A stretch of DNA of 48,226 nucleotides from Synergistaceae bacterium (GTDB taxonomy: Bacteria; Synergistota; Synergistia; Synergistales; Aminobacteriaceae). Location of the stretch: assembly GCA_031272145.1 (NCBI GenBank), contig JAISUL010000059.1, forward strand, positions 1 to 48,226, given 5' to 3'. This document shows positions 1 through 48,226 of this stretch, one piece after another. The translations under genes were made by a program, and so were the position numbers. The stretch's first letter is position 1. Every line of letters starts with the position of its first letter. The notes under the pieces were generated by a model that saw nothing but the letters and a program-made list of their open reading frames with translations, ran no database searches and was not told the origin of the DNA.

Positions 1-2
1 TG

Positions 3-1352
3 AAGAAGCTAGTCATCGAGTTCAAGGACGAGCTCGACGCCCTAGGCGTGAAGGTAGACCAGCTGGACAAGAGGGTCGCCGTCATCGAGAACCGCCTCGG
101 CGGCTGGAAGCTGAGCGGCGTCCTCTGGCAGACGTTTGACTACGTGAATACGGGCACTGGCCATGAATTTGCTACCGGTGACAATCCCGCCCAGCAGAGC
201 GAATCATTCGGGCGCGGCAGCGTGAGCAGGGCGCGTATCTATTTCGACCGCTGGTTCGGCGAGGACGAGAGCATCCACTTCTTCGCCCGTTTGAACGGTG
301 GTCACTCCGGTGCGAGCACTACAGCATCTACTAACTTCGACCGTTTCTGGGCCACTACCCCCGCTTGGTTCGGCACTACGCTTCGCGTTGGCCGTTTCTG
401 GGGCGGATTTATTGAGCAGCCGTACTACCTCGACAGTGGCCCGTTGGAGATGCTGAATTTCTACTCAGTCATCAACACCCGTAGGCTGGACATGATCGCC
501 CTCAGCAAAGCTTTTGGTCTGGGCGAGGTAACCGCTTACCTAGCAAGGCCAACCTTTAGTAAGTTTACTGCTCCCTTGGGCGCCGAGGGAGAGGTTGAGA
601 CCTTTAGTGATAACGTGGCGAATGCATGGGAGCTCGCGTTGATGGGCAAGTTCCAGCTTAACGAGCAGTTTGGACTTGACCTCGGCGTCAACGCCATCCT
701 CGGCGACGACGGGACAACGAACACGGGCGCGGGGAAGCTTGATACTGCGAATTACAAGCTTGACAACATATGGACGGTTTACGGCGGTCTCCGCTTCGAG
801 TTTACTCCTTCCATCGGACTTAGGGGTATGTACTACTACCAGTCGCCGAGCGGTAAGTATACTGATAACAGCGTGACTGGGCCGTGGAATGATTCTAACC
901 TCGACAGCGCCAGTGCTTACACGGGCATCATCGACGTGAAGCAGGACTTGCTGAAGTTCACGAGCCTGTGGCTGCAGTACCAGAAGTTCGAGAAGGGCTT
1001 CACTCTGCTTACTGGTCTTAGCGACGTAGTTGAGGGTGGTATCACCGATTGGGGTGCCAGTGAGCTTAGCGATATACAGTTCCTCGCTAACGACTGGACG
1101 ATCATACGTGCAATCGCCCAACAGCAGTGGAACAACAAGTGGAAGACTTACGAGTTCTACAGCCAGCACAAGCTGTCGGACGTCGACGCTAATGGCGACG
1201 GGACGGTCAACAGCTGGGGTCTTGGTGTTGAGTACAGGCTGAATCCGTCGGTTGTCACCGGCCTTGGCTATTACAACTACAGCTACGCTGATGCGTATGA
1301 CGGCAGGGACAGCGACAGCGTCATCCGTTGGAGGACAGCCGTAGCGTTCTAG
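3..1352 (+). CDS. Outer-membrane SLH-type porin, C-terminal part (5' end outside window)
   Basis: The reading frame is open from base 3, so the gene starts left of the window; about 449 residues are visible. The first 35 or so form a heptad-rich helix (LDALGVKVDQLDKRVAVIENRL), the coiled-coil linker that in Synergistota outer-membrane proteins joins an N-terminal S-layer-homology domain to the barrel; the SLH part would lie off the edge. The rest is aromatic-rich with alternating polar/apolar strands, and the last residues are WRTAVAF, a C-terminal Phe as recognised by the BAM complex. The inferred role is a channel and envelope-tethering protein. A strong terminator follows 35 bp downstream, so it ends its transcription unit. 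An internal GTG at 48 is not the true start because the coiled coil continues upstream of it. Confidence 0.85.
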   Translation, partial: KKLVIEFKDELDALGVKVDQLDKRVAVIENRLGGWKLSGVLWQTFDYVNTGTGHEFATGDNPAQQSESFGRGSVSRARIYFDRWFGEDESIHFFARLNGGHSGASTTASTNFDRFWATTPAWFGTTLRVGRFWGGFIEQPYYLDSGPLEMLNFYSVINTRRLDMIALSKAFGLGEVTAYLARPTFSKFTAPLGAEGEVETFSDNVANAWELALMGKFQLNEQFGLDLGVNAILGDDGTTNTGAGKLDTANYKLDNIWTVYGGLRFEFTPSIGLRGMYYYQSPSGKYTDNSVTGPWNDSNLDSASAYTGIIDVKQDLLKFTSLWLQYQKFEKGFTLLTGLSDVVEGGITDWGASELSDIQFLANDWTIIRAIAQQQWNNKWKTYEFYSQHKLSDVDANGDGTVNSWGLGVEYRLNPSVVTGLGYYNYSYADAYDGRDSDSVIRWRTAVAF

Positions 1353-1387
1353 TCCATCTGACTCCACCTCGTCTTACGGTTTACGAG

Positions 1388-1417
1388 AAAGGGGGCCCGT
1401 GAGGGCCCCCTTTTTTT
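1388..1417 (+). terminator. Rho-independent terminator of the porin gene
   Basis: GGGGGCCC (1391-1398), loop GTGA, GGGCCCCC (1403-1410), then seven T (1411-1417). It is a perfect 8-bp GC stem placed 35 bp after the porin stop codon. Confidence 0.95.
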
Positions 1418-1442
1418 GGCCTGGCCTGGCCCCGCCGCCGCC

Positions 1443-1631
1443 TCACGCCCCGCCGGGCGCCTCTTCCCGCTCGGCCCTGCCCTCGACCGCCACGTACCTC
1501 TCGCCAACGTCCCCCGACATGATCATGAGCGTCTCATAAGCCGCGTCGACGCTCGAACTATGCCGCACGGCCTGAGCCGCCATGAGCATGAGCGCCTTGA
1601 ACTGAAAGTCCGTCCCCCCGTCCGCCTCCAA
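1443..1631 (-). CDS. Small hypothetical protein, 62 aa
   Basis: TTG-started frame of 62 codons. It is supported by a near-perfect Shine-Dalgarno (GGGGGTGAT, 5 nt before the TTG) and by protein-like composition, with a helical stretch (FQFKALMLMAAQAVRHSSS) and an acidic, Ala-rich remainder. No family was recognised. It lies convergent to the porin gene and downstream of the duplicated peptide block on the same strand, so it could be read from the same minus-strand transcript. It contains many Met and no membrane segment. It could be spurious, since the region is GC-rich and short frames are common. Confidence 0.45.
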   Translation of the reverse strand: MEADGGTDFQFKALMLMAAQAVRHSSSVDAAYETLMIMSGDVGERYVAVEGRAEREEAPGGA

Positions 1632-1729
1632 GCCGAATCACCCCCTAGGTCTATCCATGCCCCCGCGGGCGTGGAAGCCCCCCGTGGGCATGGGGGGGAA
1701 ATTATCGCACGATATGGTCGGGTTGGGGG

Positions 1730-1758
1730 TTGCATTTTTGGAGGAGGTGGTGTATGAT
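1730..1758 (+). promoter_or_regulatory. Sigma70-type promoter for opposing RNA 1
   Basis: TTGCAT (1730-1735), 17-nt spacer, TATGAT (1753-1758). In copy 2 both hexamers and the 17-nt length are kept although spacer bases differ. The start point should be near 1765. No plus-strand coding sequence follows. Confidence 0.75.
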
Positions 1759-1764
1759 GATGCC

Positions 1765-1922
1765 GCCCCGGAGAAGTAGAGGGCGGCGTAGTACGGACTG
1801 CCCGATGAGGGTCTAGCTAACCCCCATCAGGACTTACGTCCGCGATGAAGGTTGATCACATGAATAGCCGGATCAGTTCGGCGATGGCGAGCGCTAGTTT
1901 TAGGAAGGCTAGCGCTCGTTTT
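1765..1922 (+). ncRNA. Candidate antisense RNA 1 of a type I toxin-antitoxin pair
   Basis: Predicted RNA of about 158 nt from the promoter at 1730-1758 to the terminator at 1888-1922. The 5' end can fold GCCGCCC/GGGCGGC (1762-1768 with 1781-1787). Next comes a stem CGGAC/GTCCG (1794-1798 with 1838-1842) enclosing GATGAGGG/CCCCCATC. The last 67 nt are complementary to the 3' two thirds of the 29-aa peptide gene on the other strand. This convergent overlap is the arrangement of type I antitoxins such as RatA and SR4. The inner hairpin has an A/C mismatch on this strand but a G-U pair on the other, so that element may function in the peptide mRNA instead. The role is inferred. Confidence 0.55.
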
Positions 1923-1945
1923 GCAAACGTCGCAAGTTTCTTCAT
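1856..1945 (-). CDS. Hydrophobic/basic micropeptide 1 (29 aa), candidate type I toxin
   Basis: ATG at 1945, stop TGA at 1856-1858. The peptide begins MKKLATFAKRALAF and ends AELIRLFM, with a Leu/Ala-rich middle: a basic N-terminus and one amphipathic or transmembrane helix. It aligns over its whole length with the 31-aa peptide of copy 2 (shared pattern MKK, AK.AL, LAL, AELIRL), with substitutions conservative at protein level. A strong SD (GGGGGTGAG) precedes the ATG but can be buried in a hairpin, and a consensus promoter sits at 2039-2067. Size, charge pattern, long structured leader and opposing RNA match type I toxins such as Ldr, TxpA or TisB families; it is not homologous to any I recognise. 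Toxicity is an inference. Confidence 0.6.
   Translation of the reverse strand: MKKLATFAKRALAFLKLALAIAELIRLFM
1888..1922 (+). terminator. Terminator of opposing RNA 1, inside the peptide gene
   Basis: CGAGCGCTAG (1888-1897) and CTAGCGCTCG (1909-1918), a perfect 10-bp stem with an 11-nt loop, followed by TTTT (1919-1922). Copy 2 has a different but again perfectly paired stem at the same place, so pairing is kept while sequence changes. It lies within codons of the minus-strand peptide gene. Confidence 0.75.
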
Positions 1946-1947
1946 GC

Positions 1948-1969
1948 TCTCACCCCCTTTCGGGGGGCC
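1948..1969 (-). promoter_or_regulatory. Hairpin burying the ribosome-binding site of micropeptide 1
   Basis: On the minus strand CCCCC-GAAA-GGGGG, a GNRA-type tetraloop hairpin, includes the SD GGGGGTGAG just before the ATG at 1945. Sequestered ribosome sites are typical of type I toxin mRNAs. The copy 2 leader keeps the same hairpin. Confidence 0.6.
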
Positions 1970-2038
1970 TTGCCCCCGGGTCAGTCTCACCCCTCACCCA
2001 TATGGCATATAGGATCGGGGCGCCTCTCCGTGAGGAGA

Positions 2039-2067
2039 AGTATAGCACGTTTGGAGGGGGAGGTCAA
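2039..2067 (-). promoter_or_regulatory. Promoter of micropeptide 1 mRNA
   Basis: Minus strand TTGACC (2062-2067), 17-nt spacer, TATACT (2039-2044). The predicted start near 2032 gives a leader of about 87 nt that begins with a CTCC/GGAG hairpin. It lies just outside the duplicated block, and no equally good promoter exists at the corresponding place in copy 2. Confidence 0.75.
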
Positions 2068-2226
2068 GCTGTCCGCGAGGGTACGATGAGGGGGGGGCCT
2101 CGCGCGCCATGGCGTCGTCCCATGCCCATGCCCGGCCATGTGCCCTTGCTCTCGCCTCGGCCCGGTCTACCCGGACGGGCGCGCGAACATCGGGGTGGAT
2201 TTATCGCAGATGGTCGAGTTTGGGGG

Positions 2227-2255
2227 TTGCATTTTTGGAGGGGCTGATGTATGAT
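2227..2255 (+). promoter_or_regulatory. Sigma70-type promoter for opposing RNA 2
   Basis: TTGCAT (2227-2232), 17-nt spacer, TATGAT (2250-2255); start point predicted near 2262. Confidence 0.75.
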
Positions 2256-2261
2256 GATGCC

Positions 2262-2422
2262 GCCCCGGAGAAGTAGAGGGCGGCGAAGAAAACGGACTGC
2301 CCGATGAGGGTTGGTCGCCCTCATCAGGACTTGCGTCCGTCATGAAGGACTAAAACATTTTGACGAGCCGAATCAGTTCGGCCAGGACTAGCGCTAACCT
2401 AAGAAGGGTTAGCGCTAGTTTT
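2262..2422 (+). ncRNA. Candidate antisense RNA 2
   Basis: About 160 nt from the promoter at 2227-2255 to the terminator at 2387-2422. It has the same fold as RNA 1: 5' stem GCCGCCC/GGGCGGC (2259-2265 with 2278-2284), outer stem CGGAC/GTCCG (2293-2297 with 2335-2339) and inner stem GATGAGGG/CCCTCATC (2303-2310 with 2318-2325), perfect here. The 3' 73 nt are complementary to the 3' part of the 31-aa peptide gene. Sequence identity to RNA 1 is high in the stem region, so cross-regulation between copies is possible. The function is inferred from layout only. Confidence 0.55.
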
Positions 2423-2445
2423 GCAAGCTTCGCAAATTTTTTCAT
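2350..2445 (-). CDS. Hydrophobic/basic micropeptide 2 (31 aa), candidate type I toxin
   Basis: ATG at 2445, stop TAG at 2350-2352. The peptide begins MKKFAKLAKLALTLL and ends AELIRLVKMF: Lys-rich N-terminus, Leu/Ala helix, basic tail. It is the paralogue of micropeptide 1. The SD GGGGGTGAG precedes the ATG and can pair with the upstream C-run in a GAAA-loop hairpin. The frame stays open upstream to 2598, but that extension reads through the leader and the conserved hairpin and is not matched in copy 1, so I take the ATG at 2445. No strong minus-strand promoter is seen upstream, so this copy may be weakly expressed or silent. Confidence 0.55.
   Translation of the reverse strand: MKKFAKLAKLALTLLRLALVLAELIRLVKMF
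2387..2422 (+). terminator. Terminator of opposing RNA 2, inside the peptide gene
   Basis: ACTAGCGCTAACC (2387-2399) pairs with GGTTAGCGCTAGT (2407-2419), followed by T to 2422. It has a longer stem than copy 1, with different arm sequence but preserved complementarity. Confidence 0.75.
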
Positions 2446-2447
2446 GC

Positions 2448-2472
2448 TCTCACCCCCTTTCGGGGGGGGGGG
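2448..2472 (-). promoter_or_regulatory. Poly-C/poly-G hairpin over the ribosome-binding site of micropeptide 2
   Basis: On the minus strand an 11-C run (2462-2472), GAAA loop and GGGGG of the SD. The long homopolymer offers several pairing registers and is a likely slippage site. Confidence 0.5.
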
Positions 2473-2599
2473 CGTTGTCCCCGGGTCAGTCTCACTCCTC
2501 ACCATGGAACCTGTAGGATAGGGGCGCCTCTTCTGGTTCGATAGCGGCACGCCGAACCTTTTCCGCGCTTCATCATGAAGTACATGAATGACAGGCATC

Positions 2600-2719
2600 T
2601 CACGGCGGAGCGGTTTAGGAGTATGAGGGCATGACTTACGGCAAGTGGCTTTATAGATCCGCTGCTGCTACGGTACGCTGCCTCGTCTAAGCCGCCGTGA
2701 TCGTAAGGGTGACTCCTAA
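2600..2719 (-). other. Overlapping inverted repeats after the chaperone module
   Basis: Three pairs of complementary segments: TTAGGAGT (2615-2622) with ACTCCTAA (2712-2719, crossing the stop codon of the upstream gene), TTACG (2636-2640) with CGTAA (2702-2706), and TCACGGCGG (2600-2608) with CCGCCGTGA (2692-2700). The first two nest; the third crosses them, so the RNA could form a pseudoknot or switch between folds. There is no T-run, so it is not a simple terminator. No coding sequence was recognised here. Confidence 0.4.
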
Positions 2720-3762
2720 TATATAGATGCTGTTTTGTTTATGATTTCATCAAGCGTCTCCAAGTCCTTGGCGAGCCCTTCGGCGTCTGGGAACAGTTCG
2801 TGCAGCGACCCAAGGAGCATCCTCGACAAGAAGGCGTTCCTATATCTGTTGCACATGTCTACACCAATAGATCGCACAAGCCTGAATATCTGCGAATCCA
2901 TAGTGTAGTCCCTGCCAGCCGCCTTAGCGTGAAGCTCTATAGGTCGGGCTACGTACTTCCAGTTCCTTACGACGCGAAAAAGTTCGTTGATATGCGGTAT
3001 GATGTCGTTATTGGATTGTTTCCATTTTGCTTTATTCTGTATTTGCTCTGCAATCTTTATGGCGTATTTCATCTCCCTGTCAAAAAACGTCTGCGCCTTT
3101 GCCTCGTAGAGATCCACCAGGTCGGAGATAACGTAGGGGCAAATGTCCGTTCCGTCGTTCGTGGCGGACTTCACAATCGACGTCAATGCCGCGACCAGCT
3201 CCTCCGTCGGGAGGGTGTCGAGTGCCGACTTGATCGTGTCGAGATAATAACGACGACGTTCGCGAATCTCCGACTCCACGGCTGACAGGTCTGGCACTTC
3301 GGGAAATTCCGCCTCTGCTCTGTCGTCGTTGATGACATATGCAATATCCTCGGCATCGATCTCATCAAAGGCTACCGCTAAGTCGCGTATCGAACGCGAC
3401 AGTTCTTCTGGCGATGCGTAACACGCGTGCCTGATTTCAGCGGCAAAAACGTTAGCCTGCGCGATAGGCGTCATGTTGGAATCCAAATAGAGCGCGTAAC
3501 TGCCTGTGAAGCGTCTGCCGTTGATGCCTGACGTTTTGTCGAACCACGACGCCAGAGCCGCCGCACGCCCAGGGTCGACGCCAGGCAGCCACGACATTTC
3601 CGCTGCTAGGCGCTTGCGCGGGTTCGTCAAAACAGAACGGGCTTCCGCGCATTCATCAGGGTCACGAGAGAGAGCGGCTTCTTCGGCGAGCTCCATGATC
3701 CTTCGGCGGTCATCGTGAGGCGTGGCCCCCAGAATCCTAAAAGGGTTATCCAAAATATCCAT
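2716..3762 (-). CDS. J-domain-like protein without HPD (chaperone module)
   Basis: 348 aa. The N-terminal 60 or so residues have the frame of a J domain: NPFRILGATPHDD, helix, then A...VLTNPRKRLAAEMSW, the place of the usual AYEVLSDPEKRA. The HPD signature that stimulates Hsp70 is absent; a DPD lies nearby in SRDPDECAEAR. The remaining 280 residues are helical, charged and unrecognised. It is the last gene of the module, 26 bp after the AAA+ gene, so a role as an adaptor between client, AAA+ protein and the Hsp70 at 5266-7788 is inferred. Similar NPF(R)xLG proteins occur beside non-canonical Hsp70 genes in other bacteria, as I recall. It could be a J-like scaffold rather than an ATPase stimulator. 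Confidence 0.75.
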   Translation of the reverse strand: MDILDNPFRILGATPHDDRRRIMELAEEAALSRDPDECAEARSVLTNPRKRLAAEMSWLPGVDPGRAAALASWFDKTSGINGRRFTGSYALYLDSNMTPIAQANVFAAEIRHACYASPEELSRSIRDLAVAFDEIDAEDIAYVINDDRAEAEFPEVPDLSAVESEIRERRRYYLDTIKSALDTLPTEELVAALTSIVKSATNDGTDICPYVISDLVDLYEAKAQTFFDREMKYAIKIAEQIQNKAKWKQSNNDIIPHINELFRVVRNWKYVARPIELHAKAAGRDYTMDSQIFRLVRSIGVDMCNRYRNAFLSRMLLGSLHELFPDAEGLAKDLETLDEIINKTASIY

Positions 3763-3788
3763 GGTGTCCTCCCAGTGCGGCGAGCTCC

Positions 3789-5261
3789 TTAAAAGCCGAC
3801 GGGACGCTTTTTCTTTTCGTCGGGTATATTTTTCATAGCAGCCTCAACGCTGCCCATATCTACGCTCGACTTTCCGGCGCGCGCTGCAAGTCTCGCGGCC
3901 TCCCTCGCGAAAAACGCCGCGTCGGAGAGCGCTCTGCCTGTCAAAACGTCTGTGGCTACGCTTAAGTCAAAATCTTCATCTTTAGGCACTCCGTCAAAAA
4001 GCGCACTCAGCAGCGACGTTACCTCCTCTCTAGACGGCATCTCTACCTCGACAACATGGTCGAATCGCCCGCGGCGCAGCACTGCAGGGTCAATGGCATC
4101 GATCATGTTGGTCATTCCGATCACGAGAACGCCGTTATTACTGGCTTCCGGTATGCGTCGAAGGAACTCCGCTACCTCCTCCACGTGGTACTGCCCCGCC
4201 TTGTCTCCTCTGTTAGACAAAAACGATTCCATCTCATCGATAATCAAAACGGACGGCGCGTCATTCAATGCCATATCGAAAACCTTCGAGATTTTTCTGG
4301 CTGTGTCGTGGATATACGGACTGCCGACTGTGCTCGAGTCTATCGAGTACTCCGACCAGCCCAGAAACTCTACGAGCTGCCGGACGGCAAAGGTCTTGCC
4401 GCAGCCTGGCGGCCCGTAAAGCACTATAGCGGACGGGAAACCGATCCCAAGCGCTTTGTACTTTTCCGCGTTGAGCACGATGTCCACAACGTGCTCGTTG
4501 AAAAAACCTTCCAGCTTCGAGCGTCCCGGAAGCCTAAAAACCTTTTGCCTTGAAGGGCGATCGGAGGCCGCGGTTTCGGGAAGAACGGCGGCCTGCGTTT
4601 CGGCGGTGGCGGCTTTGCGCTTGATAAACGCCTCGGCTTCCGCTGGAACTTGCAGGCCCGCCGCCTCTATTATCTCCACCAGATCGGATACTGGTATAAA
4701 TCCTGCCAAACGCGCCAGCTTCTCAAAGGAGTTTATCGATACTGCCACGCCGCCTGTAAGGTACATCCCAAGTATCACGCCGTCATAGACCGGCGGCCTA
4801 TTCAATGGCGTCAACGACGGCAGCAGCCGTGAAAACCGCTCGACGTAAACGGCGTCGTGAAAAGAAGCTAGGGGCGCGATCCTACGCGACTCTCGAAGCG
4901 CAACTGCAAAAGCCAAGGCGTCCGCTTTGTCGCGAGGCGCCAGCGGCTCACGCTGATCCGCGACCGGCGAAAGGACGTAATTTTTCCGGCTGAACAGCAA
5001 CCGAAACGACGGAGCAGGCAAAGCCCCACTGCACGCAAGATCGCGGAAAACAGCCTCGTCTATAAGACCGGCCTCGTTCCACTCCCGTGCCATGTCCGGT
5101 AAAACGACCAAAACTGAGCCAGCGCCGTTAGTGTCAAAAATCCGCCACCTTTCCCCAGCGTACAGGAGAGAGCGGATTTTTAGACCGGCGGAGCGCGGGG
5201 TGAATTCCCACTCGTCGGGCAGTTCGTGATCCTTTGTTGGCCATGCGTCGTTCGGAATCAA
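3789..5261 (-). CDS. AAA+ ATPase of the chaperone module
   Basis: About 490 aa. The classical AAA core is in the second half: Walker A GPPGCGKT near residue 280, Walker B VLIIDEME near 337, and the second region of homology with TNMIDAIDPAVLRRGRFD near 390 including the arginine finger, as in spastin/FtsH/Cdc48-type AAA domains. The first 260 residues are a variable domain I do not recognise, possibly substrate-recruiting. I chose TTG at 5261 because AGGGGG stands 7 nt before it; the open frame extends to 5321 but would overlap the Hsp70 gene by 56 bp. The Hsp70 stop lies in this ribosome site, suggesting translational coupling. The likely role is ATP-driven remodelling or disaggregation, comparable in principle to ClpB working with DnaK. 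Confidence 0.8.
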   Translation of the reverse strand: MIPNDAWPTKDHELPDEWEFTPRSAGLKIRSLLYAGERWRIFDTNGAGSVLVVLPDMAREWNEAGLIDEAVFRDLACSGALPAPSFRLLFSRKNYVLSPVADQREPLAPRDKADALAFAVALRESRRIAPLASFHDAVYVERFSRLLPSLTPLNRPPVYDGVILGMYLTGGVAVSINSFEKLARLAGFIPVSDLVEIIEAAGLQVPAEAEAFIKRKAATAETQAAVLPETAASDRPSRQKVFRLPGRSKLEGFFNEHVVDIVLNAEKYKALGIGFPSAIVLYGPPGCGKTFAVRQLVEFLGWSEYSIDSSTVGSPYIHDTARKISKVFDMALNDAPSVLIIDEMESFLSNRGDKAGQYHVEEVAEFLRRIPEASNNGVLVIGMTNMIDAIDPAVLRRGRFDHVVEVEMPSREEVTSLLSALFDGVPKDEDFDLSVATDVLTGRALSDAAFFAREAARLAARAGKSSVDMGSVEAAMKNIPDEKKKRPVGF

Positions 5262-5265
5262 GGTT

Positions 5266-7788
5266 CTACCCCCTGATGATGTTGATCGCTTCGCGCATCT
5301 CGCCTTCGTCAATTGGCGCAATACGTATGGCGAAAAGCTGCCCGATTATCGACCGCAACTCGTCTATGTCGCCTGACCGCATGCACTGCGCGCCCAACTG
5401 GGCAAGCTCGTTGAAGCGCGCCTTGTTCGTGTACATGGCCGACGAGCGGATCAGATACTTGAACTGCGACACGGCAAACCAGTCCTGACGGGCCAGTATC
5501 TCAAAGCTCTTCTTCTTGAGGGCGTCAAGGTGGTCATCGAAATCCCCGTCGTTTCTGTCGATGGAGCGCTGGGCTGCTTTTGTCAGGCGCTCGATCGACG
5601 ACGTCTCCGACGGACGCGCATGCTCGCGAAGGTGGCTGTCGAAAAATCCAACGGCGTCGTCAAGCTCCACCTGCCGGATTTCCTTTCGGTGCGCTTCGCC
5701 AACGCGGGCCAAAAGTTTCCTAGCCGCCTGTATCTCGTCGTTGGCCTTCTGCCTGTCCTCGGTAGTGGACTCGTCATCAAGCGACATGGCCATGTTCAGC
5801 TTTTGCCGCGCCTTCTCCAAATCCGGGTCGTCAACGACTTCGCTCAATTTATCCAGGCGGTGCATGAGAACCTCCGCCTCGTCAGCGATCACCTGCGACA
5901 TGCTCTCGTCGCTGTAATCGATCGCTGCACCCTCTCCCTTTCCATCGTAAAAGTTTCTGCTGGAATGGAACGTCTCGCCTATGCTCGGCACTGATACCGC
6001 GACGTGAATGTCGCCGCCATCACGGAAGTCGAACTCGCACTCCATTTCGGCGCCAGCCGCGATTACGCCGTCATCGAAGTCAGAGCCGGAGACATTGAAG
6101 ACGCCAATGAAGCGGTTGTCGTGCACGGGGTTCTCGATCTCGCCCTGCCACAGCCTGAACTTCAGCGAGTCGGCGCTGCCGGCCTTAATCGTCTCTCCGG
6201 CGACGACTGTAACCGTTACTTTCTTGGGAAGCGAATCTCCATCACGAAGCAAATGCTGAAGTACCGGACGTCCGCCTAGTTTTTCGAGCACCTCCAGCGC
6301 AACCGGGTGCGACGCCGGAATCGCGTCGATAGTGGCAGCGGTTCTGGTTATAACGATCCTGTCCGCGCTGAACACTATGGGCGCGCCGAATGAATCGAAC
6401 ACCAAAACCTTGAAAGTGTTGTCGCCCATCTTGCTGAGACTCAGCGTGACGACTGTCCCGTTTGCGAGCGGAAGCCGCCCGGACGACCAGCCAGTGTCGA
6501 AACTGTCAATTTGGAACTCGAACCCCGCTGTGTCTTGGCCAGCCAGTTTCGCCGTGACTTTCGCTTTGTCGTTAGGGGTTCGAGCAATGTAGTCGAAGGA
6601 TATGGACAGTTTATCAAGTGAAACCCGTCCCTTGGCGCTTTTGCGCGTCCGGCTTTCGGCGCTCCAGTCTATGGCCTCGGCGAACACGCAGGCACCCTCG
6701 GCTACAGCCGTCATAGGGTTGACGTCCAAGCCTCCCTCCAGACCGAGCTCAAACAGTACCCTATCCCGCAGCGGCTTGTAGTTCGTAGGCCCTCCGACGA
6801 AAACGAGACGCCTGATGTCGTTCGGCGTCATACCTGCCTTCCCGATGGTCTCGCGCGCGGCGTCGATGGACTCGGAGACCTTGTCGGCTATGAGCTTGTC
6901 GTATACGGCGCGGGTCAGCGGCACTTCCAGATAAATGTCGTTGCCAGCCAAATCTCGTACCCTCGTCTCCGCCTCCGATAGGACAATGGTCACATCTTCC
7001 CGCGTTGAGAGCTCGATCTTCGCGCGTTCGGTGGCCCATACCGCTACGCTGGCAAGCGTCTTGAAGGCGGGGTTGACTCTCACGTCGTCGGGCAAGCTGA
7101 AGTTCTCCTTGAGCCATGGGAACACCACGCTGTCAACCAAAGCGCGGTCGAAATCGCGTCCGCCGCACATGGCTACACCCCCGTGAGCCAAGAGGTTCAC
7201 GTGTCCTCCTATGTTTTCGGCTATGGCTGCGTCGAACGTGCCGCCGCCCATGTCGTATATAAGGAATACGCCGTCGGCACCGCGCTCGGGTAGTTTACTC
7301 CACGCTCGCACAACGGCCATAACCGCCGCGACTGGCTCCTGCATCAGCGCAACCTTGCCTATGCCGGCCATCTCCGCAGCCTGGATCGTGGCGTCCTTTT
7401 GCATCTGGTTGAACGCCGCCGGAACTGTGATGACAGTGCCGGTTTCCGGAGCGTTTCTGATCTCCTCCGGCAGGTAGCCGAACAAAGCCTTCAGCACCTC
7501 TGCCGAGCACTCTTCCGGCGTCTTCGTGAGGTTCACGGCGGGCATTTTCATCGGCGTGCCGGTTCCCATAAAGCGCTTGAACAGCATGGCCGAGTTGTCC
7601 GGATAGAACGGCGCCATATCGTACGCGCGTTTGCCGACGTATTTGCCGCCGCGCTTGTCCCAGTAAATGGCCGAGGGAGTGACGTCGTTCTGCTCCGGGC
7701 TTTTCCAGACGCGCGGCTCTGACGCGCCGTCGTAAGACGATATGGCGCTGTTCGTTGTTCCGAGGTCTATGCCTATGAAGTGTTTCAT
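5266..7788 (-). CDS. Non-canonical Hsp70 (DnaK-like) chaperone, 840 aa
   Basis: The ATPase domain covers residues 1 to about 385: phosphate-1 GIDLGTTNSA (6-15), phosphate-2 YDMGGGTFDAA and adenosine motif VFVGGPTNYKPLRDRV. Unlike DnaK (about 640 aa) it has an extra beta-rich stretch of about 110 residues (near 395-505) before a segment resembling the substrate-binding beta domain (LRDGDSLPKKVTVTV ... LWQGE ... DNRFIGVFNVSG), followed by a long charged helical lid. There is no EEVD- or DnaK-type tail. The start codon overlaps the stop of the GrpE-like gene (ATGA). With J-like, GrpE-like and AAA+ neighbours it is probably a specialised foldase rather than the housekeeping DnaK. Confidence 0.9.
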   Translation of the reverse strand: MKHFIGIDLGTTNSAISSYDGASEPRVWKSPEQNDVTPSAIYWDKRGGKYVGKRAYDMAPFYPDNSAMLFKRFMGTGTPMKMPAVNLTKTPEECSAEVLKALFGYLPEEIRNAPETGTVITVPAAFNQMQKDATIQAAEMAGIGKVALMQEPVAAVMAVVRAWSKLPERGADGVFLIYDMGGGTFDAAIAENIGGHVNLLAHGGVAMCGGRDFDRALVDSVVFPWLKENFSLPDDVRVNPAFKTLASVAVWATERAKIELSTREDVTIVLSEAETRVRDLAGNDIYLEVPLTRAVYDKLIADKVSESIDAARETIGKAGMTPNDIRRLVFVGGPTNYKPLRDRVLFELGLEGGLDVNPMTAVAEGACVFAEAIDWSAESRTRKSAKGRVSLDKLSISFDYIARTPNDKAKVTAKLAGQDTAGFEFQIDSFDTGWSSGRLPLANGTVVTLSLSKMGDNTFKVLVFDSFGAPIVFSADRIVITRTAATIDAIPASHPVALEVLEKLGGRPVLQHLLRDGDSLPKKVTVTVVAGETIKAGSADSLKFRLWQGEIENPVHDNRFIGVFNVSGSDFDDGVIAAGAEMECEFDFRDGGDIHVAVSVPSIGETFHSSRNFYDGKGEGAAIDYSDESMSQVIADEAEVLMHRLDKLSEVVDDPDLEKARQKLNMAMSLDDESTTEDRQKANDEIQAARKLLARVGEAHRKEIRQVELDDAVGFFDSHLREHARPSETSSIERLTKAAQRSIDRNDGDFDDHLDALKKKSFEILARQDWFAVSQFKYLIRSSAMYTNKARFNELAQLGAQCMRSGDIDELRSIIGQLFAIRIAPIDEGEMREAINIIRG

Positions 7789-8285
7789 CTACTACTCGCC
7801 CTCCTAAGGGTAACCGTTCCCATCCTGAACAGGCCGTTTTCGCCCATAATGACCGGTTCCAACATCTGCTCGACCACCAGGGAAGGCTCGTCTTCACGGG
7901 CGAAATCTTCAAGGTTCAAAGGCGTTGCGGCCATACCAGGCTCGAAGGGCTGTCCCTCGAGATCGACGAGCCGCAGCCCGGCGCAATTAAGCGCCTCGTC
8001 GATTTTTTCGCCGAAGCGGCGGAGCTGGTTCGCGCACCGCTTCCCATCGGCCTCGCTAAGCTTAGTCAAGACGCGATCGAAGGCTTTGCGGAAGCGCCAA
8101 GCCTCTACGGCCACACTCGCCAGCGATCCAAGCACGTCTCGACCGCCTGACCTGCCATGCCCTCTGGGGCGCAGCGGCAGAGTTATGTACCTCTTACGCC
8201 TCAGGAACGGAAGGCGCGAGAGCTCCCGCGACAGACCACGCCGGAAGCGCCTCCACTCAGCTTTGATGCTAGGCAAAACGTTCAT
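7785..8285 (-). CDS. GrpE-like putative nucleotide-exchange factor
   Basis: About 166 aa from the ATG at 8285, which has GGAG 9 nt upstream; ATG 8300 is an alternative that would overlap the preceding gene. The N-terminal half is basic and helical (AVEAWRFRKAFDRVLTKLSE). The C-terminal half has the shape of the GrpE beta-domain: LEGQPFEPGMAATPLN, then VVEQMLEPVIMGENGLFRMGTVTL, comparable to the GrpE pattern G.pFDP..HeA ... VlqkGY...gRvlRpa.V.V. Similarity is remote and judged by eye. Its position directly before and overlapping the Hsp70 gene supports the call. Otherwise it is an unknown partner protein. Confidence 0.6.
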   Translation of the reverse strand: MNVLPSIKAEWRRFRRGLSRELSRLPFLRRKRYITLPLRPRGHGRSGGRDVLGSLASVAVEAWRFRKAFDRVLTKLSEADGKRCANQLRRFGEKIDEALNCAGLRLVDLEGQPFEPGMAATPLNLEDFAREDEPSLVVEQMLEPVIMGENGLFRMGTVTLRRASSR

Positions 8286-8290
8286 GGACA

Positions 8291-8896
8291 TCATCTCCAT
8301 TGCATAGCTTCACGAACTGCGGCAGCCTCGAACTCGGCGCGCCTAAGCTCGACGTCGCGTTTGGCCGCGTTCATATCACGCTCGTAGTAGCGGAAACTTC
8401 CCGCACGAACATTGAAGTCATCGACCATTCTATTGAATTTGGATATAGCCGAGTTTGAGGTGACAACCCCCCTCATGGCATTGATGCGTATCTCCTCCCG
8501 AAGAACCCACCGAATCTGAGACAGCGTCAGCAGGTTGTCCTTGCCCACCGGCGGCTTATCGTACTCGAACATTTCGTTGGGTACTTTGAAGTCGGGATCG
8601 GGGAGCGCTTTGTCGAGAGCGTCGCGGAACGATGTGGTGACTTGCGGGCTATATGACGGTGCCGGGGATGCCGTTTGGGGTCCATGGGGAACGTCCTGCC
8701 GTGTGGCTTCTCCGAAAAATAAGACCACCATGGAGATGATAACGAGAATGAACATGGCTCTGCCGATCCACTGTTGTTTCGGGACACGGTTCTGTGGCGT
8801 TGGCGGCACCGGTGCGGCAGGGGACGGCGGTTTTTTCTCGGGCGTGACGACAAAATCAACGTCCGACGCCATGTCGGCGAGACCAGCGAATCCCAT
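8291..8896 (-). CDS. Single-pass membrane protein heading the chaperone module
   Basis: 201 aa from ATG 8896. Order: acidic N-terminus, a Pro-rich linker (KKPPSPAAPVPPTPQ), one membrane segment (AMFILVIISMVVLFFG, about residues 48-63), a Pro/Ser linker and a helical charged C-terminal domain (residues 90-201). No family was recognised. It may anchor the module at the inner membrane, and its stop overlaps the region of the next start. A good SD (GGAGG, 8935-8939) lies 38 nt upstream and 8 nt before an in-frame ATA (8924-8926), so translation might start ten codons earlier at a non-standard codon. Confidence 0.65.
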   Translation of the reverse strand: MGFAGLADMASDVDFVVTPEKKPPSPAAPVPPTPQNRVPKQQWIGRAMFILVIISMVVLFFGEATRQDVPHGPQTASPAPSYSPQVTTSFRDALDKALPDPDFKVPNEMFEYDKPPVGKDNLLTLSQIRWVLREEIRINAMRGVVTSNSAISKFNRMVDDFNVRAGSFRYYERDMNAAKRDVELRRAEFEAAAVREAMQWR

Positions 8897-8979
8897 TCTC
8901 GTGCGTGCCTCAGTGCCCTTGCTTATGACACTATCCTCCAGTCCTGCGGAATAACGGGGGAAGAAAATGGCTCGGGCGA

Positions 8980-9019
8980 AGCTCTCTGGATGCCCTCTGA
9001 GCTCCCTGGATGCCCTATT
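8980..9019. repeat. Tandem 20-bp direct repeat upstream of the chaperone module
   Basis: Two consecutive units, AGCTCTCTGGATGCCCTCTG and AGCTCCCTGGATGCCCTATT (8980-8999, 9000-9019), lie between tRNA-Val and the first module gene, where the module promoter should be. It could be an operator or a simple duplication; no clear -10/-35 was seen. Confidence 0.6.
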
Positions 9020-9023
9020 TCAG

Positions 9024-9098
9024 TGGTGGGTGGTAGAGGAATCGAACCTCTGACCTCTTCCGCGTCAAGGAAGCATTCTGCCTCTGAACTAACCACCC
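9024..9098 (-). tRNA. tRNA-Val (anticodon GAC), CCA encoded
   Basis: Acceptor GGGTGGT/ACCACCC, D-arm GTTC...GAAT, anticodon stem CTTCC/GGAAG with loop TTGACGC giving GAC (Val), T-arm AGAGG-TTCGATT-CCTCT, discriminator A and encoded CCA at 9024-9026. All arms pair. A consensus promoter ends about 8 bp before its 5' end. Confidence 0.95.
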
Positions 9099-9105
9099 CA
9101 CGTAT

Positions 9106-9134
9106 ATCCTAGCATGCCCAAACCTCTTTGTCAA
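9106..9134 (-). promoter_or_regulatory. Promoter of tRNA-Val
   Basis: Minus strand TTGACA (9129-9134), 17-nt spacer, TAGGAT (9106-9111). The predicted start falls at the tRNA 5' end. Confidence 0.8.
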
Positions 9135-9157
9135 TACTCACGCGGCGGCATTTACAT

Positions 9158-10114
9158 TTATGATTTCTCCAGCGCCCTCCTCCACGCCTCCGCCTTCTCG
9201 GCAGGCCACTTGCCCGCGAAGTCCATGCGCGCCGCGCCGACGTCCCGCTCTATCTGGCGCTTCAGGGCTTCGGGGCCGTCGAAGCGCGTCTGGCCGCGCA
9301 GGCGCGACAGCAGGAAGACCGTCAGGGTCGTGCCGTAGAGGTCGCCGCTGAAGTCCAGCAGGAAGGCCTCCGCCCTCACCTCAGCGCCGGCGAACGTCGG
9401 GTTGCGGCCGACCGAAAGGGCACCGGCCACCCACCCCGTACACCCAGTACACTCGCTCGACACCGCGGCGGCGGCGGAGTAGACTCCCTCCGCGGGGAGC
9501 AGCTTGGCGTCGTGCCCGCCCGGCCTCAGGCCGCCCGGCCTCACGTTCAGGTTCGCCGTGGGGAAGCCCAGCGACCTGCCGCGCTCGTCGCCGTGAACCA
9601 CCTCCGCGCTTATAAAGTACGGGTACCCTAGCAGCGCCGCCGCGTCCTCGCACCGCCCGGCGCTCACGCAGCCCCTTATGGCAGTGCTGGAGATCTTTTC
9701 CTCTTCGTCCCCGGCCACCAGGTCGCACACCTCGCAGGGCAGGGCGCTGGCCCGGCAGAAGGCCTCCATCAGGGCGGCGTCACCGGTGCGGCCAAAGCCG
9801 AAGCGGAAGTCACGGCCTATTACCACTCCGTCTATCTCTGCGTGTGAGCGCAAAAACGCCCAGAACTCGGAGGGCGAAAGCCGTGCCATGGCGTCGTCGA
9901 AACGAAGCAGCACGGTTCGCGGCACGCCCAAGGCCGCGCGTATCGTCCGCGACTCCTGCGCGGTGAACAGCACCGCGTCCATCGTGCCAAGGAACACGCC
10001 GGGGTGCGGGTCGAACGTCACTATGCCCCAGTCGTCCGAGAGGGAGGCGGCGCGCCTCAAGAGCACAGCGTGCCCCCTGTGGATTCCGTCGAACGCCCCC
10101 AAGACGGCGATCAT
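9158..10114 (-). CDS. ribF: Bifunctional riboflavin kinase / FAD synthetase
   Basis: 318 aa, normal length. It phosphorylates riboflavin to FMN and adenylylates FMN to FAD in the cytosol. The N-terminal nucleotidyltransferase has GAFDGIHRGH (residues 6-15), DFRFGFGRTGD and ISSTAIR. The C-terminal kinase has GRSLGFPTANL near residues 178-189. Its ATG overlaps the truB stop (ATGA), as is common for truB-ribF pairs. It is the last gene of the rimP-nusA-infB operon, 60 bp from the tRNA. Confidence 0.95.
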   Translation of the reverse strand: MIAVLGAFDGIHRGHAVLLRRAASLSDDWGIVTFDPHPGVFLGTMDAVLFTAQESRTIRAALGVPRTVLLRFDDAMARLSPSEFWAFLRSHAEIDGVVIGRDFRFGFGRTGDAALMEAFCRASALPCEVCDLVAGDEEEKISSTAIRGCVSAGRCEDAAALLGYPYFISAEVVHGDERGRSLGFPTANLNVRPGGLRPGGHDAKLLPAEGVYSAAAAVSSECTGCTGWVAGALSVGRNPTFAGAEVRAEAFLLDFSGDLYGTTLTVFLLSRLRGQTRFDGPEALKRQIERDVGAARMDFAGKWPAEKAEAWRRALEKS

Positions 10115-11016
10115 GTGGCTATCTCTATGTTCGCGGCGGGCCTTATGAAAAGCCTGCCGTCCCCGTCGCCCGCGCTGCCGTCCCCGCGGAAAACCTCGGC
10201 GAACCCGAACAGCCTGGCGCCGTCAATGCACAGCCCGTGCCGGAGCTCCATCGAACCAGGGACGTACCGCCCCGCCCCTCGGAGCGGAACGCTCATCCCG
10301 CCGATGAGCCGCCTCTCGGTCTCCTCGGTCGGGGTTAGCCGCTGGAACATCTCCCCCGCCTCGCGCGTCGGCTTTACTAATCCGGCATCGGAGACGCTGA
10401 AGCGCCCGACCGAGAGGCGGCGCAGCGACTCCACGTGGGCGCCGCAGCCGAGAATGACTCCGATGTCGCGGGCTATCGCCCTGATATAGGTGCCCTTGCC
10501 GCAGGTCACCGAGATGCGCACGCGGCCGTCGGCGATCAAGCCGCGCCTGACTATGGAGTACACGCAGACCGGACGCGGATTTATGGCCGGAACTTTATCT
10601 GCCGCGGCGCGCGCTATCTTGTGAAGTGGTACGCCGCCCAGCTTGAGCGCGGATATTTCGGGAGGGGTCTGGTCTCGGACGCCCAAGAACGAGAACAGGA
10701 CGCGGTCAAAGACGGCCTCGGTTACGCGTCCAGCGTCTCCCTCAAAGACCGTCTCGCCGGACGCGTCGCACGTGTCGGTGGAGCGCCCAAGCCTCACCTC
10801 CGCCTCGTAGACCTTGGGGAGCTTCATTATATAATCCGAAAGCCGCGTCGCTGTCCCGGCCAAAATTATCAGGAGTCCCGACGCAGTGGAGTCGAGCGTC
10901 CCGGCGTGGCCGACGCGGATCTTTTTTCCCCCGTTTTCGGCGCACAAACGGCGCTTGGCCTCGGCGACGGCCTCGGAGCTTCGGACGCCGACGGGCTTGT
11001 CGGTCAGGATGATCAA
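10111..11016 (-). CDS. truB: tRNA pseudouridine-55 synthase
   Basis: 301 aa. It makes pseudouridine at position 55 of the tRNA T-loop. The catalytic motif GHAGTLDSTASG carries Asp42, followed by GTYIRAIARDIG and a short C-terminal PUA-like part. I chose TTG at 11016 (AGGGGCGG upstream; TTGA overlaps the nrnA stop). The same frame stays open to 11409, but that portion is the antisense-free shadow of nrnA and has no TruB similarity. Confidence 0.93.
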   Translation of the reverse strand: MIILTDKPVGVRSSEAVAEAKRRLCAENGGKKIRVGHAGTLDSTASGLLIILAGTATRLSDYIMKLPKVYEAEVRLGRSTDTCDASGETVFEGDAGRVTEAVFDRVLFSFLGVRDQTPPEISALKLGGVPLHKIARAAADKVPAINPRPVCVYSIVRRGLIADGRVRISVTCGKGTYIRAIARDIGVILGCGAHVESLRRLSVGRFSVSDAGLVKPTREAGEMFQRLTPTEETERRLIGGMSVPLRGAGRYVPGSMELRHGLCIDGARLFGFAEVFRGDGSAGDGDGRLFIRPAANIEIAT

Positions 11017-12062
11017 AGCCGCCCCTGCTCCGTCCACTCGGCGTAGAGCCTGTCCACCGTCTCGCGGACGGTGCGAATGGCGTCCTCCATCGGCATGTGC
11101 ATCAGGGTGCCGGACGCGCAGGGGTGGCCGCCTCCGCCGAGCTCGCGCGCAACGGGGGCGCAGGGGAACGAGCCGCTGCGCGAGCGCAGGCTGACCCTGA
11201 TCTCGTGGCCGCCGTTGTCTGGGCTGCCGTCTCCGCCCTCGGAGAGCAGGACGGCGAACGTGACGCCGCGTATCATTAGCAGCTGGTTGACCAGCGAATC
11301 GGTGTCGTGCGCCTCTGCGCCCCTCTCCTTGAAGTCCTCCCGCGTCAGCCACGACATGGCGAATGGGGCGGTGCGGCCATCGCCGCAGGGCATAGTGCTG
11401 CTTCCCCACGTAACGACGCGCGACATGGCGGCGCCCCAGAGCCTCGTCCCGGCCAGGGTGCGGTTCTGCTTGAGCGCCGCGTCTATCTCGGCAGGCTTGG
11501 CCCCTTTTTCTATCAGGTCGGCGGCGGCCAGGTGGGTCGTAACGCCGGTGTTCGAGAACGCGAAGCCGCCCGTGTCCGCCGTGATGCCGGTGTAGAGGCT
11601 TCGGGCCGCCTCGGGCGTCAGCAGCTCAGGCGACGCAGACAGGACGCGCCAAACTATCTCCGACGTGGACGACGCCGACGGCACGACGCAGTTCATGGTT
11701 CCGTAAAGGGTGTTGTCCTCGTGATGGTCGATGTTCAAGGCGAACGCGCCTCCCTCTGCCGGAGGGAAGCCGACCACGCTGCGGCGCTCGTTTGCGCAGT
11801 CGACGAAGACGCAAAGGCCGTCAAGAAAGCTGTACTCCTTGACGGTCTCGTAGGCGCCCGTGTGCGACAGGAACAGATAGGCCGGAGGCAGGCTGTCCGG
11901 CCCGATCCAGCGCGGCTTCCTGCCAGACTTCACCCCAGCCTCAAACAGCGCGGACGCCGCTCCTATGGTGTCTCCGTCCGGCTTCATGTGGGAGAGGAGC
12001 GTCCACGACGGGAACCGCATCAGGGTTTCGAGCACGCGGCTGCAAATATCACTGTCGTTCAA
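11013..12062 (-). CDS. nrnA: DHH/DHHA1 phosphoesterase, NrnA-type nano-RNase / pAp phosphatase
   Basis: 349 aa. The family degrades very short RNAs (or pAp) 5'-3' with Mn2+. Metal motifs: HMKPDGD (25-31), VDCAN, the DHH motif in NIDHHEDN, and the C-terminal DHHA1 glycine-rich GGGGHPCASG near residue 308. It sits between rbfA and truB, where nrnA lies in many Firmicutes and Synergistota, and overlaps both neighbours. Choice between nanoRNase and pAp activity cannot be made from sequence. Confidence 0.9.
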   Translation of the reverse strand: MNDSDICSRVLETLMRFPSWTLLSHMKPDGDTIGAASALFEAGVKSGRKPRWIGPDSLPPAYLFLSHTGAYETVKEYSFLDGLCVFVDCANERRSVVGFPPAEGGAFALNIDHHEDNTLYGTMNCVVPSASSTSEIVWRVLSASPELLTPEAARSLYTGITADTGGFAFSNTGVTTHLAAADLIEKGAKPAEIDAALKQNRTLAGTRLWGAAMSRVVTWGSSTMPCGDGRTAPFAMSWLTREDFKERGAEAHDTDSLVNQLLMIRGVTFAVLLSEGGDGSPDNGGHEIRVSLRSRSGSFPCAPVARELGGGGHPCASGTLMHMPMEDAIRTVRETVDRLYAEWTEQGRL

Positions 12063-12402
12063 TCCGAGCCTCCGCCTGAAGTTTGTCCAGAATGCCGTCT
12101 ATGCGCTCGCCGTAGTCGATCGAGGCGTCTATCACGAAGTCGAGGGCCGGGACTCGGCGAAGCGTCAGGACTTGCCCGAGCATCGTGCGCATCGCGCCCT
12201 TTATCGCGCGGAGCGCCTCCAGCACCGGGTCGCGGAGGCTGCGGTCGAGTGTCGTGAAGTACACGCGGGCGGTCTCAAGGTCGCGCGAGCAGTTGACGCC
12301 GGTGATTATCGCGTTTTTCGCGACGTTGTTCTTGATCCGCCGTTCAAGCAGCAGCGAGATCTCGCGCTGGAGCTGTCTGTCGATCTTCGCCATGCGATAC
12401 AT
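12049..12402 (-). CDS. rbfA: 30S ribosome-binding factor A
   Basis: 117 aa, single type II KH-like domain. It binds 16S rRNA helix 1 during 30S maturation and cold adaptation. Recognised by MAKIDRQLQREISLLLERRIKN, DLETARVYFT and VPALDFVIDASIDYGERID. It overlaps nrnA by 14 bp and follows infB by 6 bp, the usual order. Confidence 0.93.
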   Translation of the reverse strand: MYRMAKIDRQLQREISLLLERRIKNNVAKNAIITGVNCSRDLETARVYFTTLDRSLRDPVLEALRAIKGAMRTMLGQVLTLRRVPALDFVIDASIDYGERIDGILDKLQAEARIERQ

Positions 12403-12408
12403 AGCGCA

Positions 12409-14400
12409 TCACCCCAGAGTTCTTTTTTCCTCTACGACCTCGTAGGCCTCCAGCACGTCGCCCGTTTCAAAGTCCTGAAAGCCGGCCAGAGCTATTCCGC
12501 AGTCGAAGCCGGCCTTGACCTCGCGGGCCTCGTCCTTGAAGTGCTTCAGGGTCGCTACCCCGCCGTCCCACTTGACTACCCCGTCGCGAACCACGCGCAC
12601 CTTGGAGTCGCGCCTCACGGCACCCTGAGTCACGTGGCAGCCAGCTATGTTCCCGACCTTCGGCACGCGGAAAATCTCGCGCACCTCTGCCTCGCCGACG
12701 GAGCGCTCCTTCAGGTTCGGCGCAAGGAGGCCCTCCATAGCCGAGCGCACGTCGTTTATGACGTCGTAGATTATGTTGTACAGGCGTATCTCTATCCCCT
12801 CGGCCTCGGCGATCTTTTTCGCGTTGGCGTCGGGGCGCACGTTGAAGCCGAGTATGACCGCGCCCGACGCGGAGGCGAGGGTGACGTCGGACTCCGCTAT
12901 GCGCCCTGCCCCTCTGTGGATTATCGACACCCCGACCTCGTCCGTGGCTATCTTCTCCAGGGAGGAGCAGAGGGCCTCGACCGAGCCCTGGACGTCGCAC
13001 TTGACCAGAAGGTTGAGCTCCGGCTTCTGCCCAGCCTGCATCTTGGAGTAGAGGTCTTCGAGCGAGGCCTTGCGGACGGGCGCGTCGCGCGTCTGCTTGA
13101 GGGGCACTGCGGACATGGCGTCCCTGGCTGCCCGCTCGGACGGCGCTACTTTGAACGTCTCGCCTGGCTTCGGGACGTCGCTCAGGCCCAGTATCTCGAC
13201 GGCGGAGCTTGGGCCTGCCTCGGAGACGTTATTGCCCGTCGTGTCGAGCATGGCCCGCACCTTGCCCCATGACGTGCCGAAAAGTATTATGTCGCCGCGC
13301 CTGAGTGTGCCGTCGCGCACTATGACCGTCGCGACAGGGCCCTTGCCCTTGTCCAGCTCCGCCTCTATGACGACGCCGGAGGGGGAGGCGTTGGCGTTGC
13401 CCGTGAGCTCCTGCATCTCGGCCACGAGCAGCACCATCTCGAGCAGCTTGTCTATGCCCTCGCCGGACTTGGCCGAGATGTCCACCATGATGACGTCCCC
13501 GCCCCACTCCTCAGGCACGAGGCCTATGTCGGCCAGCTGCCTGCGCACGCGCTCGGGCTGGGCGCCTGGCTTGTCCACCTTGTTCACCGCGACGACTATG
13601 GGGGCCTTCGCGGCCCTCACGTGGTCTATGGCCTCGCGCGTCTGGGGCATGACTCCGTCGTCCGCTGCCACGACCAGAATGACTATGTCGGTGACCTCCG
13701 CGCCCCTGGCCCTCATGGCAGTGAACGCCTCGTGCCCCGGCGTGTCCAAAAACACTATCGCCCCGCCGCTCCGCTCCACGGTGTAGGCGCCTATGTGCTG
13801 CGTGATCCCGCCTGCCTCGCGTGCCGTGACGTTGGTGTGGCGTATGGTGTCGAGAAGGGTGGTCTTGCCGTGGTCGACGTGCCCCATAACGGTCACGATG
13901 GGAGGGCGCGGCGCAAGGAGCGGCGGTTTTTCTCCGCCTGCCTTGGGCTTGTGCCCCTTATGCCCCTTCACCCCTGGCTGGACGGCGGCCTTCGGGACAA
14001 ACGCGAACTCGACGCCGAAGGCTCGGCTCAGGATCGCCACGGCTTTGTCGTTCAGCGCAGAGCCAGCCGCGAGCATGACGCCGCCGGACATCAGCGCCTT
14101 GACGACCTCGGCGTTCGATACACCGAGCTTCTCGGCGGCTGACCTCACGGCGGCGCCCTCCTCCAATTCGATTTTTTTCTTCTTGGATGGGCGCGGCTCC
14201 GGCGGCTCGGCGGGGCTGTCTTCCTTGCCTTGCGCTTCGTCTGGCCGCACGGCCTTCTCGACCATGCGCGCCACGTCGTCGTTGATGGCGGTCAGAGGAT
14301 TATTGGTTTTGATATTCGCGATCTCCTCCAGCATCTTCATAACGTCCTTGTTGCTCTTGCCAAGCATTCTGGCAATTTCGTACACTCTAAGTTTGCTCAA
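12409..14400 (-). CDS. infB: Translation initiation factor IF-2
   Basis: 663 aa from TTG 14400 (GGGAG upstream), protein start [14 protein letters not shown], an IF2-N module. The frame is open to 14463, but those residues read through the preceding gene. The GTPase has [11 protein letters not shown] near residue 171, DTPGHEAF near 217 and NKVD near 271; domains II-IV follow ([32 protein letters not shown]). The N-terminal region is short compared with enterobacterial IF-2. It delivers fMet-tRNA to the 30S subunit. It overlaps the YlxR/L7Ae gene by 14 bp, suggesting coupled translation. Confidence 0.95.
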
Positions 14401-15037
14401 ATGCGGCTCTCCCTTCGGACAAAATAGAGACCAGCGTCCTGATCCTCTCGGACAGCCCCCCACGCAGCGGAAGGGCTATCACCTGAACTCCTTCGGCACC
14501 CAGAGTAGCCGAAAGCTCCACGACGGAAAGGGGCAGACATGCCCGTTCGTTTCCGCCCGCATCCATCTTCTCCGCTATGCCGCGAACCGATTCCGAGCTG
14601 TCGGACGCGGTCAGGATCAGCATCGGCCCGTTTTTGGCGTTTTTGCGCCTGACTCCCTTTGATTGTACACCATCGCTTCCTATGCGCACCAAACCCGCGC
14701 GGCGTGCGAGCGACAAAACTGAGCGAAGCTCCCTCTCGGCGCCCAGCAGAGTCGAAGGGGAGGGAAGGCCGCCGGCCTCGACGCGGGCCGCTAGCTGGTC
14801 GTAGAAGCAGTCGGGGACTTTGGTCTTCAGGACGCGTGAGAGGGCGCCGCTCTTCCGCGCCTTTTCGACGCACTCCTTCTTTGGGCAGAGGTACGCGCCG
14901 CGCCCCGGCAGCTTGCCTCGCTCGTCCAAGAACACCGCGCCCTCCGGCGAACGGACGACCCTGAGCAGCACTGCCCCGACCGCCGGCTCGCGGCACGCGG
15001 CGCATGTGCGCGGCCTGCGCCTGGGCGGCTCTGCCAT
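14387..15037 (-). CDS. Fused YlxR (RnpM) - YlxQ (L7Ae-like) RNA-binding protein
   Basis: 216 aa. Residues 1-85 are a YlxR/DUF448 domain: RTCAACREP and [20 protein letters not shown]. Residues from about 95 resemble the L7Ae/YlxQ fold ([25 protein letters not shown], then [14 protein letters not shown]). In most Firmicutes ylxR and ylxQ are two small genes between nusA and infB; here one frame carries both in the same order. RnpM is known to modulate RNase P RNA, and L7Ae proteins bind kink-turns. Its ATG overlaps the nusA stop by 1 bp. Confidence 0.85.
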
Positions 15038-16212
15038 TAGCCGTCCTTCTTCCTAGCTCGCGTCTTTTTCTTCGGAGGGGCGTCCGTGAAGATGTCCGAC
15101 GCGGTGACGGCAGGGGCGGCGGCCTCCACCGGGAAGTCGTGGAAGATGTCCGACAGGGTGGGCATGCGCTCGGCCTCGACCGTCGTTATGTCTATCTTCC
15201 ATCCCGTGAGGCGCGACGAGAGCCTGACGTTCTGGCCCAGCTTGCCTATGGCCAGGGACAGCTGGCCGGGGTAGACGTAGGCGTGGACGGCGCGCTCCTG
15301 CTCCGGCATGGGCTCGATCTTTGCGACCTTGGCCGGGGAGAGGGCGTTGCGCACGTAGGTTATGGGGTCCTCGCTCCACAGCACGGCGTCGATCTTCTCC
15401 CCGCAGAGCTCGCCGCTTATGTACTTCACCCTGTCGCCGGCGCTGCCGACGCAGGCCCCCACTGGGTCGACGTTGGGGTCTCTGCTGATCACGGCGACCT
15501 TGGCCCTGACCCCTCCCTCTCTGGCTATGCTCTTTATCTCGACGATTCCCTCGCGTATCTCCGGAACCTCGAGCTCCAGCAGCTTGCGGAGCAGGCCGGG
15601 GTGCGTGCGCGAGACGACTATGCGCGGCCCTCGCGCGGTCTGTCTGACCTCCAGGACGTAGAACTTCATCTGATCGCCCAGGCGGTACTTCTCGCCGGAG
15701 ATGCGCTCCTCGCGGGGGAAGATCGCGTCCGTGCGCTCGTTCAGCCTGACGATGATCTGCTCGCTTCGGAACTCGGCGATGATGCCGTTCATCATCTCGC
15801 CGATCTTGTCCGCGAACTCGTCGTAGACGACCTTTCTCTCGGCGTCCTTCAGCTTCTGCATGATGACCTGACGGGCGGTCTGAGCGGCTATGCGCCCGAA
15901 CTCCTCGGGGTTCTGCTTTATGCGCAGCAGGTCCCCGACCTTCGGCTTGATGAAACCGTCCTTGCGGGCGTCAAGCGGCGTTATCTGGGTGTCGGGGTCT
16001 GAGACCTCCTTCACCACCTCGCGGAGCTCGCTGACCGTTATCTCGCCGCTCTCGAAGTCGAGGTTGACCTCGGCCTCCTGATTGCCGCCCCTGTACTTCC
16101 TGTAGGCCGACTGCATGGCTGCCTTGAGGCTGTCGGCGATCAGGTCGGACGAAAGCGACCGGTCGCTGGTGATCTGCTTCAACGCGCCCAAAAAATCCTT
16201 GCTCAACCGCAT
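15037..16212 (-). CDS. nusA: Transcription termination/antitermination factor NusA
   Basis: 391 aa: N-terminal RNA-polymerase-binding domain (1 to about 125), S1 domain (about 135-200), then KH1/KH2 (IAREGGVRAKVAVIS, DPVGACVGSAGDRVKYI, LSLAIGKLGQNVRLSSRLTGWKI split across 305-345). It ends in a basic tail and lacks the acidic C-terminal repeats of enterobacterial NusA. The KH1 loop reads GSAGDR where GPKGSR is common, a small oddity. It lies between rimP and the ylxR fusion, the canonical order. Confidence 0.95.
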   Translation of the reverse strand: MRLSKDFLGALKQITSDRSLSSDLIADSLKAAMQSAYRKYRGGNQEAEVNLDFESGEITVSELREVVKEVSDPDTQITPLDARKDGFIKPKVGDLLRIKQNPEEFGRIAAQTARQVIMQKLKDAERKVVYDEFADKIGEMMNGIIAEFRSEQIIVRLNERTDAIFPREERISGEKYRLGDQMKFYVLEVRQTARGPRIVVSRTHPGLLRKLLELEVPEIREGIVEIKSIAREGGVRAKVAVISRDPNVDPVGACVGSAGDRVKYISGELCGEKIDAVLWSEDPITYVRNALSPAKVAKIEPMPEQERAVHAYVYPGQLSLAIGKLGQNVRLSSRLTGWKIDITTVEAERMPTLSDIFHDFPVEAAAPAVTASDIFTDAPPKKKTRARKKDG

Positions 16213-16240
16213 AAATCAAAGCCCTCCAAACAACCCAGCC

Positions 16241-16675
16241 TCACCTGAACACAAGCGAGGCGCCGGTCACGTCGGCGAAGGGAATCTCGACCGCTCCGTG
16301 CTCCGTTTCGAGGAACACCCGCATCTCGTCGGAGTCCTTTATGACGCCGACGTGGGTCTTTCGCCCGTCGATGAGCGAGCCGGTGCGCACCCGCGCCTCC
16401 CTGCCCCTGAAGCGCCCGTAGTCCGCCGGCTTCAGCAGGGGGCGCTCCAGCCCTGGCGACCCGACCTCCAGGTAGTACCTGCCGCTCAGGAGCGGCCCGT
16501 CCCTCTCGTCGAGCCACCTGTTCACGGCCTTCGAGACGATCTCGCAGTCGGACGTCCCGATGCCCCCGAGCGAGTCTATGAGCACCCGGACGATCTTGCG
16601 CCCCGACTCCGTGACGAGCGAAGCCAGCACGCACTCGTAGCCGAGCTTGTTAACGATCTCCTCGATGCCGCGCAC
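16241..16675 (-). CDS. rimP: Ribosome maturation factor RimP
   Basis: 144 aa from GTG 16675, which has AAGGAGGA 4-5 nt upstream. It acts in 30S assembly. Features: VLIDSLGGIGTSDCEIVSKAVNRWLD, YYLEVGSPGLERPL and the C-terminal SH3-like FADVTGASLVF. It is the first gene of the translation operon, 28 bp before nusA; the terminator at 16725-16753 separates it from the cell-shape operon. Confidence 0.93.
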   Translation of the reverse strand: MRGIEEIVNKLGYECVLASLVTESGRKIVRVLIDSLGGIGTSDCEIVSKAVNRWLDERDGPLLSGRYYLEVGSPGLERPLLKPADYGRFRGREARVRTGSLIDGRKTHVGVIKDSDEMRVFLETEHGAVEIPFADVTGASLVFR

Positions 16676-16724
16676 GAGTTCCTCCTTGGCCGAAATGTCC
16701 CCTCACCTCGAAGCGTAAAATAAC

Positions 16725-16753
16725 AAAAAAGAGTGAAGGCTCCTCCCTCACTC
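16725..16753 (-). terminator. Terminator at the end of the mre-min-rod operon
   Basis: On the minus strand GAGTGAGGG (16753-16745), short loop, CCTTCACTC (16739-16731, one mismatch), then TTTTTTG. It separates the cell-shape operon from rimP. Confidence 0.8.
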
Positions 16754-16832
16754 TCAAGGTCGTAGTTTGATGATGCAATCATATCAGAAAAGTTCCCGAA
16801 GGGAGTAGGAAAAAAACAAAAAAGCGCGGGCA

Positions 16833-17021
16833 TTACTCCTCGTAGTGTCCTTTGTGGGTCATCTCCCACGCTTCTAGTTCTTCCATGGTGACGGTGACGC
16901 CACGGCCATCGTCGAGGTCTCGCACGGCCTTCTCGACCTTGGCTATGTACTCGGCGTTGCGCAGGGCTTTAAGCGAAACGGGCGCTTCCGCGTTGCGGGG
17001 GGCTAGTGCCGCTACTGTCAT
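16833..17021 (-). CDS. Small orphan antitoxin-like protein (62 aa)
   Basis: ATG 17021 with AAAGGAGA 7 nt upstream, 16 bp after rodA. Basic N-terminus (APRNAEAPVSLKALRNAEY) and acidic C-terminus (VTVTMEELEAWEM). The pattern NAEYIAKVEKAVRDLDDGRG..VT.EELE resembles small Phd/YefM- or RelB-type antitoxins, judged by eye. No toxin gene is adjacent: rodA lies upstream and a terminator downstream. It may be a solitary regulator or the remnant of a pair that has come under the cell-shape operon. Confidence 0.7.
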   Translation of the reverse strand: MTVAALAPRNAEAPVSLKALRNAEYIAKVEKAVRDLDDGRGVTVTMEELEAWEMTHKGHYEE

Positions 17022-17037
17022 GGGGCATTCTCCTTTC

Positions 17038-18150
17038 TCACGTCTTGTACTTGTTCGCCGAGTCCGCTCGGACTCCCCCGACCAGGGCCAGGGCTATCGT
17101 GATGGATATTATGGAGCTTCCCCCGTAGCTCAGGAAGGGCAGGGGCACGCCGGTCACGGGCATCAGGCCCATGCTCATGCCTATGCCCTCGAAGGCCTGG
17201 AACCATATCCAGGCGGTCACCCCGGCCGTCAGGATCTTGGCTCGGATGTCCCTGCTCCTCAGGCCTATGGCGGCGACGCGCGAGAAGAGCAGGCAGAACA
17301 GCAGCAGGAGGGTGGCTGAGCCGATGAAGCCGAACTCCTCGGCGTAGACGCTGAATATGAAGTCCGTGTGGGGTTCGGGCAGGAAGCGCAGCTTGCTCTG
17401 GAGGCCGCCCAAGAAGCCCTTGCCCCAGAAGCTGCCGGACCCAACGGCTATGCGCGACTGGATCACGTTGTACCCGGCGCCGAGCGGGTCGCGCGTCGGG
17501 TCGAGGAAGATGAGCAGCCTCATCTTCTGGTACTCGCGCAGGCACGCCCAAGCGGACGGAAGCGACGCTACTCCGGCCCCGAAGAGCGTGAGGAGGTACT
17601 TCATCGGCGTCCCGGCGACGAAGAGGCAGGCCGCTATGATCACGACGTAGACCAGCGCGCTCCCAAGGTCGGGCTGGACTAAGACCATCAGGACGGCAGG
17701 CGCGCCCACGGTGAGCCCTATAAGGAACGGCCTCATCGAGGTGGGCGGGTACCGGCTGAGCACCTTCGACAGCACAAGCACCAGGGAAATTTTCGCGAAC
17801 TCGGACGGCTGGACTCGGATGAAGCCGAGGGAGATCATGCGCTGGGCGCCCTTGACCTCCGGCGAGGCGAACATCGTAAGGCACAGCAGGACGAGCGCTG
17901 CGCAGTAGAGGGGATACGCGGCGTCAAGGAACCTCTGGTAGCCCACGGAGACGACGACGGCGTATGCCAGTCCGGCGAGGGCGCACCATGTTGTCTGCCT
18001 GAGGGCGTAAACCCACCCCTGCCCGGCTGTGCCGGAGCCTGCGCTGTATATGCATGCTATGCCAGCCGCCGCTAAGACTAGGACGCCGCCCAAAAGCGCC
18101 CTGTCCGGCGACGCGAGGTCTCTAAACAGGGCGAAGGGCGAACGGCGCAA
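17038..18150 (-). CDS. rodA: SEDS peptidoglycan polymerase RodA
   Basis: 370 aa, TTG start, about ten membrane segments. It polymerises lipid II glycan strands for lateral wall growth with PBP2. Recognised by GIACIYSAGSG, KGAQRMISLGFIRVQPSEFAKISLVL, VQPDLGSALVYV and the C-terminal LPFLSYGGSSII. It lies in one operon with mrdA and mreBCD, its functional partners, which favours RodA over FtsW. Confidence 0.93.
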   Translation of the reverse strand: MRRSPFALFRDLASPDRALLGGVLVLAAAGIACIYSAGSGTAGQGWVYALRQTTWCALAGLAYAVVVSVGYQRFLDAAYPLYCAALVLLCLTMFASPEVKGAQRMISLGFIRVQPSEFAKISLVLVLSKVLSRYPPTSMRPFLIGLTVGAPAVLMVLVQPDLGSALVYVVIIAACLFVAGTPMKYLLTLFGAGVASLPSAWACLREYQKMRLLIFLDPTRDPLGAGYNVIQSRIAVGSGSFWGKGFLGGLQSKLRFLPEPHTDFIFSVYAEEFGFIGSATLLLLFCLLFSRVAAIGLRSRDIRAKILTAGVTAWIWFQAFEGIGMSMGLMPVTGVPLPFLSYGGSSIISITIALALVGGVRADSANKYKT

Positions 18151-18153
18151 CGG

Positions 18154-18471
18154 TTACTTGTGGCGTGGATGCGCGGGCCGTGCGGCAGGGCCTGGCGACA
18201 GGACGTCCTCGGCTGTGGCGCCGCGCTTTATGCGAAGCACAGGGATGTTGGCGACGAAGGCCACCGAGTGCTTCTCGCGCCCGAGGTCCATTTGGATCTT
18301 CGTCTCGTCTATCTCCATGTATTTCTTGAGGACGGCGATCATATCCACGCGCAGGCTCTCCAGAAGCTGTGGCGAGATGTCGCTGCGGTCGTGAATGAGA
18401 ACGAGCCTCAGCCGTTCCCTCGCGTCCTCCGCGCTCCCGCCGCCGCCGAATAACTTTCTCAAGAACTCCAA
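18154..18471 (-). CDS. minE: Cell-division topological specificity factor MinE
   Basis: 105 aa, TTG start with AAGGAGAGA upstream. N-terminal membrane-targeting MEFLRKLFGG, MinD-contact helix (ARERLRLVLIHDRSDISP) and C-terminal dimer domain (LKKYMEIDETKIQMDL). It stimulates MinD ATPase to drive pole-to-pole oscillation. The tail (PGPAARPAHPRHK) is longer than usual. It lies between minD and rodA. Confidence 0.93.
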   Translation of the reverse strand: MEFLRKLFGGGGSAEDARERLRLVLIHDRSDISPQLLESLRVDMIAVLKKYMEIDETKIQMDLGREKHSVAFVANIPVLRIKRGATAEDVLSPGPAARPAHPRHK

Positions 18472-18495
18472 CCCTATCTCTCCTTACGAGCGCGG

Positions 18496-19305
18496 TTACG
18501 CTCCGAAGCCCAGAAAAGCCTTGAGGGCGTCAATGAATCCACGCCCGCTGCGCACGTCCATCGAAAGCATAGGCACGTCCTCGCCGAGTATTCTGGCCGC
18601 TATGTTCGAGTACGCCTCGCCGGCGGGCGAGTCGCGCTTGAACGTCAGCGGCTCGCCTCTGTTGGACGCCTTGATCACGCTGTCGTCCTCCGGCACTATG
18701 CCTATTAGCTTCACGGCCAGCAGGTCAAGTATGTCGTCGGGCGACAGCATCTCGCCGCCCTGAACCATCGCGGGGCGGTATCGGTTGATTATAAGCTGCG
18801 TCGGGGACTTGCCCATCGAGTCGAGCATGCCGATGATGCGGTCGGCGTCGCGCACTGCCGGTATTTCAGGCGTCGTGACGACAAGCGCCTCGTCCGCTCC
18901 GGCCGCCGCGTTCTTGAAGCCGCCCTCTATACCCGCAGGGCAGTCGAGCAGGATGAAGTCGAACTGCTCCCTCATCTGGTCGCATAGCTCCCTCATCTGC
19001 TCGGGCGTCACCGCGTCCTTGGTGCGGGTCTGCGCCGTCGGCATAAGGTAGAGATGGTCCCTCATCCTCTTGTCGTGAACCAGCGCCTGACCAAGCTTGC
19101 ACCGCTTCTCAATCACGTCTATGAAATTGTACACGACCCTGCTCTCAAGCCCCATGACCAGATCGAGATTCCGCAGGCCGATGTCCGCATCGACGGCGAC
19201 GACCTTGTTTCCCCTCTGCGCCAGGGCGACGGCGAGATTCGCCGTGGTCGTAGTCTTGCCGACTCCGCCCTTGCCGGCCGTTACCACAATCGCTCGCGCG
19301 CTCAA
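18496..19305 (-). CDS. minD: Septum-site ATPase MinD
   Basis: 269 aa, TTG start. Deviant Walker A GKGGVGKT (11-18), DADIGLRNLDLVMGLE, Walker B LLDCPAGIEGGF, and a C-terminal amphipathic helix (GFIDALKAFLGF) for membrane binding. It normally recruits MinC to inhibit FtsZ away from mid-cell. No minC is present beside it; PBP2 is the upstream neighbour. Confidence 0.95.
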   Translation of the reverse strand: MSARAIVVTAGKGGVGKTTTTANLAVALAQRGNKVVAVDADIGLRNLDLVMGLESRVVYNFIDVIEKRCKLGQALVHDKRMRDHLYLMPTAQTRTKDAVTPEQMRELCDQMREQFDFILLDCPAGIEGGFKNAAAGADEALVVTTPEIPAVRDADRIIGMLDSMGKSPTQLIINRYRPAMVQGGEMLSPDDILDLLAVKLIGIVPEDDSVIKASNRGEPLTFKRDSPAGEAYSNIAARILGEDVPMLSMDVRSGRGFIDALKAFLGFGA

Positions 19306-19404
19306 AAGAACGACCCCCCATCTGAAAAAGAAGACGAACGAACCCTAACGGCCCTCGCTCTCAGGCATAATGATAACAGCTTTTCGCCGGAGTTTCACGT
19401 TTTC

Positions 19405-21147
19405 TTACTCATCCACCGGGTGGCTTAAAAGATAGGCCAAGATTTCGCCCACGATGGGGGACGCCACGCTGCTCCCGTGCTCCCCCGCCTCGACCATAGC
19501 GACCGCGGCGTACTGAGGGGCGCTTGCCGGAGCGTAGCCGGCGAACAGGGCGTGGTCAACCCCGTGGGCGTTCTGGGCAGTCCCGGTCTTGCCCGCCACG
19601 GCCACGCCGAAGCCGCCCGCCCTCGAGCCGGTCCCGCGGCTGACAACGTAGTTCAGCCCCCTCTGAACCGCCGAGAGCTTCTCCGGCGCAACGCCCAGGC
19701 TGACCGGCTCGCGGAAGCCCAAGTCCGACACGTGTGGCGTGACCAGCCAGCCCCCGTTGGCCAAGGCCGCGTACGCCCTGGCCAGCTGCAGCGGCGTCAG
19801 CAGCAGGAAGCCCTGGCCGATAGAGTAGTTTATCGTGTCCCCCCTGTACCAGTTCTCGTGGAAGCGCTCCCTCTTCCACTCAGGCCCCGCTATGACTCCC
19901 CCAGCCTCGGCTGGCAGGTCTATGCCGGTCGGCTCGCCAAGGCCGAACTTCCGCACCCACTTGAGCAGCCTCTCTATGCCGAGCTTCATGCCCACCTGGT
20001 AGAAGTACACGTCGCACGAGTTCTGGAGGGCGCTCGTGAGGTTCACGTATCCGTGCCCGGCCCTGTTCCAGCAGCGGAACGTGCGGGTCGGGAGCTCCAG
20101 ATAGCCAGGGCAGTGGTAGACGGTGCTGGGCGTGATGGCGTCCTCCTCCAGGGCGGCCAGGGCGACGATGGCCTTGAACGTCGAGGCCGGCGGGTAGACG
20201 CCTGAGATGGCTCGGTCGAGCATGGGCTTGTTCGCGTCCGAGGTGATGGCGCGCCACTCCCTCGCGGACATGCCCCAGGCCAGCGGGTTGTTGTCGTAGG
20301 TCGGGGACGAGACAAGCACGAGCACAGCGCCGGTCTTCACGTTCATGGCGACGACTGCGCCTTTGTACCCTGCCATGAGCTCCGCCGCGCGCTTCTGCGC
20401 ACCGAGGTCTATGGTCAGGCGGATGCTCTCGCCCCTCTCCGAGCCGCGCGTGTCCAGGTCTCTGACCTTGCGCCCTCTAGCGTCGACCTCGATGGACTCC
20501 TCGCCGGCCACGCCGCGGAGCTGCTCCTCGTACAGCCTTTCGATGCCGCCCTTGCCGATTATGTCGCCGCCCATGTACTCGCCGCCGGGCGCGCTCTTGA
20601 GCTCGCTCTCGGATATTTCCCCGACGTAGCCGGTTATGTTCGAGGCTATCGCGCCGGACGGGTATATCCTGCGCCACACCGGCAGCGGAAAGAGCTGCGC
20701 CGGAAACGCCGGGTCGGCGAATATCTCGGCCATCTGCGCCATCGTGAGGTTGTGCACCAGGCGTATCACGCGGTAGGGGGCTATGGTCTGCCTCCTTATG
20801 GTCTTCTCCATGTCTGAGACTGAGAGTGGTATGCCGTGCTCGGCCAAGACCTTCTCGACGCGCGGCAGCATGTCGGGCTTGTTCAAGTCCATCGGGTAGC
20901 CCATGATGCTGAACGTCGTCTCGTTGACCGCGAGTGGGGCGCCGTTGCGGTCGTATATGTCGCCGCGCGGCGGCGGGGCAAAGCGGATTATCCTGAGGCG
21001 GTTGCCGTAGGCCAGGCGAACGTAGCGGTCGGAGTGCTCTATCTGAAAAAAGTAGAGCCCGATCAGCAGTACCCCAAGCGTGGCGAAGACCCAGTAGAGC
21101 AGAAACTTCAGGCGGGCGTCCAAAACGTCCCTGACGTCGGCTGGCAT
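19405..21147 (-). CDS. mrdA: Peptidoglycan transpeptidase PBP2
   Basis: 580 aa. One N-terminal membrane anchor (about residues 15-33), a dimerisation domain beginning with PRGDIYDRNGAPLAVN, and a transpeptidase domain: active-site STFK near residue 323 (YPPASTFKAI), SCD in LQNSCDVYFYQVG, and KTG near 518 (VAGKTGTAQN). It cross-links new peptidoglycan in the elongasome with RodA and MreBCD, encoded in the same operon. Length is typical. Confidence 0.95.
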   Translation of the reverse strand: MPADVRDVLDARLKFLLYWVFATLGVLLIGLYFFQIEHSDRYVRLAYGNRLRIIRFAPPPRGDIYDRNGAPLAVNETTFSIMGYPMDLNKPDMLPRVEKVLAEHGIPLSVSDMEKTIRRQTIAPYRVIRLVHNLTMAQMAEIFADPAFPAQLFPLPVWRRIYPSGAIASNITGYVGEISESELKSAPGGEYMGGDIIGKGGIERLYEEQLRGVAGEESIEVDARGRKVRDLDTRGSERGESIRLTIDLGAQKRAAELMAGYKGAVVAMNVKTGAVLVLVSSPTYDNNPLAWGMSAREWRAITSDANKPMLDRAISGVYPPASTFKAIVALAALEEDAITPSTVYHCPGYLELPTRTFRCWNRAGHGYVNLTSALQNSCDVYFYQVGMKLGIERLLKWVRKFGLGEPTGIDLPAEAGGVIAGPEWKRERFHENWYRGDTINYSIGQGFLLLTPLQLARAYAALANGGWLVTPHVSDLGFREPVSLGVAPEKLSAVQRGLNYVVSRGTGSRAGGFGVAVAGKTGTAQNAHGVDHALFAGYAPASAPQYAAVAMVEAGEHGSSVASPIVGEILAYLLSHPVDE

Positions 21148-21186
21148 CGGTTACCTCTCTTCCTATTTATATATGCTTAAATACCC

Positions 21187-21645
21187 TCACTCGTTCGCGC
21201 CGTTTTTCGAGCGGGCGAAGCAGAACGCGAGCAGGCACGCCAGGGAGACGGCGCATATCTGCTGCATCTCGAACAGGCGGGCTCCGTTCACCGCGCGGAC
21301 AAACAGGGCGAAGTACATGGCCGACGGGATCAGCTGGGACATCCAGAACACGAAGAACACCACGAAGGCGGTGCGTCCGGACGACGGCAGGGCGTTCCAG
21401 AACATTATGACGCCCGTGACCACGCACACGTTGGCGAGGGCGAAGAAGCCCGGCATTCCGACCCACCGCAGGTCCCAAAGAAGTCCGCCGAAGAACGCGC
21501 CCCATATGGCCCCTATGCCGTCGCGCATCTTGTCGGTCAGGAGGCCGTAGACTATGCTGAGCAGGAACAGCTCCGGTATCTGCATTATCCCGTCCGTCAG
21601 AACCGTGAGCAGGTCCTGCGCGAGCCAGCAGACGGCGTATATCAT
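21187..21645 (-). CDS. mreD: Rod-shape protein MreD
   Basis: 152 aa, ATG 21645 overlapping the mreC stop (ATGA). The open frame runs much further upstream, but that part is out-of-frame mreC. Four or five hydrophobic segments (LFLLSIVYGLLTD, GAFFGGLLWDL, AVSLACLLAFCFA). MreD is an integral membrane partner of MreC. Assigned by composition, size and position between mreC and mrdA, since the family is poorly conserved. Confidence 0.85.
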   Translation of the reverse strand: MIYAVCWLAQDLLTVLTDGIMQIPELFLLSIVYGLLTDKMRDGIGAIWGAFFGGLLWDLRWVGMPGFFALANVCVVTGVIMFWNALPSSGRTAFVVFFVFWMSQLIPSAMYFALFVRAVNGARLFEMQQICAVSLACLLAFCFARSKNGANE

Positions 21646-22439
21646 CGCGTGCGCGGCGTCAGGATCGACACGGAGTAGAGCCTTGAGAAGTCGGCGCCCG
21701 GCCTGATCCTGTACGTGACGTAGCCGCTCGACAGCGCCGCAGCCTCGTGTTTTTCCTCCACTTTCTCTATCTCCCCTATGGGTATTCCCGGGGGGAGAAA
21801 TTCGTTCACCAGAGCCGTGCTGACCTTCATGCCTGGCTCGACGCCGCGTCCCTCCGGTATGTAGGCGAGGAGCACGGTTCCGTTGCCTCCGCCCACCACG
21901 ACGCCAATGTCCCTCGTCTCCTCTATAACGGCGGGGATCATAAGGGACTGCGACGTCAGCAGGTCGATCCACGATGACATCTCGCCCACGCTGTTCACGC
22001 GGCCAACTAGGAAGCCGTTCTGAAACACAGGAAGGCCGACCGCCATGCTGTCCCCGCGCCCTCGGTTCACCCGCGCCTCGTTCCACCAGCCCTGGGGCTC
22101 GCGCAGCGTGATGCGTGCCTCCTTGGTGCGGGAGTTGAGATCGGCAACTATTATCTCGGCGAAGTGCGCCGACTCCGCGAGCCTCAGCGCGGCGTTCTCG
22201 CTGCGCAGCGCGTCGATCTGGCGCTTGAGTTCCTCCTTCTCCCATGCCCAGACGTACACCTCGCGGCAAAAACTCCTAAGCAGCAGAATCGGGTACTCCG
22301 GCACGGACAGGACGCTGCCGCAGAGGTCGACGGCGTTCCTCACGACCGGCAGGCCGGGCGACGTGCCGAGCAGGAGCATCCCTAGCACGGCGGCGCTCAC
22401 CCCGTGAACCCACTCCTGCGTCATGCGCTTGTCGAACAC
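21642..22439 (-). CDS. mreC: Rod-shape protein MreC
   Basis: 265 aa, GTG start. N-terminal membrane segment (about residues 14-30), coiled coil (EKEELKRQIDALRSENAALRL split near 67-87) and a periplasmic double beta-barrel with GLPVFQNGFLVGRV and the C-terminal part around GIPIGEIEKVEE. It links MreB to PBP2 and RodA. It follows mreB by 3 bp. Confidence 0.93.
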   Translation of the reverse strand: MFDKRMTQEWVHGVSAAVLGMLLLGTSPGLPVVRNAVDLCGSVLSVPEYPILLLRSFCREVYVWAWEKEELKRQIDALRSENAALRLAESAHFAEIIVADLNSRTKEARITLREPQGWWNEARVNRGRGDSMAVGLPVFQNGFLVGRVNSVGEMSSWIDLLTSQSLMIPAVIEETRDIGVVVGGGNGTVLLAYIPEGRGVEPGMKVSTALVNEFLPPGIPIGEIEKVEEKHEAAALSSGYVTYRIRPGADFSRLYSVSILTPRTR

Positions 22440-22442
22440 GTC

Positions 22443-23498
22443 TCAGCGAGCCCCCCGCTCCACCGATGTCAGCACGCGCTTCATCGCGGCCAGGTTGTCG
22501 AGCACCTTGCCCACTCCCATAGCCACCGAGAACAGTGGGTCCTCGGCCACGACCACCGGCGTGTTGACCGCGCGGGACAGCCTCTCGGCGAAGCCCTTCA
22601 GAAGCGCGACCCCGCCTGTGAGGACTATGCCCTGGTCGACTATGTCCTTCGCCAGCTCGGGGGGGGTCTTCTCCAGAGCGACCTTCAGCATGTCCTCTAT
22701 GCGCATGAATATGGGCTCAAGCGCCTCGCGCACCTCGATCGACGACACAGTGTCTATCTTGGGAAGCCCGTCGGACAGGTCGCGTCCCTTGACCGCCATC
22801 TCAAGTTCGGGCGACATGGGGAGGGCCGAGCCTATGGTGTTCTTGACCTCCTCGGCAGTGATCTCCCCTATGAACAGCGCGTACCTTTGGCGCAGCATGG
22901 CGATTATGGCGTTGTCCATCTCCTTGCCAGCCGCGCGGACGGAGCTCGGCACCACTATGTCGCCCAAGGATATGACGGAGACCTCGCTCGTGCCGCCGCC
23001 TATGTCGATGATCATGCTGCCGCGCGCCTCGCTTATGGGCAGGCCGACGCCTATCGCGGCGGCAAGGGGCTCGGCCACGACGTAGGCCTCGCTGGCGCCT
23101 GCACCGAGCGTCGCGTCTATGACTGCCTTCTTCTCCACCTCGGTGACCTCGGCCGGCACCGCTATCACGACGCGCGGATGGGCCATAAACGACTTGCTCC
23201 CGTTCGCCCTCCTGAGGCAGTAGCGGATGAGCTCCTCCGTCATGTCGAAGTTGGCTATGACCCCATCCTGAAGCGGCCATATCGCCTCGACTCCGGCGGG
23301 GGTCTTGCCGATCATGGCCTTGGCGTCGCGCCCGACTGCTATGATCTCCATCCCGCCGCCCCTCGGCAGCTTCCTCATGGCCACGGTCGAGGGCTCGCTT
23401 ATGACTATGCCCTCGTTCCGAACGTACACGACGATGTTGGCCGTGCCGAGGTCTATCCCGACGTCAAGCCCCAGTATCCCCGAAAGATATTTGAACAC
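22443..23498 (-). CDS. mreB: Actin-like rod-shape determinant MreB
   Basis: 351 aa from GTG 23498, with GGTGAT just upstream; a longer frame to 23540 would add 14 residues reading into the neighbouring gene and is unlikely. Nucleotide motifs: VGIDLGTANI (13-22), IDIGGGTSEVSVIS and GIVLTGGVALLKG. It polymerises under the inner membrane to orient wall synthesis. A membrane-binding N-terminus (MFKYLSGILG) is present. Confidence 0.95.
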   Translation of the reverse strand: MFKYLSGILGLDVGIDLGTANIVVYVRNEGIVISEPSTVAMRKLPRGGGMEIIAVGRDAKAMIGKTPAGVEAIWPLQDGVIANFDMTEELIRYCLRRANGSKSFMAHPRVVIAVPAEVTEVEKKAVIDATLGAGASEAYVVAEPLAAAIGVGLPISEARGSMIIDIGGGTSEVSVISLGDIVVPSSVRAAGKEMDNAIIAMLRQRYALFIGEITAEEVKNTIGSALPMSPELEMAVKGRDLSDGLPKIDTVSSIEVREALEPIFMRIEDMLKVALEKTPPELAKDIVDQGIVLTGGVALLKGFAERLSRAVNTPVVVAEDPLFSVAMGVGKVLDNLAAMKRVLTSVERGAR

Positions 23499-23509
23499 GG
23501 CATCACCGC

Positions 23510-24160
23510 TTAACGCATAAATCCGCAGCCGGCGGGCCAAAACGGGTTGTGCCCGCGCTCGTGGCCTATGGTCGTCATAGGGCCGTGGCCAGGGAATACC
23601 TCGGTGTCGTCGGGCAGCGCGGCCAGCTTCTTGAGGGACTCCACAAGCTGCCCCCAGTCGCCGCCAGGCAGGTCGGTTCTCCCGACGCTATCCGCGAACA
23701 AAGTGTCCCCCGACACAAGAATGTTTTCTTCTATTAGATAGCACACGCTGCCAGGGGTATGCCCAGGCGTGGCTATGACCTTCACAGAGAACGGGCCGAT
23801 AGTTATTGCGTCCCCGTCCGCGACCGTCTTGAACTTCTCCACGCCGCCGCACTCCACGCCTATCGCCCGCATCATGGCCTCGGGCGGGTGGCGCAGGAGC
23901 TCCGCGTCCCCCTCGGCGATGTAGATGTTGTCCCCCACGATCGGGACGAAGTCCTCTATGCCGGCGATGTGGTCTATGTGCCCGTGGGTCAGCAGCACCG
24001 CCCTCAGGTCAAGCCCATTGGCCTTCGCGAAGCTCAGCACCTCCGAGGCGTCTCCGCCTGGGTCGATGAAGAACGCCGGCTTCTCATTCTCCTCCGCCCA
24101 GAATAGGTATCCGTTTGCCCAAAGGGCGCCGAGCGGGAAGCGCTCGAATAACGTTTTCAT
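23510..24160 (-). CDS. MBL-fold metallo-hydrolase, glyoxalase II-like
   Basis: 216 aa. The metal site is intact: THGHIDH (58-64), GHTPGSV, SGDTLFADSVGRTD and the C-terminal PGHGPMTTIGHE. This compact subfamily (about 210 aa) hydrolyses thioesters such as S-lactoylglutathione or related substrates; the natural substrate is unknown. It lies between dtd and mreB in the same operon, a linkage without obvious functional meaning. Confidence 0.88.
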   Translation of the reverse strand: MKTLFERFPLGALWANGYLFWAEENEKPAFFIDPGGDASEVLSFAKANGLDLRAVLLTHGHIDHIAGIEDFVPIVGDNIYIAEGDAELLRHPPEAMMRAIGVECGGVEKFKTVADGDAITIGPFSVKVIATPGHTPGSVCYLIEENILVSGDTLFADSVGRTDLPGGDWGQLVESLKKLAALPDDTEVFPGHGPMTTIGHERGHNPFWPAGCGFMR

Positions 24161-24164
24161 GTGT

Positions 24165-24617
24165 TCACAACTCTTTCGTGTCCAGAATCAGGGTCACAGG
24201 CCCGTCGTTGTCTATGCTGACGAGCATGTGCGTCTGGAAGACGCCCGTCGCCGTGGAGACGCCCAGCGCCGCCACGCTTCGGACGAAGCGCTCGTAAAGC
24301 CGCGCTCCCTCGTCGCTTCGCGCCGCCCCGATGAAGGACGGGCGCCTGCCCCCGCGGCAGTCCCCGTAAAGGGTGAACTGCGAGACTATCAGGGCTGCGC
24401 CTCCGACGTCTAAAAGGGAGCGATTCATTTTACCCTCATCGTCGTCGAATATCCTCAGGTTCACGACCTTGTTTGCGAGTTTGTCCGCGTCCGCGTCCGC
24501 GTCGTTCACGCCCACGCCGAGCAGGACGCAGACGCCCCTGCCGATTGTCCCGTGCGCGTCCGCCTCCCCGGCTACGCGGACCGAGGCGCGCGACACGCGC
24601 TGAACCACCGCCCTCAT
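24165..24617 (-). CDS. dtd: D-aminoacyl-tRNA deacylase
   Basis: 150 aa from ATG 24617, GGAGG 7 nt upstream and ATGA overlap with the peptidase stop. It removes D-amino acids mischarged on tRNA. Motifs: [13 protein letters not shown], the catalytic SQFTLYGD and the C-terminal [10 protein letters not shown] (cross-subunit GP motif). The frame is open to 25103 but only this part is Dtd. Confidence 0.93.
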
Positions 24618-25720
24618 CTCACGACCTCCAGGGCGCGGCGCTCCCATGGTGTTAGGCACTCGGCGCCGTTCGCCGTTATCAGGTAGTCGTCCTCCAGCCT
24701 CATTCCGCCCCATCCTTCTATATATATTCCCGGCTCGACCGTGACCACGTCGCCCTCCGCCAGCACGTCGCCGCTCAAATTGGAGAGGCGTGGCGCCTCG
24801 TGAACCTCCAGGCCTATCCCGTGCCCAAGCCCGTGGACGAAGTACGCGCCGTACCCGGCGTCGGCTATGGCCTGCCGGGCTATCGCGTCCGCGTCCTTGC
24901 CGGAGAGCCCTGGGCGCAGGGCCGCGGCGGCTAGGTCGTGGGCGCTGCGCAGAACCCCGTCTATCTCGATGGCACGGGCGTCGGCCCGTCCGACCGCGAA
25001 GTTCCTCGTGACGTCGCTGACGTATCCGCCGACCGTCGCGCCGAAGTCCACTGTGACGACGTCGCCCGGTTCGAAGGCCTTCTCCGTAGCCCTCCCGTGG
25101 CACATGACGCCCCTTAGCCCCGATGCCACCACGAAGTCGTCTCTAGGCCAGCCCTTCTCGCCGCCCATGGCCCGTACCTCGAAGAGCAGCCGGTTGCCGA
25201 ACTCCGCCTCGGTCATGCCGGGCCGAACTTCCGCGAGCACCGCCTCGTAGGCCGACCTAGCCACGGCGCCGGCGCGGCGTATAGCCTCCGCCTCCGACGC
25301 GTCCTTGCACCGCCGGAGCTTCGGGAGCAGCGCGGAGGCGTCCTTCCATTTTATTCCCGGCCCTGCCAGCTGCTTGAGCGTCTCGAACGCTCCGTGGAAC
25401 ATCCTGTCCGACTCGAAGCCGACGGTTTTGCGCCCAGGCCTGGACTTGAGAAAAACCTCGGCGACAGCTTTAATAAGGTAGGTGCCACTCTGAATCCGGA
25501 CGGCGAACGGCGACTCCGCCCCTGCCTGCGCAGAGTAGCGCCCGTCGGTGAACAGGGTCTCCGCATCGTCCACAATTATTGCCGCGCTGCTGCCGGAGAA
25601 CCCCGATATGTAGCGGCAGCCCTCCGAGTTAAGCCCCTCGAACACGAACAGCACAAAAGCGTCAAGCCCCTCGGCGCGCATGAGGGCGCGGAGCTTGGCG
25701 ACGCGTTCTGAAATTTTCAA
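24614..25720 (-). CDS. M24 metallopeptidase, Xaa-Pro aminopeptidase-like
   Basis: 368 aa, TTG start overlapping the galU stop (TTGA). It has an N-terminal creatinase-like domain (1-130, [13 protein letters not shown]) and a C-terminal pita-bread domain with dinuclear metal ligands: Asp in [18 protein letters not shown], His in [15 protein letters not shown], Glu in VTVEPGIY and Glu in MRLEDDYL. It cleaves the residue before proline. Size fits the PepQ/YqhT group rather than long PepP. Confidence 0.9.
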
Positions 25721-26673
25721 AGCGGTTTGGGGTCTTTCGACCCCACTCCTTTCTTGACGGTGTCGACGACGACCGGCAGCAGATCCGCGTCCTCGAGGGC
25801 GAGGGCGACGTTGGCCGCGAGCCAGCCCTTCTGGGTTCCGCAGTCGAAGCGCCGCCCTTTGTACTCGACGCCCCAGACCGGCTCGCTTCCTATGAGTCGC
25901 CTGATGGAGTCCGTGAGCTGAATCTCGCCGCCCACGCTCGGCCGTTCCCTGGCCAGCAGGGGGAAGATCGATGGGGAGAGGACGTAGCGCCCCATGATGG
26001 CCAGGGCGTCCTCGGTCACGGCGGAGGGCTTCTCGACCATGTCGATGATTCTATGCACCCCGTCCCCGACAGCCTCGGACTGGATCACGCCGTAGCGGGA
26101 GGCCTCGGAGGGCGGCACCCGTTCCAGCGCAACGACCGTGCCGCCGAGCTTGTCGTGCGTGTCGATGAGCTGGGCTAGCACCGGCTGAACGCCGTCCTCG
26201 GTTATGAACACGTCGTCCGGCAGGATGACGCCGAAGTACTCGCCGCGGCAAAAGGGCTCGCCCTTGGCTATGGCGTGGCCGAGGCCGAGCGGCTCGCTCT
26301 GGCGGACGTACAGCACGTTGGCCATGCTCGAGATCTTGTGGATTTTCTCGTAGAGGTCTATCTTTTGCCGCGTCTTGAGGAGCGTTTCGAGCTCGAACGA
26401 GCTGTCGAAGTAGTCCTCGATGGAGCGCTTTGTGCGTCCGGTGATCATGATTATGTCAGGGCAGCCGGACTCGATGGCCTCCTCGACTCCGTACGAGATG
26501 ACCGGTCGGTTGACGAGAGGGAGCATCTCCTTGGCGATCTCCTTGGTGACGGGCAGGAAGCGCGTCCCCAGCCCCGCCACCGGGAACAGGCATTTCGTAA
26601 CGCGCGCGCAGGCGTAATCTGGGACGGGAGCGGAAGCGGAAGAAAAGCCTGGCGCAGGCGACATAGAAGTCAT
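25717..26673 (-). CDS. galU: UTP-glucose-1-phosphate uridylyltransferase
   Basis: 318 aa from ATG 26673, with AAGGAGAG upstream; the open frame reaches 26784 without family similarity. Signature FPVAGLGTRFLPVTKEIAKEMLPL split at 28-51, ILPDDVFI, and the RFDCGTQKGW loop. It makes UDP-glucose, the precursor of UDP-glucuronate that the decarboxylase at 40.8 kb could use. It is first in the long minus-strand cell-shape operon. The N-terminal 20 residues (Ser/Pro/Ala-rich) are an extension. Confidence 0.92.
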   Translation of the reverse strand: MTSMSPAPGFSSASAPVPDYACARVTKCLFPVAGLGTRFLPVTKEIAKEMLPLVNRPVISYGVEEAIESGCPDIIMITGRTKRSIEDYFDSSFELETLLKTRQKIDLYEKIHKISSMANVLYVRQSEPLGLGHAIAKGEPFCRGEYFGVILPDDVFITEDGVQPVLAQLIDTHDKLGGTVVALERVPPSEASRYGVIQSEAVGDGVHRIIDMVEKPSAVTEDALAIMGRYVLSPSIFPLLARERPSVGGEIQLTDSIRRLIGSEPVWGVEYKGRRFDCGTQKGWLAANVALALEDADLLPVVVDTVKKGVGSKDPKPL

Positions 26674-26788
26674 TCGACACTCTCCTTGGGGGGCTGCTAA
26701 ATAAAACCCCTTTTTGCGTATAGGGCGCTCTTCAAAGGAGGGACACCATCCGAACGCCCGGACTGCTCTCGCTGAATTGTACACCCCA

Positions 26789-26817
26789 TTGACAAACTCC
26801 TCGCAAAGTTATACACT
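26789..26817 (+). promoter_or_regulatory. Promoter of the S8 protease gene
   Basis: TTGACA (26789-26794), 17-nt spacer, TACACT (26812-26817). The start near 26824 gives a leader of about 50 nt to the ATG at 26874, which has GGAGGTGA upstream. Confidence 0.7.
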
Positions 26818-26873
26818 AGATTTCGTGATGGCTGTGCCGTCGCGTGCACCACATTTTCACGGAGGTGAAAAGC

Positions 26874-28814
26874 ATGATTTCTACTAAGACGGCTTTTGAC
26901 GCAGGGCCGCAAGGGCATGTACAGCATGGCGCATGCCGTGACTATGGTGCTGTGCTCTTTTTACTTTTAATTTTCTTTTTCTTTGCTTTTCCTCTGGCCG
27001 CCTCGGCTGAGGAGTACGCCGAGGGCGAGGTGCTGGTTTTGCTGCGAGGCGAGGCCGGCATAAGCGGTGCCGCTACGGGTGCCTCTCTTTCTTCCGCCGC
27101 GGTGATGACCGCCTGCGCTGAGAACGTCGCCATGGCCGCCGGGTCTAAGGCCGCCGCGGTATACACCTCTCTGTCCGCCGCGTCCGGCGGCAAGGAGGTC
27201 TTTGCGCTCCTGAAGTCCGACTCCAAGACCACCAAGGAGATAATCGACGAGCTGAGCGCGAACCCCGACGTGATCGCCGTCTCCCCGAACTACATCAAGC
27301 ACTCAGCCGTCTGGCCTAACGACCCGCGGTGCAGCGAGCTCTGGGGCATGACCGCGATCAAAGCCCCTGAGGCTTGGGACATCACGACCGGCTCCGAGAC
27401 CGAGTACATCGCCGTGGCAGACAGCGGCATCGACGCGACCCATCCCGACCTCGCGGCCAACATAGACCTCGATCTGAGCCGCAACTGCATCAAGGACGCT
27501 AGCGACACGTCCTTGACCGATAACGTCGGCCACGGCACTCACGTCAGCGGCACCATCGCCGCAGTCGGCAACAACGGCCTGGGAGTCGCCGGCGTGAACT
27601 GGCGGACGAAGCTGATAGTGCTGAAGACCATGGAGAAGAGCGGCAATGGCGCAATAGGCCGCAACTCGGACTTCGCTAGCGCGATCAACTACCTGATAGA
27701 GCTGATCGGCCAGGGCAAGCGCATCTCGGCGCTCAACCTGTCGATCAGCGGCTTCGAGCCCGGGGCGCCGGAAAAACACACAACAAACGACGTTCTTTGG
27801 AGGGCGTTCAAGAAGCTGAGCGACATGAACACGACGGTCATCGTCGTGGCGGCGGGCAACGATAAGGTGGAGGTCGGCATGCCGGTGCAGGTAGACGACG
27901 ACGATCCCCAGTACGCCTATCCCGCTTCGTACGTCGACATCAGCAACATGGTCGTGGTCGGGGCGCTGGATGGAAGCAGCGCCGCGTCGTACTCGAACTA
28001 CAGCGCTACACTGGTCGACGTAGCCGCCCCCGGGTCGCGCATATTGAGCACCATACCCGGCGGCGGGTACGACATTATGTATGGGACGTCGATGGCCACT
28101 CCCCACGTCGCCGGAGTAATCGGCCTGATGGCATCCGTTGCGCCGGGTGCAACGGCGTCCGAGCTCAAGTTCGTCCTGCTGGACAACACCGACTACAAAA
28201 CCAACCCGATCCACGGGAGCGGCAACAAGAAGCTGTCCTGCTACGGGCTGATCGACGCGGCGGCGGCGGTCGATGCCGCCGTGGCCGAGCTTGGGGAGTC
28301 TACGCCTCCGTCGTTCGACAAATACACTGTGTCCACGCAGCTGGACACATACAACGCTCCTCCGGTCACGAGCACCGTGACGATCCCCATCGACTGGCGC
28401 GACAAAGAACGCCTGCCAGACGGAAAGTGGTTCTACTACTGGTTCATACCGTCCGGCGCGAGCAGCGCGGAGTTCCGTTACGCCGCAGCCGCATCCAGGG
28501 GTTACGGCCCCTACGAAGCTCAGCTTGAAGACGGCGCGATAGAGGTCGACGTGAGCAAGCACGCAGCTGTTAAGGCAGGCGAGTACCGGATACTCTTTTA
28601 CGACGCCACGCAGGAGTACGTCGGCACCACGGATCCCATGGCCATCGATCCTGCCACTAACCCCGACGATGGCGGCTACGCCCCCCCCAGCGGTGGGGGC
28701 AGCAGCTCTAACAGCTGGTGGGAGAGGTGGGGCTGCGACTCCGGAGTTTTCTCTATCGCTACCGTCGCGGCTCTGGCTCTGGGGTGTTTACTTCTCGCCG
28801 CCCGGCGGCGCTGA
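26874..28814 (+). CDS. Secreted subtilisin-like (S8) serine protease with Synergist-CTERM tail
   Basis: 646 aa from ATG 26874 (SD GGAGGTGA). Signal peptide with hydrophobic core LFLLLIFFFFAFPLAASA (about 28-46), an inhibitor-like propeptide to about residue 150, then the S8 domain with Asp183 (ADSGIDATHPDL), His220 (GHGTHVSG), oxyanion Asn in AAGND and Ser406 (GTSMATPH). Next comes a beta-rich region and a Gly/Ser linker ending in SSNSWWERWGCDSG, a hydrophobic segment and RRR. That end matches the Synergist-CTERM protein-sorting pattern (GC near a membrane helix, Arg tail). It is the only plus-strand gene for 26 kb and overlaps the next gene tail to tail. Confidence 0.93.
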   Translation: MISTKTAFDAGPQGHVQHGACRDYGAVLFLLLIFFFFAFPLAASAEEYAEGEVLVLLRGEAGISGAATGASLSSAAVMTACAENVAMAAGSKAAAVYTSLSAASGGKEVFALLKSDSKTTKEIIDELSANPDVIAVSPNYIKHSAVWPNDPRCSELWGMTAIKAPEAWDITTGSETEYIAVADSGIDATHPDLAANIDLDLSRNCIKDASDTSLTDNVGHGTHVSGTIAAVGNNGLGVAGVNWRTKLIVLKTMEKSGNGAIGRNSDFASAINYLIELIGQGKRISALNLSISGFEPGAPEKHTTNDVLWRAFKKLSDMNTTVIVVAAGNDKVEVGMPVQVDDDDPQYAYPASYVDISNMVVVGALDGSSAASYSNYSATLVDVAAPGSRILSTIPGGGYDIMYGTSMATPHVAGVIGLMASVAPGATASELKFVLLDNTDYKTNPIHGSGNKKLSCYGLIDAAAAVDAAVAELGESTPPSFDKYTVSTQLDTYNAPPVTSTVTIPIDWRDKERLPDGKWFYYWFIPSGASSAEFRYAAAASRGYGPYEAQLEDGAIEVDVSKHAAVKAGEYRILFYDATQEYVGTTDPMAIDPATNPDDGGYAPPSGGGSSSNSWWERWGCDSGVFSIATVAALALGCLLLAARRR

Positions 28815-31403
28815 CATGCGCTTGTGGTACGTCGCCGCCGCGGCCAGGTGCGAGACCTCGTCTACCAGGCGCAGCATGTCCTCCTTGACGTAGCGCGGCG
28901 CGACGTCGCTGAAGAAACTCCCCCGCGAGCTACGCGCGGACTCGACAGCCACTCTGGCGGCCTGCTCCCTTCCGATCCGGCAGGCCGCCAGTTCTTTTTC
29001 GGACGCCCCGGCCTTAGTTAGCGCCGCCTCAAGAGCGCCCCAGTCCGTCTCGCGGCAAAGGTCGTGCGCGGCGAGCATCTCGGCCATCTCACGGTAGAAG
29101 CGCACTTTCTCCCGCTCTCCTATCCCGAACACGCCTATCTGCGTCCGCTCAAACCGCTCCATGAGCGCCACGGCCTCGGTGAACCTTCCCGATCCCGCAA
29201 GAACCCGTGCCGCCCGCCAGTCGGCGTTCTCCACCTCGTCGCCCCAGAAGCCCCACCACTTATGATCCGCCCTGGCCAAAAGGTTGTCCAATAAGAAAGA
29301 AGAGCCCTCGCGGAGGGCGTCTTTTAGGCCATCGATCCTGACGGCGGCCCGAAACTCGCCGTCAAGCGGTGCGCTCACGGCCTGGCAGAAGGGGAGGGGC
29401 GACAAAACGTCATCGGCGTTTTCTATCTGGCTCGCCATCGCTGTGACAGCTCCGGCCGCTGCGCGCAGCTGCCCCTCCATGAAGCGCAGGGCTGTGCGGT
29501 ACGAGCTGATCAGACCGTCCAGGGCCTCCCTCCACGCCTTGACAGTCGGGACGTCGTTCAATCTCCTGTTTCTCAAGATCGCCGCGGCGCTCGTGCCTCC
29601 GACGCTCTGGCCTATCACGTCCATCACGGGGAAGCCCTCGTGGAACGCGTCGAGCGCGGCGTAAACCTCGTCCGCGAGGGAGCGCCTCCGCGCCTCAGTT
29701 ATGGCCGGGGCAGCGACGCGGGAGACGCAGTGAGCAAGGGCATCTAGTGCAATTTCGGCGTTTGTAAGCGATTTTAATGCCGCCTTTGCCCGAAGCGCGA
29801 CCTCTTCGGCGCGACCCTTGGCGTCCACGGCGCCTACGCGCAGAACGGCCTCAGCGGGCGAGAGATCGAACGGCGCTATATTCAAATGCTCCTTCATCCA
29901 TATTTCTAATGGCATGACGATAGTGCCGCGTATCAGCGCCCCTCCCTCCGTGCAGTCGAACACCGGGCGGCGCAGCATCGGGATGTGCTCCTCCATCATG
30001 CTGAGGAAGAGCCTCCATATCCCGTGGGTCTCGACCACGCCGCCGAGGGCGCCCGGCACTAATACCGCCCCCTCTGCTGCGTGGCTTTTCTCGATGCGGG
30101 CGGCGGAGGCGTTGACTGTGCCTGACGCGTGGCTTTCCCCGTCGGGCGCGTAGGCCAAGTCCTGCCCGACCAGGGCTATAGACGAAGCTCCGAGCGACGC
30201 GGCGAGCCAGATGCCCATGTGGGCGACGGACAGGCCCGAAACCAGCAGGCTTCCCCCAAGCACCGCCCCGACCGCCCAGCTGTCCAGGGCGAGCTCGGCC
30301 TTCCCCACGACGACGACAGGGCCTGGCCACTTGCCTGCGACCTCCGGCGCGCAGACCGCCTGAGACACCAGAAGTATCTTCTTGGCCTCGTCTGGAAAGC
30401 GGACGCATAGCCGTTCGAGATACTGCCTCACTGCCCCGCCTCTCTCCAGCGCGACGACGGCGTGGGGCATTATCCCATCGCTGAGCAGCTTGGACGCGGC
30501 CGTGTCCGCGCAGACTATGACGGCGCGGTCTCGGTTGTCCTTCAGCAGCCGGAAGTTCTTTTCGAGCGACGGGCCAGACGCGACCCATATGAACGGCCGC
30601 CCCGCGTACACAGAGCCGATGTCAGATAGACTGTGGCCTAACGCTATCCACGGTGCGTTGAGGGCTATTTGCCTCATGCCGAGGAGGGTGTCCTCCATTG
30701 AGTTGCCCAGCCTGTAAAGGCGGATGATTATTTGGGAGCGTATTTCCTCGTCCAGCTCCGAGAACTCGCGTTCCCGCGCGGCGGTCTCGCCAGGGTGGCA
30801 GTAGACTCCGAGCCGCGCGGCGACGTAAGTCCCGACGCCCATCACCGCGTACTCCATCGCCTCGAGGACGTCCTGGCGCGAGGAGACGAACGCGAGCCGG
30901 CAGCTCGGCCGAACGAGCCCGTAAATGTCCCCCGAGGCCCCGCCCCCGACCGAGTGAAGCGCGCAGGCCAGCAGGTCGAGAGACGGCTCGATCACGACGA
31001 CGGACGCGACAGCCTCCGGCAGCGACCGCAGGACTGTGTGAAGCCAAGGGGCAACCCCGGTCCCATAGATAAACAGAACAGACCCCGCGGCCTCGTCGGC
31101 GTTCCGCCACGGCAGCGGAGGAAATGCGGTGGATTGAAAAAACGGACTATACCCTTCGCCGGCGACCCAAACGCCGCGCTTCAGGGGGGGCAAGGGGGGG
31201 ATGTGCCCCCCCTGAGGGGACAACGACGTCCCCGTTACTGTGACTTCGCTCTCGTCGTACTCTTTGTACTCGAAGGCGTGGCTGCGCTGCTCGGCCAGGG
31301 CCTCTAGCCTTGCGCTGAGCGCTGGCTGGACGCTGCGCAGCCGCCGGATGTTCGCGTTCCATAGGTTGATGGAGCGCGGATCAATAACGAGCCTTCTAGG
31401 CAA
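28788..31403 (-). CDS. Motility-associated factor (Maf, DUF115) flagellin glycosylation protein
   Basis: 871 aa. The core from about residue 240 has the MptE-like/DUF115 pattern: IWVASGPSLEKNFRLLKDNRDRAVIVCADTA (split), GLSVAHMGIWLAASLGASSIALVGQDLAY, and GESHASG. Maf proteins transfer nonulosonic acid sugars to flagellin. It is the last gene of the flagellar operon, directly after flgD, consistent with that role. A short Pro/Gly-rich segment (SPQGGHIPPLPPLKRG, near residues 61-76) is encoded by a palindromic insertion. The C-terminal 300 residues are helical and specific to this group. Confidence 0.85.
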   Translation of the reverse strand: MPRRLVIDPRSINLWNANIRRLRSVQPALSARLEALAEQRSHAFEYKEYDESEVTVTGTSLSPQGGHIPPLPPLKRGVWVAGEGYSPFFQSTAFPPLPWRNADEAAGSVLFIYGTGVAPWLHTVLRSLPEAVASVVVIEPSLDLLACALHSVGGGASGDIYGLVRPSCRLAFVSSRQDVLEAMEYAVMGVGTYVAARLGVYCHPGETAAREREFSELDEEIRSQIIIRLYRLGNSMEDTLLGMRQIALNAPWIALGHSLSDIGSVYAGRPFIWVASGPSLEKNFRLLKDNRDRAVIVCADTAASKLLSDGIMPHAVVALERGGAVRQYLERLCVRFPDEAKKILLVSQAVCAPEVAGKWPGPVVVVGKAELALDSWAVGAVLGGSLLVSGLSVAHMGIWLAASLGASSIALVGQDLAYAPDGESHASGTVNASAARIEKSHAAEGAVLVPGALGGVVETHGIWRLFLSMMEEHIPMLRRPVFDCTEGGALIRGTIVMPLEIWMKEHLNIAPFDLSPAEAVLRVGAVDAKGRAEEVALRAKAALKSLTNAEIALDALAHCVSRVAAPAITEARRRSLADEVYAALDAFHEGFPVMDVIGQSVGGTSAAAILRNRRLNDVPTVKAWREALDGLISSYRTALRFMEGQLRAAAGAVTAMASQIENADDVLSPLPFCQAVSAPLDGEFRAAVRIDGLKDALREGSSFLLDNLLARADHKWWGFWGDEVENADWRAARVLAGSGRFTEAVALMERFERTQIGVFGIGEREKVRFYREMAEMLAAHDLCRETDWGALEAALTKAGASEKELAACRIGREQAARVAVESARSSRGSFFSDVAPRYVKEDMLRLVDEVSHLAAAATYHKRMSAPPGGEK
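31181..31215. repeat. GC-palindromic insertion in the Maf gene
   Basis: TCAGGGGGGG (31181-31190) and CCCCCCCTGA (31206-31215) form a 10-bp inverted repeat around a G-rich loop. It is read in frame as part of SPQGGHIPPLPPLKRG, unlike the surrounding sequence, and looks like a small dispersed palindromic element. Confidence 0.6.
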
Positions 31404-31415
31404 AGATTAAAAAAA

Positions 31416-31859
31416 CTAACTAGCCGAGGCCGCCGAGTAGGTCGTCACCCCATCGATCTGCTTGAGCGGGATGTCGCCGTAGGTGGCCGTTTCGAGCATC
31501 ACTCCGTCCGTGCTGTCGAACCACACCGCGACCACCACGTCAGCAACGGGCGTCACCGTGCCCTCGGAGTCCGTGTAGTCGAACGCGACCATCTTGCCGA
31601 CGTAGCTCACGGCGGAGTAGTTCTCCATGCTGGCCATGTCCTCCAGCGCCTTGGTCATGTTGGTCATCTGCTCCAGGGTGCTGAACTGCGCCATCTGGGC
31701 GATGAACTCGCGGTCATCCATGGGGTTCAGCGGGTCCTGGTTGGACAGCTCCGCGATAAGGAGCTTGAGGAACGCGTCCTTGTCCAGCTCGCTCGTGACG
31801 GCCTGCGTTACTTCGCTGCTAGCGGCTGTGGAATACGCGCTTACGCTGCTTACGGCCAT
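31416..31859 (-). CDS. flgD: Flagellar hook-capping protein FlgD
   Basis: 147 aa, SD GGGAGGTG. Conserved core KDAFLKLLIAEL, QDPLNPMDDREFIAQMAQFSTLEQM. It caps the growing hook. It is short, as in Bacillus, lacking most of the C-terminal Ig-like domain of enterobacterial FlgD. It follows fliK as expected, but the usual next gene flgE is missing from this window. Confidence 0.92.
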   Translation of the reverse strand: MAVSSVSAYSTAASSEVTQAVTSELDKDAFLKLLIAELSNQDPLNPMDDREFIAQMAQFSTLEQMTNMTKALEDMASMENYSAVSYVGKMVAFDYTDSEGTVTPVADVVVAVWFDSTDGVMLETATYGDIPLKQIDGVTTYSAASAS

Positions 31860-31888
31860 TACAAAACACCTCCCTAACTAGCCACTCA

Positions 31889-33427
31889 CTAAGCCACCCA
31901 GTAGAGCAGCCCTTGATTCAGGTCCACGCGGAAGGTCTTCTCGGCCTCATCGCCTTCGTCTTCCGCGTCATTGCCGACGGTGCTGCCCTTGGATGGCTTG
32001 CGTCCGTCGCGGTTCGCGTCACGGCGGTCGTCCTGCTGCACGTCCACTGAGAAGTGTGTCAGTTCAACCCCCTGCTGGGCAAGGGACATCTTGAGCTGCG
32101 CCAGCTGGTCTTGGATAAGCTGCCTTACCTGCTCGCTCGTGACCTTTATCGACGCCTCGAGGCCGGTGGCGCTCTGGGTGAGCTCGACCGAAACGCGCCC
32201 CAGCGCCGGCGGGTCCACTATGACCGTAGCCCTCTGCTCGCCGCCCACGTTCACAAAGCGCACCACGTTGTCGATACCCTCGCGCAGCGTCTCGGCCTGG
32301 CTCTGCTGTCCCAAGGCACTGCCCAGGTCCAGGGGGGCGGCGTCGACGCTGCGCGTCTGCACCGCGTTCAGGAACTGCGAAAACTGCGAGAACTGAGAAT
32401 GCTGCGACTGCTGCGTTCCCTCGCCGCTCCGCACGGTCTGGTGGGAGTCGGATTTGGCCGCCGCGTCAGCACGAGCGTCCGAGTGTTTGTTCTTCGCGGC
32501 CTCGGCCTGAGGCTTGTCAGAGCGGGCCTCGCGTTCGCCGTTCTGTGACGAATCGCCGGATTTCTGCTCGCCGCCCTTCTCGGCGGCTGGCGCAGGGGCG
32601 GCGGCAACTTCCGCCTGATGCTTTCCCTCGCCTTCGCTCGTCGTGGCCGCGTCGTCGGCCTCAGACTCGAGCCGCGCCGCGAAGGCGCCCTCGCCGTCGT
32701 CCTCGGCCTGAAGCACAGCGATCTCCGTGTCCGCTACGGCGTCAGCGCCTTCGTCATCAGCGGCATCCGCGCCGCCTTTGAGTGCATTGCTATCGGGAGC
32801 AAGCGCGTCAGCGTCCTGTCCCGCAGCCAGCGACGCCAGAACATTTTTCTTAGCCTGAGCCTGAGCCTTAGCCTGAGCCTGAGCGTTGGGCACGGCGTCG
32901 GCCTCCGACGCGGAGGGCGCGCTGAACGTCTCGCCGGTCAGCAGATCCAGCACGGGCCCGGGCAGAAACACGGTGGCGCGTTCGTGCGGCGCCGCTGCCT
33001 CCTCCGCCAGACGGCTGCCGTCTTCTGAGGGAAGACCGTCCTCCAGGGAAAGATCGGCCTCTTCGCCAGCGGCTGGCACCTGATCGGCCAACGCCGCGGC
33101 GGTTTCGCCCTGCACGGCTTGCTCGCCTATGACGCCGGCCAGCACGGCCTCGAACAGGCCGGCTTTCTCCGACTCTGACGAATCGATCTGCGCGGGCTCG
33201 CTGGCCGCGCTTGTCTTGCGGAACGAGCCGGTTTCGCCGGAGGCGTCCGCCCGCTGCCCCAGCGCGGGCTGCCCGCCGGACTGTCCCTTTGTGCTCGACT
33301 GTCCTCTGGTGTTATTGCTGGCTGCGCGTGAGAAAGCGTTCTTGTCTTTTGCTGCACCGCTCTGCGCGGTGCTTTGGCCCGGGGCGGAGGGCAATGGTAG
33401 AGACACCGTATTTTGCACTGCCGTCAT
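31889..33427 (-). CDS. fliK: Flagellar hook-length control protein FliK
   Basis: 512 aa. A long, disordered Ala/Glu/Asp-rich N-terminal ruler region is followed by a conserved C-terminal domain (LGRVSVELTQSATGLEASIKV, VRQLIQDQLAQLKMSLAQQG split). It measures hook length and switches export specificity. A run of six-base repeats encodes AQAQAKAQAQAKK. GTG at 33418 has a better-spaced SD (GGAG, 9 nt) than the ATG at 33427 and may be the real start. Confidence 0.88.
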   Translation of the reverse strand: MTAVQNTVSLPLPSAPGQSTAQSGAAKDKNAFSRAASNNTRGQSSTKGQSGGQPALGQRADASGETGSFRKTSAASEPAQIDSSESEKAGLFEAVLAGVIGEQAVQGETAAALADQVPAAGEEADLSLEDGLPSEDGSRLAEEAAAPHERATVFLPGPVLDLLTGETFSAPSASEADAVPNAQAQAKAQAQAKKNVLASLAAGQDADALAPDSNALKGGADAADDEGADAVADTEIAVLQAEDDGEGAFAARLESEADDAATTSEGEGKHQAEVAAAPAPAAEKGGEQKSGDSSQNGEREARSDKPQAEAAKNKHSDARADAAAKSDSHQTVRSGEGTQQSQHSQFSQFSQFLNAVQTRSVDAAPLDLGSALGQQSQAETLREGIDNVVRFVNVGGEQRATVIVDPPALGRVSVELTQSATGLEASIKVTSEQVRQLIQDQLAQLKMSLAQQGVELTHFSVDVQQDDRRDANRDGRKPSKGSTVGNDAEDEGDEAEKTFRVDLNQGLLYWVA

Positions 33428-33431
33428 CTCC

Positions 33432-34058
33432 TCAGCGGCCCGACGCCATGAGCTCGGTGATACGGGCGGCTTTTTTGGGGGTCATCTTGCCGAGAATCGA
33501 AGCCCGAACGTCGTTCGGCAGCTTCTGCACCAGCTTAACGGCCAGCGAGTCGGATAGCTCCTCGACTATCTGAGCGGCGCTGCGCGCGGACATATCCTGG
33601 TACGTGCGCACCACCTGATTCATAAGCTGCTCCTCGCGGCTGTCCGTATTGGGCGGCTCCGGCTTCGGAGTGGGTGCGGAGGGCGCCGGCTGCTCGTCCT
33701 GCGCTTTCTCGCCCGCGTCCCTGCCCAGCTCGGCCTCCCGCTTCGCCAGGCGATCCTCCCATTCCCTGAGCTCCATCTCGCGCCGCTCCGCGGCCGTCAG
33801 AGTGAACTCCTTCGGAACCCTGAAGAACTCCGCCAGGGTGTCGCCGACGTAGGGTATATTGGGCGTGATAGTCCAGAGCAGAGGCCGCGCATCCCACAGC
33901 CCGCTGAAGTGCAGACCCGTGGCGGCGCCGACCGCAAGCAGGAAGATGGCGAAAAGCAGGCTTCCCTTGCCGCGCTTCTTCTTTACGACGTTTACGACAG
34001 GCTGCTGCGGCGCCTCGTCTGCTGCCGCGCGCAGGCCATCATCCCGTGCATCCGCCAT
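33432..34058 (-). CDS. MotE-like flagellar protein (MgtE-N type C-terminus)
   Basis: About 208 aa from the ATG at 34058 (TGATG overlap with the transglycosylase stop). A membrane segment near residue 35 (SLLFAIFLLAVGAATGLHF), a charged coiled coil, a Pro-rich linker, and a C-terminal domain (MSARSAAQIVEELSDS, LVQKLPNDVRASILGKMTPKKAARITELM split) like the MgtE N-domain of MotE. MotE is a chaperone for the stator-associated MotC in some proteobacteria; in fliK-linked loci the YlxF-type homologue is usual. Its function here is inferred. Confidence 0.75.
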   Translation of the reverse strand: MADARDDGLRAAADEAPQQPVVNVVKKKRGKGSLLFAIFLLAVGAATGLHFSGLWDARPLLWTITPNIPYVGDTLAEFFRVPKEFTLTAAERREMELREWEDRLAKREAELGRDAGEKAQDEQPAPSAPTPKPEPPNTDSREEQLMNQVVRTYQDMSARSAAQIVEELSDSLAVKLVQKLPNDVRASILGKMTPKKAARITELMASGR

Positions 34059-34669
34059 CAATTCCCCTCCCGCTCACGATAACGATGGTACAGACCCATC
34101 ACGTTGCGGACGTATCTCTCGGTCTCCTTGAACGGGACTCCCCCCGCCGCGTCGACCCTCGAAGGCCCCGCGTGATAAGCCGCGAGCGCAAGCTCGACAT
34201 CCCCTTGGTATTTATCGGTAAGCATCGAAAGGTATTTAACACCGCCGTCTATGTTCTGGGCGGGGTCGAAGACGTCGTCGACGCCCAGCATGGCCGCCGT
34301 GCCAGGCATGAGCTGCATGAGGCCGGACGCACCCTTGGGCGATATGGCGTCCGCGTTCCACCCTGACTCCACCTCTATGACGGCCCGGATAAGCTCCTCG
34401 TCAATGGCGCTGTCCTCGGCGCGCTGCGAGACGAGCCTTCTGAGCTCGTCCACTCCCTTGGAGCCGGAGTATTTAGAAACGGAGGGCTTGGAGCCGGAGG
34501 CCGAAGCGCCAGAGGCCTGTTCTGGCCGCACCCTGCGCGCCTCAGAATCCAGAACCTCGGAGAAGCGCCTAACTGGCGCCGGAGTCTGGAACGTCTGAGT
34601 GCTGCACATGCGGACGATCTGGTCGATCCGGTCTAGAACCTTGCTCACGCCGGTTAAGTTGGGGCCCAT
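34058..34669 (-). CDS. Lytic transglycosylase (SLT domain), flagellar-operon type
   Basis: 203 aa. A disordered N-terminal third, then a Slt70-like domain with catalytic Glu in VIEVESGWNADAISPKGASGLMQLMPGTA (split), NIDGGVKYLSML and AYHAGPSRVDA. It cleaves peptidoglycan glycan strands. No signal peptide is evident, so export may use the flagellar type III route. Its place between fliJ and motE suggests it opens the wall for the rod. Confidence 0.85.
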   Translation of the reverse strand: MGPNLTGVSKVLDRIDQIVRMCSTQTFQTPAPVRRFSEVLDSEARRVRPEQASGASASGSKPSVSKYSGSKGVDELRRLVSQRAEDSAIDEELIRAVIEVESGWNADAISPKGASGLMQLMPGTAAMLGVDDVFDPAQNIDGGVKYLSMLTDKYQGDVELALAAYHAGPSRVDAAGGVPFKETERYVRNVMGLYHRYREREGN

Positions 34670-34700
34670 TTGCCTCGCTCCTTATGGCTTTATTGCCGCG

Positions 34701-35144
34701 TCACGCGCGGAGGTAGCGCAGCATGGACATGTCGTCCAGCTCGTCCTGCTCGGCGTCGAAAAACGCCTTGGCCGCGTCGGTCTTCAGGTGGTCGACGTAG
34801 CCCTCCATCATCCGCACGTCGCGGTGCCGCTCGATCAGGCGCTCCTCGGTCTGCTCGATTCGGCGCTGCGCGTCGGCGAACAGCGCCTTGCCCTTGTCGA
34901 TGTACTTGTCGATGACGTCTATGGTTTGCCGCTGAAGCCATATATCCTGACACGACACCGTCTTCTCGGCTCCGTCCCTCCGGAAGCTGTCTATTGCCTC
35001 CAGCTTCTCCTTGCCCAGTGTCTCCAGCTTGCTCGCTATGGCGTCCTGCTCGCGGCGCTCCTCCGCGAGGCGAACCTGCTCGGCCTGCCTGTCGTTCTCG
35101 CGAAGCTTCAGAATCCGATTGAACCTCTGAATGCGCTCAAGCAT
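34701..35144 (-). CDS. fliJ: Flagellar export chaperone FliJ
   Basis: 147 aa, almost wholly coiled coil: RIQRFNRILKLRENDRQAEQ at the start and RRIEQTEERLIERHRDVRMM later. It binds the FliI ATPase stalk-like and escorts chaperones. It follows fliI by about 100 bp, the standard order. Confidence 0.9.
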   Translation of the reverse strand: MLERIQRFNRILKLRENDRQAEQVRLAEERREQDAIASKLETLGKEKLEAIDSFRRDGAEKTVSCQDIWLQRQTIDVIDKYIDKGKALFADAQRRIEQTEERLIERHRDVRMMEGYVDHLKTDAAKAFFDAEQDELDDMSMLRYLRA

Positions 35145-35248
35145 CTTTTGTTAAGCCCCTCCTCAGGGTGTGATGATTATTATTCGAGTATTTTGTCCAT
35201 CCCAAACCCAAAAAGCAATAGAAAAACATGGATATAAAAAGCAGGCAT

Positions 35249-36574
35249 TTAAGAATCCTCCGGGGCCAGAGCCTCCAGCCTCGTTATGGTCTCCTCCAAG
35301 GACGACGACTCGTGCACCTTCTGGAGCATGAACGACCTCACCGACTCCAGATGCCGCAGCGCCCAGTCGACCCGCGGGTTCGCCCCGGACTTGTACGCCC
35401 CGATGTTTATCAGGTCCTCGGACTCCGCGAAGGTCGCCAGGAGGTCGCGCACCCGCCCGGCGGCGGCCATGTGCTCCGGCGACACCACGGCTGGCATGAC
35501 GCGGCTCACGCTCTCCAAGACGCTCACCGAGGGGTAGAAGTTCCGCGCGGCGATCTTGCGCGACAGGACGATGTGCCCGTCGAGGATGCCGCGCACCGTG
35601 TCGGCCACCGGCTCGTTCATGTCGTCGCCCTCGACCAGCACGGTGTATATGCCGGTTATGCTGCCCCTCTCCCCGGCCCCGGCTCGCTCAAGCAGCTGCG
35701 GCAGCATCTCGAACACGGACGGGGTGTACCCGCGCGTGGCAGGGGGCTCTCCCACGGCAAGCCCGACCTCCCGCTGGGCACGGGCAACCCGCGTCACCGA
35801 GTCCATCATAAGAAGGACGTTCTTGCCCTCGTCGCGGAAGAACTCGGCCACGGCAGTCGCGGTCTGGGCAGCCTTCAATCTTATAAGAGGGGGCTGGTCG
35901 GACGTGGCTATCACGAGAACCGAGCGCTTCAGTCCGTCCTCGCCGAGGTCGCGCTCGATGAACTCCCTCACCTCGCGCCCGCGCTCGCCTACTAGGGATA
36001 TGACGTTAACGTCCGCCGTGGTGTAGCGCGCCATCATGCCGAGCAGGGTGCTCTTCCCCACGCCCGAGCCTGCGAATATCCCGATCCTTTGCCCCGTGCC
36101 GAGCGTGAGCAGGCCGTCTATGACCCGCACCCCGACCGAAAGGGGGGTGTCGACCATCTGGCGGCGCAGAGGGTGAGGTGGCTCGGCGTGCAGCGGGTAG
36201 AAGCCCGTCGCGGCGAGCGGCCCCTTGTCGTCGATGGGCTCGCCCAGCCCGTCGAGAATTCGCCCAAGCAGACCCTCCCCAACTGCGACGCCGAGAGGCC
36301 GGTCGGTCGAGACCACGTCGCTGCCAGGCCCGACCTCCCGCAGGTCGCCCAACGGCATCAGAAGGACGCGCTCGCCCCTGAACCCCACCACCTCCGCGTC
36401 GAGGTCGTGAAGCCCGTCGCGGAAGCATATCCGGCATAGGTCGCCCACGCGGACGTCAGGCCCTTGGGACTCAGCGACGAGCCCCACGACCTGCACGATC
36501 CGCCCGTTTATCTTAACGAGTGGAAGCTTCAGGAGGTCAGCTTCGAGGACAGAAAGGATGTCAGCGTCAGGCAT
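35249..36574 (-). CDS. fliI: Flagellar type III export ATPase FliI
   Basis: 441 aa from ATG 36574; an upstream extension to 36682 lies inside fliH. Walker A GSGVGKST near residue 170 (GIFAGSGVGKSTLLG), Walker B VLLMMDSVTR, and YPSVSVLESVSRVMP. It energises export of rod, hook and filament proteins. It overlaps fliH by 8 bp. Confidence 0.95.
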   Translation of the reverse strand: MPDADILSVLEADLLKLPLVKINGRIVQVVGLVAESQGPDVRVGDLCRICFRDGLHDLDAEVVGFRGERVLLMPLGDLREVGPGSDVVSTDRPLGVAVGEGLLGRILDGLGEPIDDKGPLAATGFYPLHAEPPHPLRRQMVDTPLSVGVRVIDGLLTLGTGQRIGIFAGSGVGKSTLLGMMARYTTADVNVISLVGERGREVREFIERDLGEDGLKRSVLVIATSDQPPLIRLKAAQTATAVAEFFRDEGKNVLLMMDSVTRVARAQREVGLAVGEPPATRGYTPSVFEMLPQLLERAGAGERGSITGIYTVLVEGDDMNEPVADTVRGILDGHIVLSRKIAARNFYPSVSVLESVSRVMPAVVSPEHMAAAGRVRDLLATFAESEDLINIGAYKSGANPRVDWALRHLESVRSFMLQKVHESSSLEETITRLEALAPEDS

Positions 36575-37628
36575 TTGAGTTAGTGACGCCGGGGGTGTCC
36601 GCGGCGCCTGAGGCGCTTGCGGGCGCCGGAGACGTCGTGGGTGCCGGCGGCTCAGGGGACGCCGACGGTGCAGGAGAGGCAATGGACGCCGACGGCACCT
36701 GCTGCGTCTCTCTGCCCCTTCCTCGCTGCTTCGGCTGCATCTCTATGGGCTTGCCGAGCTTTTGGAGGATTGACTCCACTGCTCCGTCCACCTGCTCTAG
36801 CTGGGTGCGCCACCTTGCGTCGTAGACTCCGAGGTCGGTCTCGACTATGCAGCTTCCCCTGTCCACCCGCGTGTCGGACTTGAGCTCGAGGTGTTTGACG
36901 CCGCGCAGGATTTCCTGAAACTCGCCGCGCAGAGCGTCTCTGACCATGTTCATGTCTTGAGGGGATACGTATATGAGGATTCTGTTCTTGTCGCTGAGCC
37001 GCGACAGGACGTCGGAGAGCACGTCCAGCACGACGTCGGGCATGAGCGTCAGCTCGCGGCGCAGCATCCGTCCCAGCATGTCGCGCCACAGACGTAGCAT
37101 GCGCGGCTGGTTGAGGTCGACCAGGCCGGAGAAGTTCTCCTCCAGCCCCTTGGAGACCCCCTCCAGAAGCTTTACCAGCGCGTCGAACTCGGCGCTGTAC
37201 TGCCCGCTGACCTCGGCCTTGGCCTTCTCCAGACCGGCAGTGTAGCCCCTCTTCTCGCCCTCGGCCTGCCCTTTGGCCAGCCCCTCAGCTCTGGCCTTCT
37301 CCGTCTCCGCTGCGAGTGACGCGGTGATCTCGGCCTCGCGCCGAGCAGCGGATGACCGGACGGAGTTTAACTCCGCCTCTGCTCGGTCTACGTCGGCGGC
37401 GCGCTTGGACAGGCGCGCGTTCTCGCCCTCAAGGGACTCGACGCGCGCCTGAAGCTCCGCCACGCGCTCGTGCAGCCTCCTCAGGTCATCGGCGACATCA
37501 GCTGCCTCGTCCTCCTCGCCATCGGTGAGGTCAGGCGGCTCCTCCTCGGGCTCGTTGCCGCCGATCTTGACGGCGTCCGGCAAAAGGCGGACTGCGCGCA
37601 AAATCCCCTTGCTGTACAGGCTAGGCAA
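36567..37628 (-). CDS. fliH: Flagellar assembly protein FliH
   Basis: 353 aa, TTG start. An acidic N-terminus, long coiled coil (about 45-130) with an Ala/Glu/Lys-rich stretch, and a C-terminal FliI-binding domain (LTLMPDVVLDVLSDVLSRLSD, CIVETDLGVYDARWRTQL). The last 40 residues are Pro/Ala/Ser-rich and unusual. It regulates FliI. Longer than typical FliH (about 230 aa). Confidence 0.88.
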   Translation of the reverse strand: MPSLYSKGILRAVRLLPDAVKIGGNEPEEEPPDLTDGEEDEAADVADDLRRLHERVAELQARVESLEGENARLSKRAADVDRAEAELNSVRSSAARREAEITASLAAETEKARAEGLAKGQAEGEKRGYTAGLEKAKAEVSGQYSAEFDALVKLLEGVSKGLEENFSGLVDLNQPRMLRLWRDMLGRMLRRELTLMPDVVLDVLSDVLSRLSDKNRILIYVSPQDMNMVRDALRGEFQEILRGVKHLELKSDTRVDRGSCIVETDLGVYDARWRTQLEQVDGAVESILQKLGKPIEMQPKQRGRGRETQQVPSASIASPAPSASPEPPAPTTSPAPASASGAADTPGVTNSNA

Positions 37629-37658
37629 TAAATTCGCCCCTTCCTTTCAGCGCCGCCA

Positions 37659-38672
37659 TTAAAGCACGAGCTCGTCCTCGCCGCCGGTGGCGATGATGAT
37701 CTCCCCTGCCTCCTCCAGAGCGCGGACGTTGTTGACGATCTTCTGCTGCGCCTCCTCCACGTCCTTGACGCGCACGGGGCCCATGAACTCCATGTCCTCC
37801 TGCAGCATCTCGGACGCGCGCTTGGACATGTTCTTGAAGAACTTGGAGCGCAGGTCCTCCGTGGCGCCCTTCAGGGCGAGGCCCAGCTCCTTCATGTCCA
37901 CCTCGCGCAGCACGCGCTGGAGCGAGCGGTCGTCCAGGCGCATGATGTCCTCGAACACGAAGAGCTTCTTCTTGATCTCCTCGGCTAGCTCAGGGTCGTT
38001 TTCCTCCAGGTACTCCATGATGTTGCGCTCCGTACCGCGGTCGGCGCTGTTGATGAGGGCAACCACCGCGTCGAGGCCGCCGGCCAGGGTGAAGTCCTGA
38101 CCCATGACCGTGCTCAGCTTGCGTTCCAGCACGCGCTCCACCTCCCGCAGTATCTCCGGCGTGATGCGGTCCATCTTCGCGATTCGCTTGGCGACCTCCG
38201 CCTGCATGACGGCGGGAAGCCCGCTGACTATCAGGGCGGCCTGCGGCGGCTCGAGGTAGGAGAGGATCAGGGCTATCGTCTGCGGGTGCTCGCCCTGAAT
38301 GAAGCCCAAAATCTGCTGGGGGTCTGTGTGGCGCATGAAGTCGAACGGGCGCACCTGCAGCGACGCGGTTATGCGCGTCAGGAGGTTCTGCGCGCGCTCC
38401 GGCCCCAGGGCGCGCTCCAAGATGTCCCTCGCGTAGTCCACGCCGCCCCTGGCCATGTACTCGCGAGCCATCAGTATCTCCTGAGCTTCCTTCATGACCT
38501 CCAGCTTCAACTCGGGGGAGACCTTGCGGAGGTTGGCCACCTCAAGCGTTATAAGCTCGATCGTGGCGTCGTCGAGCTGCTTGTATACGTCGGCGGCCAC
38601 GTCGTTCCCAAGCGCCACCATGAGAACGGCGATCTTCTCCCTGTTGGAAATGCTTGACTTCGCTTTGGCCAT
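37659..38672 (-). CDS. fliG: Flagellar motor switch protein FliG
   Basis: 337 aa, typical. N-terminal FliF-binding domain, middle domain with EHPQTIALILSYLEPPQAA (EHPQ motif), C-terminal torque domain with DDRSLQRVLREVDMKELGLALKG and the charged helix around SKRASEMLQEDMEFMGP. It transmits stator torque to the rotor. Confidence 0.95.
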   Translation of the reverse strand: MAKAKSSISNREKIAVLMVALGNDVAADVYKQLDDATIELITLEVANLRKVSPELKLEVMKEAQEILMAREYMARGGVDYARDILERALGPERAQNLLTRITASLQVRPFDFMRHTDPQQILGFIQGEHPQTIALILSYLEPPQAALIVSGLPAVMQAEVAKRIAKMDRITPEILREVERVLERKLSTVMGQDFTLAGGLDAVVALINSADRGTERNIMEYLEENDPELAEEIKKKLFVFEDIMRLDDRSLQRVLREVDMKELGLALKGATEDLRSKFFKNMSKRASEMLQEDMEFMGPVRVKDVEEAQQKIVNNVRALEEAGEIIIATGGEDELVL

Positions 38673-38690
38673 CTCTAATCAATCCCTCCG

Positions 38691-40268
38691 CTATCCATCC
38701 GACGAGATCCACTCGTTGACCAGGTTCGCGACCTCTGACGGGTTGTTCTTCGCGTACGCCCGCAGCTGCTCCTCCAGCACCGCCATCTCGCCCTGGAACG
38801 CCAGCAGGTCGGGCGACGTGAGCATCTCCTGAATCGTCGGCACGTGTTTGCTCTCCTTCTGGGCGGCCTCAAGCGCGAGGCGCGCCTTCCGCCTGCGATA
38901 CCACCAAAAGCACGCCAGCGCCATCGCGGCTATGGCCACCATAGTGGAGATAGTGCCCACGGCGAGCCGGATCATGCGGTCATAGCGCATCTCCGAAACT
39001 ATCGAGTCGGCCAAGTCCGTGTTGAACTTCATCGCGCGAACCACCAGGTGGTCGCCGCGCGCCTCGCTGAATCCCATGGCCGAGGCCACGGTCTCGCGCA
39101 GGTCGGAGAGCTGGGCCGGGTTCAGGTCGGCGTTCACCACGACGGACGCGGTCAGCCTCCTGATGTTGCCGGGCGTCACGATCTCGCTGCTCTCCTGAGT
39201 GGCGATCTCGTAGTTCTTCGTGGACTCGGTCTTGTTGTACTCGCTCTGCGAGTTCTGCGTGTTCACGACGTAGCCCGGTATGTTGGTCGTGGTGCCAGGC
39301 GCGCCGCCCGGCGGCTGCTGGGTGCCGGTGTAGCTCTCCTCGGTCTGAGTCTGGCTTCGGAGCGGCCCCTGCTTAGTCTCCGGGTCTGGGTAGTACACGC
39401 GCGACGTGGACGACTTCTTGTCGAAGTCCATGTCCACCTTCGTCCTGACCACGACGTTGCCGGGGCCGTAGAGGTACTCCAGCATCATGCGTGTCTTCTG
39501 CTCGAGCTCCTTCTCTATCTGGCGCTCCAAAGTCCTCTGGACGGAGGTCACGGCCTCGGCGCCTCCACCTCCGTCAGGGGAGTACAGGAGCCAGTCCTCG
39601 CCAAGCACGTCCGAGAGGATGCGCCCAGTCGTGTCCACGATCGTGACGTTCTCAGGCTTGAGGCCGTCCACGCTGCTCGCCACGAGGTTGGCTATGGCCT
39701 TGACGTTCAGCACGCTGAGCCTGGCCCCAGCCCTGAGGCGCAGCAGCACCGCCGCGGTCGACGGCTTCTGCTCCCTGAGGAACAGGTGCTCCTCGGGGAG
39801 CACGATGCTCACCTTGGCGAAGTCCACCGCGTCCATGTGGGATATGGTGCGCTGGAGCTCCCCCTCCAGCGCGCGGATGTACGAGATTTTCTGCTGGAAC
39901 TCGCTCTGCCCCATCCCGGCCTCGTCGAACAGCTCGAAGCCTCGCCCGCCGCCCCGCGGGAGTCCCTCCTGGGCCAAGGAGAGCCGCGTGTCGTAGATCT
40001 GATCGCGCGGCAGCAGGATGAGCTTCGCGGCGGAGTCCAGCCTATATGGGATGTTGTTTTCCTTTAGGTAGGCCACGATAGCAGCCTGGTCCTGGACGTC
40101 GAGGCCGACGTAGAGCGGCTCGTACGAGGATCGGCTGGACCATAGGACTGCGGCGGCGAGCAGGCCCAATACAACAACAACAGCCGCGGCCAGAGACACC
40201 CTCTGCCACAGCTTCAACCCCGCCCAAAAGAGCAGAAGTTTTCCGAATGACTGCCTCAAGCCGTCCAT
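38691..40268 (-). CDS. fliF: Flagellar MS-ring protein FliF
   Basis: 525 aa. Two membrane segments (VSLAAAVVVVLGLLAAAVLW near 24-43 and ISTMVAIAAMALACFWW near the C-terminus) flank periplasmic ring-building motifs, e.g. EGELQRTISHMDAVDFAKVS. The C-terminal FliG-binding tail (NPSEVANLVNEWISSD) is conserved. It forms the membrane base ring. Confidence 0.95.
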   Translation of the reverse strand: MDGLRQSFGKLLLFWAGLKLWQRVSLAAAVVVVLGLLAAAVLWSSRSSYEPLYVGLDVQDQAAIVAYLKENNIPYRLDSAAKLILLPRDQIYDTRLSLAQEGLPRGGGRGFELFDEAGMGQSEFQQKISYIRALEGELQRTISHMDAVDFAKVSIVLPEEHLFLREQKPSTAAVLLRLRAGARLSVLNVKAIANLVASSVDGLKPENVTIVDTTGRILSDVLGEDWLLYSPDGGGGAEAVTSVQRTLERQIEKELEQKTRMMLEYLYGPGNVVVRTKVDMDFDKKSSTSRVYYPDPETKQGPLRSQTQTEESYTGTQQPPGGAPGTTTNIPGYVVNTQNSQSEYNKTESTKNYEIATQESSEIVTPGNIRRLTASVVVNADLNPAQLSDLRETVASAMGFSEARGDHLVVRAMKFNTDLADSIVSEMRYDRMIRLAVGTISTMVAIAAMALACFWWYRRRKARLALEAAQKESKHVPTIQEMLTSPDLLAFQGEMAVLEEQLRAYAKNNPSEVANLVNEWISSDG

Positions 40269-40306
40269 ATTCTCGAGATACGCAGGCGATTATGCCGACT
40301 TGAGAG

Positions 40307-40645
40307 CTATGCCGACATGCGAGACAACTGCTGATAAGCGTCGACGAACTTGTTGCGAATTTCCATGAACATACGCAACGCCACCTCGGCGCGGGACGAG
40401 GCGAGGACGACCTCGGAGATGTCCTCAACGTCGCCGGTCGCGAGCCTGTTCACCATCTGGTCCGACTCAAGCTGAAGGGCGTTCACGCTCTTCATGGAGG
40501 CATCGAGCATCTCCTCGAAGGAGACGCCCCGCGCTTCTTTCGCCGCTCCGGGCGCTTCCCCGACGCCAACGGGCCATGACTCAACCACCGCCCGCGACAC
40601 GGCGTCCGCATCTACTGATGAAAAACGCGCCATATTCAACATCAT
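40307..40645 (-). CDS. fliE: Flagellar hook-basal body protein FliE
   Basis: 112 aa from ATG 40645. C-terminal pattern SVNALQLESDQMVNRLATGD and EVALRMFMEIRNKFVDAYQQL is FliE. It is the adaptor between MS ring and rod. It is the first gene of the operon; flgB and flgC, which often precede it, are absent here. The longer open frame to 41053 is shadow sequence. Confidence 0.93.
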   Translation of the reverse strand: MMLNMARFSSVDADAVSRAVVESWPVGVGEAPGAAKEARGVSFEEMLDASMKSVNALQLESDQMVNRLATGDVEDISEVVLASSRAEVALRMFMEIRNKFVDAYQQLSRMSA

Positions 40646-40684
40646 CGGCTTAACTACCCCCTGTTGTTGAGGAACTCGGTTTTT

Positions 40685-40713
40685 ATGATAGCACCATTTT
40701 GTTGCGCACGCAA
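40685..40713 (-). promoter_or_regulatory. Probable promoter of the flagellar operon
   Basis: Minus strand TTGCGT (40708-40713), 17-nt spacer, extended -10 TGCTATCAT with TATCAT at 40685-40690. The leader to fliE is about 33 nt. The palindrome-like GTTGCGCACGCAAC (40701-40714) overlaps the -35 and could be an operator. It does not look like a sigma28 or sigma54 site. Confidence 0.6.
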
Positions 40714-40734
40714 CTGTAAACCGCGCATAATAAT

Positions 40735-40791
40735 CGAGTATAACGCCTTTTTTTGATTTTTCTAGGCGAAAAAGCTTGGGCGTTATACTCG
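40735..40791. promoter_or_regulatory. Symmetric inverted repeat between fliE and the sugar locus
   Basis: CGAGTATAACGCC (40735-40747) and GGCGTTATACTCG (40779-40791), a perfect 13-bp inverted repeat. Each arm carries TATACT pointing outward, and the centre is CTAG (40762-40765) where both -35 boxes would fall. It could be a paired divergent promoter/operator controlling fliE and the decarboxylase gene together. Confidence 0.55.
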
Positions 40792-40820
40792 TAAATCCGC
40801 TCACACAAGGAGGACTGACT

Positions 40821-41768
40821 TTGAGGTTTGGGAAGATTTCCAAAAGGGTGCTGGTGACCGGCGGGGCCGGGTTTCTGGGGTCGCATCTGTGCGCGGCCCT
40901 GCTGGGCGCGGGGTGCGAGGTTCTGTGCCTCGACAACTTCTTTACGGGGCGCAAGGCGAACATCATCCCCATGACGTCCGACCCGCGCTTCGAGTTCGTG
41001 CGGCACGACGTGACCGAGCCGTACAACGCCGAGGTGGACGAGATATACAACATGGCCTGCCCCGCCAGCCCTGTTCACTACCAGTTCGACCCCGTTCAGA
41101 CGGTGAAGACCAGCGTCCACGGGGCCATCAACCTGCTAGACCTGGCGTTCCGGATCAAGGCGCGCATCCTGCAGGCCTCGACGAGCGAGGTCTACGGCGA
41201 CCCGGACGAGCACCCCCAGAGGGAGGAGTACTGGGGGAGGGTGAACCCCATCGGGCCTCGGAGCTGCTACGACGAGGGCAAGCGCTGCGCCGAGACGCTG
41301 TTCTTCGACTTCCACCGGCAGTACGGGACGCCCATCAAGGTCGTGAGGATATTCAACACCTACGGCCCCAACATGTCGCTGGACGACGGGCGGGTCGTCA
41401 GCAACTTCATCCTCCAGGCCCTGAGGAACGAGGACATAACAATCTTCGGCGACGGGAGCCAGACCAGGAGCTTCTGCTACGTCTCCGACCTGATCGAGGG
41501 GATCACGACGGTGATGGAGAGGTCAGGCGACGCCCCAGGCCCAGTGAACCTTGGCAACCCCAGCGAGTTCACGATCTTGGAGCTGGCCGAGAAGGTGGTC
41601 TCCATGACCAGCTCGCGGTCGCGGATAACCTTCCACCCCCTCCCCGCCGACGACCCCAGGCAGCGCCGCCCCGACATCACCAAAGCAAAGCAGCTGGGCT
41701 GGAGCCCGAAGGTCGCCCTGGAGGACGGCCTGAGGGAGACAATCAAGTATTTCAGGGGGATGGTGTAG
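40821..41768 (+). CDS. NAD-dependent UDP-glucuronate decarboxylase-like (UDP-xylose synthase)
   Basis: 315 aa from TTG 40821 with AAGGAGG upstream. Extended [15 protein letters not shown] nucleotide motif, STSEVYGDP, catalytic [11 protein letters not shown] (Y..x3..K), FNTYGPNM and the C-terminal [18 protein letters not shown]. The SCYDEGKR and [15 protein letters not shown] patterns favour UDP-glucuronate decarboxylase over 4-epimerase. It would make UDP-xylose or the 4-keto-pentose for surface or flagellin glycans. Confidence 0.88.
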
Positions 41769-41792
41769 GGATGCTTAGGCTGAAGGATTTGG
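41760..41792 (+). repeat. 33-bp exact direct repeat (first copy; second at 42567-42599)
   Basis: Identical 33 bp covering the last codons and stop of the decarboxylase (ATGGTGTAG) and the first codons of the methyltransferase. The second copy precedes the second methyltransferase, so the duplicated unit began inside the 3' end of the decarboxylase gene. Confidence 0.9.
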
Positions 41793-42556
41793 CCGTCGCC
41801 CCCGAACGCTGCGAGGCCGAGAGGCTGGAGCGCGTCGAGGGGAAGATAATGGACGTGTCGCTTATGAGCCATGACGAGAGGCTCTTCATCAACGGGCTGG
41901 TTCGCTTGCTGAGGCCCAAGAAGGTTCTGGAGGTCGGAGTGGCCGACGGCGGCGGGACGTGCGTCCTGCTGAACGCCGTTGACGACGACGCCGTGGTTCA
42001 CTCGGTGGACATCGGCAGCACGGCGGGGGCGCGGGCGTTCGAGCTCTTCGGGGCCGAAGCGCGGTGGCGGCGGCACTTCGGCGCGGACGTGTCGGAGGTC
42101 ATCGAGGAGATCGGCGGCGGCATAGACTTCATGGTGCTGGACACGGTGCACGTGCACCCGGCGGAGACCCTGAGCTTCATAGCGGTCTTCCCGTTCCTAG
42201 CGCCCGACGCCGTGGTCGTCCTGCACGACGTGAACGAGTGGGGGCTCAGCAGCTACGAGTACTGGCAGTGCTGCGCCACGCAACTGCTCCTCGACTCCGT
42301 GACGGCGGATAAGTTCACTCTGTCCGAGTTCTTGAACGGGTGCCGGCACCCGAACATCGCGGCCTTCCAGGTGAACCATGACACGCGGAAGTACATAGCC
42401 GACGTGTTCAGGAGCCTGTTCCTCCCCTGGGGCTACGACGCACCGTGGTCGTGCACCGTGCCCGAAAGGGTTCTGCGCGCGCTCGTGCTCTCGCTGCTGC
42501 CTAACCCGTGCGTCGAGCTCCTGCGTCGGGTGCGGAGGCGGCTCAGGGGACAGTAA
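41771..42556 (+). CDS. Class I SAM-dependent methyltransferase, copy 1
   Basis: 261 aa, ATG two bases after the decarboxylase stop. Rossmann motif I VLEVGVADGGGTCVLL, acidic motif VHSVDIG, DFMVLDTVHVHPAET and VVVLHDVNEW, like Methyltransf_24 cephalosporin-hydroxylase/sugar methyltransferases. It ends RRRLRGQ. It probably O-methylates a sugar made by this locus. It is paralogous to the next gene over its whole length. Confidence 0.82.
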   Translation: MLRLKDLAVAPERCEAERLERVEGKIMDVSLMSHDERLFINGLVRLLRPKKVLEVGVADGGGTCVLLNAVDDDAVVHSVDIGSTAGARAFELFGAEARWRRHFGADVSEVIEEIGGGIDFMVLDTVHVHPAETLSFIAVFPFLAPDAVVVLHDVNEWGLSSYEYWQCCATQLLLDSVTADKFTLSEFLNGCRHPNIAAFQVNHDTRKYIADVFRSLFLPWGYDAPWSCTVPERVLRALVLSLLPNPCVELLRRVRRRLRGQ

Positions 42557-42577
42557 ATAGGAAGGAATGGTGTAGGG

Positions 42578-43516
<939 letters not shown>

Positions 43517-43583
43517 CCGAGGCCCCGCCCCCGCGGTGATGGCCAACCCGTCGGGGGTGACTACTCTTACGGAGGTGTTTGCG

Positions 43584-44099
43584 ATGGGCACTAGTGTAGA
43601 ACTTATTCATATTCTGGCGGCGTTAGGCGGCTTCACAGGGCTGCAGCTTGCCGTGCTCGTGATCTTGGGGCTGCTCTTGATGCGCAGGATAGACTCGGTG
43701 AAGACCGATTTGGAGGCCAAGATCACATCGGTGAAGACTGATGTTGCCTTGCTGGAGTCCAAGGTCGAATCGGTGCGGACGGAGTTGAAGAAAGACATCG
43801 ACTCGGTGCGGACGGAGCAGAAGAACGACATGGCCTCGCTGCGGACGGAGTTCAAGAACGACATGGCCTCGCTGCGGACGGAGCTCAAGAACGACATCGC
43901 CTCGCTACGGACGGAGCTCAAGAACGACATCGACTCGCTGCGGACGGAGCAGAAGAACGACATGGAGATGCTCAAGGCCAACGACCTGGCGCACCTCAAG
44001 AACTTCGACAAGGCGATAGTCTTCCTGCTCAGCAAAAATAAGGATCTTGACCCGAAGGACATCGCGTACGTCGAAAGCCTCACGGCGGACGGGAAATAG
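43584..44099 (+). CDS. Membrane-anchored coiled-coil repeat protein
   Basis: 171 aa from ATG 43584 (GGAGGTG upstream); the frame is open from 43536 but without a ribosome site. One N-terminal membrane segment (LQLAVLVILGLLLM, about 20-33), then heptad/hendecad repeats: five 11-residue units of the type NDIASLRTELK, and a charged tail. It resembles DUF1640/Bdr-like repeat proteins in layout. Cytoplasmic or periplasmic orientation and function are unknown. It ends at a shared hairpin with the convergent gene. Confidence 0.8.
   Translation: MGTSVELIHILAALGGFTGLQLAVLVILGLLLMRRIDSVKTDLEAKITSVKTDVALLESKVESVRTELKKDIDSVRTEQKNDMASLRTEFKNDMASLRTELKNDIASLRTELKNDIDSLRTEQKNDMEMLKANDLAHLKNFDKAIVFLLSKNKDLDPKDIAYVESLTADGK
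43794..43958 (+). repeat. Five tandem 33-bp repeats in the coiled-coil gene
   Basis: Units start at 43794, 43827, 43860, 43893 and 43926, each GACATC/GGCCTCGCTGCGG-like and 11 codons long, differing at a few positions (ACG GAG CAG/TTC/CTC). Repeat number can change without frameshift. Confidence 0.92.
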
Positions 44100-44105
44100 G
44101 GGCGT

Positions 44106-44130
44106 TACCCCCCTACAACGTAGGGGGGTA
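44106..44130. terminator. Bidirectional hairpin between convergent genes
   Basis: TACCCCCCTAC (44106-44116), loop AAC, GTAGGGGGGTA (44120-44130): an 11-bp perfect stem between the stops at 44099 and 44133. No T-run follows, so it may block read-through or protect 3' ends on both sides. Confidence 0.65.
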
Positions 44131-44132
44131 CT

Positions 44133-44813
44133 CTACTTTGACGGGGTCAGGCTGCGGACCCAGTTTGCGAAGCCCACGGCGTTGCGGCTCTGGATCAGCA
44201 CTCGGCCGGGGCCTCGGAAGCGGAAGACCAGCATCTCGCCGGACGTGAACGACGACAGCCAGCCCTTCGAGGCCTTCTGAAGGCTGTACTGGACGTCCTT
44301 CGGCCACGCAACCAGGTGGTTGTTGTCGATGATTAGCTCCTTGCCGGGCGGGAGGTCGATGATGTGGATAGCGCCGTATGACTCGACGAAGAGAATCCCC
44401 TCCCCGGCCGCCTCCAGCACGAAAAGACCCTCGCCTCCGAATAGCCCCTGGGCCAGGTTCTGCATCCTCGTGCTTATGCTGACCCCCTCGGTCGCGGCGA
44501 AGAAGCCGCCCTTCTGAAGGTAGTACGGGGAGCCGTCCATTATGAGGTCGGCCAGACAGCCGGGGCTCGCAGGGGCGAACAGAACCTCCCCGTCCCCGCC
44601 TACAGCCCTGACCGTCTGGAAAAAGAAGTTCTCCCCCGACATGAACATCCGCCCAAGCCCGCCCAGCACGCCGCCCTCAAGCGAGCCCTCGACCTCCAGC
44701 GTCGTGTCCATCGTGACCATGGCGTCGGACTGCGCCTTTATGCTCATCCCGCGGCGGAGCAGCACGCGCAGCATCACGAAGCCCCCGTCGGGGTAAAGGA
44801 ATTCGTAATCCAT
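44133..44813 (-). CDS. AIM24 / TIGR00266 family protein
   Basis: 226 aa from ATG 44813 (GGAGGGG upstream; the TTG at 44831 is less likely). Beta-rich with the family motifs GGLGRMFMSGENFFFQTVRA (split), GEVLFAPASPGCLADLIM, and FGGEGLFVLEAAGEGILFVESYGAI. Related proteins form membrane-associated trimers of unknown function; mitochondrial AIM24 is a remote relative. It lies 22 bp after ahcY and probably shares its transcript. Confidence 0.85.
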   Translation of the reverse strand: MDYEFLYPDGGFVMLRVLLRRGMSIKAQSDAMVTMDTTLEVEGSLEGGVLGGLGRMFMSGENFFFQTVRAVGGDGEVLFAPASPGCLADLIMDGSPYYLQKGGFFAATEGVSISTRMQNLAQGLFGGEGLFVLEAAGEGILFVESYGAIHIIDLPPGKELIIDNNHLVAWPKDVQYSLQKASKGWLSSFTSGEMLVFRFRGPGRVLIQSRNAVGFANWVRSLTPSK

Positions 44814-44835
44814 GCCCCTCCAAGACTCCAACGCC

Positions 44836-46074
44836 CTACTCCTTCCAGCTCCTCATGTACTCCTCCTGAGCCTTGGTCAGGCGGTCGAGAGTTACGCCCA
44901 GCGCGGCCAGCTTCGACTCCATCACGGCGCGGTCGGTCTCCTCTGGCACCGCGTGAATGCCGGGCTGCATCCTGTGGGTGTACACGTGGAGCGCCGCCTC
45001 AAGCTGGAGCGAGAAGCTTAGATCCATTATCTCGATCGGGTGGCCGTCCGCACAGGCAAGGTTGGTCAGGCGGCCCTCGCCGAGCAGGTTCAGCCGCCGT
45101 CCGTCCTTCATGACGTAGGTGTCGACGTTGTCGCGCAGGTGCTCGACGCGCTCGGCCAGAGCAGACAGGTCTGGCTTGCTTATCTCGACGTCGAAGTGGC
45201 CGGCGTTGCCCATCACGGCGCCGTTCTTCATCAGTGGGAAGTGCCGCCCGTCTATGACGCTCACGTTGCCCGTCAAAGTCAGGAAGATGTCGCCGACCCG
45301 CGCCGCCTCCGCCATTGGCATCACGTCGAAGCCGTCCATCAGGGCCTCGCATGCCTTGTGGGGGTCTATCTCCGTGACCACCACGCGCGCTCCGAGGCCG
45401 GCAGCCCGCTTGGCGACCCCCTTGCCGCACCAGCCATAGCCGGCTATGACCACCACGCGCCCGGCCACGACCATGTTCGTCGTGCGCAAAACTCCGTCCC
45501 AGACCGACTGGCCGGTGCCATAGCGGTTGTCGAACAGGTATTTGCTTAAGGCGTCGTTCACCGAGATGACGGGGAATTTCAGCACGCCGTCGGACTGCAT
45601 GGCTTTGAGGCGCTTGACCCCGGACGTGGTCTCCTCCGACGCGCCCCTTATGTTCGGGATGAGGTCGGGGCGCTCGGTGTGAACCGTGGCCACCAGGTCC
45701 GCCCCGTCGTCGATGATGACGTTCGGCCCGAAGTCCAGCACTGCCCTCACGTTCGCGAAGTACTCCTCGACTGACATGCCGCGCCTGCTGAACACGTCTA
45801 CCCCGCCGTCAACAAGCGCGGCGCAGATGTCGTCCTGAGTGGAGAGCGGGTTGCTCCCGCACGCCGCCACAGTCGCGCCGAGGCGCTTGAGAGTCAGCAG
45901 CAGGCAGGCGGTCTTCGCCTCAAGGTGCAGGCACGCGGCGATGACGGCGCCCTTGAACGGCATGGCGTCACGGTATTTGTCCTCCAGAAACCGCAGAGAG
46001 GGCATGTACTGCCAGGCCCACTCGATCTTATTGGCGCCCTTCGGAGCCAGGGCGCCGTCGGCAATTTTCGACAT
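44836..46074 (-). CDS. ahcY: Adenosylhomocysteinase
   Basis: 412 aa from ATG 46074 (AGGAGG upstream); an earlier ATG at 46098 overlaps xseA. It hydrolyses S-adenosylhomocysteine to adenosine and homocysteine with bound NAD. Motifs: EAKTACLLLTLKRLGA, DDGADLVATVH, GTGQSVWDGVLR, the NAD site IAGYGWCGKGVA, and GNAGHFDVEI. It would clear product of SAM methyltransferases such as the pair nearby. No SAH riboswitch was seen. Confidence 0.94.
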   Translation of the reverse strand: MSKIADGALAPKGANKIEWAWQYMPSLRFLEDKYRDAMPFKGAVIAACLHLEAKTACLLLTLKRLGATVAACGSNPLSTQDDICAALVDGGVDVFSRRGMSVEEYFANVRAVLDFGPNVIIDDGADLVATVHTERPDLIPNIRGASEETTSGVKRLKAMQSDGVLKFPVISVNDALSKYLFDNRYGTGQSVWDGVLRTTNMVVAGRVVVIAGYGWCGKGVAKRAAGLGARVVVTEIDPHKACEALMDGFDVMPMAEAARVGDIFLTLTGNVSVIDGRHFPLMKNGAVMGNAGHFDVEISKPDLSALAERVEHLRDNVDTYVMKDGRRLNLLGEGRLTNLACADGHPIEIMDLSFSLQLEAALHVYTHRMQPGIHAVPEETDRAVMESKLAALGVTLDRLTKAQEEYMRSWKE

Positions 46075-46094
46075 AATAAATACTCCTCCTGCCG

Positions 46095-47300
46095 TCATTC
46101 GACTTTTGCGGCAACGCCGCCGTCGGAAAAACGGACACTTATTCTATCGCCTTTTGATAGTTCTTTGGCGGACGATACTCGGACTCCGGCGCGCTCGCAC
46201 GCGGCGAACCCCCGCGACATGACGGCCAGAGGGGACAGTGCGTTGAGCGAGGCCGCGCGCATGGACAACGCACTCTTGGCCTCCGCAAGCCGAAACGCCG
46301 CCGCCCCCGCCAGAGCCTTGAACGCCGTACTAATGCGAGTCCGGTGGGTAGAAAACATCCCGCTCATGGCCGAGGACATAGAGGCTCGCTTTCGTTCAAG
46401 GTTCGACCTCTCGGAGGCTAGGCGCCGCGTGATCAAAGCCCGCGCGTTGGAGAGAGCGCTGAGGAGTGACGCGTCCACTGTCCGGCGGCTGGGGAAGACC
46501 AGCTCCGCCGCGGCGGTGGGGGTTGAAGCGCGGAGGTCGGCGGCCATGTCGCACAGGGTGGAGTCAATATCGTGCCCCACTCCGCTGACCACTGGGACTG
46601 GGCAGGCCCTTACCGCCCTCACGACGCGCTCGTCGTCGAACGGAACCAGGTCCTCGCGGGAGCCTCCGCCGCGCGTCAGCAGCACGCAGTCCAGGCCAGG
46701 CAGAGCCGCGACCCGCTCGAACGCCCGGACTATGTCCTCCGGCGCGCCGAAGCCCTGAACCTGAGCGCCAACGACGACGATGCCGCAGACTGGCCACAGG
46801 CGCTCCGCTGTGCGTATGACGTCCCACACTGCGGCGCCGGTCTCCGATGTTATCAGAGCGACCCTGGAGGGATAGGGAGTAATAGGGCGCTTGAGTGAGG
46901 GGGAGAAAAGGCCATCTCTTTCTAATTTTTCGCGGAGCTCCTGACGTGCCCTTGCTACCGCGCCCTCGCCGACCGGGACTAGGCGGCGCGCGTAGAACTG
47001 GTACACGCCCCTCGACGGGTACACCCCGACGCTGCCCTCGGCCATGACCTTGTCGCCGTTCTCCGGCCACCTGGGCACGAAACCGGCGTACTGGCGGAAC
47101 AGGGCGCAGGAGATTCGGCTCTCCTTGCCCAGGAGGGTGAAGTAGGAGTGCCCGCTCGTGTGCCTCTTGAGCTCTGCGATTTCGCCCTCGACGACGGCGG
47201 AGCGCAAGGAGGGGTCAGAGGCCATGAGCCCCTGTATGTGGGCTGTGAGCTCGTCTACGCTAAGCTGGAATATCGGAAGGCGCGTGCTCTGCTGGCGCAT
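46095..47300 (-). CDS. xseA: Exodeoxyribonuclease VII large subunit
   Basis: 401 aa. N-terminal OB fold (ELKRHTSGHSYFTLLGKE), catalytic core PYPSRVALITSETGAAVWDV, LLTRGGGSREDL, VPVVSGVGHDIDSTLCDMAADLRASTPTAAAEL (split), coiled-coil tail. It degrades single-stranded DNA with XseB. xseB is not in the window. It overlaps nusB by 41 bp at its start, an unusually long overlap. Confidence 0.93.
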   Translation of the reverse strand: MRQQSTRLPIFQLSVDELTAHIQGLMASDPSLRSAVVEGEIAELKRHTSGHSYFTLLGKESRISCALFRQYAGFVPRWPENGDKVMAEGSVGVYPSRGVYQFYARRLVPVGEGAVARARQELREKLERDGLFSPSLKRPITPYPSRVALITSETGAAVWDVIRTAERLWPVCGIVVVGAQVQGFGAPEDIVRAFERVAALPGLDCVLLTRGGGSREDLVPFDDERVVRAVRACPVPVVSGVGHDIDSTLCDMAADLRASTPTAAAELVFPSRRTVDASLLSALSNARALITRRLASERSNLERKRASMSSAMSGMFSTHRTRISTAFKALAGAAAFRLAEAKSALSMRAASLNALSPLAVMSRGFAACERAGVRVSSAKELSKGDRISVRFSDGGVAAKVE

Positions 47301-47739
47301 TTGACTGGATGTTCCTTAGCACTCCGCCGAGAACGCCGTTAACGAACCTTGGGGAGTCGTCGGTGCCGAACATGCTGGCCAGCCTGACCGCCTCGGAGAT
47401 CGCGACGGCGGGCGGCACCTTTTTTTCCATGAAGCCCTCGAAGACGGCCAGGCGAAGAACGGCTCTGTCCACCGCGACAATGCGCTCGGGGCGCCAGCGG
47501 ATGACGACCGGCTTCAGCATCTCGTCGATCTCGTCCCTGCGCGCCCAGACGCCCGTCACGAGGAAGGACATGTATTCCCTCGCTTCGGCGTCAGGCTGCT
47601 GGCTGGAGTCCTCGTCGTCCGAGGCCAGGAACAAGGAGATGGCGGCCTCGGCGTCCTGTCCGCCGCGCGACGCGAGAGCGTACAGAAGCTGCACCGCCAT
47701 CTCCCTGGCGCGCGGACGAACCAGACGCGGCTTGGCCAT
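47260..47739 (-). CDS. nusB: Transcription antitermination factor NusB
   Basis: 159 aa from ATG 47739 (GAGGAG upstream). All-helical RNA-binding fold: RPRAREMAVQLLYAL, IVAVDRAVLRLAVFEGF and PPAVAISEAVRLASMFGTDDSPRFVNGVLGG (split). It binds boxA with NusE in rRNA operons. It continues into xseA and follows a small membrane protein. Confidence 0.93.
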   Translation of the reverse strand: MAKPRLVRPRAREMAVQLLYALASRGGQDAEAAISLFLASDDEDSSQQPDAEAREYMSFLVTGVWARRDEIDEMLKPVVIRWRPERIVAVDRAVLRLAVFEGFMEKKVPPAVAISEAVRLASMFGTDDSPRFVNGVLGGVLRNIQSNAPAEHAPSDIPA

Positions 47740-47750
47740 CGAACTCCTCG

Positions 47751-48224
47751 CTAGAGGCGGGAAAGCCCGAATTTTTTGATTTTTTTCCTGGCCGTAAGGG
47801 AGATGAGCGTCCTCGACACGAACCACGCGGCTGTGCCCCAGAAGAGCGTCCAGAAAAGGCCGCTGACTCCAGCGGTCACGCCTAGCGCTATGCAGCCCGC
47901 AACGCATGCCCATGTCCATGGGCTTTTCGACACGTCGCAGCGTTCGGGCGCTTCCCCGTCGAGCCATATGAACTTCGCCCCGAAGCCCAGAGGCTTCGCT
48001 ATTTCGGCGATGCGCTCCTCTATGGCGGCTTTCTCCTCGCCGCCGTCGCGCGACAGGATCATGACGACGGACGCCGGGTCGCCCTCGGCCAAAGCCACTC
48101 CCCTGCACTTCCCTGGCCCAAGCCCGAGACCGCCGCCCGACAGCACTCCGTCGACAAAGTCGAAAAGCCCGTCGCGCGAGACCCTCACGCTGCCATGAGG
48201 AGTTCTTTTCCACAAAAAGTACAA
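47751..48224 (-). CDS. Membrane protein of unknown function, possibly truncated by the window edge
   Basis: Up to 157 residues are visible and the frame begins at the window edge (TTG 48224), so the true start could be further right; TTG at 48212 is another option. The N-terminal 95 residues are soluble (VVMILSRDGGEEKAAIEERIAEIA), then two hydrophobic segments (WACVAGCIALGVTAGVSGLFW and LFWGTAAWFVSRTLI, partly overlapping) and a basic tail. It is not recognised; such proteins often precede nusB near an asp23-like gene, which would lie outside. Confidence 0.6.
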   Translation of the reverse strand: MYFLWKRTPHGSVRVSRDGLFDFVDGVLSGGGLGLGPGKCRGVALAEGDPASVVMILSRDGGEEKAAIEERIAEIAKPLGFGAKFIWLDGEAPERCDVSKSPWTWACVAGCIALGVTAGVSGLFWTLFWGTAAWFVSRTLISLTARKKIKKFGLSRL

Positions 48225-48226
48225 AG

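Follow-up and report, generated by a model that had tools for sequence, protein, structure and literature searches.

In the hok/Sok system of plasmid R1 and enterobacterial chromosomes, the toxin mRNA folds back on itself; in Bacillus subtilis, the toxin and antitoxin RNAs of TxpA/RatA and of BsrG/SR4 overlap at their 3' sides. The hok mRNA is inert because of its 5'-3' fold-back and is activated by 3' trimming (PMC6733600, citing for hok), and in the aapA/IsoA system of Helicobacter (Campylobacterota) a long-distance contact between the 5' and 3' regions, lifted by 3' trimming, likewise silences the full-length aapA mRNA (PMC6733600). The duplex of RatA with txpA mRNA is a substrate of RNase III (PMC6563280), and the Escherichia coli toxin TisB forms pores (PMC8309996). 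Reports of type I systems cover Proteobacteria, Firmicutes, and Tenericutes, joined in 2025 by a single cyanobacterium, a restriction thought to reflect search bias; msoT1/msoA1 of Microcystis was the first reported outside the three former phyla (PMC12390103).

The loci described here likely form a new family of type I toxin-antitoxin-like systems. This family would extend type I systems to Synergistota, where none was known, and, within one taxonomic family, to roughly half of the genomes sampled. As with msoT1/msoA1, a type I-like locus appears in a phylum without earlier examples; unlike msoT1/msoA1, it is a widespread family in a different phylum, with comparative support and without the wet-lab tests made for that system.

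Positions 1702-2545 of the window (the whole 48,226-nucleotide stretch analyzed, a contig from a Synergistaceae bacterium) comprise two tandem copies of one chromosomal locus, whose blocks are 82-94% identical and spaced 497-500 bp apart (Table 1). A preliminary description had proposed this duplication and had assigned to each copy a minus-strand ORF of 29-31 aa, a plus-strand promoter, a structured opposing RNA of ~160 nt, and a terminator within the peptide gene. Both copies carry all of these parts as proposed; the RNA is supported by matches of our R1 model to both copies and by the covarying stem of its 5' hairpin, its transcription being inferred. The comparison then drawn with TxpA/RatA and BsrG/SR4 also holds, for layout only: promoter and terminator positions predict convergent RNAs overlapping at their 3' sides. 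Unlike those systems, the Synergistota loci show no similarity to them in peptide profiles, have the antisense terminator in the coding region, and have support for an mRNA 5'-3' fold-back. That description had not included the copy 1 mRNA promoter (TTGACC-17-TATACT, 2039-2067), the hairpin that contains the ribosome-binding site, the complementarity that links the ~7 nt at the start of the peptide mRNA to its 3' hairpin loop, or the lack of a recognizable mRNA promoter in copy 2.

Table 1. Predicted features of the two tandem copies in the window
Feature	Copy	Position	Strand	Remarks
-35 box TTGACC, peptide mRNA	1	2062..2067	-	From sequence; 17-bp spacer to TATACT
-10 box TATACT, peptide mRNA	1	2039..2044	-	Expected mRNA start ~2032
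5'-end repeat CGGAGAGG, peptide mRNA	1	2023..2030	-	Putative partner, 3' hairpin loop (1769-1776)
Ribosome-binding site GGGGGTG within hairpin CCCCC-GAAA-GGGGG	1	1951..1967	-	
Peptide gene, candidate toxin, 29 aa, MKKLATFAKRALAFLKLALAIAELIRLFM	1	1856..1945	-	Family alignment A5
Structured 3' UTR domain (long hairpin, conserved internal loop CGUAAGU / GCAG)	1	1793..1845	-	Covariation
3' hairpin of peptide mRNA, loop CUUCUCCG, presumed transcript end	1	1762..1787	-	Loop predicted to take mRNA 5' end
Antisense RNA promoter, TTGCAT-17-TATGAT	1	1730..1758	+	
Antisense RNA, ~158 nt, transcript inferred	1	1765..1922	+	Model R1 match 1760-1845
Antisense terminator inside peptide gene, CGAGCGCTAG ... 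CTAGCGCTCG + TTTT	1	1888-1922	+	
Peptide gene, 31 aa, MKKFAKLAKLALTLLRLALVLAELIRLVKMF	2	2350..2445	-	
Degenerate 5' repeat AGAAGAGG	2	2527..2534	-	
Antisense promoter, TTGCAT-17-TATGAT	2	2227..2255	+	
Antisense RNA	2	2262..2424	+	Model R1 match 2257-2344
Antisense 5' hairpin	2	2259-2284		
Antisense terminator arms	2	2387-2399 / 2407-2419		

The locus recurs at well over 100 places in Synergistota. The peptide profile matches in 50 of the 83 genomes of the taxonomic family and the opposing-RNA model in 36 of 83, with up to 12 to 13 copies per genome, frequently in tandem; Fretibacterium fastidiosum has two. Tandem arrays and numerous paralogues resemble known type I families, and aapA/IsoA shares the combination of multicopy chromosomal loci, a ~30-aa peptide, and an antisense RNA on the opposite strand. 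The arrangement in the window exceeds chance, because the same set of parts was found in 12 of the 20 genera of the taxonomic family. Intact copies combine an mRNA promoter, a leader with a strong ribosome-binding site buried in a hairpin, the peptide, and a convergent promoter for the ~160-nt antisense RNA.

The preliminary description would have been refuted had homologues failed to keep peptide and opposing promoter together, but this linkage held from both sides. A family peptide ends beside the opposing RNA in at least 62 of 89 RNA matches, which came from a model blind to the peptide, and of 19 testable peptide loci without a match to the first RNA model, 18 proved to carry the opposing RNA in a search with a broader model. 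Together with the promoter and terminator, the co-occurrence established by these comparisons supports the earlier reading as a candidate type I toxin-antitoxin family, with toxin function itself inferred. For two intact peptide genes no opposing RNA could be detected: L003, which lies in the window's own genome and has an intact promoter and leader, and L179, which has no leader. At ~15 loci the peptide gene is broken and the opposing RNA retained, a pattern to be expected were the peptide alone harmful; this count is biased, because the loci were found through the opposing RNA.

A scan of a genome collection with the ribosome-binding-site/start pattern gave family-type matches in Synergistota only. 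Pattern matches in Nitrospirae, Planctomycetota, Lentzea, Oscillibacter, Geobacillus, and Alicyclobacillus proved to be ordinary starts where translated; only some of the matches in other phyla were translated, and the rest were not taken further. The signature of the family (a short ORF, a buried ribosome-binding site, and matching 7-mers after two convergent -10 boxes) could also guide searches in other phyla.

Conservation of the antisense signals is marked: an opposing -10 box (≥5/6) is present in 83 of 88 loci, versus 24 expected from shuffles, and a terminator within the gene (score ≥13) in 72 of 88, versus 4 of 88 when shuffled. In copy 1, the antisense RNA matches the 3' part of the peptide mRNA with full complementarity, its 5' hairpin being the complement of the mRNA 3' hairpin. 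It ends within the coding region without reaching the start codon; the ribosome-binding site is not covered, so a direct block of translation is not obvious, and any effect on peptide synthesis is inferred. This differs from IsoA, which covers the Shine-Dalgarno region, whereas the Synergistota antisense RNA lies opposite the 3' UTR and the second half of the gene; it differs also from hok/Sok, in another phylum, in lying on the 3' side and not on the leader. IstR-1, the counterpart of TisB, is produced from another location and targets a standby site, unlike an antisense RNA from the opposite strand. Rfam searches at gathering and permissive thresholds identified no family, just one sub-threshold chance match, to a leader. 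A hammerhead-like CUGAUGA string in the 3' UTR was rejected on sequence and is not conserved.

On the mRNA side, -10 boxes occur at the corresponding position in 76 nonidentical loci. The Shine-Dalgarno sequence is predicted to be almost completely paired (median unpaired probability of 0.005 in 53 loci, versus a mean of 0.42 with shuffled flanks) and is less accessible than the shuffled-flank control in 52 of the 53. The ribosome-binding site, GAAAGGAGGUGA, is presumed to match the 16S tail; an exact search for that tail in the window's genome found nothing.

Both sides of the pairing between the mRNA 5' end and the 3' hairpin loop change together across loci. Twenty-one unique loci with nonconsensus loops score 134, versus 102 ± 4.7 when permuted (0/20,000), and an extended automated set of 51 distinct loops scores 299.5, versus 232 ± 7.7 (0/5,000); these permutation tests take no account of shared descent. 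Pairing classes include GGAGAGG, GGACAGG, GGGUAGG/GGAUAGG, GGCGAGG, GGCAAGGU, GGCAGGG, GGGGAGA, GGGAAGC, and GGGGAUUU. The 5' repeat lies 6 to 9 nt past the mRNA -10 box in nearly all loci and thus would sit at the very 5' end of the mRNA; in copy 1 it lies 8 nt past and makes 7.5 of 8 pairs with its own loop. The helix of the 3' hairpin shows both-sided changes at all 7 pairs, and at least four T's follow within 8 nt in 66 of 84 loci. Helices of the 3' UTR covary as well, their deviations being mostly G·U on the mRNA strand (122 cells) versus the antisense strand (42 cells). We also considered whether the mRNA 5' end pairs with the leader to free the ribosome-binding site, and rejected this, having found no covariation and, if anything, avoidance. 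The mRNA 5' end thus covaries specifically with the 3' loop and not with the leader.

This covariation supports a 5'-3' fold-back of the peptide mRNA like that of hok and aapA, which would bring to Synergistota the sort of control worked out for those two mRNAs. As in aapA/IsoA, the interaction is long distance, here deduced from 5' end/3' loop covariation. The aapA 3' end masks the Shine-Dalgarno sequence, whereas in Synergistota a local leader hairpin does so and the 3' hairpin loop is the predicted partner of the mRNA 5' end. We saw no mok-like overlapping frame in the Synergistota loci, and the Hok profile gave no match.

By analogy with described systems, our best reading of control is a hok/AapA-like mechanism at the mRNA level combined with a 3' antisense RNA like those of TxpA and BsrG. 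The minus-strand gene would yield an mRNA of ~270 nt encoding a short amphipathic, cationic peptide. This mRNA would be inert, with its very strong ribosome-binding site closed in the local hairpin and its first ~7 nt engaged by the loop of the 3' terminal hairpin. Such pairing would close the full-length molecule from end to end, and translation is presumed to require prior 3' trimming or refolding, an inferred step. Throughout its length, the convergent ~160-nt RNA is complementary to the 3' half of the mRNA, and it carries the same 7 nt as the mRNA 5' end in the loop of its 5' hairpin, so loop-loop contact with the mRNA 3' loop could start pairing. The antisense RNA would then eliminate the mRNA by forming a duplex, presumably through an RNase III-like activity, as RatA does with txpA mRNA.

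Family peptides (60 distinct sequences of 26 to 38 aa) are amphipathic on average (mean z of 1.8) and mostly cationic, and pN/pS is 0.52 in the peptide frame versus 0.77 and 1.28 in the others, demonstrating constraint at the protein level. Searches of Pfam, NCBIfam, and PADLOC returned nothing above cutoff, including for 30 members searched against Pfam/NCBIfam toxin profiles (Hok, Fst/Ldr, Ibs, and others). The closest named profiles, all below cutoff, are the type I toxins TisB and DinQ-like, plus PSM-alpha; 10 shuffled control peptides showed none of these similarities. The TisB profiles TIGR04459 and NF011340 gave 13.6 to 18.7 bits, against cutoffs of 38 and 53 (best E value, 0.0013). Like TisB, the peptide resembles an amphiphilic cationic helix of 27 to 30 aa with charges along a polar strip, and it probably inserts in the cell's own membrane, a target that is inferred, as is toxicity. 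It is conceivable, if unlikely, that the loci instead encode a small peptide under regulation, either a membrane or a secreted one (phenol-soluble-modulin-like, with a signaling or antibacterial role), which does no harm to the cell producing it; the antisense RNA and fold-back would then only limit its level or timing. Resemblance to amphipathic PSM-alpha and to TisB-like helices is about equally weak, and multicopy, diversified peptides would fit such a role; however, the stacking of a buried ribosome-binding site, end closure, and an antisense RNA is the pattern of lethal type I toxins, and the opposing RNA is kept where the peptide gene is broken.

The 7-nt repeats, inverted with respect to each other past both convergent promoters, might alternatively be DNA operators for a repressor, which would make the fold-back illusory. 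Inverted repeats are a common operator form, and both are equally placed relative to their -10 boxes. We nevertheless regard this as quite improbable, since different repeats coexist in a genome, each matched within its own locus only (GGAGAGG and GGACAGG in G003; GGAGAGG, GGGUAGG, and GGGGAGA in G004), and one repressor is therefore no explanation. Moreover, the opposing-side repeat always lies in a hairpin loop with a covarying stem, and curated mismatches on the 5' helix favor G·U over the reverse class by 11 to 3, an asymmetry that shrinks in the extended set, which is noisier, to 17 to 11.

A MITE-like miniature transposable element, with the 7-nt repeats as terminal inverted repeats and the peptide and RNA incidental, would account for dispersed multicopy repeats, tandem arrays, and matches at contig ends; we give it very little weight, given -10 boxes conserved outside both repeats at a fixed distance, the protein-level constraint, the absence of any match in plasmid and phage records, and viral contigs whose four pattern matches were all unrelated. 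A leader peptide and attenuator for a downstream gene, suggested by a short ORF followed by structured RNA and a terminator-like hairpin, is hardly credible with variable context and no shared downstream gene seen, tandem copies, a convergent promoter, no run of regulatory codons, and an Rfam leader match at chance level.

Within the type I reading, a possible though tentative refinement is a self-masking mRNA under sequence mimicry, in which the antisense 5' loop and the mRNA 5' end compete for the mRNA 3' loop while the addresses of paralogues drift apart. The end-closed mRNA would then be both untranslatable and hidden from the antisense RNA, and only the opened mRNA would be visible to either. 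If so, differing 7-nt addresses would keep a dozen toxin-antitoxin pairs per cell partly insulated. More than 100 natural variants with at least nine different 5'-3' pairing sequences make the links among end closure, antisense access, and paralogue insulation directly testable.

Separately, some paralogue pairs (G006 and G011) differ most in the coding core, a trend that is not clear on average. In the window, copy 2 has no recognizable mRNA promoter (TATCGA stands at 2538-2543, where the -10 box is expected), and it may therefore be a decayed, antisense-only copy; it retains the same ribosome-binding-site hairpin just upstream of its peptide gene (2451-2470).

The tandem locus claimed by the preliminary description is real: the stretch from 1702 to 2545 of the window holds one locus twice, with aligned blocks 82 to 94% identical and spaced 497 to 500 bp apart. 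In each copy a hairpin and then a structured stretch separate a plus-strand promoter from an intrinsic terminator that sits within the minus-strand peptide gene, and the peptide open reading frames (ORFs), promoters, and terminators were all recovered. Copy 1 also has a good mRNA promoter, absent from the earlier list. No recognizable minus-strand mRNA promoter was found in copy 2, where TATCGA occupies that place; the peptide gene of this copy may therefore be silent. Searches of Pfam with both window peptides and of Rfam with the region of the locus gave no match.

Features of the two tandem copies
Feature	Copy	Position	Strand	Remark
Peptide ORF	1	1856-1945	minus	29 aa; CCCCGAAAGGGGGTGAGAGC-ATG in front
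Peptide ORF	2	2350-2445	minus	31 aa; CCCCGAAAGGGGGTGAGAGC-ATG in front
Opposing-RNA promoter	1	1730-1758	plus	TTGCAT-17-TATGAT
Opposing-RNA promoter	2	2227-2255	plus	TTGCAT-17-TATGAT
Intrinsic terminator	1	1888-1922	plus	inside peptide gene
Intrinsic terminator	2	arms 2387-2399/2407-2419	plus	inside peptide gene
mRNA promoter	1	2039-2067	minus	TTGACC-17-TATACT

A DNA search revealed additional copies, both within the window's own genome and beyond its genus. Among 83 genomes of the bacterial family, 9 contained the ribosome-binding site (RBS) and start pattern, at 17 places in total (reversed control pattern, 0); in a named genome collection the pattern matched Synergistaceae, Synergistales, and Fretibacterium fastidiosum, the other matches being unrelated ordinary starts. 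R1, a covariance model built from the opposing RNA alone, without the peptide, matched 36 of the 83 genomes (12 of 20 genera) and 40 of 188 genomes in the phylum, with up to 12 matches per genome, many as tandem arrays. The peptide-only profile, A5, matched 50 of the 83, at a maximum of 13 places per genome. Plasmids, phages, and viral contigs yielded no members when searched. Peptide and opposing RNA belong together, judging by linkage seen from both directions: the stop codon of a family peptide adjoins the RNA core in at least 62 of 89 R1 matches examined, and a broader opposing-RNA model, R2, detected the RNA in 18 of 20 fetched peptide regions that R1 had missed. The remaining two were L190, cut off by a contig end, and L179, a locus without leader and antisense.

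Signals for the opposing RNA recur across loci. A −10 box matching at ≥5 of 6 positions was present in 83 of 88 loci (24 in shuffles), together with a −35 match of ≥3 of 6 in 60 (16 in shuffles), and a terminator-like hairpin (within 150 nt, score ≥13) in 72 of 88 (4 of 88 shuffled). The hairpin at the opposite end, on the mRNA strand, is followed by at least four T's in the next 8 nt in 66 of 84 loci, as expected for the end of an mRNA.

Family peptides are 26 to 38 aa long, mostly cationic, and amphipathic on average (hydrophobic moment mean z, 1.8), with the consensus MExIxKLVxALxxLxRAxAELIRLxK. Their reading frame is, by its substitution pattern, under protein-level constraint: pN/pS was 0.52, versus 0.77 and 1.28 for the two alternative frames, and changes fell mostly at third positions. 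In three loci of one genus, g16 (L109, L119, and L138), the same RNA frame carries a different, more hydrophobic peptide (MKDFLD..IELLQ.IS.SATVLE..LRVIR..); in this subfamily the peptide is exchanged and RNA control kept. Two F. fastidiosum loci, L006 and L013, are 100% identical in the leader and 3′ core and only 53% identical in mid-peptide gene, the site of the antisense terminator, which looks like converted ends around a variable core.

The peptide mRNA is predicted to be built for silence. At the 53 loci having a mapped −10 box, the median unpaired probability of the Shine-Dalgarno sequence was 0.005, versus a mean of 0.42 with flanks shuffled (lower in 52 of 53), and its partner covaries (CCCCC with GGGGG, CAUCUCCU with AGGAGGUG). 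GAAAGGAGGUGA is presumably complementary along its whole length to the 16S tail, which is unconfirmed in the window's genome.

The core structure shows both-sided changes at 18 of 18 pairs, with 89.8% of cells paired versus 77.6% when shuffled and ≤53% when slid, in an alignment fitted to the structure. With a model built on the opposing strand, wobble-type deviations were G·U in 122 cells if read as mRNA and in 42 if read as opposing RNA; the structure is thus conserved for the mRNA no less than for the opposing RNA, in support of an mRNA extending to the 3′ hairpin. An internal loop in the family 3′ untranslated region, CGUAAGU/GCAG (window 1793-1845, minus strand), is almost invariant, whereas its flanking helices covary freely; this loop is a possible site of protein binding or tertiary contact.

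Our main new result is that the mRNA 5′ end and 3′ hairpin loop are predicted to fold back on each other. The mRNA begins 6 to 9 nt past the −10 box, and its first 7 or so nt, mostly GGAGAGG, are identical to the loop of the 5′ hairpin of the opposing RNA, which makes them complementary to the 3′ hairpin loop of the same mRNA. Both sides vary alike across loci: GGACAGG, GGGUAGG with GGAUAGG, GGCGAGG, GGCAAGGU, GGCAGGG, GGGGAGA, GGGAAGC, GGGGAUUU, and further variants. Different 7-nt sequences coexist within single genomes, each with a match in its own locus. When loops and 5′ ends were redealt among loci, ignoring shared descent, the pairing score of 21 unique loci with nonconsensus loops (134) was not reached (permuted, 102 ± 4.7; 0 of 20,000), nor was that of an automatically parsed extended set of 51 distinct loops (299.5; permuted, 232 ± 7.7; 0 of 5,000). 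Among residual mismatches, G·U on the mRNA was favored 11 to 3 for the curated loci, but the margin narrowed to 17 to 11 for the extended set, which makes this preference weak support. Covariation of the mRNA 5′ end with its own leader was tested, and none was found. In window copy 1, CGGAGAGG (2023-2030) would form eight pairs, one of them G·U, with CUUCUCCG (complement of 1769-1776).

About 15 loci retain the opposing RNA core beside a peptide gene that has a frameshift, a stop, or a lost start or RBS (for example, L135:1215, L135:912, L115, L127, L126:2692, L091, L089, L100, L116, and L142). The reverse, an intact peptide without opposing RNA, occurs in L179 and L003. This direction of decay is that expected if the peptide is harmful, but the ratio is biased because loci were found via the opposing RNA. 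L003, a third copy in the window's own genome (contig C14), has an intact promoter, leader, and 31-aa peptide and a degenerate 3′ side; it is either a dead copy or controlled in trans.

The type I-like toxin-antitoxin interpretation in the preliminary description stands as the best one, here as a new family with fold-back control, which that description had not seen. Its parts, linkage, silent leader, end closure, and antisense layout are established by comparison of sequences; the transcripts and toxicity are inferred, and the remaining doubt concerns toxicity, not the existence of the locus. By analogy with aapA3, which is translated only from truncated mRNA and whose antisense makes an inert duplex (PMC6733600), closure would be undone by 3′ trimming. 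The antisense may act via duplex decay, as in txpA-RatA (PMC6563280), and the peptide may depolarize the membrane like TisB (PMC8309996). It follows from the sequences that the antisense and the mRNA 5′ end, which share the 7-nt sequence, must be competitors for the 3′ loop of the mRNA, and closed mRNA may thereby be concealed from the antisense. The family resembles hok and aapA in mRNA control, TxpA/RatA and BsrG/SR4 in layout, and probably TisB in peptide action; it differs from aapA in the local closure of its Shine-Dalgarno sequence and the downstream position of its antisense. Available tests place it in none of these families: none of 30 family peptides met a Pfam or NCBIfam cutoff (best TisB profile scores, 18.7 bits versus a cutoff of 53 and 17.2 versus 38; none from 10 shuffled peptides), and no Rfam family was matched. 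We found no type I system reported for Synergistota in the open literature; according to a 2025 paper, no phyla other than Proteobacteria, Firmicutes, and Tenericutes were known to have such systems before the cyanobacterial case it describes (PMC12390103).

A possible chaperone-like cluster adjoins the locus (2716-7788, minus): a 348-aa protein for which Pfam gave no match, an AAA ATPase (PF00004), and a protein of 840 aa whose N-terminal domain is Hsp70 (PF00012). A strong terminator follows the gene for a 434-aa protein without a Pfam match (48-1352, plus), whose sequence looks like that of an outer-membrane porin. Farther away, a 656-aa subtilase-family protease (PF00082; 26844-28814, plus) is flanked by minus-strand housekeeping genes (TruB, IF-2, NusA, FtsW/RodA, and PBP).
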